A stretch of 64,000 nucleotides of DNA, taken from NCBI RefSeq assembly GCF_009933255.1, contig NZ_MAEI01000014.1:1-64000 (forward strand), in the 5' to 3' direction. Shown here one piece after another: positions 1 to 64,000 of the stretch (positions are counted from its first letter, which is position 1; every line of letters starts with the position of its first letter). The notes beneath the pieces were generated by a model, which was not told the DNA's origin, did not search any database, and saw only the letters and a program-made list of their open reading frames with translations. The stretch comes from Enterococcus diestrammenae. Its GTDB lineage: Bacteria; Bacillota; Bacilli; Lactobacillales; Enterococcaceae. The position numbers and the translations under genes are program-made.

Positions 1-106
1 TCACTCCTCAAGTTCATTATAAGTGCTCCTTCGTTTTCAAGACAGCGTTAGAGGTTCGGCAAAATTTGCCGAACCTTATATGTTTTTTATTTATCAATCG
101 CGGCTT

Positions 107-544
107 TCACGATTCTCGACGCATTTCAATATGGGGGATACCATCTTCCAAATAAACGTCCGAAGTCGGTTGAAAACCAAAATTGCCATAAAAATTTTGG
201 AGATGGGCTTGGGCGCTGATAACCACGGGTGCTTGCGGAAAATGTTCTTGTGCCACTGCTAACAGTTCTTCCAACAAATGATTACCAAGATGTTGCCCTC
301 GATAAGCTTCATTCACTAAAACTCGACCCAGATGACTGCTGCTTTGGTTGCCATACACACGACCGTAAGCTGCGATTTCACCAGTTTCCGCCGTCAGCCA
401 GACGTGCCAAGCCTCCTTATCTATTTCGTCGATTTCTTGATAGGGACAGTTTTGCTCTACCACAAAGACGGCCACCCGTAGCTTTGCAATCGCGAAAAAT
501 TCTGCTGTAGTTAACTCATTGAAGTGTTTTCTCTGACCGTTCAT
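107..544 (-). CDS. GNAT-family N-acetyltransferase (ElaA-like)
   Basis: This is a 145-residue single-domain acetyltransferase of the GNAT fold, expected to transfer an acetyl group from acetyl-CoA to an unknown small molecule or protein amine. The N-terminal part has the ElaA pattern (LRVAVFVVEQNCPYQEID) and the middle carries LGRVLVNEAYRGQHLG, which corresponds to the acetyl-CoA pyrophosphate-binding loop (R/Q-x-x-G-x-G/A). The start at 544 is chosen because an AGGAGA site lies just upstream; an upstream in-frame start at 580 has no ribosome site. It is the last gene before the left edge and shares the minus orientation with veg. The substrate cannot be told from sequence. Confidence 0.85.
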   Translation of the reverse strand: MNGQRKHFNELTTAEFFAIAKLRVAVFVVEQNCPYQEIDEIDKEAWHVWLTAETGEIAAYGRVYGNQSSSHLGRVLVNEAYRGQHLGNHLLEELLAVAQEHFPQAPVVISAQAHLQNFYGNFGFQPTSDVYLEDGIPHIEMRRES

Positions 545-609
545 CTTACTCTCCTTTACATAGAAAAAGAGCTCAACCACGATGGTTAAGCCCCTAATTC
601 TATTTGTTA

Positions 610-846
610 CTAACCCAGAAATTCGATTTCCACAGTGCGGGTCAACACGTCAGAATAACTATAGGAGACTCGCTCGAAGGAATTTTCTTCGGGATCTAAA
701 TCCACCACAAACACAGATGGATAGGTCTCTGTCAACACGCCTTTGCGTTCTGTTTGACGCTTGCGGCCTGTCTGAGCTACTAACATGATTTCGCTACCGA
801 TACGGCATTCCAAGTCTTTCTTGATTGACGCTAAAGTTGTTGGCAT
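610..846 (-). CDS. veg: Veg family protein
   Basis: This 78-residue protein matches the Veg family: it begins MPTTLASIKKDLE, has the GSEIMLVAQTGRKR core and the VFVVDLD strand, and is the usual family length (about 80-90 aa). In Bacillus subtilis Veg stimulates biofilm matrix gene expression; its molecular role is still uncertain. The start at 846 follows GAGGTG, and upstream in-frame starts are rejected because the promoter at 866-894 would initiate transcription downstream of them. The resulting 5' leader is only about 13 nt, so the ribosome site sits almost at the RNA 5' end. Confidence 0.9.
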   Translation of the reverse strand: MPTTLASIKKDLECRIGSEIMLVAQTGRKRQTERKGVLTETYPSVFVVDLDPEENSFERVSYSYSDVLTRTVEIEFLG

Positions 847-865
847 CGCGTTCACCTCAGAAGCC

Positions 866-894
866 ATTATACCATATACAAGTAAAAAATTCAA
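866..894 (-). promoter_or_regulatory. SigA-type promoter of veg
   Basis: On the minus strand a TTGAAT -35 (889-894) and a perfect TATAAT -10 (866-871) are separated by 17 bp, with a TGG extended -10 element directly before the -10. Transcription would begin near 859, immediately before the veg ribosome site. In Bacillus veg is also famous for a very strong promoter. Confidence 0.75.
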
Positions 895-1043
895 GTTTAT
901 CATAACGAAAAGCCGCTGACAATCACTGTTTACCATTTTTTCGAAAATACTGCAAAACTTCCCACGAAAGGGACAATTCTCCACCAGACAGGAGTATGTA
1001 ATGGTAGCTACTCCGCCAAAAAAGATAACGTTTTTAATAACTT

Positions 1044-1628
1044 TTATTGCGAATGAAAGCAGTTAAAAAATTTTCGTCGTGCACGTTCCAACGCGTCGTT
1101 GGTCCGCTTTGTTGACGTATCTAGATTCCTGGCTGTCACCTTAGCATTCGTCCCTAAAACAAAATCGGCAAAGCAACATTCCTCTAAAGGAGATAAACTA
1201 TCGGAAAAAGCCGCCAAGCTCTCTTCCGCCACCAATTGATCATCGGCAGCTGGCGCCCACTGGCGATAAGACGTATAACGAATTGCATCCGGGCCCTCGT
1301 CTTCGATCATCGCTTCCCAAGAAATGGCTCCCACCATTCCTTTACGCTTCAAGGCTGCTTGTTTTCGCAGATGACTTTTGATACGATTTTCAAAATTTCG
1401 CTTAAAATAAATACCGATACTGGCACCCACTTTAGGATTGTAGCGTTGGAGGCTCTCATAAAAACAGATCAAGCCTTCTTGCAGCCAATCATCTCCATCA
1501 AAATCCTTCAAAAAATACATCCCCTGCAAACGGAAAACGATTGGACGATACATATAAAACAACTCTTCTAATGAATCTTCACAGCCCATTTTAGCTTCTA
1601 GCACCAAATACCTTACCCGTTCCTTCAT
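1044..1628 (-). CDS. RNA polymerase sigma factor, SigH/ComX-like
   Basis: This 194-residue protein has the layout of a small sigma-70 family member: a region 2 with DSLEELFYMYRPIV and the polymerase-binding/-10 recognition stretch DFDGDDWLQEGLICFYESLQRYNP, followed by a region 4-like helix-turn-helix near the C-terminus (NAKVTARNLDTSTKRTNDALERARRK). Its place downstream of rae1 is the place of sigH in Bacillus (rlmB-rae1-sigH), so it is probably the SigH orthologue; in lactic acid bacteria the equivalent factor (ComX/SigX-like) can control competence genes. Unlike Bacillus it is cut off from rae1 by about 640 bp and a hairpin. Region 4 is divergent, so promoter specificity is unknown. Start 1628 follows an AGGGGGAAAG site. 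Confidence 0.8.
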   Translation of the reverse strand: MKERVRYLVLEAKMGCEDSLEELFYMYRPIVFRLQGMYFLKDFDGDDWLQEGLICFYESLQRYNPKVGASIGIYFKRNFENRIKSHLRKQAALKRKGMVGAISWEAMIEDEGPDAIRYTSYRQWAPAADDQLVAEESLAAFSDSLSPLEECCFADFVLGTNAKVTARNLDTSTKRTNDALERARRKFFNCFHSQ

Positions 1629-1857
1629 TTTCTTTCCCCCTAACCTTTTCTAGTAGAAAAAGCGTAACATATTGCCAAAAGGGATTTTCTCATAAAACAT
1701 CTATTATTTTGCACCAATCAGCCGGTCTAAATAAAGCGCTGCCAATAGTGTCAGAGATTAAGAAAACCTATTTTTTAAGTGGTCTAGCTAAAAATTTACA
1801 TAAAAAAGGCTTCATTTACTCCTCCAAGTTGAATAGTACTATCCATGAGATACAAAT

Positions 1858-1897
1858 AAACCGGGTGGCCTTGCTTCCGAAGAAGGCCACCCGGTTT
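1858..1897. terminator. Strong hairpin between rae1 and the sigma gene
   Basis: A perfect 15-bp inverted repeat (AAACCGGGTGGCCTT, arms 1858-1872 and 1883-1897) encloses a 10-nt loop. It ends the rae1 operon or separates it from the sigma gene. Neither side has a long T-run, so it may be a processing or attenuation structure rather than a classic intrinsic terminator. Confidence 0.6.
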
Positions 1898-1920
1898 GTC
1901 AATATTCGATGAATTCGTGC

Positions 1921-2267
1921 TATGACTTGCGTCTAACGTTTTTTTCTTGAAGAGATAGCGGGTATGCTATGAAAAGGCGACCTTTAGCTAAGTCGCATCG
2001 AGATGACAGTAGCCCATAAGATGGCTTAGAGTGTGGAGTGTGGACCATTGACTCTAAGCTTGAATTCGCAAAGTCAATTAAAGGTGCCTCTGCCCATACA
2101 ATTCATCTAAACAGACACCATTAAGATGAGCTAGCCAAGCCAAACTCGCTTTTATTTAGCTTTGGCCGGTCTAGCTACCATCACGCCAATTGCTCGGCGC
2201 CGCTGCCTTTTTTTAAACTAAAAATAACAGGTTGTCCTGGGCGTTGATTCCATTTCTTTTACCGACA
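1921..2267. other. Intergenic region with possible degenerate repeat copy C
   Basis: No open reading frame is supported here. The plus strand carries GCATCGA (1995-2001), CCATAAGATGG (2014-2024) and a 9-bp stem GCTTAGAGT/ACTCTAAGC (2024-2032 with 2051-2059). The order and spacing recall the repeat at 9478-9680, with similar but not identical blocks. The match is weak and could be chance. Confidence 0.3.
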
Positions 2268-2807
2268 CTACTTGCTGTTGTCTCGCTTAGAGGATAGTTC
2301 GGCCAATTTCTGTCCCAATTCAGCTAGCTGATCAGCCGTCCACGGCGAGTTGCGGCGAAAGTCGGCAAACTTCAAATCCTCTTGATGGCCGGCAATCTGC
2401 TTTTCCGTTTTTTCAATCGTCTTATACAATTCCCGGGCGGAAGTCCGCAAAGCCCCCTGGGAGAAAACCACCCATTGTTCCGCCAAATCGCTAGTCGCCA
2501 CCGTTACTTGCGTCAGGCGGGTATTCAGTTCACCAGCGACTCGCTCGATGTAGCTATCGGCGGTTTCCCCTTCTTCCGTAAAGACGACTTCCAGCTGATA
2601 TTTGGTAAAACGAGTGGTAATTCCCGGTACAAACTGAGCATCAAAAACCACGATAATTTCCGTACCTTCATACTTTGCGAAATTGGACAAGCGATTTAAT
2701 AACGCATCTCGGGCATCTTCCATCTTGTCTTGTTTTTTTAATAGCACCAGCTCTGGCCAGGCACCAATCATATTGTAGCCATCGACAATCAACAGCTGTT
2801 TTTTCAT
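2268..2807 (-). CDS. rae1: NYN-domain ribosome-associated endoribonuclease Rae1 (YacP)
   Basis: This 179-residue protein is a YacP/NYN (PIN-like) nuclease. In Bacillus Rae1 enters the ribosomal A site and cuts mRNA during translation. The N-terminal LLIVDGYNMIGAW contains the first catalytic aspartate, EIIVVFDAQF the second acidic cluster, and TADSYIERV plus VTVATSDLAEQ complete the acidic site. Its ATG overlaps the rlmB TGA (ATGA), so the two genes are translationally coupled, as in Bacillus. It is the last gene of the cysE-cysS-mrnC-rlmB-rae1 operon. Confidence 0.93.
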   Translation of the reverse strand: MKKQLLIVDGYNMIGAWPELVLLKKQDKMEDARDALLNRLSNFAKYEGTEIIVVFDAQFVPGITTRFTKYQLEVVFTEEGETADSYIERVAGELNTRLTQVTVATSDLAEQWVVFSQGALRTSARELYKTIEKTEKQIAGHQEDLKFADFRRNSPWTADQLAELGQKLAELSSKRDNSK

Positions 2808-3694
2808 GAGGGGGCACCACCGTTTGTGCTTCGTTGATTGAAAGCTTCGTAGATCAAAAGTCCCGCAGCCACACTGGCATTGAGGCTTTGCACATGGCCA
2901 ATCATGGGAATCGTCAACATTTCATCTACTTCTTTGGCAAGGCCAGCACTCATGCCCCGGCCTTCATTACCAATGATTAAGGCGATTTTCCCACGAGCAT
3001 TCCATTTGGTATAGTTTGTGCCCAACATATCGGTACCAAAAATCCAAAAACCGGCTGCTTTTAGTTCCTTGATGCCCTGGCTTAAATTGGTCACCCGCGC
3101 CACTGGAACGTGCTCCACCGCACCCGTCGACGTCTTCACAACGATGGGCGTAATACCAACCGCTCGATGTTTGGGAATGATCACCCCATCCACTCCAGCG
3201 GCATCGGCAGTTCGTAAAATCGAGCCAAAATTATGCGGATCTTCCAAATTATCCAAAATCAAAAAGAAAGGTTCTGGATTTGTCGTTTTTTCCAATAGTT
3301 CTGGCAAAGACAAATACTCATAGGGGGTGATAGCCAAAACCATCCCTTGGTGGACGCCGTTGTCACTCATGGTATCCAATTTTTGCTTAGGTACCCACTT
3401 TACTGGTACGCTTTGCTCTTGGGCGCTTTGTTTTAATTCATCGATTTTCGCCCCACGAGCATCTTCTAAGATAAATAATTTGTTGCCGCGTCCTTGTTTC
3501 AAGGCTTCCATCACTGCATGATGCCCGAAAACAAAATTCTCATTTTCAGGAGTCGATACTTGGTCAGAGCTTGCTGGGTGGTTCACTTTTTTTGGTGAAC
3601 GTTCTCGGTTTGGGCCCTTTTCCAACCATTTTGATTTGCCTTGATTATTGCCGCGGAGATTTTTGTTATTTTGTCTCCGTTTATTTTCCTTCAT
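2804..3694 (-). CDS. rlmB: 23S rRNA 2'-O-methyltransferase RlmB (SpoU/TrmH family)
   Basis: This protein of about 296 residues methylates 23S rRNA in the peptidyl-transferase region using S-adenosylmethionine. About 50 basic, low-complexity N-terminal residues precede an L30e-like substrate-binding domain ([12 protein letters not shown]). The SpoU knotted domain follows with motif 1 [19 protein letters not shown], motif 2 GNEGRGMS and motif 3 [17 protein letters not shown]. The ATG at 3694 is chosen over an in-frame GTG at 3703 because AGGTGA lies 5 nt upstream of the ATG. It overlaps the end of mrnC by 14 bp. Confidence 0.93.
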
Positions 3695-4082
3695 TGCTTT
3701 CACCTACTTTCGCGATACACCACGCCACTAGCTCGTCTAGGCGGTCTTGTTGCTTGGTGAGATGGAGATAGCCCATCAAAGCTTCAAAACCGGTAGCCAC
3801 CCGATAGGTAGTCACATCGGCATTTTTAGCACTGGTATGACTTTTAGCATTGCGTCCTCGCCGATAAAATAATTTTTCGTCTTCTGTCAATAAATCTGTA
3901 GCCAGCATGGCTTCCATCAGCATGGCTTGGGCCTTAGCGGAAACATAATGGGTGGCCATCTTATGGAGGGTATTGGGGCGGGTTTGCCCATTTTCCACTA
4001 GGTAGTCACGAATGTACACTTCATAGACGGCATCTCCTACATAGGCTAATGCCAGTCCGTTTAACTGGGTATAATCTCTCAT
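3681..4082 (-). CDS. mrnC: Mini-ribonuclease III MrnC
   Basis: This 133-residue protein is an RNase III catalytic domain without a double-stranded RNA-binding domain; in Bacillus it matures 23S rRNA ends. [22 protein letters not shown] contains the signature acidic residues (GDAVYE), and the C-terminal [15 protein letters not shown] supplies the second acidic helix. The ATG at 4082 overlaps the cysS TGA as ATGA and follows GGAGAAG; an earlier TTG lacks a separate ribosome site. Translational coupling with cysS matches the usual Firmicute arrangement. Confidence 0.93.
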
Positions 4083-5491
4083 GCGTCTCTTCTCCAACGG
4101 GTCCCTTGAGCAGTATCCTCCAAGATAATCCCTTCTGCCTTTAACTGGTCACGAATTTCATCACTACGAGCAAAGTTTTTATCTTTTCGCGCTTGGTTTC
4201 GTTCGGCGATCAAGGCATCGATTTCTTCATCCAACAATTCTTCAGCAGCAAATACAATACCGAAGACTTGCAACCAAGCCGCAAATTTGGTCAAAGCCGC
4301 TTCCAATACTACCGTCGAAACGATTGCGGCCTCACTGTAAGTATTCAACCATTTGGCTAATTCATAGACGACAGTGATACCATTCGCCGCATTGAAGTCA
4401 TCGTCCATCTCAGTGACAAAAGCTGTTTCCAACTCCGCTAAAGCTGCTAAATGAGTCTCATCTTCCGGCAAGGTCGCGACTGCTTGCCCCAACCGAAACT
4501 CCGCATTTTCTTTTGCGGTCTTCAAGCGTTGCAAATTATTGGCTGCATCTTGTAAGGTTTGTACACTATAGCGAATCGGCCGCCGATACTGGGTAGTCGC
4601 CATAAAGAAACGCAACACTTGTGGATCCACCGCAGCCACCATTTCATGGACGGTGACAAAATTACCCAAGGATTTACTCATTTTTTCATCGTCTTCTCCG
4701 ATAGTCACGTAACCGTTGTGCATCCAATAATTAGCAAATTTCTTCCCCGTTTTTGCTTCGCTTTGGGCGATTTCATTTTCATGATGGGGAAATTCCAAAT
4801 CTTGCCCTCCCCCATGAATATCGATGGTATCTCCCAACAGTTTCGTCGCCATCACCGAGCACTCAATATGCCAACCAGGACGACCTTGACCCCATGGCGC
4901 ATTCCAAAAAATTTCTCCCGGTTTTGCGGATTTCCAAAGAGCAAAATCCAGCGGGTCTTCCTTGATAGCTTGTTCTTGCCCCGTGCGCTGGCTGGCACCA
5001 ACTTCCAACTCATTGATGGACTGATCCGACAGTTGACCGTATGCTGCAAACTTACGGGTACGATAATAAACATCCCCCGCCACCGGATAAGCGTACCCTT
5101 TGTCAATCAAGACTTGGATAAATTCGATGATGTCTTCAATATGATCCATCACTCGCGGGTTAGCCGTTGCTGGTAAAACATTCAAAGCTTGCGTATCTTC
5201 TTGAAAAGCAGCGATAAAACGGTCGGCCACTTCTGGTGCCGTCTGCTGTAACTCTTTGGCCACTCGAATAATCTTATCGTCCACATCGGTAAAATTGGAA
5301 ACATAATCCACCTGATAGCCCCGGTATTCAAAATACCGGCGAATCGTATCAAAGGCGATGGCGCTTCTAGCATTGCCGATGTGGATGTAATTGTAAACAG
5401 TTGGTCCGCAGACATACATCTTGACCCGACCAGCTTCTAAAGGTTTAAATTCTTCTTTTTCACGAGTCAACGTGTTATGAATTTTAATCAT
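4079..5491 (-). CDS. cysS: Cysteinyl-tRNA synthetase
   Basis: This 470-residue class I synthetase charges tRNA-Cys with cysteine. Visible hallmarks are [16 protein letters not shown] (HIGH-type motif plus the first zinc-ligand cysteine), GWHIECSVM and [11 protein letters not shown] (further zinc ligands), and EKMSKSLGN (KMSKS loop). The C-terminal helical anticodon-binding part ends [23 protein letters not shown], typical of the family. Its start overlaps the last codons of cysE by 8 bp. Expression is probably controlled by the tRNA-Cys T-box upstream of cysE, so charging and cysteine synthesis are regulated together. Confidence 0.97.
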
Positions 5492-6017
5492 TTTTTACTC
5501 TCACTCCATTCAATCTCACCACGCGGGCAGGAGCTCCTACCGCTGTGGCATTGTCAGGTATATCCTGTAAAACAATTGAGCCAGCCCCGATTTTACTGTT
5601 ACGACCAATGGTAATCGGCCCCAAAATTTGCGAATGCGCCGCCACCATTGCTCCTTTTAAAACAGTGGGATGGCGCTTGCCTTGGTCTTTGCCAGTGCCT
5701 CCTAAGGTCACTCCGTGGAACAAAACCACATCTTCCTCCACTACCGCCGTCTCCCCAATCACGACACCCATGCCATGATCAATAAAGACACCTGAGGCAA
5801 TCTGGGCCCCTGGATGTATCTCGATCCCTGTCAAAAAACGCCAAAACTGCGCGTTTAGTTTCGCCAATAAAAATAGTTGATGACGATACAAAAAATGTGA
5901 CCAACGATGCCAAAATAAGGCATGAAATCCCGGATACGTCAAAACGATTTCCAACGTACTCCGAGCGGCCGGATCATTGGCCTTAGTGGTCTGAATCGCT
6001 CGTTTGATCCACCCCAT
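5484..6017 (-). CDS. cysE: Serine O-acetyltransferase
   Basis: This 177-residue protein makes O-acetylserine from serine and acetyl-CoA, the first committed step of cysteine synthesis. The N-terminal helical part is short, as in Bacillus CysE. The left-handed beta-helix carries [18 protein letters not shown] and the hexapeptide repeats around [16 protein letters not shown]. The catalytic His/Asp region (IDHGMG) is present. It lies directly downstream of the T-box leader and upstream of cysS with an 8-bp overlap. Start 6017 follows AGGGGGAG. Confidence 0.95.
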
Positions 6018-6124
6018 GCATACTCCCCCTTGTTAGTGCGCACTTCTTAACTAATTCACACAGTGTCACGGTATTCAATCTGCCATCCCCAAATAAGCGG
6101 CCTATTTTATCATACCAAGTCTAT

Positions 6125-6420
6125 AAAAAACACGCGGAGTTGCCTTTGCAATAGGTTTCCCTACTCCAAAAGACGCCCCCGCGTGGTCCCACTTTTGTTC
6201 ACAACAAGGCTGCCCCCTTCCCTAAAAGAAGGAAAATCACAAAAACTTGCTGTCTTAAGATGGGTAACGGTCGTTGCCGTAGCCGGTTTTGACCGACTCC
6301 ACTCCCAGATGCATTTCCCATCCTTCGTTTGACTGCCTCTCAGCTAAGAGCAATCTCTCTGTAAAACTGGTTAGATGGTACTTCGTCTGTTCAACGTGTT
6401 TATGATTGTTAGCGAAAAAC
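6125..6420 (-). promoter_or_regulatory. T-box riboswitch (cysteine) upstream of cysE-cysS
   Basis: The minus strand between gltX and cysE has a T-box motif, AAAAGTGGGACCACGCGG (about 6178-6195), followed by a terminator whose descending arm CCGCGTG (6131-6137) runs into TTTTTT (6125-6130). Upstream sequence folds into a long stem I region; GGGAAATGCATC holds a UGC triplet (6311-6313), a plausible Cys specifier codon. The same position is used by a Cys T-box in Bacillus. When uncharged tRNA-Cys binds, the antiterminator should form and cysE-cysS-mrnC-rlmB-rae1 should be transcribed. The specifier is inferred from position and downstream genes, not from a full fold. Confidence 0.85.
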
Positions 6421-6454
6421 GTGCCAGCTAGTCTATTTATTGCTTCAACCCCAA

Positions 6455-7915
6455 TTAGGCTAACGCTTTGTCCAATTTTTCAATGGTTGCTTCCAGACCC
6501 ATGATGGCGATGGTATTTGGTAAATCTGGTCCATGCATTTGGCCCGAAGTCGCAATCCGGATTGGCATGTAAAGGTTTTTACCTTTAATCCCTTTTTCTT
6601 TTTGAACAGCTTTGATAGCCGCCATGATATTTTCTGGTGTGAACTCAGTCAAGGCTTGCAATTGTTCTTTGAAGGCTTGCAAGACAACCGGTGTCGTTTC
6701 TTGTGCCATGATGGCTTTGCCTTCTTCAGTTGGTTCGTCGTGTTCACCGAAGAACAAGCCAGAAAGTTCCACGATTTCAGCTGCAAAACTCATTTGTGGT
6801 TGATACAACGCCACCACTTTTTTCACCCAAGCTTTTTTGTCTTCGGAAGGATTGGCTTCCACGCGACCTGCTTTTTCCAAAAATGGCAAGCACATGTCAG
6901 TCAATGTATCCAAGTCCATTTCTTTGATGTAGTGGTTGTTCACCCATGCCAATTTCTTCGCATCAAAGGCCGCAGGAGATTTACTCAAACGTTTAGGATC
7001 AAACATTTCCACCAATTCTTTTTGGGAGAAGATTTCATCTTCCCCGACTGGTGACCAACCTAAAAGTGCAATAAAGTTAAACATCGCTTCTGGCAAGTAG
7101 CCTAGTTCCCGGTATTGTTCGATAAATTGCAAGATGGACTCATCCCGCTTGGACAACTTCTTGCCAGTTTCTGAGTTGATGATCAACGTCATATGGCCAA
7201 ATTGTGGTGGAGTCCAGCCGAATGCTTCATAGATCATCATTTGTTTTGGTGTGTTGGCGATATGATCGTCACCCCGCAAGACATGAGTGATTTTCATCAT
7301 GTGATCATCTACGGCTACTGCAAAGTTGTAAGTTGGCATGCCATCACGTTTTTGGATGACAAAATCGCCACCGACATTATCTGATTCAAAGTGGATATCC
7401 CCTTTAACCATGTCAGTAAAGGCGTATTCGGTATTTTTTGGTACGCGGAAACGAATCACTGGTTCTAAGCCAGCTGCTTCTTTAGCGGCTTGTTCAGAAG
7501 GTGTCAGGTGGGCACATTTGCCGCCGTAATGAGGCATTTCACCACGAGCCCGTTGTTCTTCTCGCTCAGCTTCCAATTCTTCTTCCGTACAGTAACACTT
7601 GTAGGCCCGATTTGATACCAACAGTTGGTCGATTAATGGTTGGTAAATATCTCGACGTTCTGATTGGCGGTAGGGACCATATGCCCCTGGATTTTCGGGA
7701 GATTCATCCCAGTCCATCCCCAGCCAAGCCAAGTTTTCGAGCTGTGATTTTTCCCCATCAGCAATATTTCGCTTCAAGTCAGTATCTTCAATCCGAATAA
7801 TAAAATCACCGCCATTGTGACGGGCGAATAAATAGTTGAACAGTGCTGTCCGGGCATTGCCAATATGCAAATGGCCAGTTGGACTTGGTGCATAACGTAC
7901 ACGAATTTTACTCAT
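6455..7915 (-). CDS. gltX: Glutamyl-tRNA synthetase
   Basis: This 486-residue class I synthetase attaches glutamate to tRNA-Glu (and in Firmicutes also to tRNA-Gln before amidation). The N-terminus holds [21 protein letters not shown] (HIGH motif) and [12 protein letters not shown] is the KMSKS-type loop. [20 protein letters not shown] is the usual insertion, and the C-terminal helical anticodon-binding domain ends with [16 protein letters not shown]. Length agrees with the family. Transcription probably reads through the T-box into cysE. Start 7915 follows AAAAGGAAG. Confidence 0.97.
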
Positions 7916-7961
7916 CTTATCTCTTCCTTTTGGTTGGAATTTAGGTTGCCTATTCTTTGTA

Positions 7962-7990
7962 ATTTTACATTCAAAAGCTTCATTAGTAAA
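7962..7990 (-). promoter_or_regulatory. Possible promoter of gltX
   Basis: On the minus strand TTTACT (7985-7990) and TAAAAT (7962-7967) are separated by 17 bp, about 45 bp before the gltX start. The -35 is weak, so the assignment is tentative. Confidence 0.45.
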
Positions 7991-8149
7991 GTAAATGACG
8001 GGGCAAGTTCATTGATTGCCATGATAAGCAAGGCTTTTTTTCAGAAAAAGACGAGCTAGCTTTCAAATAATCCGCTGCATAATCGCCACGCTGGCAAATA
8101 CCTACTGAATGAGCGTCGCCTTTTATCGCTAAAAAGTGGAAATCGTCTC

Positions 8150-8190
8150 AAAAAGACTCGTCACCTCCCACATGACTGAGGTAACGAGTC
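8150..8190 (-). terminator. Intrinsic terminator after yacL
   Basis: On the minus strand GACTCGTTACCTC pairs with GAGGTGACGAGTC (one wobble) around a 10-nt loop and runs into TTTTT. It lies 16 bp past the yacL stop and separates yacL from gltX. Confidence 0.85.
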
Positions 8191-8205
8191 TGATATTAAG
8201 TATCC

Positions 8206-9429
8206 TTAACGATTGTTGCGGTTGTGTCGATTGTTTTTCCCACTCCCATTACTATTTCCAGTAGCTGAATGGCTGCCTTGTTGGTTGTCATAATTGCTGT
8301 TGACTGCTTCATTTTTATTATCAATGCCTCGACTAGAATGAGCAGGTTTGGCGAAGATCATGCGTCCCGCTGCCGTTTGTAAAGCACTGGTGACAACAAC
8401 AGTCAGGCGTTCATTCATATAGTGTTGGCCATCTTCCACCACCACCATTGTGCCATCGTCTAAGTAGGCCACCCCTTGTTGCCGTTCAGTCCCAGCTTTT
8501 ACCACCAGGACATCCATATTTTCACCGGGAATGACTACCGGTTTGACCGCATTGGCTAGTTCATTGATGTTTAACACCGGCACGTTTTGAAATTCGGCGA
8601 CTTTATTTAAGTTGTAGTCGTTAGTGACCACCGTCCCATCCAAGAGCTTCGCCAATTTCAAAAGCTTGCTATCGACTTCTTGGATTTCTTCAAAATCCCC
8701 ATCATACATTTCAACTGAGATGCCGGATTCTTTTTGTAAAGCATTTAAAATATCTAAGCCTCGACGCCCCCGCACCCGTTTCAAGCTATCACCAGAATCG
8801 GCGATATATTGCAGTTCGTAAAGGACGAAGTTAGGAATCAAGATCGTCCCTTCAATAAAGCCAGTTTTGGCAATATCATAGATGCGCCCATCGATGATTA
8901 CGCTAGTATCCAAAATCTTATATTTGCGAAAATGATCGTCGGCCTTACGCTCCAACATCTCTTGTTGGGCTTCAGCAGCTTCTTCGGCTTTTTTCTTGTT
9001 GGAAGTAAAAATCTTTTTCCATTCTTCAATCCTTGTTGTGGAAATTTGAAAGCCTAGATAACCTAACAAAATCATGATGAGAAAAGGAGCGACACCTTTA
9101 GCAAAAGGAATATCCCAATTGTAAAAAGGTAAGGAGATAATCACCCCGATCAGCAAGCCGATAATCGTCCCAATCGCTCCAAAGAGTAAATAGGTCAGAC
9201 TGAGCTCACTTAATTTTTTTTCGATATACTTCAGGGCAGAGGAAATGTGATTCACCAGAAATAATGATAATAAAAAGAAAATAAGTGCTCCAAGAATAAG
9301 ATTGGTGAAAACATTATTGAGCCATTGGTTTTGCCCTTGATTGATTGCTTCCCAAGCAACCGGCATAAAGGAAACCCCAAGACTCGCCCCCGCCACCACA
9401 AGTAAAGTAGTGATGACGCGTTTTTGCAT
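8206..9429 (-). CDS. yacL: PIN-TRAM domain membrane protein YacL
   Basis: This 407-residue protein has four predicted N-terminal membrane segments (for example VITTLLVVAGASLGVSFMPVAW and NLILGALIFFLLSLFLV), then a cytoplasmic PIN nuclease-like domain starting YKILDTSVIIDGRIYDIA with acidic positions continuing in VVTNDYNLNKVA, and a TRAM RNA-binding-like domain (GTERQQGVAYLDDGTMVVVEDG). The last 40 or so residues are a polar Asn/His/Ser/Gly-rich tail, probably disordered. The family sits between radA and gltX in many Firmicutes; its function is not established, but membrane-linked RNA processing is a reasonable inference. Confidence 0.9.
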   Translation of the reverse strand: MQKRVITTLLVVAGASLGVSFMPVAWEAINQGQNQWLNNVFTNLILGALIFFLLSLFLVNHISSALKYIEKKLSELSLTYLLFGAIGTIIGLLIGVIISLPFYNWDIPFAKGVAPFLIMILLGYLGFQISTTRIEEWKKIFTSNKKKAEEAAEAQQEMLERKADDHFRKYKILDTSVIIDGRIYDIAKTGFIEGTILIPNFVLYELQYIADSGDSLKRVRGRRGLDILNALQKESGISVEMYDGDFEEIQEVDSKLLKLAKLLDGTVVTNDYNLNKVAEFQNVPVLNINELANAVKPVVIPGENMDVLVVKAGTERQQGVAYLDDGTMVVVEDGQHYMNERLTVVVTSALQTAAGRMIFAKPAHSSRGIDNKNEAVNSNYDNQQGSHSATGNSNGSGKNNRHNRNNR

Positions 9430-9477
9430 AACTGTTCCTCTCTTTCATATAGTGTGCTAAGAGACGGTGGTCAGAAG

Positions 9478-9680
9478 GTGAGTGCTAAGACGGGAGGGAC
9501 AGCGTGACGCTTTTTGTCACACTGGCACTCACGGATTATCACCGAACCTTCTCCGCCTCGAAGCCATCCTAGTATAGTGTGCTGATGCTAGTTCGATTGA
9601 AGTGATGGGTTTTTGCTTCATGTCAAGCGTTAGCGGTGCATCGAACTGTATGAGTAGTCTCAGTGACTAGCTGCCATAAG
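9478..9680 (+). repeat. Structured intergenic repeat, copy A
   Basis: In the 330-bp gap between yacL and radA the plus strand has three blocks shared with the window's right end (63819-63985). Block 1 is a hairpin with an inner GTGAC/GTCAC stem (9504-9508, 9516-9520) inside GTGAGTGC/GCACTCAC (9478-9485, 9525-9532). Block 2 is TTCTCCGCCTCGAAGCC (9549-9565). Block 3 is a branched fold closed by AGTTCGAT/ATCGAACT (9590-9597, 9640-9647) with an inner TGAAG/CTTCA stem and the conserved AAGCGTTAGC. CCATAAG (9674-9680) ends it. No open reading frame is present. Confidence 0.75.
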
Positions 9681-9758
9681 ACGGAGATTTTTATCCTGCT
9701 ACGACTCCCGGCTGCTCCTTGCTCAAGCCCTTCTCCTATCGTGGCCTACCCAGTAAAC

Positions 9759-11129
9759 TCATCCAAAGACTTTCTTTAACGTTTCGGAAAGTGTCGAAAC
9801 CGGGACGATTTGAATCCCTTCTGGCGCGGTCCAGCCGCCAAGATTGTTTTTAGGCAAATAGACTTTGGTAAAGCCGAGTTTTTGGACTTCTTTGACCCGT
9901 TGTTCGATGCTATTGACGCGACGGATTTCACCCGTCAAGCCAATTTCACCGATAAAACATTCGGTAGGTTCAGTACCTTTTTCTTTGTAGCTTGAGGCAA
10001 TCGCCACAGCAATCGCCAAGTCAATGGCCGGTTCATTGAGCTTCACCCCACCCGCTGCTTTCAAGTAAGCATCTTGATTTTGCAGCAGCAGCCCCGCTCG
10101 TTTTTCCAAGACTGCCATGATTAAGGAGACGCGATTGAAATCCAGTCCCGTGGTGGTTCGTTTGGCATTACCGAACATGGCAGGCGTCACCAAGGCTTGA
10201 ATTTCCACTAGAATTGGTCGGCTGCCCTCCATAGCAACCACGATGGCCGAACCAGTCGCTCCGGCCAGTCGTTCTTCGAGAAAGACTTGGGAAGGATTGG
10301 CAACTTCATGAAGCCCATCGGAACGCATTTCAAAAATCCCGATTTCATTGGTAGAGCCAAAACGGTTTTTCACCGCCCGCAAAATGCGGAAACTATGGTG
10401 TTTTTCTCCTTCGAAATACAATACTGTGTCCACCATGTGTTCCAGCATTCGTGGCCCAGCAATGGACCCTTCTTTGGTGACATGTCCCACGATAAAAATC
10501 GCAATACCATTGGATTTGGCAATCTTCAATAGTTCTGCCGTGGTTTCTCGCACTTGACTGACGGAACCGGCGACACTGGTCACATCTGGTTGGGTCATCG
10601 TTTGAATTGAATCAATGATGACATAATCTGGCTTCAGCTCTTGGATGGACTGGGCAATTTCATGCATATCCGTTTCCGCATACAAGTAAAATTCCGTATC
10701 GATACTACCCAGACGTTGCGCCCGCATTTTGATTTGTTCGGCACTTTCTTCCCCAGAAACGTATAAGACTTTGCCGCCGATTTCGGCTAACTGCTGAGAG
10801 ACTTGTAAAAGTAGCGTGGATTTCCCGATTCCGGGATCACCACCAATCAACACGAGAGAACCTGGCACCACACCGCCACCTAACACCCGATTGAGCTCCT
10901 CTAACTTAGTTGCCACACGAGGTTCTTTTTTGGGTACGACTTCCGCTAGTTTGGTCGGTTTGGTCTTTTCTCCCGTCCAAGTGGTCCGGACGCGACGATC
11001 GGTGGTGTCTTGAATCTTGACCTCTACTAAAGAATTCCAGCTGTTACATTGGGGACATTTTCCAAGATACCGAGGAGAAATATAGCCACAATGTTGGCAT
11101 TCAAACTGTACTTTGGCTTTTTTTGCCAT
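9759..11129 (-). CDS. radA: DNA repair protein RadA
   Basis: This 456-residue ATPase promotes branch migration during recombinational repair. It starts with a four-cysteine zinc finger ([18 protein letters not shown]), then a RecA-like core with Walker [15 protein letters not shown], the RadA-specific KNRFG motif, and a C-terminal Lon-protease-like domain ([21 protein letters not shown]) that lacks proteolytic activity. Length and domain order are typical. It follows dut by 61 bp and probably shares its transcript. The start at 11129 follows CGGAGGTG. Confidence 0.96.
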
Positions 11130-11190
11130 ACTTTCTCACCCACCTCCGTTAGCTTTCATTTTACCACAGAAGGCGCCTTTTTTTATAACC

Positions 11191-11715
11191 TCACTGTTGG
11201 CCAGTGGAACCAAAGCCACCTGTACGTGTCCCGACAGACTGGTCTTGATCCGCCTTCAAAAATGGCAAGAAAATCCCTTGGCCGATGCGCTCACCTTTTT
11301 TGATCGTGACATCCAGCGGACCGAAGTTCAAAAACTGCAACATAATGTGGCCTTCGTTGTCCGGATTGTTATAATAATCGCTGTCAATGACACCGACGCC
11401 ATTGGCCAAAATCAAAAAACGTTTATGGGAATTGCTGGAACGATTGCATAGTTGTAAAAACTCATCCTCACCCATATAGGCTTTGATTCCGGTAGGTACT
11501 AAGACAGGTTTGACTTTCTTTTGTACAGCAGCTAACGCATCTCCACTCAACAACGCTTTCGCCATATCGAGAATCCCCGACTTCCAAATACTAGGAATCA
11601 CCACATCTGCCGCTGCTTCAAAATCATAGCCGGCTGCTTGTTGTGTTGCCCGTACTGGTAAGTGAATCTCTTGCTCTTGATAGGCCGTCACGACCTCAAA
11701 TCCCCGTGTCTTCAT
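11191..11715 (-). CDS. dut: dUTP diphosphatase (trimeric type)
   Basis: This 174-residue enzyme hydrolyses dUTP to dUMP and pyrophosphate, keeping uracil out of DNA. The five trimeric-dUTPase motifs are visible in order: AGYDFEAA, NRSSNS, GVGVIDSDYYNN (catalytic Asp), ERIGQGIF, and the C-terminal P-loop-like RTGGFGSTG. An insertion between motifs 1 and 2 (about 45 residues, IWKSGILDMAKALLSGD...) is longer than in minimal dUTPases and is seen in the Firmicute form. A TGC-TAAAAT extended -10 at 11757-11765 may be its promoter. Confidence 0.93.
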   Translation of the reverse strand: MKTRGFEVVTAYQEQEIHLPVRATQQAAGYDFEAAADVVIPSIWKSGILDMAKALLSGDALAAVQKKVKPVLVPTGIKAYMGEDEFLQLCNRSSNSHKRFLILANGVGVIDSDYYNNPDNEGHIMLQFLNFGPLDVTIKKGERIGQGIFLPFLKADQDQSVGTRTGGFGSTGQQ

Positions 11716-11841
11716 TTTGTGTCCTCATTTCGTGAATTTTCGTGATGTCCACGCTTATTTTAGCATAACAAAGCGCGGGAAACGCCTTTGCTTAAAAGAA
11801 ATACCGAAAAAATCATAAAAAGAACAAGACAATTTACTGAC

Positions 11842-11886
11842 AAAAAAAGAGTATTGCCACAGATTACTCTGAAGCATACTCTTTTG
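11842..11886 (-). terminator. Intrinsic terminator after the yczE-like gene
   Basis: On the minus strand AAAAGAGTAT pairs with ATACTCTTTT across a loop of about 20 nt and continues as an eight-T run. It begins 7 bp after the downstream in-frame TAG at 11893, which suggests that this TAG, not the TGA at 12031, was the original gene end. Confidence 0.85.
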
Positions 11887-11892
11887 CTCTTG

Positions 11893-12594
11893 CTACTCTT
11901 TAAAATAAACTTCTTCTTCCAAGGTGGGCAGTGGGATCTTCCCTTGTACCCATTTAGTCAGGGCTGGGAAATGCTCCTCGATAAAACCAACGATACGACC
12001 TGATAACAATGCGGAAAGGATTGTCCCTTCTCACACCCCGATCAGCTGATGGCTGACGACTAAACTGATGATTAAGGCTACCGCCACCATGGCGCTATCA
12101 GTTCGGACTTTCGTTTTACCAAAATTCATTTTTTTCATTTGAGCAAAGGCTGCGGTTACCCCTTCACCGGCCATCATCAACGTATGGGAATTGACTTCAA
12201 AAAAAACACCAATGGCTAACAAAACGATACTTACCAAGGTCAGAGCTAACTGCACTAAATAATTGGCTGGATGGATAAAATCAAAGAGCTTCACAAAGCC
12301 ATCAATCATCACCCCAAAAATCACCGATGGAAAAATTTGAATCAAGTTACGCCAGCCAAATGCCTGACGCAGTGCATACCATTCCAAAGAAATCAAAACT
12401 ACCATAAAGAGAATCGTCCAAACGCCAATGGTCAAAGGCGTCAGTTCACTTAAAACGTTGGGAATACTGGAAATTGGCGAAGTTCCCAGTTTAGCCACTT
12501 TGGCCAAAGCAACACTTGCGGCCATCAACACAATGCCAAATACCAAACAGCCATATTGCTTTACGATTCCTAAAACATCATTTTTTCTATTCAA
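11893..12594 (-). pseudogene. YczE/YitT-like membrane protein gene interrupted by an in-frame TGA
   Basis: The gene encodes a multi-pass membrane protein (about five hydrophobic segments) that reads MNRKNDVLGIVKQYG to SHQLIGV and stops at a TGA (12031-12033). The same frame continues without further stops for 45 codons, EGTILSALLSGRIVGFIEEH and onward to EEEVYFKE, ending at TAG 11893 right before a terminator. The junction reads GV-stop-EGT; GVREGT is the pattern expected for the YczE family, so a CGA-to-TGA change is likely. The TTG start follows GGAGG and overlaps the MarR gene by 8 bp. The truncated 187-residue product may be non-functional or partly functional. Confidence 0.8.
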
Positions 12595-13018
12595 TTTGTC
12601 GTTCCTCCAATGCTTGCCTCACCAATTTTAATTGCTGTCCAAAGAGGTGGCTGTCGATTTCCGGATTTTGCTGAAACAAGTCCCCCCACCAACGACTCAA
12701 AGTTTGCTGGAGTTTTTGGGCCATCGCCTCACCAGCTGGAGTCACCGAAATTACCCAAGCTCGCCCATCACGGGGATTGATTTGTCTTTCAACCAAACCT
12801 TTGACCATCAAAACTTTGATATCTTTGGCAAGCAAACTGGCGTCGAGAGTCATATGTGCCGCCAATTGTTTTTGGGTCAGTCCTGGATGATCAAAAATGA
12901 ACATCATCAAATCACTTTGTGTAGAACCCAAGTCCAACTCCTTAAGTTCCTCTTTGGCATCATTTTTCGACTGTCGATAAACGGCCGCGATGTACTTACT
13001 AAACTCAAATAATTCCAT
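12587..13018 (-). CDS. MarR-family transcriptional regulator
   Basis: This protein of about 143 residues has the MarR winged-helix layout: an N-terminal dimerisation helix (MELFEFSKYIAAVYRQ), the DNA-binding core GLTQKQLAAHMTLDASLLAKDIKVLMVKGLVE, and the wing INPRDGRAWVISVTPAGE with the family D-x-R signature. It overlaps the downstream membrane-protein gene, so it probably controls that operon. The second ATG (13018) is preferred because its spacing to AGGAG is better (6 nt versus 3). A palindrome at 13180-13201 upstream is a candidate operator. Its signal is unknown. Confidence 0.88.
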   Translation of the reverse strand: MELFEFSKYIAAVYRQSKNDAKEELKELDLGSTQSDLMMFIFDHPGLTQKQLAAHMTLDASLLAKDIKVLMVKGLVERQINPRDGRAWVISVTPAGEAMAQKLQQTLSRWWGDLFQQNPEIDSHLFGQQLKLVRQALEERQIE

Positions 13019-13125
13019 CATTTTCTCCTATGTAAGCTGCAAATAAATTAGTGGACATCTCCATTAAAAACCCATTTTTGATCGTTGTCAAATTTTTCCT
13101 TTCAGAAAATTTTCAAAAAAAGATA

Positions 13126-13141
13126 AGTTCCACGTGAAACA
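13126..13141. promoter_or_regulatory. parS-like site 1
   Basis: AGTTCCACGTGAAACA matches the ParB (Spo0J) parS consensus TGTTNCACGTGAAACA at 15 of 16 positions. It lies in the MarR-proB intergenic region, about 31 kb left of dnaA. Confidence 0.85.
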
Positions 13142-13179
13142 CTCTTTCTTTTCGTCTAAATAAGCCACAGTTTAGAAAA

Positions 13180-13201
13180 TTATCTGACAATTATCAGATA
13201 A
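13180..13201. promoter_or_regulatory. Palindromic operator candidate between marR and proB
   Basis: TTATCTGA and TCAGATAA form perfect 8-bp inverted arms around 6 bp. The site lies between the divergent MarR and proB genes, about 65 bp before the proB start. It could bind the MarR protein or regulate proBA; there is no direct evidence for either. Confidence 0.5.
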
Positions 13202-13267
13202 CAGGTGAAATCCATGGGAAAACCTTGTACAATAAAAAGAAATAATTATCTGCTGGAGGAAAATATT

Positions 13268-14086
13268 ATGCGTGGAAGCTTAGCTACTGCCAAACGAATC
13301 GTCATCAAAATCGGCACCAGCTCCTTGATCTATCCCAATGGCAATATCAATTTGTCAGGAATTGATCAGCTAGCTTTTGTCTTGACGGACTTGGCCAACC
13401 AAGGCAAAGAAATCATCCTAGTCTCCTCAGGGGCCATTGGAGTAGGAATGTACAACTTAGGATTGGCTCAGCGACCGATTTCCATCCCCGAACAGCAGGC
13501 GGTAGCCGCGGTAGGTCAGACCGAACTCATGACTATTTATACCCAACGCTTTATGACTTATAGCCAAAAAACCGCCCAAGTTCTCTTAACTCGTGATATC
13601 GTGGAATTTCCTGAAAGTCGCAAAAACGTAATCAATACCTTAAATCAGCTTTTAGCCATGCACATCATCCCGATCATCAACGAGAACGATACGGTGGCCG
13701 TAGAGGAATTGGATCACCAGACCAAATTTGGCGACAATGATCAGCTTTCGGCGATCGTGACCCAACTAACAAATGCCGACTTATTGATTATGTTATCCGA
13801 TATCGATGGTTTTTATTCCGACAATCCTACCGTTAATCATGAGGCTGTCTTGTACCAGACGGTTCATGAAATCACTGGAGAACTCATGGCGAAAGCTGGG
13901 GGCAAAGGCAGTCAGTTTGGCACTGGTGGCATGGTCAGTAAGCTGAAAGCCGCTCAACGAATTTTGGCTGCAGATAGCAAGATGGTGTTAGCCAATGGCG
14001 AAAAGCCACAAGTTATTTTTGCGATTTTAGCTGGCGATGCCATTGGAACCTTATTTTGTAACCAAGGAAAGGTGGAGAAGGGATGA
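13268..14086 (+). CDS. proB: Glutamate 5-kinase
   Basis: This 272-residue kinase makes gamma-glutamyl phosphate, the first step of proline synthesis. It has the amino-acid kinase fold: [13 protein letters not shown] at the N-terminus, [11 protein letters not shown], the [12 protein letters not shown] active-site segment, [12 protein letters not shown] and [12 protein letters not shown]. It lacks the C-terminal PUA domain of longer ProB enzymes, as is common in lactic acid bacteria. The ATG at 13268 follows CTGGAGGA; an upstream in-frame ATG at 13205 has no ribosome site. The proA ATG overlaps its stop. Confidence 0.95.
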
Positions 14087-15327
14087 ATTTGATGCAATTA
14101 GGTCAACAGGCCCAAATGGCAGCTCACAAACTAGCCCTTTTGGATACTCAGCGTAAAAACAGCCTCTTACTGGAGATGGCAGCTGCCCTCGAAACTGCTA
14201 CCCCAGAGATTTTAGCCGCCAACGCCAAAGACTTGGCCCAGGCGCAAGATAATGGCATTTCAGAAACGATGCAAGATCGGTTACGTCTGACCGAAGCCCG
14301 TATCAGGGACATGGCTCAAGGCATCCGTGAAGTCAGCCAATTACCTGATCCGATTGGTGAAGTCGAAAAAATGTGGAAAAATGCGGATGGTTTGCTGATT
14401 GGTCGCCAAAAAGTCCCATTAGGTGTCATCGGCATCATCTACGAATCTCGTCCTAATGTCACTACCGATGCCGCTAGCCTTTGTTTCAAGACTGGTAATG
14501 CGGTGATTCTCCGCGGTGGTAAAGAAGCCTTCAACTCCAACCAAATTCTCGTCAACGTCATGCAAAACGCTCTAGCTGCCAATGACTTCACCCCAGATGC
14601 AATCCAATTTGTCTCGGATACGAGTCATGACGTAGCTAATCAAATGATGAAACTGACAGAATACCTAGATGTCCTGATTCCTCGTGGGGGCGCGGGATTG
14701 ATCCGCCGTGTGAAAGAATCCGCCACTGTCCCAGTCATCGAAACTGGGACAGGTAATAACCATATTTATGTCGATAAAGATGCCCAATTGGAAATGGCCA
14801 AAAACATCGTCGACAATGCCAAAACCCAGCGCCCATCCGTCTGCAATGCCGCCGAAACATTGCTGATTCACCAAGATGTGGCTGCCGCATTTCTACCAGT
14901 GATTGCCGCTAAGCTTGCTGAACATGACGTTCAATTACGAGCCGATGAAGGGGCCTTGCCTTATCTAGCGGGGGCCATCCCTGCGACTGAAGAAGATTGG
15001 GCCACTGAATTTTTGGATTACATCTTGGCGGTTACAGTCGTGGCAGATATCGATGAAGCTATCGCCCACATCAATCGCTACAACACCAAACACTCAGAAG
15101 CCATTGTCACCGACAATTACTTCGCCTCCCAAAAATTTCTGGCAGAAGTCGATGCGGCAGCGGTCTACGTCAATGCCTCCACCCGCTTTACCGATGGCTT
15201 TGTCTTTGGCTTCGGTGCAGAAATCGGCATCTCCACCCAAAAACTTCACGCCCGTGGTCCGATGGGCTTAGAAGAGCTGACTTCCACCAAGTATATTGTT
15301 TATGGCGATGGGCAAGTTCGAGGATAA
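14083..15327 (+). CDS. proA: Gamma-glutamyl phosphate reductase
   Basis: This 414-residue NADPH-dependent enzyme reduces gamma-glutamyl phosphate to glutamate semialdehyde in proline synthesis. It has the aldehyde-dehydrogenase fold with [31 protein letters not shown], and the catalytic cysteine lies in [13 protein letters not shown]. The C-terminus ends with the typical [23 protein letters not shown]. Its ATG overlaps the end of proB (ATGA), giving a two-gene operon closed by a terminator at 15337. Confidence 0.97.
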
Positions 15328-15336
15328 AATAAAAAA

Positions 15337-15399
15337 CACCACCTTAACAAGCAAAACTCAAGTTTATGAGTCGCTTGTTGAGGTGGCTTTTTTATTTTT
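15337..15399. terminator. Bidirectional terminator between proA and lepB
   Basis: CCACCTTAACAAGC (15339-15352) pairs with GCTTGTTGAGGTGG (15373-15386). T-runs follow on the plus strand and A-runs precede it, so it can serve both proA and the convergent lepB. Confidence 0.9.
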
Positions 15400-15415
15400 A
15401 TATGAATATGCTATC

Positions 15416-15964
15416 TTATTTTACGGCCCCAATCTTACTGGGCGGCCAAAAAATAAACTTGGCATTTGCGGTGATACTCTCTTCTGAAATGGCGCCAAAT
15501 ACGCGACTGTCTTTAGAAATTGGCCGGTTATCCCCTAAAACAAAGAGGCCTCCTTTAGGTACTAAAAAACTGAAATCTTCCGTGAAATAGGTCTCTTTAG
15601 CTAAGTCTTTTTTGAATTCATCCAGATAAGTTTCAGTATAGGGTTCCCCATCGATAAATAGTTGATCAGCGATGTATTCCACCTTTTCTCCTTCAAAGGC
15701 GATAACGCGCTTGATGTACTCTTTGTCCGCATCTGGCGCATGAAAGCTCACCACATCAAAGCGTTTAGGGTCGCCAAATTTCAAGCCAATCAGCCGTTCG
15801 GAGTCTTGTAAGTTAGGATCCATGGAAGCCCCGTGAACTTCTACTGGAGTGAAGACAAACTGTCGCAAGCCAAAGACCACTAGTAATAATGCAACCACCC
15901 AAAGTAGATCCTTCCAAGTAAACAGCTGCGTTTGTTGCTGTCTGCGACTTATTCTTGATGTCAT
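15416..15964 (-). CDS. lepB: Type I signal peptidase
   Basis: This 182-residue membrane-anchored serine protease removes signal peptides from secreted proteins. A single N-terminal membrane segment (WKDLLWVVALLLVVFGLRQF) is followed by the catalytic serine box VHGASMDPNL, the lysine box EYIKRVIAFEGEKVEY and the FVLGDNRPISKDSR box. All three family boxes are intact. The start at 15964 follows AAGAGG; an ATG 21 bp earlier has no ribosome site. It is monocistronic and convergent with proBA. Confidence 0.95.
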   Translation of the reverse strand: MTSRISRRQQQTQLFTWKDLLWVVALLLVVFGLRQFVFTPVEVHGASMDPNLQDSERLIGLKFGDPKRFDVVSFHAPDADKEYIKRVIAFEGEKVEYIADQLFIDGEPYTETYLDEFKKDLAKETYFTEDFSFLVPKGGLFVLGDNRPISKDSRVFGAISEESITANAKFIFWPPSKIGAVK

Positions 15965-16281
15965 GGTTTTCCTCTTTTCTCGCATCGCTGCGGTTTAGGT
16001 TTAATACCAGTTGGTTCATCATCTCTCATTTTCTCTTTGGCTCGAGAAAATAGCAGGCTAAATTTTTTCATAACTTACTCAATTTTAGCAAAGTCCTAGC
16101 CGCTTTACACCTCTTTTCTGATTTTCCCCGAAAAAACGAAATTAGTGGCAGCTTTCACAAGCGGGGTTTTTATTTGTCCAAACGTCGCCAAATTGGGATA
16201 ATAGGGTGAATTCTCTCAAGAGGGTGAGTTGACTTTGCACTATTAAGGGAGAAAAACTTGGAAAATGAGGAGTTGGCAGCA

Positions 16282-17910
16282 ATGTATTTACCAACAGATA
16301 AACAAATTTGGGTGGGCACGGCTGACAGTCGAAAAACACCGGTCTACCTACGACCAGATATGGCAAATCGCCACGGACTGATTGCTGGAGCTACCGGTAC
16401 TGGTAAAACCGTCAGCTTAAAAGTCCTAGCAGAATCTTTTTCAGATGCTGGAGTACCAGTTTTTTTGGTGGATATCAAAGGAGATGTCTCCGGTTTGATT
16501 CAACCAGGGGTAGAAAATAAAAATGTCACAGAACGGGTAACATCCATGAATATCCCAGATTGGCATTTTAGTGGTTTCCCTGTGCGTTTTTGGGATGTTT
16601 ATGGTGAAAAAGGCACCCCGATTCGCACCACTATCAGCGATATCGGCCCTGATTTATTGGCTCGAATCATGGAGCTCAACGATACTCAGACCGCTGTTTT
16701 AAAGCTTATTTTCCGGATTGCTGACGATCAACAGTTGCTATTGATTGATGTCAAAGATTTGCGGGCGATGGTGCAATTTGTGGGGGATCACGCAGCGGAT
16801 TTCACCACAAATTATGGCCATATTGCTACTGCTAGTATCGGTGCCATCCAACGGGCCATCATCAATTTGGAAGGCGCAGGAGGCGATATCTTCTTTGGGG
16901 AGCCAGAGTTGGATGTCAATGATTGGTTTGCTCTCACCTCTGACGGACGAGGCATGATTAACCTGCTACACGCGGTAAAATTGGTGCAATCCCCATTACT
17001 CTACTCCACCTTCTTGTTGTGGATGCTCAGTGAAATTTATGAAATGCTACCAGAAGCTGGCGATTTGGAAAAACCAAAATTTGTATTCTTCTTTGATGAA
17101 GCCCATCTGCTCTTTAAAGATGCGCCAAAAGCCTTATTGGACAAAGTGGAACAAGTGGTGCGGTTGGTGCGTTCCAAAGGGGTGGGCATCTATTTCATCA
17201 CCCAACAACCAGGAGATATCCCTGACACCGTCTTGGCCCAATTAGGCAATAAAATTCAGCATGCCTTACGCGCTTATACGCCAAATGAACAAAAAGCCAT
17301 CAAAGCCGCTGCGCAATCCTTCCGAGAAAATCCGGCGTTTGATACGGAAACAACTTTGACAGAGCTAGGGACAGGAGAGGCTTTGGTTTCCTTCTTAGAT
17401 GAAAAAGGCACCCCCAGCATCGTACAACGTGCGGTCATTTTGCCACCTCAAAGCTTCATGGGTGTCGCCGACGAAGCCACTATCCAACAAATGATTCGAG
17501 GCAATGGCCTAGACGCTAAATACCGCCTCGCTGTCGACAATACCTCGGCCTTTGAAACCCTAACAGAGAAACAAGCCCAAGAAGCCGAAGCCCAACGCCT
17601 AGCAGAAGAAGAAGCTCAACGGCAAAAAGAAGCGGAAAAACAAGCCAAGGAAAAAGAAAAAGAGGAAGCCGCAGCTAAGAAAGAAGCCGAACGCCAAGCC
17701 AAAGAACTCCAAAAAGCCCAAGAAAAACTAGCCGCCCAAAAACAGAAAGAAAAAGAAAAGGCAGAAGCAAAAAAAGAACGGGAAAAAGAAAAAGCCGCCG
17801 CCCGTCGCACCAAATATGTCGATCGCGTCGTCGGCAATGCCTTGAGTTCTATCGGCCGCAACTTAGGAAGCAGCATTTTACGTGGGATTTTTGGGACACG
17901 GAAAAAATAA
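16282..17910 (+). CDS. HerA-like ATPase (DUF853 family)
   Basis: This protein of about 542 residues is a DUF853/YjgR-type P-loop ATPase related to HerA/FtsK translocases. It has HGLIAGATGTGKTVSLKVLAES (Walker A), FVFFFDEAHLLF (Walker B) and IYFITQQPGDIPDTVLAQLGNKIQHALRA (sensor/arginine-finger region). The last 130 residues include a highly charged Glu/Lys/Ala coiled coil, then a basic end with a short hydrophobic segment (GRNLGSSILRGIFG). Function is unknown; DNA or protein translocation is only an inference. The ATG 16282 follows GAGGAG with 9-nt spacing; a TTG at 16258 after GGGAG is an equally possible start. Confidence 0.85.
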   Translation: MYLPTDKQIWVGTADSRKTPVYLRPDMANRHGLIAGATGTGKTVSLKVLAESFSDAGVPVFLVDIKGDVSGLIQPGVENKNVTERVTSMNIPDWHFSGFPVRFWDVYGEKGTPIRTTISDIGPDLLARIMELNDTQTAVLKLIFRIADDQQLLLIDVKDLRAMVQFVGDHAADFTTNYGHIATASIGAIQRAIINLEGAGGDIFFGEPELDVNDWFALTSDGRGMINLLHAVKLVQSPLLYSTFLLWMLSEIYEMLPEAGDLEKPKFVFFFDEAHLLFKDAPKALLDKVEQVVRLVRSKGVGIYFITQQPGDIPDTVLAQLGNKIQHALRAYTPNEQKAIKAAAQSFRENPAFDTETTLTELGTGEALVSFLDEKGTPSIVQRAVILPPQSFMGVADEATIQQMIRGNGLDAKYRLAVDNTSAFETLTEKQAQEAEAQRLAEEEAQRQKEAEKQAKEKEKEEAAAKKEAERQAKELQKAQEKLAAQKQKEKEKAEAKKEREKEKAAARRTKYVDRVVGNALSSIGRNLGSSILRGIFGTRKK

Positions 17911-17923
17911 AGCAGTCAACTAT

Positions 17924-17959
17924 CACTGAAAGCACATCCGTTGCTTTCGGTGTTTTTTT
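17924..17959 (+). terminator. Intrinsic terminator after the DUF853 gene
   Basis: CACTGAAAGCA and TGCTTTCGGTG form a stem with wobble pairs and a 7-nt loop, followed by seven T. The rest of the gap to 18216 has only a possible extended -10 (TGG-TATGAT near 18070) for the next gene. Confidence 0.85.
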
Positions 17960-18216
17960 GCGTCTGACCTAACTTACTAGGCCCCATCATTTCCTACAGA
18001 TACCTCCCACCCAGCAGCCCCACAGAAATCCGCCTAAAGACCGATGTTTACCTCTAATGAACTTGGTATGATAGCTATGTAGAAAAGAGGTTCCCTTTTG
18101 GTGAAATAGGAGACAAGACTATTGAAAGCCCGACTCTTCAACCAAATGTGTGGCCTCCATTCAAGACGGCACCTGCTCAAGAAAGCAGCGGATTCCCTAA
18201 AATAGGAGGAACTCTT

Positions 18217-18417
18217 ATGGATAAATTACAACAACAATCACCGATAGTAAAAATTTTGGCATTCATCGGCTTTTTACTTGTGGCAAGTTTTCTATTGAAT
18301 CTCGTTGGCGGTCTCATCGGCTTGGTTTTCCGTTGGGCAATCCCCGTAGCGATCGTTTACTTTATCTATCGTTGGCTGACCAATCGCTCACAAAGTAATA
18401 ACCGCTACACTCGCTAA
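18217..18417 (+). CDS. Small two-segment membrane protein
   Basis: This 66-residue protein has two hydrophobic helices (ILAFIGFLLVASFLLNLVGG and a second around WAIPVAIVYFIYRW), an acidic/polar N-terminus and a basic Ser/Asn/Arg tail. The ATG at 18217 follows GGAGG; an upstream in-frame start is rejected for lack of a ribosome site. I do not recognise a named family. It stands alone between two terminators, with its own likely promoter, so it is transcribed independently. Confidence 0.75.
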   Translation: MDKLQQQSPIVKILAFIGFLLVASFLLNLVGGLIGLVFRWAIPVAIVYFIYRWLTNRSQSNNRYTR

Positions 18418-18427
18418 TCAAACAGGA

Positions 18428-18477
18428 AAAACGCGACCTCCTTTGCTGTCCGCAAGAAAAAGGAGGTCGCGTTTTTT
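18428..18477. terminator. Bidirectional terminator
   Basis: AACGCGACCTCCTTT and AAAGGAGGTCGCGTT form a perfect long stem with A-run and T-run on either side. It serves the small membrane protein (plus) and the ZIP transporter (minus). Confidence 0.93.
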
Positions 18478-18488
18478 GGGGTCGCCTT

Positions 18489-19304
18489 TTAACCTAAAGC
18501 GACATCTAAAATCATCATAATCATAAAGCCTAGCATCGTACCAAAGACCGCAAAATGGCGCTTGCTGCTAGAAGTTTGTTGGGCTTCTGGAATCAATTCT
18601 TCCACTACGACGTAAATCATGGCGCCGGCAGCAAAAGCCAAAGCATAGGGCAGCAAGAAGGTCACTTTAGTTACTAATAACGCCCCTAACACACCAGCAA
18701 TCGGTTCGACAATCCCAGAAGCTTGTCCGTAAAGAAAGGCTTTTCCGCGACTAAGCCCCTCTTGTCGCAATGGAATCGACACCGCCGCTCCTTCAGGAAA
18801 GTTTTGAATTCCAATCCCTAAGGCTACCGAAATCGCTGCGATAGCCGCTGCCCGGGGATCCGTAGCTTCTGCCGCGGCCCCAAAAGCAACACCGACAGCC
18901 AACCCTTCTGGAATATTATGCAAAGTGATGGAAAACACCAAGAGAATCGTCCGCTTCAAATGACTCGGAACCCCTTCTTGGGCATGATCTGGACCAAAGT
19001 GCATATGGGGAATCGTCTTGTCAGCAATGTATAGGAACAAGCCACCCACCCCAAAACCAATACTGACTACTAACCAAGGGATATCGCCATTTGTCTCGGC
19101 CCACGCAATCGCTGGATCCAATAGTGACCAAAAGCTAGCAGCGATCATGACCCCCGATGCAAAGCCCAGCATCAGATTTAAGACGTCTTTTTTGATTTCC
19201 TTGAAGAAAAATACGAGAGCTGCTCCTAATGCGGTCATACCATAGGTGAACGCACACCCAACCAATGCCTGTTGCCACGGAGCTAGTGCTGTAAACCAAT
19301 CCAT
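18489..19304 (-). CDS. ZIP-family divalent metal transporter
   Basis: This 271-residue protein has about eight membrane segments and the ZIP/GufA signature: SITLHNIPEGLAVGVAFG in TM4 and GIGIQNFPEGAAVSIPL in TM5 supply the His/Asn/Glu metal-binding residues. A His-rich cytoplasmic loop (HMHFGPDHAQEG) precedes TM4. It probably imports zinc or a similar divalent metal. Subfamily resembles ZupT/GufA; the exact metal cannot be told. It is monocistronic with a strong terminator. Confidence 0.92.
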   Translation of the reverse strand: MDWFTALAPWQQALVGCAFTYGMTALGAALVFFFKEIKKDVLNLMLGFASGVMIAASFWSLLDPAIAWAETNGDIPWLVVSIGFGVGGLFLYIADKTIPHMHFGPDHAQEGVPSHLKRTILLVFSITLHNIPEGLAVGVAFGAAAEATDPRAAAIAAISVALGIGIQNFPEGAAVSIPLRQEGLSRGKAFLYGQASGIVEPIAGVLGALLVTKVTFLLPYALAFAAGAMIYVVVEELIPEAQQTSSSKRHFAVFGTMLGFMIMMILDVALG

Positions 19305-19430
19305 TCATGAAACCTCCTAGAATCTATAAATTTAGCTAAAAAAGAGGGGACATCCCTCAAACAACTTTTCTGACCTCAGTATAGCATAATTTATTAATTT
19401 TTAGGTAGTCCTAAACTTTTTCACCTAATT

Positions 19431-19964
19431 CTACGACTCTTTTGGTTTGCGATAGTGTAATTCCACTAGTTCACCCATCTGTGTTGTCTCCACGTATTCC
19501 AAGCGCCGACGATAATTCCCCGCTGGAAACAAGGGTTTGCCAGCCCCTAACAATACCGGTGCAATTTGAATCCAATACTCATCAATAAGGTCGCCAGCAA
19601 TCAATTCTGTCAACAAGCCCCCACCGCCGACTATCCAAATCCACCCTGGGTCTTCTTGTTGCTGCAATTTTCGCACCACAGCTATCGGATCGTCTGCCAC
19701 AAAAGTGACCTCCTCCATCTTTTCTCTCGCCCTGTGGGAAAAGACCACTTTTTCTTTCCCAGGATAAAGAGGTTGAGTAGCCATCAATTTCAGAACTTCT
19801 TCATAGGTGATCCGCCCCATCACCATAGTAGTGACTTGTTTTTCAAACGCCTCATAAGTAGAAGCACCTGCTAAATCCGTCGCAAACAACCACTCCAAGC
19901 TATCATTTTTAGCGGCCAAATAGCCATCCAAACTCACTGCACCATAAAAAACGACTTTCCGCAT
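19431..19964 (-). CDS. Dihydrofolate reductase-like protein (RibD C-terminal family)
   Basis: This 177-residue protein has the RibD-C/DHFR-like reductase fold: VVFYGAVSLDGYLAAKNDSLEW at the N-terminus, TMVMGRITYEEVL, and IWIVGGGGLLTELIAGDLIDEYWIQIAPVLLGAGKPLF. Members bind NADPH, but physiological substrates are mostly unknown; it is not the housekeeping folate or riboflavin enzyme. The ATG at 19964 follows AAAGGAGGA; an upstream extension to 20066 is discarded. Confidence 0.88.
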   Translation of the reverse strand: MRKVVFYGAVSLDGYLAAKNDSLEWLFATDLAGASTYEAFEKQVTTMVMGRITYEEVLKLMATQPLYPGKEKVVFSHRAREKMEEVTFVADDPIAVVRKLQQQEDPGWIWIVGGGGLLTELIAGDLIDEYWIQIAPVLLGAGKPLFPAGNYRRRLEYVETTQMGELVELHYRKPKES

Positions 19965-20142
19965 ATTGCTTCCTCCTTTTAGGTATCTTCTTTTAAGACT
20001 TTTGCCGCTCTTTGGTTTACTTTCACCATACCTTGCTCTCCAAAGACCGTCAAAATTGACGCCCATAAACCAGAACTTTTTTGCTTTTGCTAGCAGAGAT
20101 AGTCAAAGATTCTTAGTTTTTGCCTAAAAACCCTAGAGTACC

Positions 20143-20171
20143 TTGCAAGTTTTCCTCAATCTGGCTATAAT
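20143..20171 (+). promoter_or_regulatory. SigA promoter of the ABC-F leader
   Basis: TTGCAA (20143-20148) and a perfect TATAAT (20166-20171) are 17 bp apart. Transcription would start near 20178, only about 20 nt before the terminator at 20199. Confidence 0.8.
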
Positions 20172-20198
20172 GCAAGGAGTTGAAAAACTGCTACTACA

Positions 20199-20233
20199 GG
20201 TTCTTTCGGGAAGATGCCGAAAGAGCCTTTTTT
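20199..20233 (+). terminator. Promoter-proximal terminator (attenuator) before the ABC-F gene
   Basis: GGTTCTTTCGG (20199-20209) pairs with CCGAAAGAGCC (20217-20227) around a 7-nt loop, followed by TTTTTT. No plus-strand gene lies upstream, so it must act on the ABC-F transcript or define a short RNA of about 56 nt. The 175 bp between it and the gene start hold no clear second promoter. Confidence 0.85.
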
Positions 20234-20409
20234 AAAAGCAGGACGAAACAAACTTGTTCAATCTGCCAAACTTAGTGAAGAACTAAGCCCTACTGCTCTT
20301 TTCGCAAAATAGGCAGATCTTCATTGGCAGCGAACTAGTTCGTAAAATCAGACCTAAATAAAAAGCTACTTACTTATCAGTAGAATAAAAAAGAAACGAG
20401 GGAATTCAC

Positions 20410-22032
20410 TTGATCACAGTCAGCGATGTCAGCTTACATTTTTCCGACCGCAAACTCTTTGATGATGTCAATATCAAATTTACCCCCGGCAACTGCTACG
20501 GCCTCATCGGCGCAAACGGAGCCGGCAAATCCACCTTCCTAAAAGTCCTCTCGGGTGAAATCCAGCCATCTACCGGCTCGATCACCTTGGGACCAGATGA
20601 ACGGATGGCTACTTTGAAACAGAATCACTTCGATTACGAAGACTATCCTGTCATCGAAACCGTCATCATGGGCCACAAGCGCCTTTATGATGTCATGAAA
20701 GAAAAAGATGCCATCTATATGAAAGAAGACTTCTCCGACGAAGATGGGATTAAAGCTGCCGAATTAGAAGGTGAATTCGCCGAGTTAAACGGTTGGGAAG
20801 CCGAACCTGAAGCAGCAGTCTTATTGCAAGGATTGAATATCACGGAAGACTTGCACTACTTACCGATGAAAGAACTCACTGCCGGTCAAAAAGTCAAAGT
20901 TTTGCTAGCCCAAGCGCTCTTTGGCAAACCAGACGTCTTACTGTTGGATGAACCAACCAACGGCTTAGATATCCAATCCATCAACTGGCTAGAAGAATTC
21001 TTGATTACTTTTGAAAATACCGTCATCGTCGTCTCCCATGACCGCCACTTCTTGAATAAAGTCTGCACCCACATGGCAGACTTGGACTTTGGCAAAATCA
21101 AACTCTATGTAGGGAACTATGACTTCTGGTTGGAATCTTCTCAATTAGCTCAAAAATTACAATCCCAACAAAATGCCAAAAAAGAAGAGCAAATCAAAGA
21201 GTTACAAGATTTTATCGCTCGTTTCTCAGCCAATGCCTCCAAATCCAAGCAAGCCACTTCTCGGAAGAAAATGCTGGATAAGATTACCTTGGATGATATT
21301 CAACCCTCTTCTCGTCGCTATCCTTTTGTCGGCTTCAAGCCAGAACGGGAAATCGGCAACGACCTCTTACAAGTCGATGACGTCACTGTCACCATTGATG
21401 GTAAGAAAATCCTTGATAAAATCAGCTTTACTTTAAACAAAGATGACAAAGTTGCCTTTATCGCCAACAACGACATCGTCACGACCACGTTATTTAAAGT
21501 CATCATGGGGGAAATCACCCCTGATAGTGGGAGTATTCGTTGGGGGGTTACTACTAGCCAAGCCTATATGCCAAAAGATACGACAAAAGACTTTGCTAGC
21601 GACTTAACGATATTGGATTGGTTACGGCAGTTTGCCTCCAAGGAAGAAGACGACAATACCTTCTTGCGGAGTTTCTTAGGACGGATGCTCTTTTCTGGGG
21701 ATGAAGTTTTAAAACCTGTCAGCGTCCTTTCCGGTGGCGAAAAAGTTCGCTGCATGTTGTCTAAGATGATGCTTTCGAAAGCCAATGTCTTAGTTTTGGA
21801 TGACCCTACCAATCACCTAGACTTGGAATCCATCACTGCTTTGAATGATGGCTTGATGGCTTTCACTGGTTCGATGCTCTTTGCCAGCCATGACCATCAG
21901 TTTATTCAAACTTTGGCTAACCGCATCATCGCCGTCTCTGACAAAGGCGTGGTGGATCGGGCAGAAACGACCTATGATGAGTTCTTGGAAAACCAAGATG
22001 TGCAAAAACGGGTCAACGAAATCTTTGCCTAA
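20410..22032 (+). CDS. ABC-F family ATPase
   Basis: This 540-residue soluble protein has two ABC ATPase domains and no membrane segment, the mark of ABC-F translation factors. Domain 1 has GLIGANGAGKSTFLK (Walker A), ELTAGQKVKVLLAQALF (signature) and VLLLDEPTNGLD (Walker B). Domain 2 has the signature SVLSGGEKVRCMLSKMML and VLVLDDPTNHLD, but its Walker A is altered to VAFIANNDIVTTTLF with no GKS/T lysine. The inter-domain linker (SANASKSKQATSRKKML) is typical of the YbiT/YkpA branch. It probably acts on ribosomes. The TTG start follows GAGGG. The unusual promoter-proximal terminator implies regulated readthrough. Confidence 0.92.
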   Translation: MITVSDVSLHFSDRKLFDDVNIKFTPGNCYGLIGANGAGKSTFLKVLSGEIQPSTGSITLGPDERMATLKQNHFDYEDYPVIETVIMGHKRLYDVMKEKDAIYMKEDFSDEDGIKAAELEGEFAELNGWEAEPEAAVLLQGLNITEDLHYLPMKELTAGQKVKVLLAQALFGKPDVLLLDEPTNGLDIQSINWLEEFLITFENTVIVVSHDRHFLNKVCTHMADLDFGKIKLYVGNYDFWLESSQLAQKLQSQQNAKKEEQIKELQDFIARFSANASKSKQATSRKKMLDKITLDDIQPSSRRYPFVGFKPEREIGNDLLQVDDVTVTIDGKKILDKISFTLNKDDKVAFIANNDIVTTTLFKVIMGEITPDSGSIRWGVTTSQAYMPKDTTKDFASDLTILDWLRQFASKEEDDNTFLRSFLGRMLFSGDEVLKPVSVLSGGEKVRCMLSKMMLSKANVLVLDDPTNHLDLESITALNDGLMAFTGSMLFASHDHQFIQTLANRIIAVSDKGVVDRAETTYDEFLENQDVQKRVNEIFA

Positions 22033-22211
22033 CTAAGAAAGACTGAATACGTTCCTTTCCTTCTCAAAAAACCAGTTGGACCGACGCATCCGACTTTTAC
22101 TCATGAGTGTGGACCAGTTTCCAATGAATTCCGCAAGCTGGCTAGCTTTAATCTTTACGAAATCCAACTAGCTACAGAAACTGAAACTGGTTTATAAAAC
22201 CTAACCAATTG

Positions 22212-22252
22212 AAACATCTCTTCTGCTTTTTTCGGCAGGAGGGATGTTTTTT
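22212..22252 (+). terminator. Intrinsic terminator after the ABC-F gene
   Basis: AACATCTCTTCTGC pairs, with wobbles, with GGCAGGAGGGATGTT and is followed by TTTTTT. Confidence 0.8.
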
Positions 22253-22319
22253 AGTAAAAGAATAGCCACCTCTCAGCTCTTGTGTTATAACAGAAACAAA
22301 GGAACTGAAAGCGATTTTG

Positions 22320-22336
22320 TTTGTGAAATTCACAAA
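22320..22336. promoter_or_regulatory. TTTGTGAA palindrome before the DUF2264 gene
   Basis: TTTGTGAA-A-TTCACAAA is a perfect 8-1-8 palindrome about 28 bp before the DUF2264 start. A near-identical 18-bp palindrome lies at 28629-28646, suggesting a shared regulator. Confidence 0.55.
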
Positions 22337-22363
22337 GTCGTATTTCACAAAGGATGGTTACTC

Positions 22364-23529
22364 ATGACTACTCGTACTTTTTGGCTTGCCCAAATGGAAA
22401 AAATTGCGCGTCCCGTTTTAGAAGCCGCCGCCAGCAATCGGTTGCGTAAAGAGATGGCTCGCTACTCTAAAAATCCCAATACCGCACTGACAGCCTTGGG
22501 TCGTACCCTCGCCGGTCTTGCTCCTTGGCTAGAACTGGAGGCTGTTTTTGATGCTAAGGAAAGACAACTTCAAAAAGAATTTCGCCAACTCGCCCTTGCT
22601 AGTATTGCCCATGCCGTCGATCCTACCAATCCAGAAAAACTGGATTTTAGTGATGCAAATGGCACCGGAGAACAACCTTTAGTCGCTGCTGCCTTTTTAG
22701 CCCATGCTTTGATTCGTGCTCCGAAACAATTGATTAAGCAATTATCAGAAATAACTCGCCAACAGTTACTACATGAATTTCGCTGCTCTAGGGACCTCCT
22801 CCAGCATGACGACGATAGCTGGGTTTTATTTGCGGCAATGGTGGAGGCCGCGTTGCATCAGCTAGGCGATCCTAATTGTGATTTGCTACGTATCAACGTA
22901 TCAACCATGCTTTCTCATTGCTAGATCAGTGGTATGTCGGGGATGGGATATATGGGGACGGGACCTCATTTGCAAATGATTATTACAATAGTTTCGTCAT
23001 TCAACCGATGCTGGTGGACCTAGTCAAGCGTTATCCAGTGATTGCCACCAATCCCCAGCCACAGGATTTAACCTTTCCAACAAAAGTCATGGCCCGTGGG
23101 ACTCGTTTTGCCCAACTCCAAGAACTTTTGATCAACACAGATGGGACTTATCCCGTGTACGGCCGTTTAATGTGTTACCGTTTTGGCTGTTTTCAACACT
23201 TGGCCCAAGCCGCCTTACAAGGCTTTTTGCCGGAAACCCTCAGTGGCGGACAAGTTCGTTCAGCCCTGACGGCCGTCATGAAGAAAGTCCTCTCGGCTCC
23301 GGATACTTTTGATAAACATGGCTTTTTGACGGTTGGTGTCTATGGTTCACAACCTACCATGGGGGAACCAGAGATCAACGTTGGTAGTTGTTATCTCTGC
23401 TTAGGGGTCATGCTCCCATTAGGATTATCAGAAATTACCTCTTTCTGGGCAGATCCCGCTACAGATTGGACTGCTAAAAAAATCTGGAGTGGCCAACCCG
23501 TTCAGCGGGATCAGGCCTATCAGGAATAA
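22364..23529 (+). pseudogene. DUF2264 family gene split by a frameshift
   Basis: Two reading frames together encode one DUF2264 protein of about 388 residues. The first runs from ATG 22364 (after AAGGA) to RINVSTMLSHC-stop (TAG 22922-22924). The second continues in another frame from about 22915 with LDQWYVGDGIYGDG, DYYNSFVIQPML, PVYGRLMCYRFG and EINVGSCYLC, all family-specific segments. A single lost T in CATTTG (now CATTG near 22917-22920) would restore SHLLDQWYVGDG. DUF2264 proteins have an alpha/alpha-barrel and are sometimes linked to polysaccharide use; the function is not established. A real deletion and an assembly error are both possible. Confidence 0.85.
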
Positions 23530-23596
23530 CTAACTCGATTAGAAAGATTGAACATACTCAAAATGAGGTCAAAAGCAGCTAAATCATGAAACATAA

Positions 23597-23646
23597 GAAA
23601 ACCCGTGAAAGGCCACTACCGATGGTGGTAGTCTTTCACGGGTTTT
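23597..23646. terminator. Bidirectional terminator between DUF2264 and degV
   Basis: AAACCCGTGAAAG...CCACTACC pairs with GGTGGTAG...CTTTCACGGGTTT around a GAT loop, with A and T runs on both ends. Confidence 0.93.
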
Positions 23647-23662
23647 TCATTTCAGCTAACTC

Positions 23663-24532
23663 TTAGTCCACTCGTTCTTTCCCAAACGTAAAGATAGCGA
23701 TACAGCCTAAACCAGTATGGCTGGCAATCGTTGGCCCGAGAGGATAGATAGCACTATCAGTGACGTCGATTTTTTCCTTCAACATCTCTAGTACTTTCTC
23801 CGCCGCTGCCAAATCTTCTGAATGGGCAACAAAGACGAGTTGATCCTCAGTCGAAGTCAAGTTCTCCATGGTTTCATCGACAATTTTTTGCAGGGCTTTG
23901 TTGCGCCCGCGAACTTTGCCGACATTTTGCAAACTCCCTTTGGCATCGACATGGATAATCGGCTTGATATTCAACAAACCTCCCATCGCTGCTTGAGAGC
24001 GGGACAAACGCCCGCCACGATAAAGGTGGCTTAAGTCATCTACCGTTACCCAAGATTGGACTTTTAGACGGTGATCTTCTACCCATTTACGCACCGTTGG
24101 CAAATCATCCCCAGCAGCTTGGCGTTTAGCCGCACCGTAGACCAAGACACCCTCACCTAGACTGGCATTTAGCGTATCCACCACTTCAATCTGCGCATTG
24201 GGATAATCTTCTTGTAAAATCGCCACTGCTTGCAAGGCACTGTTATAGGAGCCGCTCATCCCCGACGTAAAGCAGAGATACAAAACCGACTCTTGCTTTT
24301 CACAATAAGGTTTAAAAAATTCGACATACCGTCCCACATTGATTTGCGAAGTCGTGGGTTGTTTTTTATCTCGCAAACTTTGAATAAAGGCACCATAGTC
24401 AAAACTCTTGCCCAAATCATCAAAATACTCCTTGCCATCCATCTCCACAATCATGGGGATAAACGCAACCTGGTATTCCTCCAACACTTGATAAGGCAAA
24501 TCACAACATGAATCCGTCACGATTTGAAACAT
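23663..24532 (-). CDS. DegV family fatty-acid-binding protein
   Basis: This 289-residue protein matches DegV (FakB-type): IVTDSCCDLPYQVLEEYQV at the N-terminus, PTTSQINVGRYVEFF, LCFTSGMSGSYNSA (the lipid headgroup loop) and LNIKPIIHVDAKGSLQNVGKVRGRNKAL. FakB proteins present fatty acids to the kinase FakA for incorporation into phospholipid. FakA is not in this window, as is usual for the several DegV copies per genome. The start follows AAGGAGG-like sequence (GGAGGTTGAAGG upstream). Confidence 0.93.
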   Translation of the reverse strand: MFQIVTDSCCDLPYQVLEEYQVAFIPMIVEMDGKEYFDDLGKSFDYGAFIQSLRDKKQPTTSQINVGRYVEFFKPYCEKQESVLYLCFTSGMSGSYNSALQAVAILQEDYPNAQIEVVDTLNASLGEGVLVYGAAKRQAAGDDLPTVRKWVEDHRLKVQSWVTVDDLSHLYRGGRLSRSQAAMGGLLNIKPIIHVDAKGSLQNVGKVRGRNKALQKIVDETMENLTSTEDQLVFVAHSEDLAAAEKVLEMLKEKIDVTDSAIYPLGPTIASHTGLGCIAIFTFGKERVD

Positions 24533-24676
24533 CCTTCAACCTCCTTATACCTACGTCGCCTTTGAAACTCAAGGGTAAGTCCCATTGCTCATACCCTTTG
24601 CTACAAAAAGCCAACGCCTTTGTTTTCTTTCATCGCTTAGAGTTTATCACAAACCCACTATTAAAACGATAATTCG

Positions 24677-25846
24677 CTATGCTTTCTTGGCTTTTTCTTG
24701 TAATTTTTGGATAGCTGGTGTCAATTCTGCTACAACTTCTGGGGCTTCCTCGATCCTTTGCAACTCCTGTAGTCGCTCAAGCCAGACAGCCGCCTCTTTG
24801 CCTGCCAAACGACTGATACTCCAGATTGCTGTACCGCGAATAACCGGTCGTGGATCCTGTTGAGCCAATTCCCACAATAGCGGCAATGCTCCTTTGTCAC
24901 CACCATTCGCCAAGGCAATGATGGCATTACGTTGAAGCGGCTTTTTCCCTCGCCAAGCCCCCGCCAGATGCCCAAATTGATCGTTAAACTCTCGATTACT
25001 TAGGCGTAACAGCGGGCGCAGTTTCGGATACACTTCATCGACGGTCGGCTCCATTTCCTTATGAAAATGGAAGTCTTTTCCTTGATTATACGGGCAAACA
25101 AGTTGGCAAATATCACAACCATAGATGACGTTGCGAATCTTCTTGCGGTATTCCTCAGGCATCATATCCTTCGTCTGAGTCTGATATGAAAGACAACGTT
25201 TGGCGTTCATACTACCGTCGCCTAACAGGGCTTGGGTGGGACAAGCTTTGATGCAGCGCGTACAGTCGCCACAGCCAAATGTCACCGGTTGGTCCGGCTC
25301 AAAAGCAATATTCGTAACAATTTCTCCCAGATAAACAAACGAACCATATTCTTCCGTAATCAATAATCCATTCCGCCCGATAAAGCCCAGACCAGCTCGC
25401 TGCGCCACCGCCACGTCCACTAGCTCCCCGGTATCTACTTGGGGTGCAAAACGCCATTCTGTGGCTCCTGGAAGTTCGGCCGCCCGCTCTTTAATAAAAG
25501 CAATCAACGCCTGCAACCGCTCCTCCAAAATAAAATGATAATCCTGCCCCCATGACGCCCGGGCAAACATTCCCCGTTTCTCATCTTTCGGAACTTCTTC
25601 ATGGATTTTCGTCGGATAAGCCAACGCAATAGCAATAATCGACTGTGGGCCTTCAAAGGTCAGTTCCGGATAGATTCGCTCGGGTATATTCTGATGTTCA
25701 AACCCCGAATTATAACCCCGCTCTCGTTGCTGGTGCAAGGGTTCTTCTAACTCGACAAAGGGTGCTGCCGAGGCAAAGCCAATTTTATCAATACCCAGAC
25801 GCTGGCTTTCGGCGATAATAGCTTGTTTGAGGGATTGTAAAGGCAT
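24677..25846 (-). CDS. queG: Epoxyqueuosine reductase QueG
   Basis: This 389-residue cobalamin- and iron-sulphur-dependent enzyme performs the last step of queuosine synthesis on tRNA. Two 4Fe-4S clusters are evident: [16 protein letters not shown] and [11 protein letters not shown]. The N-terminal part ([60 protein letters not shown]) is typical. The C-terminal third has HEAT-like repeats ([30 protein letters not shown]), as in Bacillus QueG. The ATG at 25846 follows TAGGAGGA; the longer in-frame extension to 25948 is discarded. Confidence 0.95.
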
Positions 25847-25962
25847 GAGGGTTCCTCCTATAAGTTGCTTTTCATGATTTTCATTCACCTTATTGTACGA
25901 ACTACAAACAAGGAGTGCAAGAAACAACGATACAGATTTGGCTGACAAAACTATTTTTGCTC

Positions 25963-26006
25963 AAAAAAAGCCCCGTGGATGAGAGATACCTCTCCTCCAC
26001 AGAGCC
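25963..26006 (-). terminator. Intrinsic terminator after purA
   Basis: On the minus strand GGCTCTGTGGA pairs with TCCACGGGGC, with an inner GAGAGG/CTCTC hairpin, and runs into seven T. Confidence 0.88.
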
Positions 26007-26026
26007 AACTAGAGCCATGAGATAGT

Positions 26027-27319
26027 TTAAATTTGTGCCCAAACACTTTCCAAAATGTTCGTTTGTGTCCGGTCAGGTCCCACAGAGAAAGTCGAAATCC
26101 GCACACCTACAAGTTCTGATACACGGCGGACATAGTTGCGGGCATTTTCTGGCAAATCAGCCAAGGTCTTGCAGCCAGTGATATCTTCAGACCAGCCTGG
26201 CAATTCTTCATAGACTGGCTTGCAACGATTGAGTTCCTTCAAGCTAGCTGGGTAATGATAAATCAACTCACCATCCAATTCATAAGCCGTACAGATTTTC
26301 ACAGTTTCCAAACCGCTTAAGACATCGATGGAGTTCAAGCAAAGATTGGTAATCCCAGAAACTCGTTTAGAATGCCGCATCACGACGGTGTCAAACCAGC
26401 CCACGCGACGGGGACGCCCCGTTGTCGTGCCGTATTCCCGGCCGACTTCGCGAATTTGATGGCCAACTTCGTCAAACAACTCAGTAGGAAAAGGGCCATC
26501 TCCCACACGAGAAGTGTAAGCTTTGCAGACACCTACGACTTTGTTGATCTTCGAAGGTCCCACACCAGAGCCGATAGTCACACCACCAGCGACGGGATTG
26601 GAGGAAGTCACAAATGGATAAGTTCCTTGGTCGATATCCAACATCACCCCTTGAGCCCCTTCAAACAAGACCCGTTTGCCAGCATCTAAAGCATCGTTTA
26701 AAATCACAGAAGTATCTGTGACATATTGCTTAATTTGTTGCCCATATTGATAGTATTCTTCAAAAATATCCTCAAAGTCTAGGGCAGTATCATCAAACAT
26801 TTTCACGAATTGACGGTTTTTTTCTTCTAAGTTGATCTTCAGACGTTCTTCAAAGATTTCTTTGTCCAAAAGATCCGCAATCCGGATACCGACCCGCGCC
26901 GCTTTATCCATGTAAGCTGGGCCGATTCCTTTGATGGTCGTCCCGATTTTGTTGTCGCCTTTTGCATCTTCTTGCAGTTGGTCCAGTTTGATATGATAAG
27001 GCAAAATCACGTGGGCACGATCAGAGATTCGCAGATTATCGGTATTGACATTGTGTTCTTTCAAATAAGCCAGTTCTTGTACCAGTGATTTCGGATTAAC
27101 AACCACGCCATTGCCGATGACACTGATTTTTTCTTTATAGAAAATCCCCGATGGAATCAAATGTAATTTGTAAGTCACGCCGTCAAATTTAATGGTATGA
27201 CCAGCATTGTCCCCACCTTGATAACGAGCAATGACTTCAGCATTTTCACTTAAAAAGTCAGTGATTTTTCCTTTGCCTTCATCGCCCCATTGTGTTCCAA
27301 CAACTACTACCGATGACAT
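26027..27319 (-). CDS. purA: Adenylosuccinate synthetase
   Basis: This 430-residue GTP-dependent enzyme joins IMP and aspartate in AMP synthesis. Seen are [18 protein letters not shown] (phosphate loop and catalytic Asp), [11 protein letters not shown] (His), [42 protein letters not shown] and the C-terminal [13 protein letters not shown]. The whole length is normal. Its place downstream of dnaB, with an intervening DUF3810 gene, fits the Enterococcus/Bacillus order. An own promoter lies at 27356-27384. Confidence 0.97.
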
Positions 27320-27355
27320 ATCAGCACCTCATTTACTTTTATTAAATCCAGAACT

Positions 27356-27384
27356 ATTGTACCAGTTTGACCCCTTTGATTCAA
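27356..27384 (-). promoter_or_regulatory. Promoter of purA
   Basis: On the minus strand TTGAAT (27379-27384) and TACAAT (27356-27361) are 17 bp apart and TGG precedes the -10 (extended -10). Confidence 0.65.
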
Positions 27385-27439
27385 TGAATTATCGAATAAT
27401 TAAATGATTATATAGCTAATAAATAGCAAAACACGAACA

Positions 27440-28561
27440 TTAATCAATTGTTACGACTTTTGCTATTTTTTGTAAGTATTCATTCACCACAAAATCCGTC
27501 AAACCACCATAGGTCGCCACACCAGCAGTCTGGCCATGAGCCTTTAAGTAATTATCGTTGACTTGATCTTGCCACTGGGCTACCCGACCATCATACTGCT
27601 GCCAAAATAGCGTGTCAGCTTGCAAGTCTACCTCGACAGAATCAGCCAAGCGCCCCCGCTCCAGTTGATAAGCCGCAGCATCCTGTTGCCGCAAGCGATT
27701 CATAGCATATTGCCAAGCATTTAAGGTCCCGCTGTAAACAAATTCCGCATCCTTTGATTCTCGGCAAGCGAGATAAGCAATAAAATTCGCCTCATCTTCT
27801 GACATGAACCCTTGGAAATGGGCCAGCTCATGACAGGCAGTGAAGGGTAAATTAAATGCAGTCATGGCCTGATTGACGTTGGCTTCCACTGTAAAGGGGC
27901 TATAAATTCCCGTCAACTGTTGATAAGATAACAATCCTGGCCACAATAACGACTTCACTGGTGGATAATCACCTGCCAAGCTTGGATATTCTTCTCCAGC
28001 TGCAGCCATGACTTCGGAAGCTTTTGTTCGATAATCATCAGTTAACACCATCTGGCCATCAGCAGCGCGAGAAACCTTGTCTGTTGCTTGATTGACTTGA
28101 TCTGTCAACCAGTGACAAGTCGCCGCTAGCTCTGTCACAGTATAGTTTTTTTGTGGCATTCTCGCTAGCTTAACAAAAGAACTCCGTTGGTAATTAAGCC
28201 CACATCCCAACGTGTACAATAACAACAAAATACTCCCCGTCAAAAACCATCGGGAAGCCCAACGGAGAAACAGACCCGATTGGTGCTGCTTCCAACGACC
28301 ATAGACCGCCCTCACCAAGCTCACCACCAACAGTATCAAGATGAGATACAGACACAGCTCTGCGATAGAAAACGGCAACCAACCGGTAAACAGCATGACG
28401 AACCTTCGAAAAAATGGATACACAGTCGTGGCATACCATTCCCCACTGCCGGCTACGTGCCGTGACCAACCTATCAGTCCGCTACTCAGCAAAAGGAAGA
28501 TGGTCCCCACAAGCCAGTATGACCAATTTTTTTTGCGGTTGTTGGCTTTCTTTTTTACCAT
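27440..28561 (-). CDS. DUF3810 family membrane metalloprotease-like protein
   Basis: This 373-residue protein has a basic N-terminus, three membrane segments (WLVGTIFLLLSSGLIGW, AELCLYLILILLVVSLVRAV, WFLTGSILLLLYTLGCGL), then an extracellular domain with TACHELAHFQGFMSEDEANF. The HExxH zinc-binding pattern followed by a Glu in EDEANF is characteristic of the family and suggests a zinc peptidase, though no substrate is known. The ATG at 28561 follows GGAGG. It sits between dnaB and purA, an insertion relative to Bacillus. A palindrome at 28629 may control it. Confidence 0.88.
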   Translation of the reverse strand: MVKKKANNRKKNWSYWLVGTIFLLLSSGLIGWSRHVAGSGEWYATTVYPFFRRFVMLFTGWLPFSIAELCLYLILILLVVSLVRAVYGRWKQHQSGLFLRWASRWFLTGSILLLLYTLGCGLNYQRSSFVKLARMPQKNYTVTELAATCHWLTDQVNQATDKVSRAADGQMVLTDDYRTKASEVMAAAGEEYPSLAGDYPPVKSLLWPGLLSYQQLTGIYSPFTVEANVNQAMTAFNLPFTACHELAHFQGFMSEDEANFIAYLACRESKDAEFVYSGTLNAWQYAMNRLRQQDAAAYQLERGRLADSVEVDLQADTLFWQQYDGRVAQWQDQVNDNYLKAHGQTAGVATYGGLTDFVVNEYLQKIAKVVTID

Positions 28562-28589
28562 GCTAACCTCCTCAATCAAAAAAGGAGAA

Positions 28590-28617
28590 ACCACCGATCT
28601 TGAGCATTTTCGGTGGC
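28590..28617 (-). terminator. Hairpin between dnaB and the DUF3810 gene
   Basis: On the minus strand CCACCGA pairs with TCGGTGG and is followed by TTTCTCC and a six-T run. It overlaps the leader of the DUF3810 gene, so it may end the dnaB transcript or attenuate entry into the next gene. Confidence 0.65.
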
Positions 28618-28628
28618 CTCTCTCTTAC

Positions 28629-28646
28629 TTTGTGAAATTTCACAAA
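28629..28646. promoter_or_regulatory. TTTGTGAA palindrome after dnaB
   Basis: TTTGTGAAATTTCACAAA is a perfect 18-bp palindrome between dnaB and the DUF3810 gene and closely matches the palindrome at 22320-22336. Confidence 0.55.
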
Positions 28647-28681
28647 CTCAAACATTCTTATTTCCTCAAGAACAAACATCG

Positions 28682-30067
28682 TTAACCAAACTGCGGCACT
28701 TCATCATCCCGCATAGAAATCGAAGTAAATTTATTGTATTCCTTGATAAACATCAATTCTACCGTACCACGAGCACCACTCCGGTTTTTTTCAATGATGA
28801 CTTCAATGATATTTTCCCGGGTAGGGTCCACGGGTGCTTCATCAGGATCATCGGTTTCCCGTTGGTAGTAGTCATCTCGGTATAAGAAAGCCACGATATC
28901 AGCATCTTGTTCAATAGAGCCGGATTCGCGGATATCACTCATTACTGGTCGTTTATCTTGTCGTTGTTCCACTCCACGGGATAACTGAGACAAAGCGATT
29001 ACCGGGACTTTCAACTCTTTGGCGAGCTTTTTTAATTGCCGTGAGATTTCTGAGACTTCTTGTTGGCGATTTTCTCGTCCAGTCCCTTCAATCAACTGCA
29101 AATAATCGATCATAATCAAGCCAAGGTTGCGTTTTTCCTGAGCCAGCCGACGACATTGGGCTCGAATCTCGGAAACTTTAACTCCCGGCGTATCATTGAT
29201 ATAGATGCTGGCTTTCGACAAGCTACCCATGGCAATCACGAGGTTACTCCACTCTTCGTCGGTAAGTTGCCCTGTCTTCAAGTTGCTGGCATCAATCAAT
29301 CCTTCCGCACACAGCATCCGCTTCACCAATGATTCCGAATCCATTTCCAGACTGAAAATCGCTACTGAAGAATCCGTCTTCGTACCAATATTTTGGGCAA
29401 TATTTAAGGCAAAAGCGGTCTTCCCCACTGCTGGACGGGCCGCTAAAATAATCAATTCCCCAGCTTGTAACCCCGCTGTCATCTTATCCAAGGCTGGATA
29501 GCCGGTTGGAATGCCGGTGATGGTTTCATCGGATTGTGCCAAAAGATCAATATTCTTAAACGTTTGTTGCAACACGTCTTCAATTGCCTGAAAGCCACCA
29601 GTATTACGGTTTTCCGAGACTTCCAAGATCGTCCGCTCCGCATTTTCAACAATGGAAGAGACATCTTCTTCTTGTTGAAAACCACTGGTCACGATTTGAT
29701 TGGCTGCATGAATCAAGGCTCGTAAAACGGATTTATCTTTGACAATCTTGGCGTAAAAAGACAAGCTACCAGCATAAGGGGTAATCTGGCTCAATTCCAC
29801 CAAATAACTAATCCCACCGATGTCTTCCAGTGCGTGATTGGTCTCTAGCTCTGCCTTCAAGGTGACCACATCAATGGCTTCACCACGGTCAAATAACGCC
29901 ACCATCGCCGAAAAAATCAGCTGATGCCGCCGTTGGTAAAAATCCGGTGCTTCAAGGACTTCCATCGCATTATTGATTTCCTCAGGATCAAGGAAAATCG
30001 CCCCTAATACCGCTTGTTCCGCTTGAATATCCTGCGGTGGCATGCGATCTTGCCAAACTTCATCCAT
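28682..30067 (-). CDS. dnaB: Replicative DNA helicase DnaB
   Basis: This helicase of about 461 residues (called DnaC in Bacillus) unwinds the replication fork as a hexamer. The N-terminal domain starts PPQDIQAEQAVLGAIFLD; the RecA-like core has LAARPAVGKTAFALNIA (Walker A), LIMIDYLQLIEG (Walker B) and the late motif KNRSGARGTVEL. The second ATG (30067) is preferred because GGAGG lies 8 nt upstream, versus 2 nt for the first. Gene order rplI-dnaB-purA supports the call. Confidence 0.96.
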   Translation of the reverse strand: MDEVWQDRMPPQDIQAEQAVLGAIFLDPEEINNAMEVLEAPDFYQRRHQLIFSAMVALFDRGEAIDVVTLKAELETNHALEDIGGISYLVELSQITPYAGSLSFYAKIVKDKSVLRALIHAANQIVTSGFQQEEDVSSIVENAERTILEVSENRNTGGFQAIEDVLQQTFKNIDLLAQSDETITGIPTGYPALDKMTAGLQAGELIILAARPAVGKTAFALNIAQNIGTKTDSSVAIFSLEMDSESLVKRMLCAEGLIDASNLKTGQLTDEEWSNLVIAMGSLSKASIYINDTPGVKVSEIRAQCRRLAQEKRNLGLIMIDYLQLIEGTGRENRQQEVSEISRQLKKLAKELKVPVIALSQLSRGVEQRQDKRPVMSDIRESGSIEQDADIVAFLYRDDYYQRETDDPDEAPVDPTRENIIEVIIEKNRSGARGTVELMFIKEYNKFTSISMRDDEVPQFG

Positions 30068-30073
30068 GGTCAT

Positions 30074-30399
30074 TGCCTCCTAATCATCTCCTTATTCTAC
30101 AAGAATCTCACGGCAAATACAAACCTAGATGGTCCCTGGATTAGTTAAGAATCTACAAAGATAACAGAAGTTACTGCTATCTTTTACCCGTCAGTTATTT
30201 TAAATAACAGTCTTCTAAACCTGTCTTTTTTAGAGGCTATACTCGTTTCAAATTGACTCTTCTTCAACCATTTATAAGAAGAATAGCCTATGAAAAGTCA
30301 CCAACCCGTGAGTAAAAATTCTGAAAACGCCAAAACACCGCCTCCTGAGATGGGAGACAGTGCCTAATCTAATCGGTTTTTCTTCGCTAAAAGCTAGCC
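30074..30399. other. Intergenic region between rplI and dnaB
   Basis: No open reading frame is supported. It holds two AT-rich hairpins, AAAGATAACAG/CTGCTATCTTT near 30157-30184 and GTTATT/AATAAC near 30193-30208, plus the rplI terminator. Confidence 0.5.
30331..30368 (-). terminator. Intrinsic terminator after rplI
   Basis: On the minus strand CACTGTCTCC pairs with GGAGGCGGTG (two wobbles) and is followed by TTTT. Confidence 0.7.
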
Positions 30400-30852
30400 T
30401 TACTCAGCCACTACATGGACATTGAGGACAGCCGTTACGTCCGTATGCAATTTTGCAGGGACTTTCGTAAACCCAAGCGTCCGAATAGGATTTGGCAAAT
30501 CTAGCTTGCGTTTGTCGATTTTCACGCCGTATTGCTTTTGCAAGGCATCAGCAATCTGTTTAGAAGGAATCGAGCCAAACAAGCGACTATCTTCCCCCGC
30601 TTTAGCTTTTAGTTCCACCACGGTATCTTCTTTTTCTAGGATTGCTTTCAATTCTTGGGCTTCTTTTAGAATTTCTGCTTCATGTTTTTCTTGCGCTTTT
30701 TTCTGCCCCTTCAAAATTGCCACATTTTCCTTATTGGCTTCTTTTGCTAAGTTATTTTTTAGTAAAAAGTTTTGAGCATAGCCAGTTGGTACTTCTTTGA
30801 CTTCACCTTTTTTACCTTTGCCTTTAACATCTTGTAAAAAAATTACTTTCAT
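30400..30852 (-). CDS. rplI: Ribosomal protein bL9
   Basis: This 150-residue large-subunit protein has the classic N-terminal globular domain ([31 protein letters not shown]), a long connecting helix ([20 protein letters not shown]) and a C-terminal domain ([17 protein letters not shown]). Its ATG overlaps the gdpP TGA (ATGA), so it is translationally coupled to gdpP, as in other Firmicutes. Confidence 0.98.
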
Positions 30853-32804
30853 GTTGTAGCCCCCTCTTGTTTTAACACACTCTGTAGTTCATTATAAAGC
30901 ATCTCTTTGACTTCGTGTAGTGTTTTATCCTTGATTTGGGTTGCCGCGTTGGTGAAGTGTCCACCCCCACCCATGGCCTCCATAACCAGCTGTACGTTGA
31001 TTTTACCACTACTACGGGCACTGATCGCTACTAGCTGGTCGCTGCGCTCAGTGAGGACGAAAGAGGCTTCTACGCCATTCATAGATAACAAGGTATCAGC
31101 TGTTTTTGCCGCTGTAACATTGTTGTAGGCTTTTCCTTCATCGCCGCAAGCAATTACTATATCTGGTGTGACAAACTCACTCTTAGCAACCAACTCACTA
31201 ATCTCTAAGAAGGATGTTAAATCCGAACTCAGTAAATATTGGATCAAATCCGTATTGGCACCACTTGCTTTTAAATAACTAGAAATATCAAACGTTCGCG
31301 GACTAGTTCGTACCACATAATTCTTCGTATCCACAAAAATACCCGCCAACAGCAAACTTGCCGTAAATTTATCCAATCTTTTGCTCGCATTGCTTTCATA
31401 TTGAATCAACTCAGCCACCAATTCAGAAGCAGAAGAGGCGGAGGATTCAATATAGGTTAGTAATGGCTTAGAAGGAAATTCTTCCCCTCGCCGATGATGA
31501 TCGATAATGGCTACCTGTTCAAACTTATCATACAGCTCTTGAGAAATCGACATGGAGGGTTTGTGGTAATCCACCATCACCAAGAGGCTGCCTGGTTTCA
31601 CCATTGTCATCGCCGTTTCAACAGTAATCAATTTATCTTCCAGCTCAGGGTGCTTATGAATTTCTTCCAAACAGCGCTCAACATCAGGAATCAACTCTTT
31701 TTCATTGATAATGACAAAACTTTCTTTTCCTTGGAAATCGGCTAGACAAGAGACACCAAATGCCGAACCGATAGCATCCATATCCGGATAACGATGTCCC
31801 ATAACAAAGATTTGTGGCGTTTCTTGGAAGATTTTTTTCAAAGCGGTGCTCATCGCTCGTGACCGCACCCGTGTCCGCTTGGCTGTACTAGTCGTGGTTC
31901 CACCATAGAACTTGGGTTTAGCGGCCTCAGAGACGTCCTTAAGCACTACCTGATCGCCCCCACGTACCAAGGCGATATCCAGATTGCTCTGGGCAGTGTC
32001 CCCGATTTTTTCTAACTTATCTTCTCCATAGGCGATTCCCATACTGATTGTCATTGGGAAGTTCTGATCTTCAGCTGCTTTTCGTAGCCGTTCCACGATG
32101 GAGAATTTGTCCTTTTCCATCCGGATGATATCTTCGAGTCGAGCAGTAAAGAAAAAGCGCTCAGCATTTAATCGTTTATAATAAACCTCGTATTCATCAC
32201 ACCAATCAGAAATGAAGGTAGTCACAAAAGAATTAAGATAGGAAACTTCTTTATCATCCTTCTGATCGATTAAATCGTCGTAATTATCTATCGAGATAAA
32301 ACCAATCGCCGCCTGTTGATCTTGCTGGCGTTGGATAGCCGCGACTTCTTGAGAAATATTCTCAATGAAAATAATTCCCTTATCAAAATCGATACGATAC
32401 CGGAGATTCTCTTTTCCGAGGTTCACTTCACCCGTCGCCGAATGGGCTTTAATAGCGGGAACTAGTTGTTTTTCCCATAACGCAGCACCATATTTTTCTT
32501 GCAGCAAAATCGCTTTTTCATTTAGCCAAGTAATATTGTATTGATCATCAAATAGATATAAAGGAAAAGGAGATTCCTTGGATAAGTACTCAGAGTTTTC
32601 TTCCGCAAGATTAGCAGCTTGACTGATTTTTTCTTGCTCACTTAACTCTAAGAAGTGCCGCACTTCTACATATAAGCGATAGATGCATAAAGAAGCCAGC
32701 AGCGCCAAAACTGCTAAAAACCAGCGCCATGGGATCAGCAAGATACACAGCACTTGAATCACAGTAATCAGTACTAATAGTTTTACAAAACGATTACGAT
32801 CCAT
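30849..32804 (-). CDS. gdpP: Cyclic-di-AMP phosphodiesterase GdpP
   Basis: This 651-residue membrane protein breaks down c-di-AMP. Two N-terminal membrane helices ([20 protein letters not shown] and a second) are followed by a PAS domain, a degenerate GGDEF domain ([28 protein letters not shown]) and DHH/DHHA1 catalytic domains with [28 protein letters not shown] and the terminal [10 protein letters not shown]. All metal-binding motifs are intact. GdpP affects cell-wall stress tolerance and beta-lactam response in Firmicutes. A TGT-TAAAAT extended -10 at 32940-32945 may be its promoter. Confidence 0.96.
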
Positions 32805-33124
32805 TCTTTACTCCTTTCTTTCACGATTAAGTTACCAACTTGTTTGCATCCTCGCTTTGCATTGGACATGCGAAGAAGCCGATACGAGCTAGTAACAGTT
32901 CGCATAAATAGGATTATCTAAAAAAGCATCATCGCTATTATTTTAACATAAAGCCCGTCATTCTGCGATATAGAGCCGTTTCTACCAGTATGATTGGCAA
33001 GTCTAAATAAACGTATTCCCTTTTTGAGAATTACGGCAGAATCAAACTCTGGATAGCGCTTTATCATAAGTCGATTTCTTCTTAATTTCACGGATAGCTA
33101 GTTTATAAAACTCGATTCACAAAA

Positions 33125-33140
33125 AGTTCCACGTGAAACT
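33125..33140. promoter_or_regulatory. parS-like site 2
   Basis: AGTTCCACGTGAAACT matches the parS consensus at 14 of 16 positions, with the central CACGTG and flanking TTC/GAAAC intact. Confidence 0.75.
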
Positions 33141-33167
33141 TTTTTATTGTCAAGAGATCATTTTTTC

Positions 33168-33225
33168 ATGATCCTACAAATCAAAAAGGCTAATACCAAG
33201 CCAATCATTTTATTTGTAGGATCAT
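33168..33225. repeat. 14-bp perfect inverted repeat beside parS site 2
   Basis: ATGATCCTACAAAT (33168-33181) and ATTTGTAGGATCAT (33212-33225) flank 30 bp. It has no T-run at either end, so it is not a typical terminator, and it is separate from the rpsR terminator at 33334. Confidence 0.7.
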
Positions 33226-33333
33226 CATATCTCAGCTGATTTCCCATTCTAAGCAAATCAACAAGCTTACAACCTGACCTTCTTTGAAATAACTCACCCT
33301 ACCCTAATCCTCCTAATAATGGCTCTGAAAAAG

Positions 33334-33375
33334 CTAAAAAACCTCTCAACGACCGCTGAAAGTCATTGAGAGGTT
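33334..33375 (-). terminator. Terminator of the rpsF-ssb-rpsR operon
   Basis: On the minus strand AACCTCTCAATGAC pairs with GTCGTTGAGAGGTT and runs into TTTTTT, 13 bp past the rpsR stop. Confidence 0.92.
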
Positions 33376-33387
33376 TCATCAAGTATC

Positions 33388-33624
33388 TTATTCTTCGCCT
33401 ACGAATGGTAACAAGCCCATGATACGTGCTCGTTTGATAGCGATAGTCAATTTACGTTGGTTTTTCGCACCAGTCCCAGTCACACGACGTGGCAAGATTT
33501 TGCCTCGTTCGCTGATGAAACGTTTAAGCAATTCAACATCTTTGTAATCGATGTGTTCGATGTGGTTAGCTGCGATATAGTCAACTTTACGACGTTTACG
33601 TCCGCCTCTACGTTGTTGTGCCAT
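33388..33624 (-). CDS. rpsR: Ribosomal protein bS18
   Basis: This 78-residue small-subunit protein reads [51 protein letters not shown] and is full length. It is the last gene of rpsF-ssb-rpsR and pairs with bS6 on the ribosome platform. Confidence 0.98.
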
Positions 33625-33651
33625 TTAAATTCCCTCCTGTCAATTTACCCA

Positions 33652-34212
33652 TTAAAATGGGAGATCATCGTCGGAAATGTCGATAGACGTCCCGGAATTG
33701 CTGAATGGATCAGCAGTATCACGGTCGAAATTCGGCATCCCATTGAATGGTTGAGAAGTTTTGTTTTGATTTTGATCGAATGAGTTATTGTTGCTTGAGC
33801 TTTGTTGGCCACCACTGTAACTATTGGTTGAACCAAAGTTACTAGAATTGTTGTTGTAACTACCACCAGCTTGTTGACGTTGTTCAGACTGTTGTCTTGA
33901 CTCCAACAATTGGAAGTTATCCGCTACGACTTCTGTGACATATACTCGTTGACCTTGTTGATTTTCATAATTACGTGTTTGGATACGTCCAGTAATACCT
34001 AGCAAAGTACCTTTTTTAGCATAGTTTGCCATAGTTTCTGCTGGTTTACGCCAAATGACGCAATTGATGAAATCTGCTTCCCGATCACCATTTTGATTGG
34101 TAAAGTTACGATTTACCGCCAAAGTGAATGTTGCTACTGCAGCTCCACTGGTGGTATAACGCAATTCAGGATCCTTGGTCAAGCGACCGACTAAAACGAC
34201 ATTGTTAATCAA
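33652..34212 (-). CDS. ssb: Single-stranded DNA-binding protein
   Basis: This 186-residue protein protects single-stranded DNA and recruits repair and replication partners. The OB fold covers about the first 110 residues ([29 protein letters not shown]). A long Asn/Ser/Gln-rich linker follows, and the acidic tip DISDDDLPF is the partner-binding motif. It lies between rpsF and rpsR, the conserved arrangement of the housekeeping copy. Confidence 0.97.
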
Positions 34213-34242
34213 AAGTCCACGCTCCTCTCCTCATCGTTAAAA

Positions 34243-34258
34243 TGTTTCACGTGAAACA
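34243..34258. promoter_or_regulatory. parS site 3 (perfect)
   Basis: TGTTTCACGTGAAACA is a perfect 16-bp palindrome and the full parS consensus. It lies inside the rpsF-ssb operon, in the 58-bp gap between the two genes. Confidence 0.95.
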
Positions 34259-34270
34259 AAATCAGATGAA

Positions 34271-34570
34271 TTATACTTCTTCTTTAACAATCATGTGACG
34301 AAGAATATCGTCGTTGATTTTTGCCAAACGGTCAAATTCGTTGATCGCTGCAGCAGTTGATGGAGAAGTAACTTTAACGATGTGGTAGATACCTTCACGG
34401 AATCCGTTCATTTCGTACGCTAAGCGGCGTTTTTCCCAATCTTTTGATTCAACGACTTCAGCACCGTTGTCTTTCAAGATTGAATCGAAACGTTCGATCA
34501 AAGCAGCTTTTGCTTCCTCATCAATGTTTGGACGAATAATGTATGTGATTTCATACTTCGCGTTTTCCAT
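34271..34570 (-). CDS. rpsF: Ribosomal protein bS6
   Basis: This 99-residue protein reads [23 protein letters not shown] and ends with [14 protein letters not shown], full length for bS6. It forms a heterodimer with bS18 on the 30S platform. The leader (34571-34650) contains a small hairpin (CTCAG/CTGAG), and in Firmicutes S6:S18 is known to bind the rpsF leader for autoregulation; whether this leader does so is inference. The start follows AGGGAGG. Confidence 0.98.
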
Positions 34571-34654
34571 TGATTTTCACCTCCCTATGGACTTTGGCCC
34601 TCAGCTTTTCTGAGAGCAGAGAGAGCTGTCTTTTCAGACTACTCACAAAGTAAA

Positions 34655-34683
34655 AGTATACAGGAAATCTTCTAGTAAAGCAA
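34655..34683 (-). promoter_or_regulatory. Promoter of the rpsF operon
   Basis: On the minus strand TTGCTT (34678-34683) and TATACT (34655-34660) are separated by 17 bp. The leader to rpsF is about 75 nt. Confidence 0.75.
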
Positions 34684-34699
34684 GTTTTTTATTCGTAAT

Positions 34700-35460
34700 G
34701 CTTGTTTTTACTCTTTTTGAAATTGACAGGAGGGAGCATCTCAACCATCCTGACCCCTCCATGGGAAAGTACGCAAAACGGATGAAAGTAGGAGGCAAGA
34801 TATAAAAAATAGCCAGGTTGGGGTTGCGCCTAATAAATGAGAATCACGCCCTAGGATTTGAATAAACTAAGGAAGACAAAGTAAGCTTCTGAGCATCAAC
34901 GGTAACTAGTGGAAATCCACCGTTTTATGCCCCCTCCTGCGATTTTAGCTAAAAAAGGCAATGAAGGTACCTGCCATCAGTAAACATCGGTCAGCGGCTA
35001 TTCTACGCCCCTATTTCTCCCACTCATAGCGTTAGCCATATTTCCCAAAAAGCCCCGGCTATTTTTCCACAGTGGATAACTTTTTGCTTAAGAACAACAC
35101 TTTTAAGTTTTCCACAAATCAGCAAATTTCCCTCAGAAAATTTGCTTTAGGATTTATCCACAATGACCAGAGACTAAAAAAATCAGGGTGAACTTACTTC
35201 TAGAGAAATACTTGGATTGTAGTGGAACCGATAAATACCAAGGAAAGAACCATTAACATTTTGCTAGAGCAGTTTAACAAATCGCTACTCAGAACCGAAC
35301 TATAGGTAAAAAAGTTTCTTTGCCCTCGGACATCTTTCACACGACAACCCATTTCCTATAGAGCTAATTTTCACCTTCTTCGTGACATCAATTTGACAGC
35401 ATGATATGCCACTTAGTTCCTGATACAGCAGCCTTTTTGGACTTATTTTATAAGTTCAAG
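34700..35460. other. Long intergenic region between rpsF and gyrA with DnaA-box-like sites
   Basis: No gene is supported in about 760 bp. DnaA-box-like 9-mers lie at 35063-35071 (TTTTCCACA), 35071-35079 (TTATCCACT on the minus strand), 35108-35116 (TTTTCCACA) and 35154-35162 (perfect TTATCCACA). AAAATAGCC near 34808 and GGCTATTTT near 35057 form distant inverted ends. Confidence 0.6.
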
Positions 35461-35464
35461 GTAT

Positions 35465-35496
35465 TAAAAAGCCTGCACTAGTTTCCCAGTGCAGGT
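35465..35496 (-). terminator. Intrinsic terminator after gyrA
   Basis: On the minus strand CCTGCACT pairs with AGTGCAGG around an 8-nt loop and is followed by CTTTTT. Confidence 0.9.
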
Positions 35497-35514
35497 GAGT
35501 GAGCTTGCTTTCAA

Positions 35515-38034
35515 TTATTCTTCAGTTGTTTCTGGTACTTCAGTCGTATCTGTTGGTTCCAGAGTACTAGTCGCTTCAGTTATTTCAGTCGCTTCCGCTT
35601 CTTCAGCTTCTGGTTCAATGACTGCCATGGTCACGACTTTGGCCTCGTCTTCCATTCGCATCAAGCGAACCCCAAGAGTTGCTCGACCCGTCTGAGATAC
35701 ACCATCTACGTTGAATCGGATGATAACCCCTTTATCAGTGATGACCATGATATCTTCTGTCCCATCCACGGTGGTCAAGCCAGCCAATGGACCATTTTTC
35801 GGTGTGATATTGGCGGTCTTAATCCCTTTACCGCCACGACCTTTGATTGGATATTCTGTGCCTGCAGTGCGTTTCCCATAGCCGTTTTCGGTGATGACCA
35901 AGACTTCTTTATCATCAGTCAGTGGTGCCACCCCGACGACATAATCTTCGTCACGTAAGCGAATCCCGCGGACCCCTGCGGCAGTACGTCCCATGTCCCG
36001 CACAGCTGCTTCTTTAAAGGTGACGGAATAACCACCATGAGTCCCGATGATAATCGTAGAATCACCAGCTGTTTCAAGAACACTGACCAATTCATCCCCG
36101 TCCTTCAAACCGATTGCAATCAAACCGTTGCTACGGATGTTAGAGAAGGCCTCCACTGAAGTCCGTTTGACGATCCCTAAGCGAGTGGTGAAGAAGAGGT
36201 AACGACCAGATTCTGGACCCCCATTAACGGCGATAATCGTTTGGATACTTTCAGCTGAATCAATCCCTAACAAGTTAATGACAGGAATTCCCTTAGCAGC
36301 CCGACCGTATTCCGGAATTTCGTAGCCTTTCGCTTTGTATACTTTCCCCATATTGGTAAAGAAGAGGAGCGTATCGTGGGTAGAACAAGATACTAGCGTC
36401 TTCACGAAGTCTTCATCGTGAACCCCCATTCCTTGGACCCCACGACCACCACGGCGTTGAGCTCGGAACTCAGAGTTTGAGACCCGTTTGATGTAGCCAT
36501 TGTTGGTCAATGTGATGACGACTTCATCTTCTTCAATCAAGTCTTCATCTTCCAAACTCAAGACTTCACCGACCAACAGCTCTGTCCGACGATCGTCGCC
36601 AAATCGATTGGCTACGTCTTTTAGTTCCGTAATGATGATTTCTCGTACTCGTTCTGGACGAGCCAGGATATCTTTCAAGTCTTCAATCAGTTTCAAGAGT
36701 TCTTGGTATTCATTTTCGATCTTATCCCGTTCCAAACCGGTTAGACGACGCAAACGCATGTCCAAAATAGCTTGAGCTTGGCGATCAGAAAGCTTGAAAC
36801 GCTCCATCATGGTGTTCTTGGCTTCATCGTCCGTCTTAGAACCTCGAATGATGGCGATGATTTCGTCAATATGATCTAAAGCAATCCGTAAGCCTTCCAA
36901 AATATGAGCCCGTGCTTCGGCTTTATCTTTATCAAATTGAGTACGACGGGTGACGACTTCTTCTTGGTGTTCCACATAGTTAACCAAGATTTCCTTCAAG
37001 CTGAGAATCTTCGGCACACCTTTTTCGATGGCCAACATATTAAAGCCAAAAGAAGATTGCAAAGCAGTCATTTTATATAAGTTATTTAAAATAACAGAGG
37101 CGCTAACATCGCGACGCACATCGATGACAATCCGCATACCTTCCCGGCTAGATTCATCTCGTAAATCGGTGATACCTTCGATTCGTTTGTCCCGGTGAAG
37201 CTCCGAAATCCGTTCAATCAGTTTGGCTTTGTTCACCATATAAGGCAATTCCGTAACCAAAATCCGTTCTTTACCGTTAGGCATTTCCGTGATTTCCACT
37301 TTTGCCCGAACTGTAATCGAACCTTTCCCAGTTTCATAAGCACGACGGATGCCAGATTTACCCATCACCAAACCACCAGTAGGGAAGTCAGGACCAGGCA
37401 AAACTTCCATCAATTCATTGGTAGTGACATCAGGATTTTCCATCAACAATTCGATGGCAGCAGTAACTTCTCGCAAGTTATGAGGAGGGATATTGGTAGC
37501 CATCCCCACGGCAATCCCAGTCGTCCCATTCACTAGGAGGTTGGGAAAGCGGGCTGGTAAAACTTCTGGTTCTTTTTCGGTATCGTCATAGTTACTGATA
37601 AAATCAACGGTATTTTTATTGATATCCCGTAGCATTTCCATCGCCAGTTTGCTCATCCGGGCTTCGGTATACCGCATCGCTGCGGCTCCGTCACCATCCA
37701 CAGAACCAAAGTTACCGTGGCCGTCGACTAGCATGTAACGATAGCTAAAGGTTTGCGCCATCCGAACCATTGATTCGTAAATGGCACTGTCACCATGGGG
37801 GTGGTATTTCCCCATGACATCCCCGACGATTCTGGCAGATTTTTTATGGGGTTTATCCGGGGTTACCCCCAATTCGTTCATCCCGTATAAAATACGGCGA
37901 TGTACAGGTTTCAACCCATCTCGGACATCCGGCAAAGCCCGTGCCACGATAACACTCATGGCATAGTCGATGAAGGAGGTCTTCATTTCACTGGTTAGGT
38001 TGACATTTTGGATATTCTCTTGATGATCTTCCAC
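35515..38034 (-). CDS. gyrA: DNA gyrase subunit A
   Basis: This 839-residue subunit cuts and rejoins DNA during supercoiling. The N-terminal breakage-reunion domain has [22 protein letters not shown], which includes the quinolone-region Ser and Glu in their usual susceptible state, and [11 protein letters not shown] after the catalytic Tyr. The C-terminal domain has beta-pinwheel repeats, including the GyrA box [11 protein letters not shown]. The last 25 residues are acidic/Thr-rich (TEVPETTEE). The GTG start is 13 bp beyond an AGGAGGA site. It follows gyrB by 16 bp. Confidence 0.97.
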
Positions 38035-38050
38035 AGTTTATTCTTCCTCC

Positions 38051-40000
<1,950 letters not shown>

Positions 40001-40130
40001 TTAACGAAAAACTCCTTTCAATCCAAGGTTTAATAGTCAACGTCTCTCGTGACTCTAAACCATCTATACATTGCAAACGAGTAGTGGCCCTAAGCGTTGA
40101 CCACCCTCCTATTTCACGTTTTTATCCGAC

Positions 40131-41285
40131 TCACTGTAAAGGTTCCTTGCTGTCGGGATTGGTAGTCACGGGCTCTTTGCTAATCCTTCCTTGTGAGACA
40201 TAATAAATCGCCGGTTCAACGGTCATTTTATTTTTGACATGTTCCAAGGTGGTAGTCGTGAGAAAAGTCTGGACCTTGTCTTCAATGGTCTCCAACAGGT
40301 GTAGTTGTCGCGAATCGTCCAGTTCACTCATCACATCATCCAGCAGCAAAATCGGATATTCGCCGGTCTCAGCTTTCATCAGATCGATTTCTGCTAGCTT
40401 CACACTAAGGGCCGTGGTTCGCTGTTGTCCTTGAGAGCCATAAGTTTGGACTTCTTTGCCATTGATAGCAAAACTCAAGTCATCACGATGGGGTCCCACC
40501 TGGGTACTCATACGGAAGCGCTCCTTATCTCGGGATTGCTTCAACTTTTCCAAAAAGGCCGCTTGAATTGTCGCTACCTCAGCGGTTTCCTCAAAAGGCA
40601 CCGACGAAACATAGTGTAACGTCAAAGTTTCTTTGTTTTGGCTGATTTTTTGATGGAGGGCATTAGCCCAGTGTTCCAGACGATTGACAAAGCGTTGGCG
40701 AGCAAACAAGACTTTCGCCCCAAAGCTCACCAGCTGTTCATCAAGAATCTCTAAGTACACCGGATCGACTTTTTTTTCACCAGCTGTCTGTTTGAGATAC
40801 TGGTTACGCTGCTTCAACACCCCTTGGTACTGCACCAAATCATAAAGATATATCGGGTCAATCTGGCCAATTTCCATATCCAGAAACTTCCGCCGCACTT
40901 GGGGACTACCTTTCACCAAAGATAAATCCTCTGGTGCAAATAAAATCACATTCATCTGCCCCACGTAGCTAGAAAGTTTCTTTTGTTCGATATGATTGAC
41001 CTTGGTTTTGCGCCCTTTTTTGGTCAAGGTAATCTCCAAAGGTACTTGGTTATTGCGCTTTTGCAGGGTGCCTTTTAGATAGGCTTGGTCACTATCAAAG
41101 GCGATCAGCTCTTGTTCGTTATTGGTACGATGACTACGAGTCATGGCTAATACGTAGATACTTTCCAAAACATTGGTTTTCCCTTGAGCGTTTTCACCGA
41201 GAAAGATGGTGATATTTTTGTCAAAGGTTAAAGACAAATCTTGGTAATTGCGAAAATTTCGCAATTGCAGATCATTCAGCTGCAT
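40131..41285 (-). CDS. recF: DNA replication/repair protein RecF
   Basis: This SMC-like ATPase of about 384 residues helps load RecA at gaps. Seen are LNDLQLRNFRNYQDLSL, ITIFLGENAQGKTNVLESI (Walker A), the signature YGSQGQQRTTALSVKLAE and Walker B ILLLDDVMSELDD. The ATG at 41285 is preferred over one 9 bp upstream because the latter touches the AAGG site. It overlaps yaaA by about 14 bp. Confidence 0.96.
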   Translation of the reverse strand: MQLNDLQLRNFRNYQDLSLTFDKNITIFLGENAQGKTNVLESIYVLAMTRSHRTNNEQELIAFDSDQAYLKGTLQKRNNQVPLEITLTKKGRKTKVNHIEQKKLSSYVGQMNVILFAPEDLSLVKGSPQVRRKFLDMEIGQIDPIYLYDLVQYQGVLKQRNQYLKQTAGEKKVDPVYLEILDEQLVSFGAKVLFARQRFVNRLEHWANALHQKISQNKETLTLHYVSSVPFEETAEVATIQAAFLEKLKQSRDKERFRMSTQVGPHRDDLSFAINGKEVQTYGSQGQQRTTALSVKLAEIDLMKAETGEYPILLLDDVMSELDDSRQLHLLETIEDKVQTFLTTTTLEHVKNKMTVEPAIYYVSQGRISKEPVTTNPDSKEPLQ

Positions 41286-41517
41286 GATCGCCATCCTTTT
41301 TCGCCATAAAAAAAGTACCTTCGTCAGGTAACTCGATCATCATCCCCGGATAGAGCTTACGACCTCGGCGATTTTCCGGTTCGCCATCCACTAACACCGT
41401 ATTTTCTGCCAAATACCACTTGGCTTGGCCACCACTGGAAATCACACTGACCTCTTTTAGGACTTGCCCGAGAGTCATGTATTCACTGGCATCATCCAAA
41501 TAAATTTTTTCTTTCAT
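41272..41517 (-). CDS. yaaA: S4-domain protein YaaA
   Basis: This 81-residue RNA-binding S4-like protein (MTLGQVLKEVSVISSGGQAKWYLAENTVLVDGEPENRRGRKL) sits in the conserved dnaN-yaaA-recF position. The function is not established. The start at 41517 follows GAGG; the in-frame extension to 41571 is discarded. It overlaps recF and heads the yaaA-recF-gyrB-gyrA transcript. Confidence 0.93.
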   Translation of the reverse strand: MKEKIYLDDASEYMTLGQVLKEVSVISSGGQAKWYLAENTVLVDGEPENRRGRKLYPGMMIELPDEGTFFMAKKDGDHAAE

Positions 41518-41763
41518 TTTCAGGCCTCGTTTCCAAATATGCTGAAGGAACATAAATACCTCGGCAAGCAAGAAAGGCTGAACGAACTCATCTCAGTTCG
41601 TGAAGCCAAGCAAAGTTAGACTTGATATTACAAAGTTTTATCATATCTTCGTCTATCAAAGAAATAGCCAAGGCGACGCAGGTTTGTCTCCTTGGTTATA
41701 TAAGCGTATTTCTACCATTGCTAGTCACCAAAGTCCTGCTTTCACCATAAAACAGATACTATG
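41518..41763 (-). other. Structured leader of the yaaA-recF-gyrBA operon
   Basis: About 240 nt lie between the likely transcription start (near 41757) and yaaA. Two hairpins are seen on the minus strand: AACCAAGG/CCTTGGCT (about 41671-41699) and ACGAACT/AGTTCGT (about 41582-41602). Neither has a long T-run. No open reading frame is supported. Confidence 0.5.
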
Positions 41764-41792
41764 ATTATACCTTTTTTTGCAGGGAAAAACAA
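41764..41792 (-). promoter_or_regulatory. Promoter of the yaaA-recF-gyrB-gyrA operon
   Basis: On the minus strand TTGTTT (41787-41792) and a perfect TATAAT (41764-41769) are separated by 17 bp, downstream of the dnaN terminators. Confidence 0.75.
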
Positions 41793-42000
41793 ATTTATCA
41801 AGGTATTTTTCCCTCTCAGCAGACTTATGCCATTTCGATAAAATATATCCTTCAAGAAAAAAAACGCTGAAAAACGATTTTAGGGGCATTTTCGTTAATA
41901 TTTCTGATTTTCTGCTACTTTCGCTAGTCATTTTCATCTTTCATGAAAATTGTCAGGACAAGAAAAAGAACAACAGTTTTAGTGACTGTGCTAATTACGC

Positions 42001-42031
42001 CAAAAACAGCCGAAAAACCTGCTGTTTTTCT
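42001..42031 (-). terminator. Second terminator-like hairpin after dnaN
   Basis: AAAAACAGC and GCTGTTTTT form a 9-bp stem around 10 nt; on the minus strand the end is T-rich. It follows the hairpin at 42043-42118, giving tandem stops between dnaN and yaaA. Confidence 0.7.
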
Positions 42032-42042
42032 GACAAATACAA

Positions 42043-42118
42043 AAACACCAACAGCCAGTTCACCTTCTTCTCCAACCGAAGCTGAGAAGTTTGGGAAAAA
42101 AGACTGTTGGTGTTTTTT
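42043..42118 (-). terminator. Long hairpin terminator after dnaN
   Basis: On the minus strand ACACCAACAG pairs with CTGTTGGTGT followed by TTTTGT; the 50-nt loop holds an inner CTTCTC/GAGAAG hairpin. Confidence 0.8.
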
Positions 42119-42131
42119 GCGTTACCTGTTT

Positions 42132-43262
42132 TTAGTTGGTCCGGACTGGAGTAATCAACTGAATGAACTCTCCTTGGCCTTCTGTTGGTTCCAAAGTAAA
42201 TGGCCGGATTGGCGCGATAAACTTGATGGTGATGCTCATATCGCCAAATGCATGCAAAGCGGCCTTCATGTAGTCAGGGTTGAAGGAAATTTCGATGGGT
42301 TCACCCGCGACTTTTTCGTAATTCAAGGCTTCTTCAACTTTCCCGATTTCTGGTGAATTCCCATAGAGCATTACTTGTTCTTCTGAAATTGAAAGTCGGA
42401 CGATATTGTTGCGGCCTTCGTGGCTCAACAAGGAAGCCCGTTCGATAGCTGCCAAAAAGGCTGGAACGCTAAATTCGATTTCGGTATTGAAAGAATTTGG
42501 AATCAAGCGATTGGTGTCTGGGTAATTGCCTTCCAACAAGCGAGAATAAAATAGCATATTCCGGGTTTTGAAAAGGACCTGATTTTCCATGATGCTAATT
42601 TCAACTTCTTCTTCGTCATCTACCAAAGAACGTGACAACTCAGTCAAACTCTTCCCGGGAATCACGATATTAAAATCACTGGTTTCTCCTTCAATGGGGA
42701 TAATCCGTTGACTTAATCGATGAGAATCAGTCGCCACCGCCAAAAGTTTTTGATTTTCCAAGACAAAATGTACCCCGGTCAAAATTGGACGGCTTTCATG
42801 GGCAGAAACAGCAAACACTGTTTCTGTTACCAATTGTTTCAGCATTTGCACGGAAAGTTGTAGTTGGTTACGGCGTTCGACGATTGGCAGATGCGGATAG
42901 TTTTCTGCATCTAAGCCATTGACGATGAAATTCGCTTTCCCGGAAGTAATTGCTACTTGATTGTTTTCCAATACTTCCATGGTAAAGGTTGTTTCTGGTA
43001 ATTTACGGACAATTTCTGAGAAAAAGCGGGCCTGTAAAACGATCGCTCCGGTGGATTCAATCTGCATTTCGGCTTTTTCATTGTCGCTTTCTAAAAAGGT
43101 TTCGATAGAGATATCGGCATTGGAACCAGTCATGGTTAACCCTTTTTCTTTTAGATCAATCTTGACCCCAGTTAAGATTGGGATGGTTGTTTTTGACGAG
43201 ATTGCCCGTTGCACAGTGGCTAATTCTTGGATAAAGACTGCCCGATTTAGGGTCACTTTCAT
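42132..43262 (-). CDS. dnaN: DNA polymerase III beta sliding clamp
   Basis: This 376-residue clamp tethers polymerase to DNA. It shows MKVTLNRAVFIQELATVQRAISSKTTIPILTGV, VSAHESRPILTGVHFVLENQKLLAVATDSHRLSQR and the C-terminal FIQLITPVRTN with the family P-V-R ending. Three clamp domains are full length. It follows dnaA by 376 bp, which contain part of the origin, and is separated from yaaA by two terminators. Confidence 0.98.
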   Translation of the reverse strand: MKVTLNRAVFIQELATVQRAISSKTTIPILTGVKIDLKEKGLTMTGSNADISIETFLESDNEKAEMQIESTGAIVLQARFFSEIVRKLPETTFTMEVLENNQVAITSGKANFIVNGLDAENYPHLPIVERRNQLQLSVQMLKQLVTETVFAVSAHESRPILTGVHFVLENQKLLAVATDSHRLSQRIIPIEGETSDFNIVIPGKSLTELSRSLVDDEEEVEISIMENQVLFKTRNMLFYSRLLEGNYPDTNRLIPNSFNTEIEFSVPAFLAAIERASLLSHEGRNNIVRLSISEEQVMLYGNSPEIGKVEEALNYEKVAGEPIEISFNPDYMKAALHAFGDMSITIKFIAPIRPFTLEPTEGQGEFIQLITPVRTN

Positions 43263-43638
43263 GGGGAAAACACTCCTTTTAATGGTAGCCAGCAGTTTAT
43301 CTAGAAATTACATAAAAACTGACAGGTTACTGATGAATTTGTCACTGTTTATTTTAGCGAGCTTCCACTAAAAAGAACAGTGCTAGGTTTTTGAGTTTTG
43401 TGATGAGAAGGCAGGTGTTGCCCACCTGCTTATTTATTGTTTTTATTTATAGAAAAAAGTAATAGAGATAGTAGGGCCTGTTTATACAGTGGATAACTTA
43501 AGCAAAGTAGGATGACAGCAAGGTTTTCCACTGTGGATAAGTTGTGGATAAAAATGCGAGTTTTCTAAAATTTATCCACAGCGCATTTTTTACTAGTTTG
43601 CTTAGCTGCTGGAACATGTCCCGTGTCTACTGCTAATG
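43263..43638. other. oriC, dnaA-dnaN side, with putative unwinding element
   Basis: Perfect DnaA boxes lie at 43533-43541 and 43544-43552 (TGTGGATAA) and 43573-43581 (TTATCCACA); AGTGGATAA lies at 43488-43496. On the plus strand, TAG-AGA-TAG-TAG (43463-43474) is followed by GGGCC and TTTATACAG before the 43488 box. That is the DnaA-trio, GC patch, DnaA box order described for the Bacillus unwinding system. An AT-rich tract (about 43430-43462) adjoins the trios. Confidence 0.8.
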
Positions 43639-44976
43639 CTAGTTAAACAGGATGCTTTTAATCTCAGCTATTTCGTTTTGGATAGTAGCGTCGGTTTCCA
43701 TCAGCTGATGAATTTTTTCGTGGGCGTGAATGACGGTTGTATGATCTTTCCCGCCAAATTCGGCACCGATTTTGGGTAATGAACTATCGGTCATCTCTCG
43801 GGAAAGATACATGGCAATTTGACGAGGGACTACAATGTTTTTCACGCGTTTTTTACCTTTTAAATCTTTGACGGAGATATGGTAGTACTTGGCTACTTCA
43901 TCTTGAATCTGTTGGATGGAAAGCTGTGCTGAGCCATTATTACTTTTCAGAGCCTTTAGAGATTCGGCGGCTAGACTGGTGGTAATATCCGCATTGTTCA
44001 TGGTAGCAAACGCTTGTACTCGCACTAAAGCGCCCTCTAGTTCTCGAATGTTAGAATCGATTTGGCCGGCGATGTAGCTTAACGTATCATCAGGAATTTC
44101 TAGATGTTCAGCCTCGGCTTTTTTCCGTAAAATCGCAATTCGGGTTTCTAAGTCCGGTGGTGTGATATCCACGGATAAGCCCCAAGCAAAGCGGGAAACC
44201 AGACGTTCCGGCAGTGTAGGAATTTCGGCAGGCAAACGATCACTAGTTAAAACGATTTGCTTGTTGTTTTTGTAAAGTTCCTCAAAGGTATAGAAAAATT
44301 CATTTTGAGTTTCGACTTTGTTTTCCAAAAACTGGATATCATCGACTAATAATAAGTCCACACTACGATATTCTTTGCGGAAACGATCCATTTCGTTGTT
44401 CTTAATAGAAGTAATGAAATCGTTGGTGAAGTTTTCGCTACTGACGTATTTGATTTTGGCTTTAGGATTGTTCACTAATAGTTGGTGACCGATGGCATGC
44501 ATTAAGTGGGTCTTCCCCAGACCGACACCCCCGTAGAAAAACAGCGGATTGTAAATCGAACCAGGTTCTTCGGCAACCACTAAGGCAGCGGCGTGGGCCA
44601 TTTGATTGCCTTTACCTATGACAAAGGTGTCAAAAGTGTATTTGGGATTTAAAACAGAGCCGGCAATCTCTTCTTCCACTTGATTAGTATGAGCTTGGTT
44701 AGGTTTTGTAGCACTTAAAGGGTCTGCTTCACCTTCTAAAACCAAAATGGGTATGATTTCTCGTTCAAAAAGGCGGTAGCTGTTTTCTAAGAATTTAGTA
44801 GCAATGTTGCGTTCCCAGTATTGTTTGTGAATGGCACTGGGTACCCGGATGGTCAGTTCGTCCTTTTCTAAAGCTAAAGGAATGGCTGGCTGCACCCATG
44901 TCGTATAACTAGTTTCGCTCAAATCTTGCTGCAAACCTTCCAGCAATTTGGGCCAAACTGTTTCCAGAGTCGACAT
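43639..44976 (-). CDS. dnaA: Chromosomal replication initiator DnaA
   Basis: This 445-residue initiator has the N-terminal helicase-interaction domain (LETVWPKLLEGLQQDLSETSYTTWV), an AAA+ domain with NPLFFYGGVGLGKTHLMHAIGH (Walker A) and LLLVDDIQFLENK (Walker B), and the DNA-binding domain with GGKDHTTVIHAHEKI. The ATG at 44976 follows GAGGAGG; the longer in-frame extension to 45120 is discarded because it has no ribosome site and lies in the origin. It is flanked on both sides by DnaA boxes and probably self-regulates. Confidence 0.98.
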   Translation of the reverse strand: MSTLETVWPKLLEGLQQDLSETSYTTWVQPAIPLALEKDELTIRVPSAIHKQYWERNIATKFLENSYRLFEREIIPILVLEGEADPLSATKPNQAHTNQVEEEIAGSVLNPKYTFDTFVIGKGNQMAHAAALVVAEEPGSIYNPLFFYGGVGLGKTHLMHAIGHQLLVNNPKAKIKYVSSENFTNDFITSIKNNEMDRFRKEYRSVDLLLVDDIQFLENKVETQNEFFYTFEELYKNNKQIVLTSDRLPAEIPTLPERLVSRFAWGLSVDITPPDLETRIAILRKKAEAEHLEIPDDTLSYIAGQIDSNIRELEGALVRVQAFATMNNADITTSLAAESLKALKSNNGSAQLSIQQIQDEVAKYYHISVKDLKGKKRVKNIVVPRQIAMYLSREMTDSSLPKIGAEFGGKDHTTVIHAHEKIHQLMETDATIQNEIAEIKSILFN

Positions 44977-45928
44977 AGCTGTCCTCCTCATAAGGGTTAT
45001 TGGCAAAAAAATAATCGATAAAGGCTGACGGTATTGGTTGGCGTTGGCGCTATTTAGGACCTTCTTTATGGAGGATTCCAAGAAAAGGTAAAGCCTACTA
45101 CCTGTCAAGTTTCGTAGCAAGCACTAAAAGGCAAGGCTCGTTTTCCAAGGGTCAGTCTCTTAATTCTTTTTTAAGCGTACCCCTAATTTATCATGTTCCC
45201 GGAAAGTTTTCCACAGATTACTGCTAAAAAAGCAAATAAGAAAAATGGAAGGGTGAGTTTTACACAGGATAGATAATCTGTTGAAAAGTCAATTCACAGC
45301 AGGAAAAAAAGTTATCAACAAGCAAAATAAAATTGTGGAAAATAAATTATTATTTAGCAATCATCCACAGACTAGTGGGAAAAAATGATCTTGATAGAAC
45401 AAGGATTCCAGCGGTTATACACAAAAATAAAAACGCTTGTGGAAAAGTTTTCCATCCTGTGGGTATTTGTGGAAAAAAGCGCAAAAAGCTTGTGAATTTC
45501 CAAAAATAGGCCATAAACTAATTCCCACGAAATCCACAGGAGCTAGCCGGAAAAATGTGGATAACTTTTTTTAAAAAAAAGAAAGGTGCCTTTGATGTGA
45601 TTTCTAAAAATCTGTGGAAAACTAAACATGATCTCAAAAGATAGGGAGCTTTTTTTTAACATGATTTTTAAAACTTCATCAGTAAATAGGCCCTCATACC
45701 AAGGCTAGCTAGGTCTGGATTTACGAACGAGCTCAACAATCCCAGATAGTTGAATGAAGGAAAGAGTTTTAAGTCCAACTAGCATGTTTGACTTCATATC
45801 CGAGGGCTGGAGGAGTTCCTTTGGCTTTTCTTAATAAAAATTAATTGACAAAAGCCTAGCATAGTCGGTATACTATCAAAGTATGTCTGTAGTGATATAG
45901 AAGAATGACTCTTTGGAGGTGGACCATA
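44977..45928. other. oriC, dnaA-rpmH side (DnaA-box cluster)
   Basis: About 950 bp without a gene hold a dense DnaA-box-like array: 45208 (TTTTCCACA), 45313 (TTATCAACA), 45335 (TTTTCCACA, minus), 45362 (TCATCCACA), 45416 (TTATACACA), 45439 and 45469 (TTTTCCACA, minus), 45556 (perfect TTATCCACA, minus) and 45613 (TTTTCCACA, minus). AT-rich tracts lie at 45290-45360 and 45565-45590. Together with 43263-43638 it forms a bipartite origin around dnaA, as in Bacillus. Confidence 0.92.
45845..45874 (+). promoter_or_regulatory. Promoter of rpmH
   Basis: A perfect TTGACA (45845-45850) and TATACT (45869-45874) are separated by 18 bp. Confidence 0.8.
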
Positions 45929-46063
45929 ATGAAAAGAACTTATCAACCAAACAAACGTAAACGTCAAAAAGTTCACGGTTTCCGTAAACGCATGAGCACT
46001 AAAAACGGACGTCGCGTGTTAGCATCACGTCGTCTGAAAGGACGTAAAGTCTTATCTGCCTAA
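45929..46063 (+). CDS. rpmH: Ribosomal protein bL34
   Basis: This 44-residue protein starts [20 protein letters not shown] and is rich in Lys/Arg, the classic bL34. The ATG follows GGAGGTG. It is the first gene on the right side of oriC, followed by rnpA, and is closed by a terminator, so most transcripts probably end before rnpA. Confidence 0.98.
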
Positions 46064-46064
46064 G

Positions 46065-46090
46065 CCACTGGACCTCAGTGGTTTTTTTTT
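46065..46090 (+). terminator. Intrinsic terminator after rpmH
   Basis: CCACTG pairs with CAGTGG around GACCT and is followed by nine T. The stem is short, so partial readthrough to rnpA is likely. Confidence 0.8.
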
Positions 46091-46260
46091 ATGCCAAAAA
46101 TAGCGATCAATTACAAAATGGGGCCTTTTTCTTCATGGGTTTTCTAGGAGGCAGGCTGCTTCCTGGGACAATGTAGTGGGATAACTAGGTATCATTTTTT
46201 TTTTTTTGCGGAAATAGTGTTGGCAGTCCCTTTAGTAAATCTTGAGTTCATCTTTTGTTA

Positions 46261-46287
46261 CCTAAGCTAGCTTAGGAGTTTTTTACA
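46261..46287 (+). terminator. Second hairpin before rnpA
   Basis: CCTAAGCTAGCTTAGG is a perfect palindrome followed by AGTTTTTT. Beyond it a TGG-TATGAT extended -10 (46317-46325) may drive rnpA. Confidence 0.65.
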
Positions 46288-46367
46288 TTTTACAGATGAA
46301 GTTTGGTAGAGGAATATGGTATGATGGGAAAGTGAGTAAACGATTTTAGAAGAAATGAAGGATCACC

Positions 46368-46706
46368 ATGAGAAAGGCGTATCGCGTTAAAACAGAACAG
46401 GATTTTCAAAAGGTTTTCAAACAAGGGGAATCTTGTGCCAATCGGAAGTTTGTGGTCTACCGTTTGGCTAAACCTGGGCAAACTCATTTTCGAGTGGGCT
46501 TGTCTGTAGGTAAAAAGGTAGGCAATGCCGTCGAACGCAACCGCGTGAAGCGTCTTTTGCGAGCCAACCTTTTTGATATGAGAGCTAGCATCGATCCGGA
46601 AATTGACTTTATTGTGATTGCCCGCCCATCTTTAAGCGGCTGTGAGCACGCTGAAGTCAAAAAAAATCTGGAACACGTCTTGAAACTCGCAAAAATAATC
46701 AACTAA
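46368..46706 (+). CDS. rnpA: Ribonuclease P protein component
   Basis: This 112-residue basic protein assists the RNase P RNA in maturing tRNA 5' ends. The RNA-binding signature VGNAVERNRVKRLLR and FIVIARP are present. Start 46368 follows AAGGA. It is followed by yidC after 28 bp; the two are probably co-transcribed, as usual. Confidence 0.97.
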   Translation: MRKAYRVKTEQDFQKVFKQGESCANRKFVVYRLAKPGQTHFRVGLSVGKKVGNAVERNRVKRLLRANLFDMRASIDPEIDFIVIARPSLSGCEHAEVKKNLEHVLKLAKIIN

Positions 46707-46734
46707 TTTCATATGTAGAAGGGATTTTGGTCCA

Positions 46735-47562
46735 GTGAAAAACAAAAAACGCATTCTTTTGCTGGCGGGGATGTTGGCTATGGTCTTCGTTTTATCCGCC
46801 TGTGGCAGAGGAGAAGTGACGGCTAATAGCGAGGGCTTTTTCGATCGCTACATCGTCTACAACTTCGCACAAGCCATTAAAGCCCTCTCCTTTGGGAATC
46901 CAGGGATTGGGATTATCTTATTCACGTTGATTATCCGGATTGTCTTGTTACCATTGATGCATTTTCAAACGAAAAGCATGCGCAAGACCCAAGAGATTCA
47001 ACCGCAATTAAAAGCTTTGCAACAAAAATATTCCTCTCGTGATGCGGAAACAGTGCAACGTCTGCGAGACGAACAACAACGGCTATACGCTGAACATGGT
47101 GTGAACCCTTATGCAGGCTGTTTACCAATGTTGGTCCAAATGCCAATCTTGATGGCTTTGTGGCAATCAATCCAACGAACACCGGCATTGACAGAAGGTA
47201 AATTCCTTTGGTTGGAACTTGGGAAGCCGGATCCAATCTTTATTTTGCCAGTCCTCGCTGCGTTGTTCACTTTTGCAAGTACCTATCTTTCTAGCATGAG
47301 TCAATTGGAATCAAACGCTAGTATGAAGATTATGAACTTCGCCATGCCTTTGATGATCCTTTTAATGGGTATTAATCTGGCCAGTGGGTTATCCTTATAC
47401 TGGGTGGTTTCCAACGCCTTCCAAGTGGTGCAAACCTTGCTGATCAATAATCCATTCAAAATTCGGGCAGAACGGGAAGAAGCGGCTCGTCTGGAACGAG
47501 AAAAACAAAAAGCTTTAGAGAGAGCCTTGAATCCTAAGAAAAAGCGCAACAAAAAACGTTAA
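46735..47562 (+). CDS. yidC: Membrane protein insertase YidC
   Basis: This 275-residue lipoprotein inserts membrane proteins. The N-terminal signal LLLAGMLAMVFVLSACGRG has a lipobox with the modified Cys. The Oxa1-like core has about five membrane segments, with PLMHFQTKSMRKTQEIQPQL, NPYAGCLPMLVQMPILMALW and GLSLYWVVSNAFQVVQ. The C-terminus is very basic (LNPKKKRNKKR). It begins with GTG after AAGGG. Confidence 0.96.
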   Translation: MKNKKRILLLAGMLAMVFVLSACGRGEVTANSEGFFDRYIVYNFAQAIKALSFGNPGIGIILFTLIIRIVLLPLMHFQTKSMRKTQEIQPQLKALQQKYSSRDAETVQRLRDEQQRLYAEHGVNPYAGCLPMLVQMPILMALWQSIQRTPALTEGKFLWLELGKPDPIFILPVLAALFTFASTYLSSMSQLESNASMKIMNFAMPLMILLMGINLASGLSLYWVVSNAFQVVQTLLINNPFKIRAEREEAARLEREKQKALERALNPKKKRNKKR

Positions 47563-47570
47563 TCAAACCA

Positions 47571-47606
47571 AAGATCCGCTATCTGCGAGGATGGCGGATC
47601 TTTTTG
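47571..47606 (+). terminator. Intrinsic terminator after yidC
   Basis: AGATCCGC pairs with GCGGATCT with a partly paired inner segment and is followed by TTTTT. It separates yidC from jag. Confidence 0.85.
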
Positions 47607-47763
47607 GCTTAAAAGGAGATTGTTGGGAATAGAAAAATCGAGGTGGTTGTCTAAAGATAAGGCAGAATCCTGTGCAAAATGGTATCATAGTATCATACGA
47701 AAAATGAGGCAATTGATCTTTGGTGACGAGGATCATGAACTATAAATGTAGGAGGTAGGAAGG

Positions 47764-48558
47764 ATGCCAATTTATGAAGGCCAAACAGTTGCGGAAGCCG
47801 TCAATAAAGGTTTATCTGCACTGAGTATTACCAAAGAGGAAGCTGTAGTGGAAGTCATTGAGGAGGCCAAAAAAGGCTTTCTAGGGATGGGAAAGAAAAA
47901 CGCCCGCGTCTCTGTCGAACCCAGTGTCGCTGAAGAAATCAGCGAAGCAGTGACAGAAACCGTCGCTGAAGTTACTGAAACTGCTCCAGAGCTGGAGCTT
48001 GTTGAAGAGGAAGTCATCCCTGCGGAAGAGGTCCAAGTCGAAACAGTTTCTACTGATTTTGTGAAAGTCGCAAGTGCTCAACCCTTAGTCGATTTGGAAG
48101 ATGAAGAGGCTTTGAAAGAGTTGGCCTTGTATTTGACTAATATCACCAATGAATTGAATGCTCCGGCGCTGGTCAAGATGAAACGGGAAGATGGTTTAAT
48201 CTTGTTCCAGTTAGATACTCAAAAACAAGGAATTTTGATTGGTAAGCATGGTAAAATGCTCAACGCTTTGCAGTATTTAGCCCAAGTATTCATTCACCGA
48301 GTGGCTAAAAATAAACTATCTGTTGTGGTGAATGTGGGAGATTATCGTCAGAAACGGCAAGCGATTTTGGAACGCCTTGCCGATCGGACAGCAGAAAAAG
48401 TCAAACGCACTGGTCGTCCCGTCTTTTTGGAACCAATGCCTGCTTTTGAACGGAAACAAATCCATTTTTCTTTAAGTAAAGATCCTGCAGTTCAAACGCA
48501 TTCTGAAGGAGACGAACCCTACCGTTATTTAGTAGTGGAACCTGCCAAACGCTATTAG
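47764..48558 (+). CDS. jag: RNA-binding protein Jag (KhpB/EloR)
   Basis: This 264-residue protein has an N-terminal Jag domain (MPIYEGQTVAEAVNKGLSAL), an acidic linker, a KH-like domain (ILIGKHGKMLNALQYLAQ, GKHG instead of GxxG-type) and an R3H domain (RTAEKVKRTGRPVFLEPMPAFERKQIH). KhpB works with KhpA to control cell elongation and division genes in streptococci and enterococci. Start follows GGAGGTAGG. The linker (residues 60-115) is Glu/Val-rich. Confidence 0.94.
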   Translation: MPIYEGQTVAEAVNKGLSALSITKEEAVVEVIEEAKKGFLGMGKKNARVSVEPSVAEEISEAVTETVAEVTETAPELELVEEEVIPAEEVQVETVSTDFVKVASAQPLVDLEDEEALKELALYLTNITNELNAPALVKMKREDGLILFQLDTQKQGILIGKHGKMLNALQYLAQVFIHRVAKNKLSVVVNVGDYRQKRQAILERLADRTAEKVKRTGRPVFLEPMPAFERKQIHFSLSKDPAVQTHSEGDEPYRYLVVEPAKRY

Positions 48559-48664
48559 GCAAACTGGAACAAGCCTCGCCAGCTTCTGTTCAATAAAAAC
48601 GCTAAAAATATGAATAGATCAAGGTTTCCATTGCTTTCGCTGCGTTATTTTCTACAAAAATACA

Positions 48665-48693
48665 TTGACATCCTATAGGAATCCAAGTATATT
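48665..48693 (+). promoter_or_regulatory. Promoter of the sRNA candidate
   Basis: A perfect TTGACA (48665-48670) and TATATT (48688-48693) are 17 bp apart; no gene follows within its transcription range before a terminator. Confidence 0.75.
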
Positions 48694-48699
48694 CTAGTA

Positions 48700-48787
48700 G
48701 AAATCATTCTTATCGAAGAGACGCTAGAGTAGTCGTGACTTTGATAGAAAAGACCCCTGTTGCCAGCCATACAACAGGGGTTTTTAT
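48700..48787 (+). ncRNA. Candidate small RNA
   Basis: A transcript starting near 48700 would end at the hairpin CCCCTGTTG/CAACAGGGG (48754-48762, 48772-48780) plus TTTTT, giving about 88 nt. No start codon in it has a ribosome site. The unit is inferred only from the promoter-terminator pair; it has no recognised family. Confidence 0.55.
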
Positions 48788-48801
48788 TTATCCAAAAATA
48801 T

Positions 48802-48863
48802 AAAAAGCCAACAGTCCTCCTAGTGTGACTTGAGTCAAAGAGACTAGGAGAACTGTTGGCTTT
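48802..48863 (-). terminator. Long terminator of the YbjQ-like gene
   Basis: AGCCAACAGT plus CTCCTAGT pairs with ACTAGGAG plus ACTGTTGGCT (one internal mismatch); on the minus strand it runs into TTTTTA. It lies about 285 bp past the gene stop. Confidence 0.75.
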
Positions 48864-49148
48864 ATTGCTAGCTAAAACGACGTCCTATTGGCATACAAAG
48901 CTAGTGGGTGTTCGCTTCAGTCAGCATTCATGGTTGAAGCTATTTTTAGAAAAGTATGTGACAAACCAAGTTTTTTGAGAGATTTGGCTTCACGAACTGG
49001 CACAGCTTGCGTAGCTAGTTGGCCTAGGCAAAGAGCCTAAAGCTAGCGAGCCTCTTAATTCTTAAGAGCTGAAGAAAGAAGTTTGTTCTGCTTTTCTAGG
49101 CGAGACACAAGCACTTTTTTCAAAAAGTGCTTGCAGTGGTGAAAATTC

Positions 49149-49493
49149 TTAGCCGCCGATAGTTGATTGGATGTATTGGACGACGGTGCCGTAAGCAAAA
49201 ATTTGTAGGTAAGTTTTGCCATCTTTTAAGACATGATCGTGGTCAAAGTGGCAATTGATGACAGCATTGGCGCCATATGCGTGGGCTTTTTGTTGCAGTT
49301 CAAGTTTGATGCCTGCTAAGGATTCATTAGGGTCAACACTAGGATCAAAAAGATCGGCTTCGATTTTGGTCGTAGCAAAGACGACATCCCGTACCACGTA
49401 GCTGCGGTTGATATTGCCGGTAGAGATGATGATTTCCTTGATGCGTTTCAAGTCTTCTTTGTCGGTATCATTTTTATCACTAAAAATTCCCAT
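49149..49493 (-). CDS. YbjQ-like heavy-metal-binding-domain protein
   Basis: This 114-residue soluble protein resembles the YbjQ/DUF74 family: EIIISTGNINRSYVVRDVVF early, and LQQKAHAYGANAVINCHFD and FAYGTVVQYI late, which match the conserved GANAV...YGTAV pattern. Family members form pentamers; their role is unsettled. The gene runs opposite to its neighbours (against replication). Its start follows AAAGGAGTAG-like sequence. Confidence 0.7.
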   Translation of the reverse strand: MGIFSDKNDTDKEDLKRIKEIIISTGNINRSYVVRDVVFATTKIEADLFDPSVDPNESLAGIKLELQQKAHAYGANAVINCHFDHDHVLKDGKTYLQIFAYGTVVQYIQSTIGG

Positions 49494-49931
49494 GAGACTA
49501 CTCCTTTCCCAGCCTTTGAAATCATTGCCGGTTTGTGTGATTGCAGGCTACTGAAGTGTGTCAATGGCTACCTCTAGGCAAACTTGTTCCTTTTAAGGGA
49601 CGTTCTTCCAGAGTGTTTTTCGGCCAAAGCCAGTCTCCTTGTGCCTTCTGATTACTCTAATTTTACCGTTAGTGGGATTATTAAGTAAAGGTAAAAACTC
49701 TCGCTAGGGAAAAAAGGTGCTCTTGCAGGGTTTTTGAAATTGTGCTAAATTAGGGAAGAATTTAATAGACGACAAGCAGTGAAAGTGCAAAGTCGAACCG
49801 TTTAAGGGAAAGTTTTCGAGAAATTGTCGAACTTTTCTTAGAAGCTGTTCGAAAGGGCGCTTTTTTTATTTGAGAAAAAAGCGAGCACAGACCCGTCCAT
49901 CTGTGTCGTTTAAAGAAAAGGGAGTTTGATT
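49494..49931 (+). other. Promoter and leader region of mnmE
   Basis: TTGCAG (49723-49728) and TAAATT (49746-49751) at 17-bp spacing form a promoter for mnmE. The leader of about 175 nt contains TCGAAC/GTTCGA (49827-49832 and 49847-49852) and a T7 run at 49861-49867; the gap between stem and T-run makes a terminator doubtful. The left 220 bp show nothing. Confidence 0.55.
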
Positions 49932-51329
49932 ATGGCTGAAATTACACAGGAATTTGATACCATTGCAGCGATCTCAACGCCGCCAGGAGAAGGGGCGATT
50001 TCGATCGTGCGACTTAGTGGTGACGAGGCGCTAGCAATTGCTGATCGGATGTATCACAGTGGTAGTAAGTGTCTGCTAGAGGTGCCTAGTCATACGATTC
50101 ATTATGGGCATATTCTGGATCCGGCAACAAACCAACTGATCGATGAAGTGATGGTAACAGTCCTTAAGGCACCGAAGACGTTTACCCGTGAAGATATCGT
50201 GGAAATTAACTGCCACGGTGGGATGGTGGTTACCAATCAAATCTTACAGCTAGCGTTGCGTCAAGGGGCTCGATTAGCTGAACCTGGAGAGTTTACCAAG
50301 CGGGCCTTCTTAAATGGTCGTGTGGACTTGTCTCAGGCAGAAGCAGTGATGGATTTGATTCGAGCAAAGACGGACAAGGCGATGAATCTGGCTTTGAACC
50401 AATTGGATGGCAATCTTTCCCACTTGATTCGCTCGTTGCGACAAGAAATCTTGGAAACTCTGGCCCAAGTGGAGGTCAATATCGATTATCCAGAGTACGA
50501 TGATGTCGAAGAACTAACCACGCGTCTCTTACTGGAAAAAGCCCATCAAGTGCAAGGGCAAATCGACCAATTGCTCCTGACAGCCCAACAAGGAAAAATC
50601 TTACGTGAAGGGTTAAGCACGGCGATTATTGGTCGACCAAATGTCGGTAAATCCAGTTTATTGAACTATTTGTTGGATGAAGAAAAAGCCATCGTTACTG
50701 AAATTGCCGGGACTACTCGCGACGTCATCGAAGAATATGTCAATGTTCGGGGGGTACCGTTGAAATTAATTGATACGGCAGGGATTCGGGATACTGAAGA
50801 TGTCGTGGAAAAAATCGGAGTCGAGCGGAGTAAGAAAGCTTTAGCTGAGGCGGATTTGATCTTGCTCGTTTTGAATCAAAGTGAGGCTTTGACAGCAGCG
50901 GATCGGGAGTTGCTCCGCTTAACTGCTGATGACAAACGTATCATTTTATTGAATAAAACAGACTTGCCAGCCCAACTAAATTTGGATTCAGAGGCTGAAC
51001 TTTTGGGAGATAGTCCGCTTTTTGCGATCTCTGTTTTGGAAAAAGCTGGCTTAGATCAGTTAGAAAAAGCCATTGCAGACTTGTTCTTTGCTGGTGGAAC
51101 GGGAGATAAGGATGCTTCCTATGTCTCCAATACCCGGCATATTGCCTTGTTGGAAAAGGCGGGTCAAGCATTAGGCGAAGTAATTGTGGGTATTGAAGCA
51201 GGGATGCCGGTGGATCTGGTGCAAATCGATATGACTCGTTGTTGGGATTTCCTCGGAGAAATCGTCGGTGATAGTGTCCAAGACGAATTAATCACCCAAC
51301 TTTTTAGCCAATTCTGTCTAGGAAAATAA
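49932..51329 (+). CDS. mnmE: tRNA modification GTPase MnmE
   Basis: This 465-residue GTPase works with MnmG to modify the wobble uridine of some tRNAs. The N-terminal folate-binding domain begins [24 protein letters not shown] helical domain is interrupted by a G domain with [22 protein letters not shown] and NKTD. The C-terminus ends with FSQFCLGK, holding the conserved Cys. The ATG at 49932 follows GGGAG. It is followed by mnmG, its usual partner. Confidence 0.97.
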
Positions 51330-51461
51330 AATAACAAAAAGCGAGATGTTCGTTTGTTATTTTATTAAAAAGATTGATGTACCGGGCTTGATACTGGCTT
51401 TTCCGGTAGAAAGATGACCAAGTAAGCTGTAAGTAGAAATGATTTGAGGAGCGAAGAAGAG

Positions 51462-53354
51462 ATGGAATTTCAAGGAGATTCATATGATATTGTCGTAGTT
51501 GGTGCTGGACATGCAGGTTCGGAAGCGGCATTGGCTAATGCTCGCATGGGGAATAAAACCCTGCTTTTGACCATTAACCTCGATATGGTAGCTTTTATGC
51601 CGTGTAACCCGTCTGTCGGGGGACCAGCCAAGGGAGTGGTAGTTCGGGAAATTGATGCCCTCGGTGGTGAGATGGGCAAAAACATCGATAAGACTTACAT
51701 TCAAATGCGGATGCTAAACACTGGTAAAGGACCAGCAGTACGGGCTTTACGGGCACAAGCGGATAAGAAAGCCTATGCCAATGAAATGAAACGAACAATC
51801 GAAAAAGAACCAAATCTGACCTTACGCCAAGGCTTGGTGTCCAAATTAATCGTTGAAGATGGTGTCTGCAAAGGGGTTGTGACCAATACAGGTGCTCGTT
51901 ATAGTGCCAAGGCGGTCATCATTACAGCTGGAACTGCCTTGCGCGGGGAAATCATCATCGGCGAGTTGAAGTACTCTTCTGGACCTAACAATTCGCAACC
52001 TTCTGTCGCTTTGGCAGACAACTTGAAAGAAAATGGTTTGGAGATCGCCCGTTTCAAAACGGGGACGCCACCACGGGTCAAATCTTCCACGATTGACTAT
52101 AGTGTAACGGAGATTCAACCTGGGGATGAGACCCCTAACCACTTCAGTTACAGCACCCCAGATAGTGCCTACAAAACTGATCAAGAACCTTGTTGGCTAA
52201 CGTATACGAACTTAGGAACACATCAAATTATCCAAGACAACCTTCATCGAGCGCCGATGTTTACGGGTATCGTGGAAGGTGTCGGGGCGCGGTACTGCCC
52301 TTCGATTGAAGACAAAATCGTCCGTTTTGCTGATAAGGAACGCCACCAACTATTTTTGGAACCTGAAGGCTTAAATACCGAAGAAGTCTACGTTCAAGGG
52401 TTGTCCACCTCTTTACCAGAAGATGTCCAAGTGGATGTTTTGCGTTCCATTGCTGGTCTTGAAAATGTCGAAATGATGCGAACCGGCTATGCCATCGAGT
52501 ACGACGTGGTTGTACCTCACCAATTGCGTCCAACCTTGGAAACTAAAAAAATTGCCAACCTCTATACTGCGGGTCAAACCAATGGTACGAGCGGTTATGA
52601 AGAAGCCGCTGGGCAAGGATTATTGGCTGGGATCAATGCCGGACTGAAAATTCAAGGCAAAGAACCACTGATTTTGAAACGTAGTGATGGTTATATCGGT
52701 GTGATGATTGATGATTTGGTGACAAAAGGCACGCAAGAACCTTATCGTTTGTTGACTAGTCGGGCCGAGTATCGATTGATCTTGCGCCATGACAATGCAG
52801 ATCTACGGTTGACAGAAATGGGTCATCAAGTTGGCCTAGTGAAAGAAGATCAATACCAGTCATACCTTGCTAAAAAAGCGGCAGTGGAAGGGGAAATTGC
52901 TCGTCTTCATAATATTCGTATTAAACCAACAGCTGAAGTACAAGCTTTCTTAGCCGGAAAAAATGCGGCTCCTTTGAAAGACGGTGTCTTGGCAGCGGAT
53001 TTCTTGCGGCGTCCTGAAATCAGCTATGAAGAACTGATGCAATTCGTTGAACCAGATGAAACCCTAACTGCTAAAGAAATCGAACAGGTCAGTATCCAAA
53101 TCAAATATGAAGGGTATATCAAAAAAGCCTTAGAAAAAGTTGAAAAACTTAAACGGATGGAAGCAAAACGAATCCCAGAAAACATCGACTATGAAGCAAT
53201 AAATGGCCTAGCAACCGAAGCCCGGCAAAAACTAATCAAGATTCAACCGGAAACCATTGCTCAAGCTAGTCGTATCAGTGGGGTTAATCCAGCTGATATC
53301 AGTATTTTGATGGTCTATTTGGAACAAGGCCGTATTGCCAAAGTCTCGCAATAA
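51462..53354 (+). CDS. mnmG: tRNA uridine-5-carboxymethylaminomethyl synthesis enzyme MnmG
   Basis: This 630-residue FAD enzyme (GidA) partners MnmE. It has [17 protein letters not shown] (FAD-binding Rossmann motif), [25 protein letters not shown] and [19 protein letters not shown], with catalytic Cys residues. The ATG at 51462 is likely because GAGGAG lies 10 nt upstream; a TTG at 51444 is the alternative. C-terminal helical domain ends in [24 protein letters not shown]. Confidence 0.97.
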
Positions 53355-53367
53355 ACCAATTAGTAGA

Positions 53368-53430
53368 AAAAGCTCTCCACTAAGTCTCTCAACCATTTTG
53401 ATGGGTTGAGCGCTAGTGGGGAGCTTTTTT
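53368..53430 (+). terminator. Intrinsic terminator after mnmG
   Basis: AAGCTCTCCACTA pairs with TAGTGGGGAGCTT, with an inner CTCAACC/GGTTGAG hairpin, and ends in TTTTTT. Confidence 0.9.
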
Positions 53431-53453
53431 GGCTTAAGCGAAACAAATCCAAA

Positions 53454-53469
53454 ATGTTTCACATGAAAC
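53454..53469. promoter_or_regulatory. parS-like site 4 (weak)
   Basis: TGTTTCACATGAAACT matches the parS consensus at 14 of 16 positions but changes the central CACGTG to CACATG. It lies on the right arm of the chromosome, between mnmG and the MFS gene. Confidence 0.55.
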
Positions 53470-53524
53470 TTTTTGGATTGTTGAAACTGTTAAGGCTAAG
53501 ACAAGAGCGGCATTTCATTGGCAT

Positions 53525-54676
53525 TTAGAGCGTTTTCTTTAGTTTTGGATAGATAAAACAACCACCAAGGGCGAGGGCCAGACTGACAATAAGAAAGGTT
53601 TGACGATAGCTAGTCAGTTGGATTAACCACCCACAAATAGGGAAAAAGGGAATCATCATTAAAGAAAAGCAGAGACTGTCAATGCTATTAATGGTAGCCC
53701 GTTGTTCTGATGGAATCAGTTGGTTAATAAAATTGGAACGAATGGGTGTCACCAAAGCCGGTAGACAGTTGGCTAAGATAAAGCAGGGAATTACTCCTGC
53801 AACAGGTAGAAAACCAGAGGCTGCCGTCGCACCAATTAATAAGGTGATAACAATGATGAAAAGTTGAGACAAAGGAATTTTTTCGCCGATGAAAGCCGAT
53901 AAGCGCACAGCCAACAATTGGAACAAGGTACTGATTAAAATCACCAGACTAATTCCGATGCCATTAATGCCTAGATCTTGGAAAAAATTCTGAAAGTAAA
54001 AATAATAAGTCGCATTCAGGCTATCGATAAAGGCAAAAGCCAGCATTACTAACAATAGACTAGGAACTTGTAAAGTAAAACGAAACGCACTGGCTATCAG
54101 TTGAAAATAAGGTTGCTTTTTCTGATGGAGGCGAGGGGGTTCCTCAAACCCAAGGGCGACTACAATGGCAAGGAGGTTTATCCCAATTTGGAGCCAATAA
54201 ACGCCATCAAAAAACCAATGACTAAACAAGCCGGCGACCACAATGCCCAACGAGCTACTGATTTCTAGAATCATATTGATATTGGCATTGATTTTTAGAT
54301 ACTCTGTTTCTTTCTTTTCGGCTAAGAGGGATTCAAAGACCAGTGCTTCATTGGTACCAGAAGCGAGGTTATAACTGAGAGCACTGAGGATGAAACCGAT
54401 TGTTACGAGCCAAAAATTCCCACTGAGGACAGTCAACAGACAGCTAAAGCTATTGACAAGACGACTGGCAATTAGGGTTTTCTTGTAACCAAACCGATCT
54501 GCCAAACTTCCAGAAGGAACTTCAAATAAGAGGCTTGTACCGTGAAAGACGGCCTCCATAATGCCGACTTCTAACGGACTAAAACCTTTGGAAGTCAGAT
54601 AGAGCATCCAAAGACCGGTGACAATAAACCATTGTAAAAACGTATAGGGGTAGTTGCGTTTGATATTTTGATCCAT
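53525..54676 (-). CDS. Major facilitator superfamily transporter
   Basis: This protein of about 383 residues has 12 membrane segments. The loop FEVPSGSLADRFGYKKTLIASR between segments 2 and 3 is the MFS signature. The start at 54676 follows AAAGGAG; an upstream in-frame extension to 54910 overlaps the leader and is discarded. It is probably a drug or metabolite exporter. A terminator (54768-54798) and a 52-codon ORF lie just upstream on the same strand, so its expression may depend on readthrough. It faces against replication. Confidence 0.88.
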   Translation of the reverse strand: MDQNIKRNYPYTFLQWFIVTGLWMLYLTSKGFSPLEVGIMEAVFHGTSLLFEVPSGSLADRFGYKKTLIASRLVNSFSCLLTVLSGNFWLVTIGFILSALSYNLASGTNEALVFESLLAEKKETEYLKINANINMILEISSSLGIVVAGLFSHWFFDGVYWLQIGINLLAIVVALGFEEPPRLHQKKQPYFQLIASAFRFTLQVPSLLLVMLAFAFIDSLNATYYFYFQNFFQDLGINGIGISLVILISTLFQLLAVRLSAFIGEKIPLSQLFIIVITLLIGATAASGFLPVAGVIPCFILANCLPALVTPIRSNFINQLIPSEQRATINSIDSLCFSLMMIPFFPICGWLIQLTSYRQTFLIVSLALALGGCFIYPKLKKTL

Positions 54677-54767
54677 GATTTCTCCTTTGGGGTCAGGTGA
54701 ATCACTTGTTTCGTGCTTCACTGGCAAGCGTGCCCAACAGCATCTGTCGCTGGCATTTAAAACACAC

Positions 54768-54798
54768 AAAAAAACAGCGGGAAAGAGGCTCCGCTGTT
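54768..54798 (-). terminator. Terminator between the small ORF and the MFS gene
   Basis: On the minus strand ACAGCGG pairs with CCGCTGT and is followed by TTTTTTT. It lies 24 bp after the small ORF and about 90 bp before the MFS start. The end of the small ORF (CTGTTG) could pair with CAACAG of its ascending arm as an alternative fold. Confidence 0.8.
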
Positions 54799-54821
54799 GA
54801 ATGAATGTTATTTTAAAATCT

Positions 54822-54980
54822 TTAACAACAGAGATTGCCGGTGTGACCGATTGAATTTTGGTAGATAAAAGCTGTTCTTGGGCAGACTGCACCCTTAAGT
54901 AGGTAATCATGGGTCATTTGTTGATATTGTGTAAGAAAGGCCAATTGGAATCTGTTATTATTTGTTCCTTGAGTTGTCAT
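54822..54980 (-). CDS. Small 52-residue ORF upstream of the MFS transporter
   Basis: This peptide begins MTTQGTNNNRFQLAFLTQYQ and ends GAVCPRT...GHTGNLCC, with three Cys in its last 22 residues and a double-Cys end. The ATG at 54980 follows GGCGGTG with about 7-nt spacing; an ATG at 54986 sits too near. A TGA-TATACT extended -10 (about 55011-55020) could start the transcript. I do not recognise a family. It could be a secreted peptide precursor exported by the MFS protein, or a leader peptide that controls readthrough of the following terminator. Confidence 0.55.
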   Translation of the reverse strand: MTTQGTNNNRFQLAFLTQYQQMTHDYLLKGAVCPRTAFIYQNSIGHTGNLCC

Positions 54981-55020
54981 GGTCATCACCGCCTTTTGTA
55001 AAAGATAATTTCAGTATATC

Positions 55021-55503
55021 ATGATGGTACCCTCGTGGGGAGCTGTTTCATGACAAAGGGGGAATAAAAAAACAAATCCTGCCTTTTTTGAAAATAAATG
55101 AAGGTAAATTACTGAGGCTCGGGAATTGAACTTACTAATAAATAAGCGCTGGTATTTCTTCATGAAATATTCGTTTTTTAGGAATAATTCTCATTTAAAT
55201 GGAAATTGTAATAAAAGTGCAACATTTCCTTAAAGAATTCGTTTCATTATTTCGTATTTTTTATCGAAAAAATGCTGAATAAAAGGGCTAAATTTAAGTT
55301 TTTATAAAGAAAAAGTAGGCGGTTGCTTGCCAAAATTTTCAGATTTTAGCAAAAAAGATAACAGCGAAAATGAAATGAACCTGTAACATTCCTAATATCT
55401 GATTGATACATCAGAATGTTACACTTTTATTCGTAGCGATACTACGCTTACGAATAGAGAAAATGACTACATTTAAGATAAATTCAGTCGGAGGAGCAAT
55501 CAT
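55021..55503 (+). promoter_or_regulatory. Upstream region of the CHAP hydrolase with nested inverted repeats
   Basis: TGTAACATTC (55383-55392) and GAATGTTACA (about 55415-55424) form a perfect 10-bp inverted repeat; an inner CTGAT/ATCAG hairpin lies between. Just after it, ATTCGTAGCG and CGCTTACGAAT (about 55430-55456) form a second hairpin. WalR-like TGTAAC half-sites occur, but the N5 spacing of the known WalR box was not found. The left part (55021-55380) is AT-rich without a gene. Confidence 0.55.
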
Positions 55504-56916
55504 TTGAAAAAGAGATCACTTGCAGCATTATTGGTATGTACATTGACCTTGGCTACTGCACCAGTCACTGTTTTCGCTGATACATTCGACCAACAGATTC
55601 AAGAAAAGAATGAAAAAATTGCTGATTTACAAAATCAACAAGACAGCGCTCAATCAAAAATCGAAGCAGCGGAAGCAGAAATTGCGACCGTGAACGGTAA
55701 GATTACTGATTTGGAAGCGAAAGAAACCAAATTAACAAATGAAACTTTGAAATTGCAAGACGAAATTGCACAATTGAAAGTGCGGATTGCTAAACGTCAA
55801 GAAAAAATTAACAAACAAGCTCGTGATACCCAAGTCAATGGCTCAGCAACAACTTATTTGGATGCAGTGTTGGGCTCAGACTCCATTACTGATATGGTCA
55901 ATCGAGTACAAGCAATGTCGACTTTGGTTAATGCCAACAATGACTTGCTGAAACAACAACAAGAAGACCAAAAAGCAGTGGAAGAAAATGTGAAGGTCAA
56001 CGAAGCTAAAATCAAAGAGTTGACTGAAAGCCAAGATCAATTGGCCGCTCAAAAGAAAGATATCGCTAATAAACAAGCGGAACTGGAAGTCTTGAAGGCG
56101 ACCTTGGCTGCTGAAGAAGCGACTACTAAAAAAGATAAAAAAGCGTTAGAAAAGAAAAAAGCTGAAGCGGAAGCGGAAGCAAAACGCATTCGTGAAGCCC
56201 AAGAAAAAGCTGAAAAAGCTCGTAAAGCTGAAGAAGCTCGTCAAGCAAAATTAGCTAAAGCTGCTGCTGAAGCCGCAGCTAAACGTCAAGCCGAAGCAGA
56301 AGCCAAAGCACAGCAAGAAGCCGATGCCCAAGCGAAAGCAGAAGCTGAAGCGGCCGCTGCTGCTGCCAAAGCTGACGCTCAAGCTGCCAAAGAAGCAGCT
56401 GAAGCGGCTGCAGCTGAAGAAGCTGCTAAGAAAACGACTGAAGATTCAGTAGCAGAGGTTGAAGAACCGGAAGCTGAAGTCACTGAACCTGAAGCGACCG
56501 AACCAGAAGTCACTGAACCAGAAGTTGAAACACCAGACTCAGGTTCTGGTGGCGGCGGTGGTGGAATCGACCATTCCGGCTCGGGCAATATGTACTCTTG
56601 GGGTCAATGTACTTGGTACGTGAAGAGTGTTGCTCCTTGGGTAGGGACTTACTGGGGCAATGGGAACCAATGGGGCTACTCAGCAGCGGCTGACGGCTAC
56701 CGGGTAGATAGCTCTCCAGAAGTTGGCTCTGTGGCAGTCTTTGCCGCTGGTTTTGCCGGTGCCAATGCAGTGTACGGTCACGTGGCTTATGTGGAATCGG
56801 TCAATGGTGATGGTACAATCACAATTTCCCAAGGTGGGATGGGCTTTGCAACACCAGCAGGTCCTAACTACCGTACTATGAGTGCATCTGGTTTGCAGTT
56901 CATTCACCGTTATTAA
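55504..56916 (+). CDS. Secreted PcsB-type peptidoglycan hydrolase with CHAP domain
   Basis: This 470-residue exported protein has a signal peptide (MKKRSLAALLVCTLTLATAP...VFA), a long coiled coil (about residues 28-230, PcsB-like), an Ala/Glu/Lys-rich stretch, a Glu/Pro/Thr linker with GSGGGGGG, and a C-terminal CHAP domain. The catalytic Cys is at about 369 in SWGQCTWY and His at about 426 in YGHVAYV. Such proteins (PcsB, SagA/SalA/SalB) split septal peptidoglycan and are often WalRK-controlled. TTG start after GGAGGAG. Confidence 0.92.
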   Translation: MKKRSLAALLVCTLTLATAPVTVFADTFDQQIQEKNEKIADLQNQQDSAQSKIEAAEAEIATVNGKITDLEAKETKLTNETLKLQDEIAQLKVRIAKRQEKINKQARDTQVNGSATTYLDAVLGSDSITDMVNRVQAMSTLVNANNDLLKQQQEDQKAVEENVKVNEAKIKELTESQDQLAAQKKDIANKQAELEVLKATLAAEEATTKKDKKALEKKKAEAEAEAKRIREAQEKAEKARKAEEARQAKLAKAAAEAAAKRQAEAEAKAQQEADAQAKAEAEAAAAAAKADAQAAKEAAEAAAAEEAAKKTTEDSVAEVEEPEAEVTEPEATEPEVTEPEVETPDSGSGGGGGGIDHSGSGNMYSWGQCTWYVKSVAPWVGTYWGNGNQWGYSAAADGYRVDSSPEVGSVAVFAAGFAGANAVYGHVAYVESVNGDGTITISQGGMGFATPAGPNYRTMSASGLQFIHRY

Positions 56917-56929
56917 AATTGAACCTTAA

Positions 56930-56967
56930 TAAATCCTCTTACGAATGAATCGTAGGAGGATTTTTTT
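56930..56967 (+). terminator. Intrinsic terminator after the CHAP hydrolase
   Basis: AATCCTCTTACGA pairs with TCGTAGGAGGATT around ATGAA and is followed by seven T. Confidence 0.93.
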
Positions 56968-57149
56968 GGTTTTCACAGGAACCTTTTGCTACAACCTAAA
57001 AAATGCAAATATGGAGATATCGCTAAAAAATGACTGATAAATTCTATGAAACGGTTTTATCTTGATGACATTCAGCTATACTTGAAGAAAAGCTTCAAAT
57101 TGAAAACCGATCTGTTGATTTCATCATTAGTAGCTAAGGGGGAAGCAGG

Positions 57150-58133
57150 ATGTCACGAAAACAGCTAGAAGAACTAGAAGTTCACTTTGCGGAAATTCGG
57201 AAAAATCGGTGGCTAGATAAACGATTGGCCTATGTGTTAGCTTGTAGTTTTGTAGGAAATGAGGAGGCCTTCGACTACGATGTCTTTCAGGCAATGAAGC
57301 AGGGGTTAAAAAGAAAACTAGGAACTTTTCACCTTCTACAAGGACCAATCATGGATACTTTGATTGGTTTATTAATGGCAAATGATAAAACCACGGATAA
57401 TGATTTAGAAAACTTATTAGTGGGTTATGATCTTTTGGTAGAGGCAGGGTTTAAACGTTCCAGTGGTACTTATTATGCCGCCTTAATGTTGAGTTTATCG
57501 GGTCTCGATCCGGTCATGGTGGCGACTCGGGGTCAAGCAATTTTTCAGGCTATTCGCGAGGACCATCCTTGGATTACTAGTACAGATGATGCCTCTGGAG
57601 CGGTGATGTTAGCGCTGCAGTCCGATTTTGCTCGACGGCCTGTTGAGGAGATAGCTGCTATGGTTGAGGACTATTACCAAGGATTGCGGGAGAGTTCTTT
57701 TTCTAAGTTTGCTGATTTGCAGTATGCTGCTGCCAGTTGTGCCAATTATTTCAATAGGTATGATCCGCAGTACGTGGCTGCGATCAACAGTGTTGTAGTG
57801 GGCTTGAAGGCAGTGGATTTTCATATTGATCACTTACTGTATACACCGATTGTGACGTTGGCTTATTTGAGTGAGAAGCACCCTGTTGCTTACCGCCAAA
57901 TCGCAGAGAATGACCAAATGTTGAAAACACGGGGGCATCTTCGGTTTGATCGAAGTATGCGACAACTGCTGGCGGTGAGTCTCTATACGATGCAAGAATT
58001 ACGGGAAGCGCAAAAAGGAACAGCGCAACAATTAGACGCTTTGACGGTAAGTTTGATGATTATGCAAGAACAGATGGCTGTCGCTGCTGCAACCACGGCT
58101 GTGATTGTGAGTAGTACAGCAGGGAACAATTAG
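57150..58133 (+). CDS. DUF4003 family protein
   Basis: This 327-residue, mostly helical, soluble protein matches DUF4003: LAYVLACSFVGNEEAFDY, GLKRKLGTFHLLQGPIMDTLIGLLM, YYAALMLSLSG and LQYAAASCANYF. The function is unknown. It is 20 bp before a GyrI-like gene and probably forms a small operon with it and the HEAT-like gene. The C-terminus is Ala/Val-rich (MAVAAATTAVIVSS). Start 57150 follows AAGGGGGAAG. Confidence 0.8.
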   Translation: MSRKQLEELEVHFAEIRKNRWLDKRLAYVLACSFVGNEEAFDYDVFQAMKQGLKRKLGTFHLLQGPIMDTLIGLLMANDKTTDNDLENLLVGYDLLVEAGFKRSSGTYYAALMLSLSGLDPVMVATRGQAIFQAIREDHPWITSTDDASGAVMLALQSDFARRPVEEIAAMVEDYYQGLRESSFSKFADLQYAAASCANYFNRYDPQYVAAINSVVVGLKAVDFHIDHLLYTPIVTLAYLSEKHPVAYRQIAENDQMLKTRGHLRFDRSMRQLLAVSLYTMQELREAQKGTAQQLDALTVSLMIMQEQMAVAAATTAVIVSSTAGNN

Positions 58134-58153
58134 TAGTGGAAAGGGGAAAAACG

Positions 58154-58789
58154 ATGAAACAGGAATGGCGTAAGCAGGAGAAAGTCTTCTATCTTCCGAA
58201 AAATGTTCCAGAGGTAGTGACGTTACCTAAACAACAATTTATTATGATCAAGGGTGCAGGTGACCCCAATCAGGAAGATTTTTCTCAGCGAGTGGGAGTT
58301 TTGTATTCCTTGGCGTATCCTTTGAAGATGAGATTTAAGAAACGCTGTCAGGAACAGCCTGAGCTAGCCAAACAATTCGAGTTTGATGATTATACTGTTT
58401 ATCCGTTAGAAGGGGTGTGGAGCTCCTCGAATCCGGCTGACCCCCACAACAAGGATTTCTTCACTTATACGATTATGATTCGCCAACCGGAGATGATTAC
58501 TGAAGCAGATTTTGCGGAAGCCCTAGCTGCAACTCAGATTAAGAAGCCACATCCTTTGCTGGAGGAAGTGACCTTTGGCGAAATCACAGAAGGCCTGTGT
58601 GTGCAGATGCTACATGTAGGGCGCTTTGATGATGAACCGGCAAGTTTTGCTAAGATGCAGGCTTTTGCTGATGAAGCAGGTTTGATTCGTCAAGGGTGGC
58701 ATCATCGAGAAATTTATCTGAGTGATCCTCGCAAGACTGCACCGGAGAAAAGTCGGACGGTCTTGCGCTTTGAAGTCGCAACAAAATGA
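58154..58789 (+). CDS. GyrI-like small-molecule-binding protein
   Basis: This 211-residue protein belongs to the GyrI-like/SOUL-type effector-binding group: PKQQFIMIKGAGDPNQEDFSQRVGVLYSLAYPLKMRFK at the start, DFFTYTIMIRQPEMI and CVQMLHVGRFDDEPASFAKM in the middle, RQGWHHREIYLSDPRKT at the end. It lacks a DNA-binding domain, so it is not a regulator by itself. The ATG at 58154 follows AAAGGGG; a GTG at 58136 overlaps the upstream stop region. Confidence 0.82.
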   Translation: MKQEWRKQEKVFYLPKNVPEVVTLPKQQFIMIKGAGDPNQEDFSQRVGVLYSLAYPLKMRFKKRCQEQPELAKQFEFDDYTVYPLEGVWSSSNPADPHNKDFFTYTIMIRQPEMITEADFAEALAATQIKKPHPLLEEVTFGEITEGLCVQMLHVGRFDDEPASFAKMQAFADEAGLIRQGWHHREIYLSDPRKTAPEKSRTVLRFEVATK

Positions 58790-58822
58790 ATCGGGTCGTG
58801 TGAATAGTGAAAGGAGAAATTG

Positions 58823-59287
58823 ATGACCGAAAATATCCTTGAGTTGCTGACGACCTTAACAGGTAGTGACAATAGACAAGCCTATGCAGCTTTACAAGAT
58901 TTGGAAGCTATTTCTCGGAAGTCTGACCAGTTATTGGCAAAGATACCTGTCTTTGCGGAGATGGTAACAAGCAAACGGTCCTTTGTACGGGTACGCGGCT
59001 TTCGCTTATTGTGTCAGCAGGCGAAGTGGGATCAGGAAGGAGAGCTGGATTGCCTTTTACCGGTGGCTTTAGCGATTTTGGCGGATTCGAAGCCCACTGT
59101 CCTACGGCAAGTGTTAGCCGCCCTTCATGGGGTGGTGAAGGCCAAACCACAGCTCCGACAGTTGATAGTTCAACAGACAGCCGCTATCGACTGTAGCAAG
59201 TTTAACCAGGAGACGATGGCGCCTTTGATCGAAAAAGATATTGCTGAACTGCAACAGCTGATAGTTGCGTTGGAGGAAAACAGATAA
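58823..59287 (+). CDS. HEAT-repeat-like protein
   Basis: This protein of about 154 residues is helical with repeated patterns such as SFVRVRGFRLLCQQAKWD and PTVLRQVLAALHGVVKAKPQLRQLI, which resemble HEAT/armadillo repeats. I do not recognise a named family. The ATG at 58823 follows AAAGGAG at 6 nt; the TTG at 58820 is too close. It ends the three-gene cluster with DUF4003 and GyrI-like genes. Confidence 0.65.
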   Translation: MTENILELLTTLTGSDNRQAYAALQDLEAISRKSDQLLAKIPVFAEMVTSKRSFVRVRGFRLLCQQAKWDQEGELDCLLPVALAILADSKPTVLRQVLAALHGVVKAKPQLRQLIVQQTAAIDCSKFNQETMAPLIEKDIAELQQLIVALEENR

Positions 59288-59317
59288 GTAAACATGAGCG
59301 GTCATCGAAATAAAAAA

Positions 59318-59356
59318 AGAGCGTCTTTCCTTCCGAGGAAAGACGTTCTTTTTTTG
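59318..59356 (+). terminator. Intrinsic terminator after the HEAT-like gene
   Basis: GCGTCTTTCC pairs with GGAAAGACGT around TTCCGA and is followed by seven T. Confidence 0.92.
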
Positions 59357-59786
59357 ACACCCTAACCGATATATAAAAATTAAGCTCCATAAAGGCTAAT
59401 GTATCAGAATTTAAATGACGTATCAGGCCGTCATTGTGATGTTACGAAAAAGATGAAATTTAGCAACCTAGAAATTGGATTGATGGTAGCTAGATTGAAA
59501 AGTGCCAAATACAAAGTAACTTGTCATTGCAAGTTCATCTTAGCAGTTTCTGCTTAGATGTAACTATATGCGCAAACGTACCTTTAGCTTTTCCTCTGAG
59601 CTTCAAACTTAGAGTAAGTCTCACAAGTGCCACTAACTCTAGGTACATCCTCTGGTAGTTTCATTTGGCTTAAGACGATTAAGTCCCATGATGAAATGTC
59701 TAGTTTGACCAGTAGAGATGTCTGATTTGTTCGGCTGTTTTCATAAAGGGTTGTGCTATTCTTAAGAAAAACAAGGAGGCGCTTAC
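59357..59786. other. Intergenic region before the GH43 gene
   Basis: No gene is supported in about 430 bp. A hairpin AGTT-ATCT-AGCAG/CTGCT-AGAT-AACT with small bulges lies at about 59528-59564. No clear operator for a carbohydrate regulator was identified. Confidence 0.45.
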
Positions 59787-61307
59787 ATGAACTATCAAAA
59801 TCCGATTTTGCCTGGGTTTCACCCAGATCCGAGTTTTTGCCGCGGTGAGGATCGTTACTATATGGTGACTAGTTCTTTTGAATACTTTCCGGGATTGCCA
59901 CTATTTGAGAGTGTCGATTTAGTCAATTGGCAACCGATTGGCCATTGTATTACTCGTGAAAGTCAGATGACCTTTACGGATGCGCTGCCCAATGCGTTAG
60001 GAATTTACGCACCGACGATTCGCCGGATTAAGGGGCGCTATTATGTGGTTTGCACCAATGTCGGAACCTCAGATCATGGACCGGGAAATTTTTTCCTGTG
60101 GGCAGACGATCCTCATGGGGAGTGGTCGGATCCTATTTGGCTAGACCTACCTGGGATTGATCCGAGTTTGCTAGAAGACGATCAGGGGCAGATTTGGTAT
60201 TGTGGGGCCCATCAAGGCATTTATCTTTGCCAGTTGGATTTAACTGATGGGAGTCATGGTCCCCGGATTGATATTTGGCAAGGAACTGGTGGAGCAGATC
60301 CAGAGGGGCCACATATTTATCAGAAAGATGGCTGGTATTATTTGCTGATTGCTGAAGGCGGGACTGGCTATGGTCATATGGTGACGATGGCTCGTAGTCG
60401 GGAAATTACCGGTCCTTATGAAGCCTGTCCAGCTAATCCGCTACTTACCAATCGCAGTCTCCCTTTGCCAATTCAAGGGACGGGGCACGCGGACTTGATG
60501 GAAGATGAAAATGGCAACTGGTGGGTAGTTTGTCTGGGGATTCGACCGCTAGAAGAATTTCCGAAGCGTCATATCTTAGGCCGGGAAACCTTTTTAGTGC
60601 CAGTGACTTGGCAACAAGAGTGGCCTGATTTTGGTGTCAATGGTTCTGTTTTACCAGAGATGGCAGGACCTTTGCCGGGTAATCCTAGTGCGGTCGATTT
60701 ACAGCAAAAGGCCTATGACTTTTTCGATGATTTTTCTGAAGCAAGCTTGGCAACAGCGTGGAATACGTTGTGTCGGCCACGGGATAACCAGTTAATGCCG
60801 ACAGCAAAAGGTTTGGCCATGGTGGTTAGTAGGGAAGAAAAATTAAGTGGACAAACTTGGCTCGGTCATCGCTTGCAACATTTGCCTTTTGAAATCACGG
60901 CGACTTTTGACCTAAGTGAAGCCAGTGCTGGGTTAAACTGTGGTTTAAACCTCTTTTTGAATCCCACCCATCGTTATGATTTAGTAGTTGAAAAAACAGC
61001 GACAGGTAACTTGGTAAAAGCGACATTTGCAATGGGTCCTTTTGGTCGAGAGGAAGAGTTTTTTACCTTCAAGGAAACCACGGCCTCTTTACGAATCAAA
61101 GGCGACACGAAAACCGTAATTTTTGAAGCATTAAATCCAGCAGGCGAATGGCAAAAATTAACAGAGGTTCCCCTTCATTATTTGACTACTGAAACCGGGG
61201 GCATCTTTACGGGACCCTATGTTGGTTTGTTTGCTCGAGGCGAAAAGGAGACAGCGGGTAAAGTCTACTGCCGTTCCTTCCATTATCATGGGCGCTTTGA
61301 TTTTTAA
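59787..61307 (+). CDS. Glycoside hydrolase family 43 (beta-xylosidase/arabinofuranosidase-like)
   Basis: This 506-residue cytoplasmic enzyme has the five-bladed GH43 fold: ILPGFHPDPSFCRGEDRYYM (catalytic Asp), YAPTIRRIKGRYYVVC, DLPGIDPSLLEDDQGQIWY (second Asp), GGADPEGPHIYQKDGWYYLL (acid Glu), and GHADLMEDENGNWWVV. The C-terminal 200 residues form a beta-sandwich (FFDDFSEASLATAWNTLCRP). It likely removes xylose or arabinose from plant oligosaccharides. It lacks a signal peptide and no transporter is adjacent. Confidence 0.9.
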   Translation: MNYQNPILPGFHPDPSFCRGEDRYYMVTSSFEYFPGLPLFESVDLVNWQPIGHCITRESQMTFTDALPNALGIYAPTIRRIKGRYYVVCTNVGTSDHGPGNFFLWADDPHGEWSDPIWLDLPGIDPSLLEDDQGQIWYCGAHQGIYLCQLDLTDGSHGPRIDIWQGTGGADPEGPHIYQKDGWYYLLIAEGGTGYGHMVTMARSREITGPYEACPANPLLTNRSLPLPIQGTGHADLMEDENGNWWVVCLGIRPLEEFPKRHILGRETFLVPVTWQQEWPDFGVNGSVLPEMAGPLPGNPSAVDLQQKAYDFFDDFSEASLATAWNTLCRPRDNQLMPTAKGLAMVVSREEKLSGQTWLGHRLQHLPFEITATFDLSEASAGLNCGLNLFLNPTHRYDLVVEKTATGNLVKATFAMGPFGREEEFFTFKETTASLRIKGDTKTVIFEALNPAGEWQKLTEVPLHYLTTETGGIFTGPYVGLFARGEKETAGKVYCRSFHYHGRFDF

Positions 61308-61335
61308 GAAATACGAAAATTAACTAAAGAAAAGA

Positions 61336-62823
61336 ATGGAGAAGGATACTGTGTTTCATACTAAACTTGATGATTTTCCAGAAGATTTTATGTGGGGTGC
61401 GGCCTCTGCAGCTTACCAAATCGAAGGAGCCTTTGCAGAAGATGGCAAAGGTCTGACCATTTGGGACGAGTACGCCATGACTCCAGGCAATACCTTTGAA
61501 GAAACTGATGGCAAAGTTGCGGTGGATCATTACCATCGTTACCAAGAAGATGTGCAGTGGATGAAAAAAATGGGGCTAAAAGCCTATCGTTTCTCAGTTT
61601 CTTGGGGGCGGATCTTACCAGATGGCGAAGGGGAGGTCAATGAAGCAGGGCTGGCTTTTTATGAAAACTTGGTGGATGAACTACTGGCCAATGGAATCGA
61701 ACCGTTAGTGACGTTGTATCACTGGGATTTGCCTCTTGCGTTACAACAAAAATACCAAGGGTGGGAAGGTCGAGAAACCATTGCAGCCTTCAAAAAATAT
61801 TGTGAAGCGCTTTTTACTCGTCTCGGTTCCAAGGTGAAGTACTGGATTACGATGAATGAGCAGAATGTTTTTATTCCTTTAGGCTATCGTTGGGCAGCCC
61901 ATCCGCCTAAAGTGACGGATTTAAAACGGATGTATCAAGCCAATCACCATGTTAATTTGGCTAATGCAGAAGCCATCAAATCTTTTCGTGAACTCGTTCC
62001 TACTGGTAAAATTGGTCCAAGCTTTGGTTATGGGCCCACTTATCCTTTAAGTGCTAAGCCGCAAGATGTGTTAGCGGCGGAAAATGCTGATGACTTTAAC
62101 AATCGTTTCTGGTTGGATGTCTATTGCAAAGGAAAATATCCAAAATTTATGCTGAAACAGCTGAAAAACCTAGGCTTGGCTCCAGAAATTTTACCAGAAG
62201 ATGACAAGCTATTAGCCTCTGTGACACCAGATTTTCTGGGAGTCAATTATTACCATGGCGGTACGGTGAAGGAAAATAGCTATGAGGCTGGTGACTTTGC
62301 GGATGCTTCTGAAAAGGACTTTTCAAAAGTTGACCCTTATCAAATGGCTGCCAAAGAGGGGGAACACGCACCGGAAAAAGCCATGTTCCAAGCGGTAGAC
62401 AATCCTTATTTAGAGAAGACGGATTGGGGTTGGGAAATCGATCCGGTTGGTTTCCGAGTAGCCTTGCGAAAATTGGCTAGTGACTATGACTTGCCGATTA
62501 TCGTCACGGAAAACGGCTTAGTGGCTTTCGATGAGTTGACGGCTGAAGGAGCAATTCATGATGACTATCGCATTGACTATTTGCAAAGTCATTTGCAGGA
62601 ACTCCAAAAAGCGATCACTGATGGCGTGGAAGTGCTGGGCTATTGCGCTTGGTCCTTTACCGATTTGTTGAGCTGGTTAAATGGGTATAAAAAACGTTAT
62701 GGCTTCGTCTATATCGATCGGGACAATCAGGATGAAAAATCACTCGCGCGGATTCCCAAAGATAGTTATTTTTGGTACCAAGAGGTGATTGCCACTAATG
62801 GCCAAAACCTAACTTCAAAATAA
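61336..62823 (+). CDS. Family 1 6-phospho-beta-glucosidase
   Basis: This 495-residue enzyme is a GH1 beta-glycosidase. Seen are FPEDFMWGAASAAYQIEGA, YWITMNEQN (acid/base Glu; Gln replaces the usual Pro, as in many phospho-glucosidases) and PIIVTENGL (nucleophile). SWLNGYKKRYGFVYIDRD is the Ser/Lys/Tyr phosphate-binding pattern of 6-phospho enzymes, so it cleaves phosphorylated beta-glucosides from a PTS. No PTS genes are adjacent. The ATG 61336 has a weak ribosome site; GTG 61351 after AGAAGGA is an alternative start. Confidence 0.92.
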   Translation: MEKDTVFHTKLDDFPEDFMWGAASAAYQIEGAFAEDGKGLTIWDEYAMTPGNTFEETDGKVAVDHYHRYQEDVQWMKKMGLKAYRFSVSWGRILPDGEGEVNEAGLAFYENLVDELLANGIEPLVTLYHWDLPLALQQKYQGWEGRETIAAFKKYCEALFTRLGSKVKYWITMNEQNVFIPLGYRWAAHPPKVTDLKRMYQANHHVNLANAEAIKSFRELVPTGKIGPSFGYGPTYPLSAKPQDVLAAENADDFNNRFWLDVYCKGKYPKFMLKQLKNLGLAPEILPEDDKLLASVTPDFLGVNYYHGGTVKENSYEAGDFADASEKDFSKVDPYQMAAKEGEHAPEKAMFQAVDNPYLEKTDWGWEIDPVGFRVALRKLASDYDLPIIVTENGLVAFDELTAEGAIHDDYRIDYLQSHLQELQKAITDGVEVLGYCAWSFTDLLSWLNGYKKRYGFVYIDRDNQDEKSLARIPKDSYFWYQEVIATNGQNLTSK

Positions 62824-62885
62824 CCCAATGTATAAGGACTACTTGCGATTTTACTGAACATGGCAGAGATAAAAAATGAATAAAA

Positions 62886-62921
62886 GAAAGGACCTATCAA
62901 ATTTATGACAGGTCCTTTTTT
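62886..62921 (+). terminator. Intrinsic terminator after the GH1 gene
   Basis: AAAGGACCTATCA pairs with TGACAGGTCCTTT and is followed by a T-run. Confidence 0.9.
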
Positions 62922-63031
62922 AGTGGGAAACTTTTCTAACCTTCCTTAAAACCCAAGACAAACCATTGCACAAACTGGCTTTTTGCGTTAAAGTAGTGGT
63001 TGTGAAACATTTTTGTGAAACAATGGAAAGT

Positions 63032-63053
63032 AAGCGGTGTGAACCGCTTTTTA
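63032..63053 (+). promoter_or_regulatory. Small hairpin in the rsmG leader
   Basis: AAGCGGT and ACCGCTT form a 7-bp stem with a GTGA loop, followed by TTT, about 15 bp before the rsmG start. TTGTGAAACA and TGTGAAACA repeats lie just upstream (about 62999-63022). It could attenuate or stabilise the leader. Confidence 0.45.
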
Positions 63054-63068
63054 TGGAAAGGAACGCTT

Positions 63069-63785
63069 ATGCTGCCTGAAGAATTTAGACAGCGCCTTGA
63101 AGCTGACGGCATCGTATTGGATGACGGACAGATGGCGCAATTTGCGGAGTATTTCCGCTTATTGGTGGAATGGAATGAGAAGATGAATCTCACCGCCATC
63201 ACGGAAGAAAAAGAAGTTTACTTGAAGCATTTTTATGATTCGGTGATGTTGGCTCTGGCGGTGAAACTTGATCCGGCGGCCGCTATTTGTGACGTGGGAT
63301 CGGGAGCCGGCTTTCCTAGCATTCCGCTGAAAATCGTCTTCCCGGAACTTACGGTAACCATCGTGGATTCCTTAAACAAACGGATTACTTTCTTGACCCA
63401 GTTGACAGAAGCATTGGGCTTAAAAAATGTCCATTTGTATCATGATCGGGCGGAAACTTTTGGACAAAACAAAGCCTTTCGCGAAAGTTTCGACTATGTG
63501 ACAGCCCGAGCGGTGGCACGTTTGAACGTCTTGGCGGAATTGTGTCTGCCGTTAGTTAAAAAAGAGGGCTTTTTCTTAGCTTTGAAAGCAGCCAAAAGTG
63601 ATGAAGAATTAGCCGAGGCAAAACCGGCTATTGCTACTCTGGGTGGTAAATTTATTGAGGAAAAGGTCATGTCTTTGCCAGTAGCTGGCGACCAGCGGCA
63701 TTTTCTCGTGATCCAAAAGAAAAAAGAAACACCCAAAAAATACCCTCGTAAACCAGGACTGCCCAATAAGCAGCCGCTTAAGTAG
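63069..63785 (+). CDS. rsmG: 16S rRNA (guanine-527-N7)-methyltransferase RsmG
   Basis: This 238-residue enzyme (GidB) methylates G527 of 16S rRNA with S-adenosylmethionine. [22 protein letters not shown] is the cofactor-binding motif, and [14 protein letters not shown] and [14 protein letters not shown] are family segments. The ATG at 63069 follows AAAGGA; an earlier in-frame start at 63015 is discarded. In Firmicutes it is followed by noc/parA/parB, which would lie beyond the window. Confidence 0.96.
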
Positions 63786-63818
63786 GGGATGGTAGGATTT
63801 GGCATTGTTTATTAGAAA

Positions 63819-63985
63819 GGCTTCGAGGCGGAGAAAGCTCGGCAATAAGCCCAAACAGTCAATGTGACGAAAACCGTCACAGTGCCTGTTTGTTCTTATT
63901 GCAGCTACTCATGGAGAGTACGCGTACAGTTCGATGCACTGCTAACGCTTGGCATGAAGCGGAAAATCACTGCTTCAATCGAACT
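63819..63985 (-). repeat. Structured intergenic repeat, copy B
   Basis: On the minus strand the branched fold closed by AGTTCGAT/ATCGAACT (63985-63978 and 63935-63928) comes first, with inner TGAAGC/GCTTCA and the conserved AAGCGTTAGC. A hairpin with outer GCAATAAG/CTTATTGC (63902-63895, 63849-63842) and inner GTGACG/CGTCAC follows, then TTCTCCGCCTCGAAGCC (63835-63819). Sequence blocks match copy A (9478-9680), while paired bases in the outer stem differ on both sides. It lies right after rsmG, with no gene inside. Confidence 0.75.
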
Positions 63986-64000
63986 TGTATCAACTTCAGA

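Follow-up and report, generated by a model that had tools for sequence, protein, structure and literature searches.

Two elements in the radA–yacL and rsmG–parA gaps

The window, meaning here the whole 64,000-nt stretch of Enterococcus diestrammenae DNA that we analysed, contains two related intergenic repeats: copy A, which sits between radA and yacL, and copy B, which sits between rsmG and a parA/soj-like gene. The upstream neighbour of copy A is radA/sms, at 9759–11129 on the minus strand (TIGR00416, 653 bits, above cut-off), and on its other side lies the yacL-like gene, at 8206–9429 on the minus strand, for which 80 related loci were kept. The name yacL is taken over from the original prediction; in NCBIfam, the sole match of the protein is to an ATPase and falls below the cut-off. 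Copy B is preceded by rsmG at 63015–63785 on the plus strand (TIGR00138, 169.6 bits, above cut-off) and followed by the parA/soj-like gene from contig position 64039 onward (L018:640–1404), whose ParA-type matches are each listed one below their own cut-off.

The original prediction described copies A and B as one dispersed structured repeat that shares five collinear sequence blocks. All five blocks are found exactly in both copies, and four of them (AGTTCGATTGAAG, GCTTCATG, AAGCGTTAGC and GCATCGAACTGTA) follow the same order in each. The other, TTCTCCGCCTCGAAGCC, precedes the four in copy A (9549–9565) and follows them in copy B, so that four of the five are collinear. Aligned by blastn, copies A and B match far beyond chance in both the branched part (E=1.3e-21) and the hairpin part (E=9.1e-8). 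The description as a dispersed structured repeat is borne out, but what was taken for one repeat is actually two elements that are also found separately, which we call unit 1 and unit 2: unit 1 occurs also alone or in tandem, and unit 2 occurs without unit 1 on contigs C1 and C18.

In copy A the two units lie side by side, an order that recurs on contig C17. Unit 1 of copy A is a complete 112-nt imperfect hairpin at 9454–9565 on the minus strand, directly upstream of yacL, the distance from its 3′ end to the yacL start codon being 24 nt. It scores 108.4 bits (E=5.3e-27) in a cmsearch with the unit-1 covariance model R1, a match that holds by construction because this unit belongs to the model's own alignment (A1). 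On the sense strand for the gene downstream, it begins with GGCTTCGAGG and ends with CTCTTAGCAC, and its tip carries the GTGAC/GTCAC core that had been pointed out originally; the unit begins 24 bp ahead of the start given then (9478), and the hairpin is larger than described. A 13-bp linker (9566–9578, minus strand) separates it from unit 2 and resembles the yacL-side flank of unit 1 (in the sense direction, ACTATACTAGGAT / ACTATATGAAAGA), which makes the linker a possible target-site duplication. Unit 2 of copy A occupies 9579–9677 on the plus strand and consists, in the consensus fold, of a branched fold (AGTTCGAT/ATCGAACT) and a hairpin (GTAGTC/GACTAG); it scores 103.5 bits with the unit-2 covariance model R2, which was built partly from this very unit.

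Copy B is arranged differently. The first 84 nt of its unit 1 lie at 63819–63902 on the plus strand (R1, 45.5 bits), and they are followed by an 87-nt unit 2 at 63903–63989 on the minus strand, nested in the 3′ arm of unit 1 (R2, 109.4 bits, with a model match of 63898–63996; this unit, too, was used in building R2). The last 28 nt of unit 1 then begin within the window, at 63990–64000 on the plus strand, and continue to contig position 64017, so that the final 17 bp are past the window end and the two pieces add up to 112 nt (84+28). This exact layout of 84+87+28 rules out the suggestion that copy B is a permuted tandem unit. Unit 2 interrupts unit 1 between its positions 84 and 85, and the hairpin had therefore appeared to be on the other side. 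Copy B may also be a chimera, since its first piece is closer in ungapped comparison to unit a2 (58/84) than to unit a1 (53/84), while its last piece matches a1 at 24/28 positions. Both copies do run antisense to the neighbouring genes in the orientation in which they were first described; read on the other strand, they stand directly upstream of yacL and the parA/soj-like gene.

Unit 2 is 87–99 bp long, with a branched fold plus a hairpin. In its consensus fold covariation is weak: 5/31 pairs show a double change among five good copies. The fold of unit 2 is thus plausible and weakly tested, because just five good copies are at hand. A search for unit 2 in 105 family genomes found it in 1, the E. 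diestrammenae genome under study, with stricter filters by which diverged forms may be missed, and in 73 sources the five copies already known were joined by just three weak matches. We regard unit 2 as a second element, found in the studied genome alone. A lone unit 2 on C1 near 27 kb (L013) is flanked by a duplicated stretch of ~80–100 bp, and at C1:32848–32945 (L325) there is a fold that is unit-2-like but diverged (33.5 bits), adjoined by a smaller hairpin of similar form.

Fold and distribution of unit 1

Ten units from the studied genome were aligned with MAFFT, without structure (alignment A1). They are 111–112 nt long and form a single long hairpin, in which 92.2% of the cells of a 40-pair structure are paired. 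Double changes occur at 25/40 pairs, a number that none of 500 shuffles reached, and the covariation score of 0.552 was likewise reached by 0/500 shuffles; the 41 further pair types are not unusual (151/500 shuffles). The same fold was then followed in a wider alignment (A3), for which the best 150 of 193 matches were aligned to the covariance model, giving 146 distinct units from many genomes. Part of the pairing in A3 is built in because the alignment was made to the model, and in these 146 units 90.4% of cells are paired, with 1836 double-changed cells against a shuffled mean of 567. Neither this count nor the covariation score was matched in 500 shuffles, and all 40 pairs show a double change, as they do in 6/500 shuffles. 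When the partners are slid by 1–3 columns, pairing falls to 38–46%. The compensatory change that had been read from the outer stems of copies A and B is thus confirmed for unit 1, and the covariance-model search proposed along with it recovered further copies as well as covariation.

Across genomes, unit 1 is mostly 106–113 bp and near-constant in length; its internal loops are fixed, and its 7-nt tip loop is partly conserved. An unpaired TC opposite TC near the hairpin base is kept at 88/74%, the TC of the middle loop at 92/96%, and three bases of the tip loop at 91–97%; on average, conservation is only somewhat higher at unpaired than at paired positions (mean top-base frequency of 0.68 versus 0.61). 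One unit from the studied genome, which had helped build the model, scored 126 bits on the sense strand versus 44 bits on the reverse strand, and therefore the loops give the hairpin a direction. The end letters of unit 1 differ between species while their pairing stays.

Searched by blastn with either copy, the studied genome returned 11 and 13 rows, on contigs C1, C17, C18, C19 and C54; these rows include the query itself, cross-hits between A and B and several rows per locus. With the unit-1 covariance model, at least 27 distinct places were found at E≤1e-3, where 150/1583 first-look candidates were scored, opposite-strand duplicates were taken out of 41 rows, and ten of the 27 had built the model. 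The element extends well beyond this genome. It was found in 61/105 genomes of the same family at E≤0.01, the 105 being taken as Enterococcaceae by inference; in 63 of the 395 genomes that were sampled across the order (E≤0.001), with 25 of the 63 lying outside the family; and in 20/36 genomes searched behind 37 of the 80 yacL loci. Among others, Enterococcus lactis, E. mundtii, E. quebecensis, E. termitis, E. columbae, E. dispar and Latilactobacillus fuchuensis carry it, and it is absent from the searched genomes of E. asini, Enterococcus sp. CU9D and E. casseliflavus. Among the 80 kept loci, the nearest yacL-like proteins are those of Enterococcus sp. CU9D (89%) and E. asini (87%).

A blastn search with copy A in 40 relatives found nothing at E≤1e-3, and yet several of those genomes carry the structure, so the sequence has diverged while the structure remains. 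The blastn result alone would suggest a repeat private to one genome, a reading that is countered by the covariance-model matches in relatives. Unit types are genome-specific in sequence (174 units compared, with opposite-strand and partial repeats left out). In the same radA–yacL gap, repetitive-looking DNA is also seen in E. columbae, Ca. E. avicola, E. alcedinis and E. timonensis (L051, L068, L091 and L086, respectively): Ca. E. avicola and E. alcedinis each carry three matches to unit 1 that run in the opposite orientation, E. columbae has one weak match (E 0.048), and E. timonensis has none.

A plasmid collection was searched as well. One unit from Enterococcus sp. DIV0212c gave no match there, and a unit from E. 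lactis matched 124 records, including 98 from Enterococcus, 13 from Lactococcus, 6 from Lactiplantibacillus and five from Gram-negative bacteria; there were no clean empty sites among the matches listed. Some records of the collection look like pieces of chromosome (groEL, rph). An Enterococcus-type unit is found in CP069369.1, a record labelled as a Klebsiella plasmid that may stem from an assembly mix-up, and NZ_CP143580.1, a 747-kb record labelled as an E. faecalis plasmid, apparently holds chromosomal genes, so its label or assembly may be off. With such records among them, a location on plasmids is only as good as the labels.

Arrays, filled and empty sites and gene edges

Unit 1 forms head-to-tail arrays with locus-specific linkers. 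Among linkers of 8–16 bp (n=68), 67/68 are 10–14 bp long, and their identity is 0.81 within an array versus 0.65 between arrays; compared with the right flank, linkers give 0.62 versus 0.41. The outer flanks match weakly overall, with a best 8-mer identity of 5.0–5.2 on average versus 4.8–4.9. Exact outer-flank 8-mers were found in 5 of 106 clusters versus ~0.5 by the null, and several of these include a remnant of another unit. Linker likeness together with the weak outer-flank match would make a target duplication of ~8–9 bp a fair inference, short of proof. The ends of unit 1 pair with each other.

Filled and empty versions of one site were compared in the gap between PTS IIC and IIB genes of 22 genomes, a comparison between species that was read by eye with a query from a genome (G095) that is itself among the 22. 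Ten of these gaps have no unit, and 12 have units or a probable remnant, with degraded units in G017, G099 and G108. The empty sites hold just the spacer before the Shine-Dalgarno sequence, for example GCGTAATAACATTAGGAGG, and by eye these spacers are AT-rich without an obvious stem-loop.

Unit 1 lies in AT-rich DNA between genes, most often just before a Shine-Dalgarno sequence or after an opposing stop. Positions were counted at 93 loci with a called right neighbour, leaving out L151 and L152 (duplicates of L150) and L179, L213 and L240 (no right neighbour). In 34/93 of them the 3′ end of the array is 17–31 nt before a same-strand start codon, and in 29/93 it is ≤30 nt from the stop of an opposite-strand gene, so that one or the other gene edge is found at 63/93 loci; the mirror positions at the 5′ end account for 10/87. 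Where the original prediction had both copies pointing toward oriC, what recurs among the loci is their placement with respect to genes. These loci come from top-scoring matches rather than a random draw, their gene calls are simple ORF picks that favour Shine-Dalgarno starts, and they are not independent because some are the same gene in different species. All seven own-genome loci of unit 1 that were first aligned or read (7/7) are before start codons.

Eight downstream genes were scanned in the studied genome, and these (yacL-like, parA-like, rpe, atpA, atpD, P-type ATPase-like and two with weak matches) are unrelated, with no function shared among the eight. On contig C19 of this genome, units precede both atpA and atpD (L114 and L124). 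The genome behind an E. canintestini locus (L175) has four tandem units before a gene start that resembles the start of the parA/soj-like gene next to copy B, and the same kind of gene start is therefore occupied in two genomes. The frequent docking before ribosome-binding sites suggests that the units could alter the expression of many operons.

What maintains the fold, and comparison with known repeats

Where the conserved form is an RNA, the transcribed strand retains G·U pairs but not A·C mismatches, so a count of the two can be used to ask at which level a structure is kept. Among 5701 cells of the 146 distinct units, there are 162 G·T and 163 A·C, both rare. As a control, T-box leaders were taken from 18 yacL loci of related species and from the window itself, where the leader lies at 6166–6403 on the minus strand (Rfam RF00230, 101.9 bits); such a leader is present in 18/20 related yacL loci searched. 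In the RNAalifold consensus of this control, 80 G·U stand against 10 A·C in 784 cells. Unit 1 is unlike the T-box leaders in that G·T and A·C are both rare, and therefore its fold is probably kept mainly in DNA rather than RNA.

The balance is not perfect. A single column pair holds 82/162 of the G·T cells, and without that pair there are 163 A·C against 80 G·T, which leans mildly toward the opposite strand and leaves the strand symmetry imperfect. With the pair removed, G·T versus A·C is 37 versus 76 in units at starts, 29 versus 35 in units at stops and 14 versus 52 in the others, and an RNA-like G·U excess is absent from either site class. In the RNAalifold fold of the ten own-genome units, 14 G·U and 6 A·C are found among 360 cells on the sense strand, and 7 of each among 370 on the other strand. 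The original choice between an RNA and a DNA structure is thus narrowed by pairing statistics that favour DNA, though not perfectly. A search of the whole window with 4227 Rfam families gave no match in either copy at gathering score; the best relaxed matches were snoRNA-like and CRISPR-repeat-like, and we took them as chance and rejected membership of a known Rfam family. This simple computed comparison of DNA-level and RNA-level structure is of use, since repeats of this kind may be taken for non-coding RNAs.

We consider it probable that each of the two copies is a composite built from mobile palindromes that are short and non-coding, with unit 1 a relative of EFAR/Efa-1 that folds as DNA. 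Unit 1 would fold on itself, as a cruciform or as a single strand, into one long hairpin, and an enzyme encoded elsewhere would move it by recognising the fold rather than the end sequences. The units would then accumulate head-to-tail, with linkers of ~10–14 bp that resemble short target duplications, and those inside operons would be co-transcribed and may modulate the flanking mRNA. NEMIS and ERIC hairpin repeats are said to modulate flanking mRNA. No mobilising enzyme was found. We tried the Y1 transposase (PF01797) as a candidate, since rejected: it is present in 70/105 family genomes, but it is missing from six copy-rich genomes (G009, G093, G095, G097, G100 and G104, each with 19–34 unit-1 matches), and the Y1 transposase gene of the studied genome contains two stops. 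A broader proposal, that one class of mobile DNA across Lactobacillales is defined by its DNA fold, with fixed loops that would be recognised, insertion at gene edges and re-insertion into arrays, is possible, but we hold it tentatively and lean against it; if it is true, such elements can diverge past sequence recognition between species and still be one mobile family.

Several other explanations were weighed against mobile palindromes. The hairpins might be substrates of a recombinase that reads single-stranded DNA structure, forming a folded-site cassette system in which arrays grow by ordered insertion; integron attC sites and the ends of IS200/IS605 provide the models. Such a system would account for a fold kept though the end letters differ between species, for asymmetric loops fixed strongly enough to tell the strands apart (in the score of a unit that helped build the model), and for arrays with locus-specific linkers and mixed unit types. 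We think it unlikely, as no cargo genes were seen and no recombinase was found to track the repeats, Y1 being absent where copies are plentiful, and the 8–9-bp direct repeats, if real, would better suit a DDE-type transposase. It is distinctly less probable that the units are neutral quasi-palindromes, paired by template-switch copying between their arms and spread by homologous exchange only. Copying from arm to arm at replication could also yield double changes, few G·T intermediates accompany them, and sequence types are genome-specific, but the near-constant length and the retention of internal loops that copying would erase (both TC loops and the tip bases, the latter kept at up to 97%) speak against it.

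A conserved cis-regulatory RNA before start codons, whether riboswitch-like or an autoregulatory leader, would fit the strong covariation, the 34/93 loci just upstream of a same-strand start, atpA and atpD included, and the G·U surplus of the ten own-genome units. We regard this as very unlikely, given that the downstream genes are unrelated, that 29/93 loci are antisense to a gene whose stop adjoins, that the G·U excess of T-box leaders has no counterpart in the wider family, that related species have empty sites, and that neither copy matches Rfam at gathering score. Ordinary transcription terminators that are alike by chance seem barely credible: T-rich DNA often follows the hairpin, which sometimes lies between convergent genes, but terminators would not explain a fixed architecture of ~112 bp or repeated and tandem copies between same-strand genes.

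On the reading that we prefer, mobile palindromes that fold as DNA, a kind of repeat known from E. faecalis is split by sequence searches into unrelated-looking local repeats, which a structure model joins across an order. Identifying the enzyme behind their movement would reveal how non-coding palindromes spread in Gram-positive bacteria. In the literature, no description of the family beyond E. faecalis was found by a search that most subscription papers fell outside, and the parts available of one further paper, on large perfect inverted repeats (PMC13155455), have no bearing on unit 1.

Among other known systems, integron attC sites are also imperfect hairpins that are read by structure, carry fixed extrahelical bases and stand in arrays; they differ in that no cassettes were seen with unit 1. 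REP/RAYT systems resemble unit 1 as palindromic repeats near gene ends, but no Y1 transposase tracks unit 1, and REPs are given as 20–40 bp in the available text of PMC3733652. Unit 1 also invites comparison with NEMIS/Correia, RUP and ERIC. The terminal repeats of those elements are conserved in sequence, whereas the end letters of unit 1 vary between species with pairing kept. The likeness is that they, too, are MITE-like hairpins of ~100–170 bp near genes and possibly co-transcribed (partly after the available text of PMC3733652 and PMC1590033).

The closest parallel is with EFAR/Efa-1. EFAR elements carry two stem-loops and are mostly 170 bp long, within a range of 42–650 bp, and they insert into stem-loop targets, deleting them. 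Unit 1 is likewise non-coding, intergenic, palindromic and multi-copy in enterococci, and it shows presence and absence at homologous sites (one site, between species). Gene ends are a further point in common, in that Efa elements favour sites close to the 3′ ends of coding regions, according to the available text of PMC1590033. In NZ_CP143580.1, labelled E. faecalis, there are 7 unit-1 model matches, at each of which a ~42-nt hairpin is followed after ~15 nt by the 110-nt unit-1 hairpin (one of the small hairpins is imperfect, with several mismatches), so that these copies consist of two adjacent hairpins over ~168 bp and are matched by the same covariance model. The 42-nt hairpin presumably fits the EFAR size range. 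A hairpin of ~45 nt stands beside unit 1 in 7/7 E. lactis loci looked at, and the 42-nt companion was not seen beside the aligned copies of the studied genome. Efa-1 of E. faecalis is described, in the part of PMC2267715 available, as 163 bp long, present in 65 (18) copies and formed of two adjacent stem-loops, and EFAR is listed among MITEs in an excerpt of PMC3733652, which cites De Gregorio et al. 2009.

The studied genome differs from EFAR/Efa-1 in several ways. It is without the two-hairpin plan of ~163–170 bp, its unit 1 being alone, in tandem or with unit 2, and the branched unit 2 is nested in or adjacent to it; copy A has no blastn relative in the 40 related genomes; and the seven of its unit-1 loci that were first aligned or read all lie before start codons. 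Because the two-hairpin anatomy in the E. faecalis record is like that of Efa-1, we place unit 1 with the EFAR kind on grounds of anatomy. The form in the studied genome is a new variant of this kind, without the companion hairpin and joined by unit 2.
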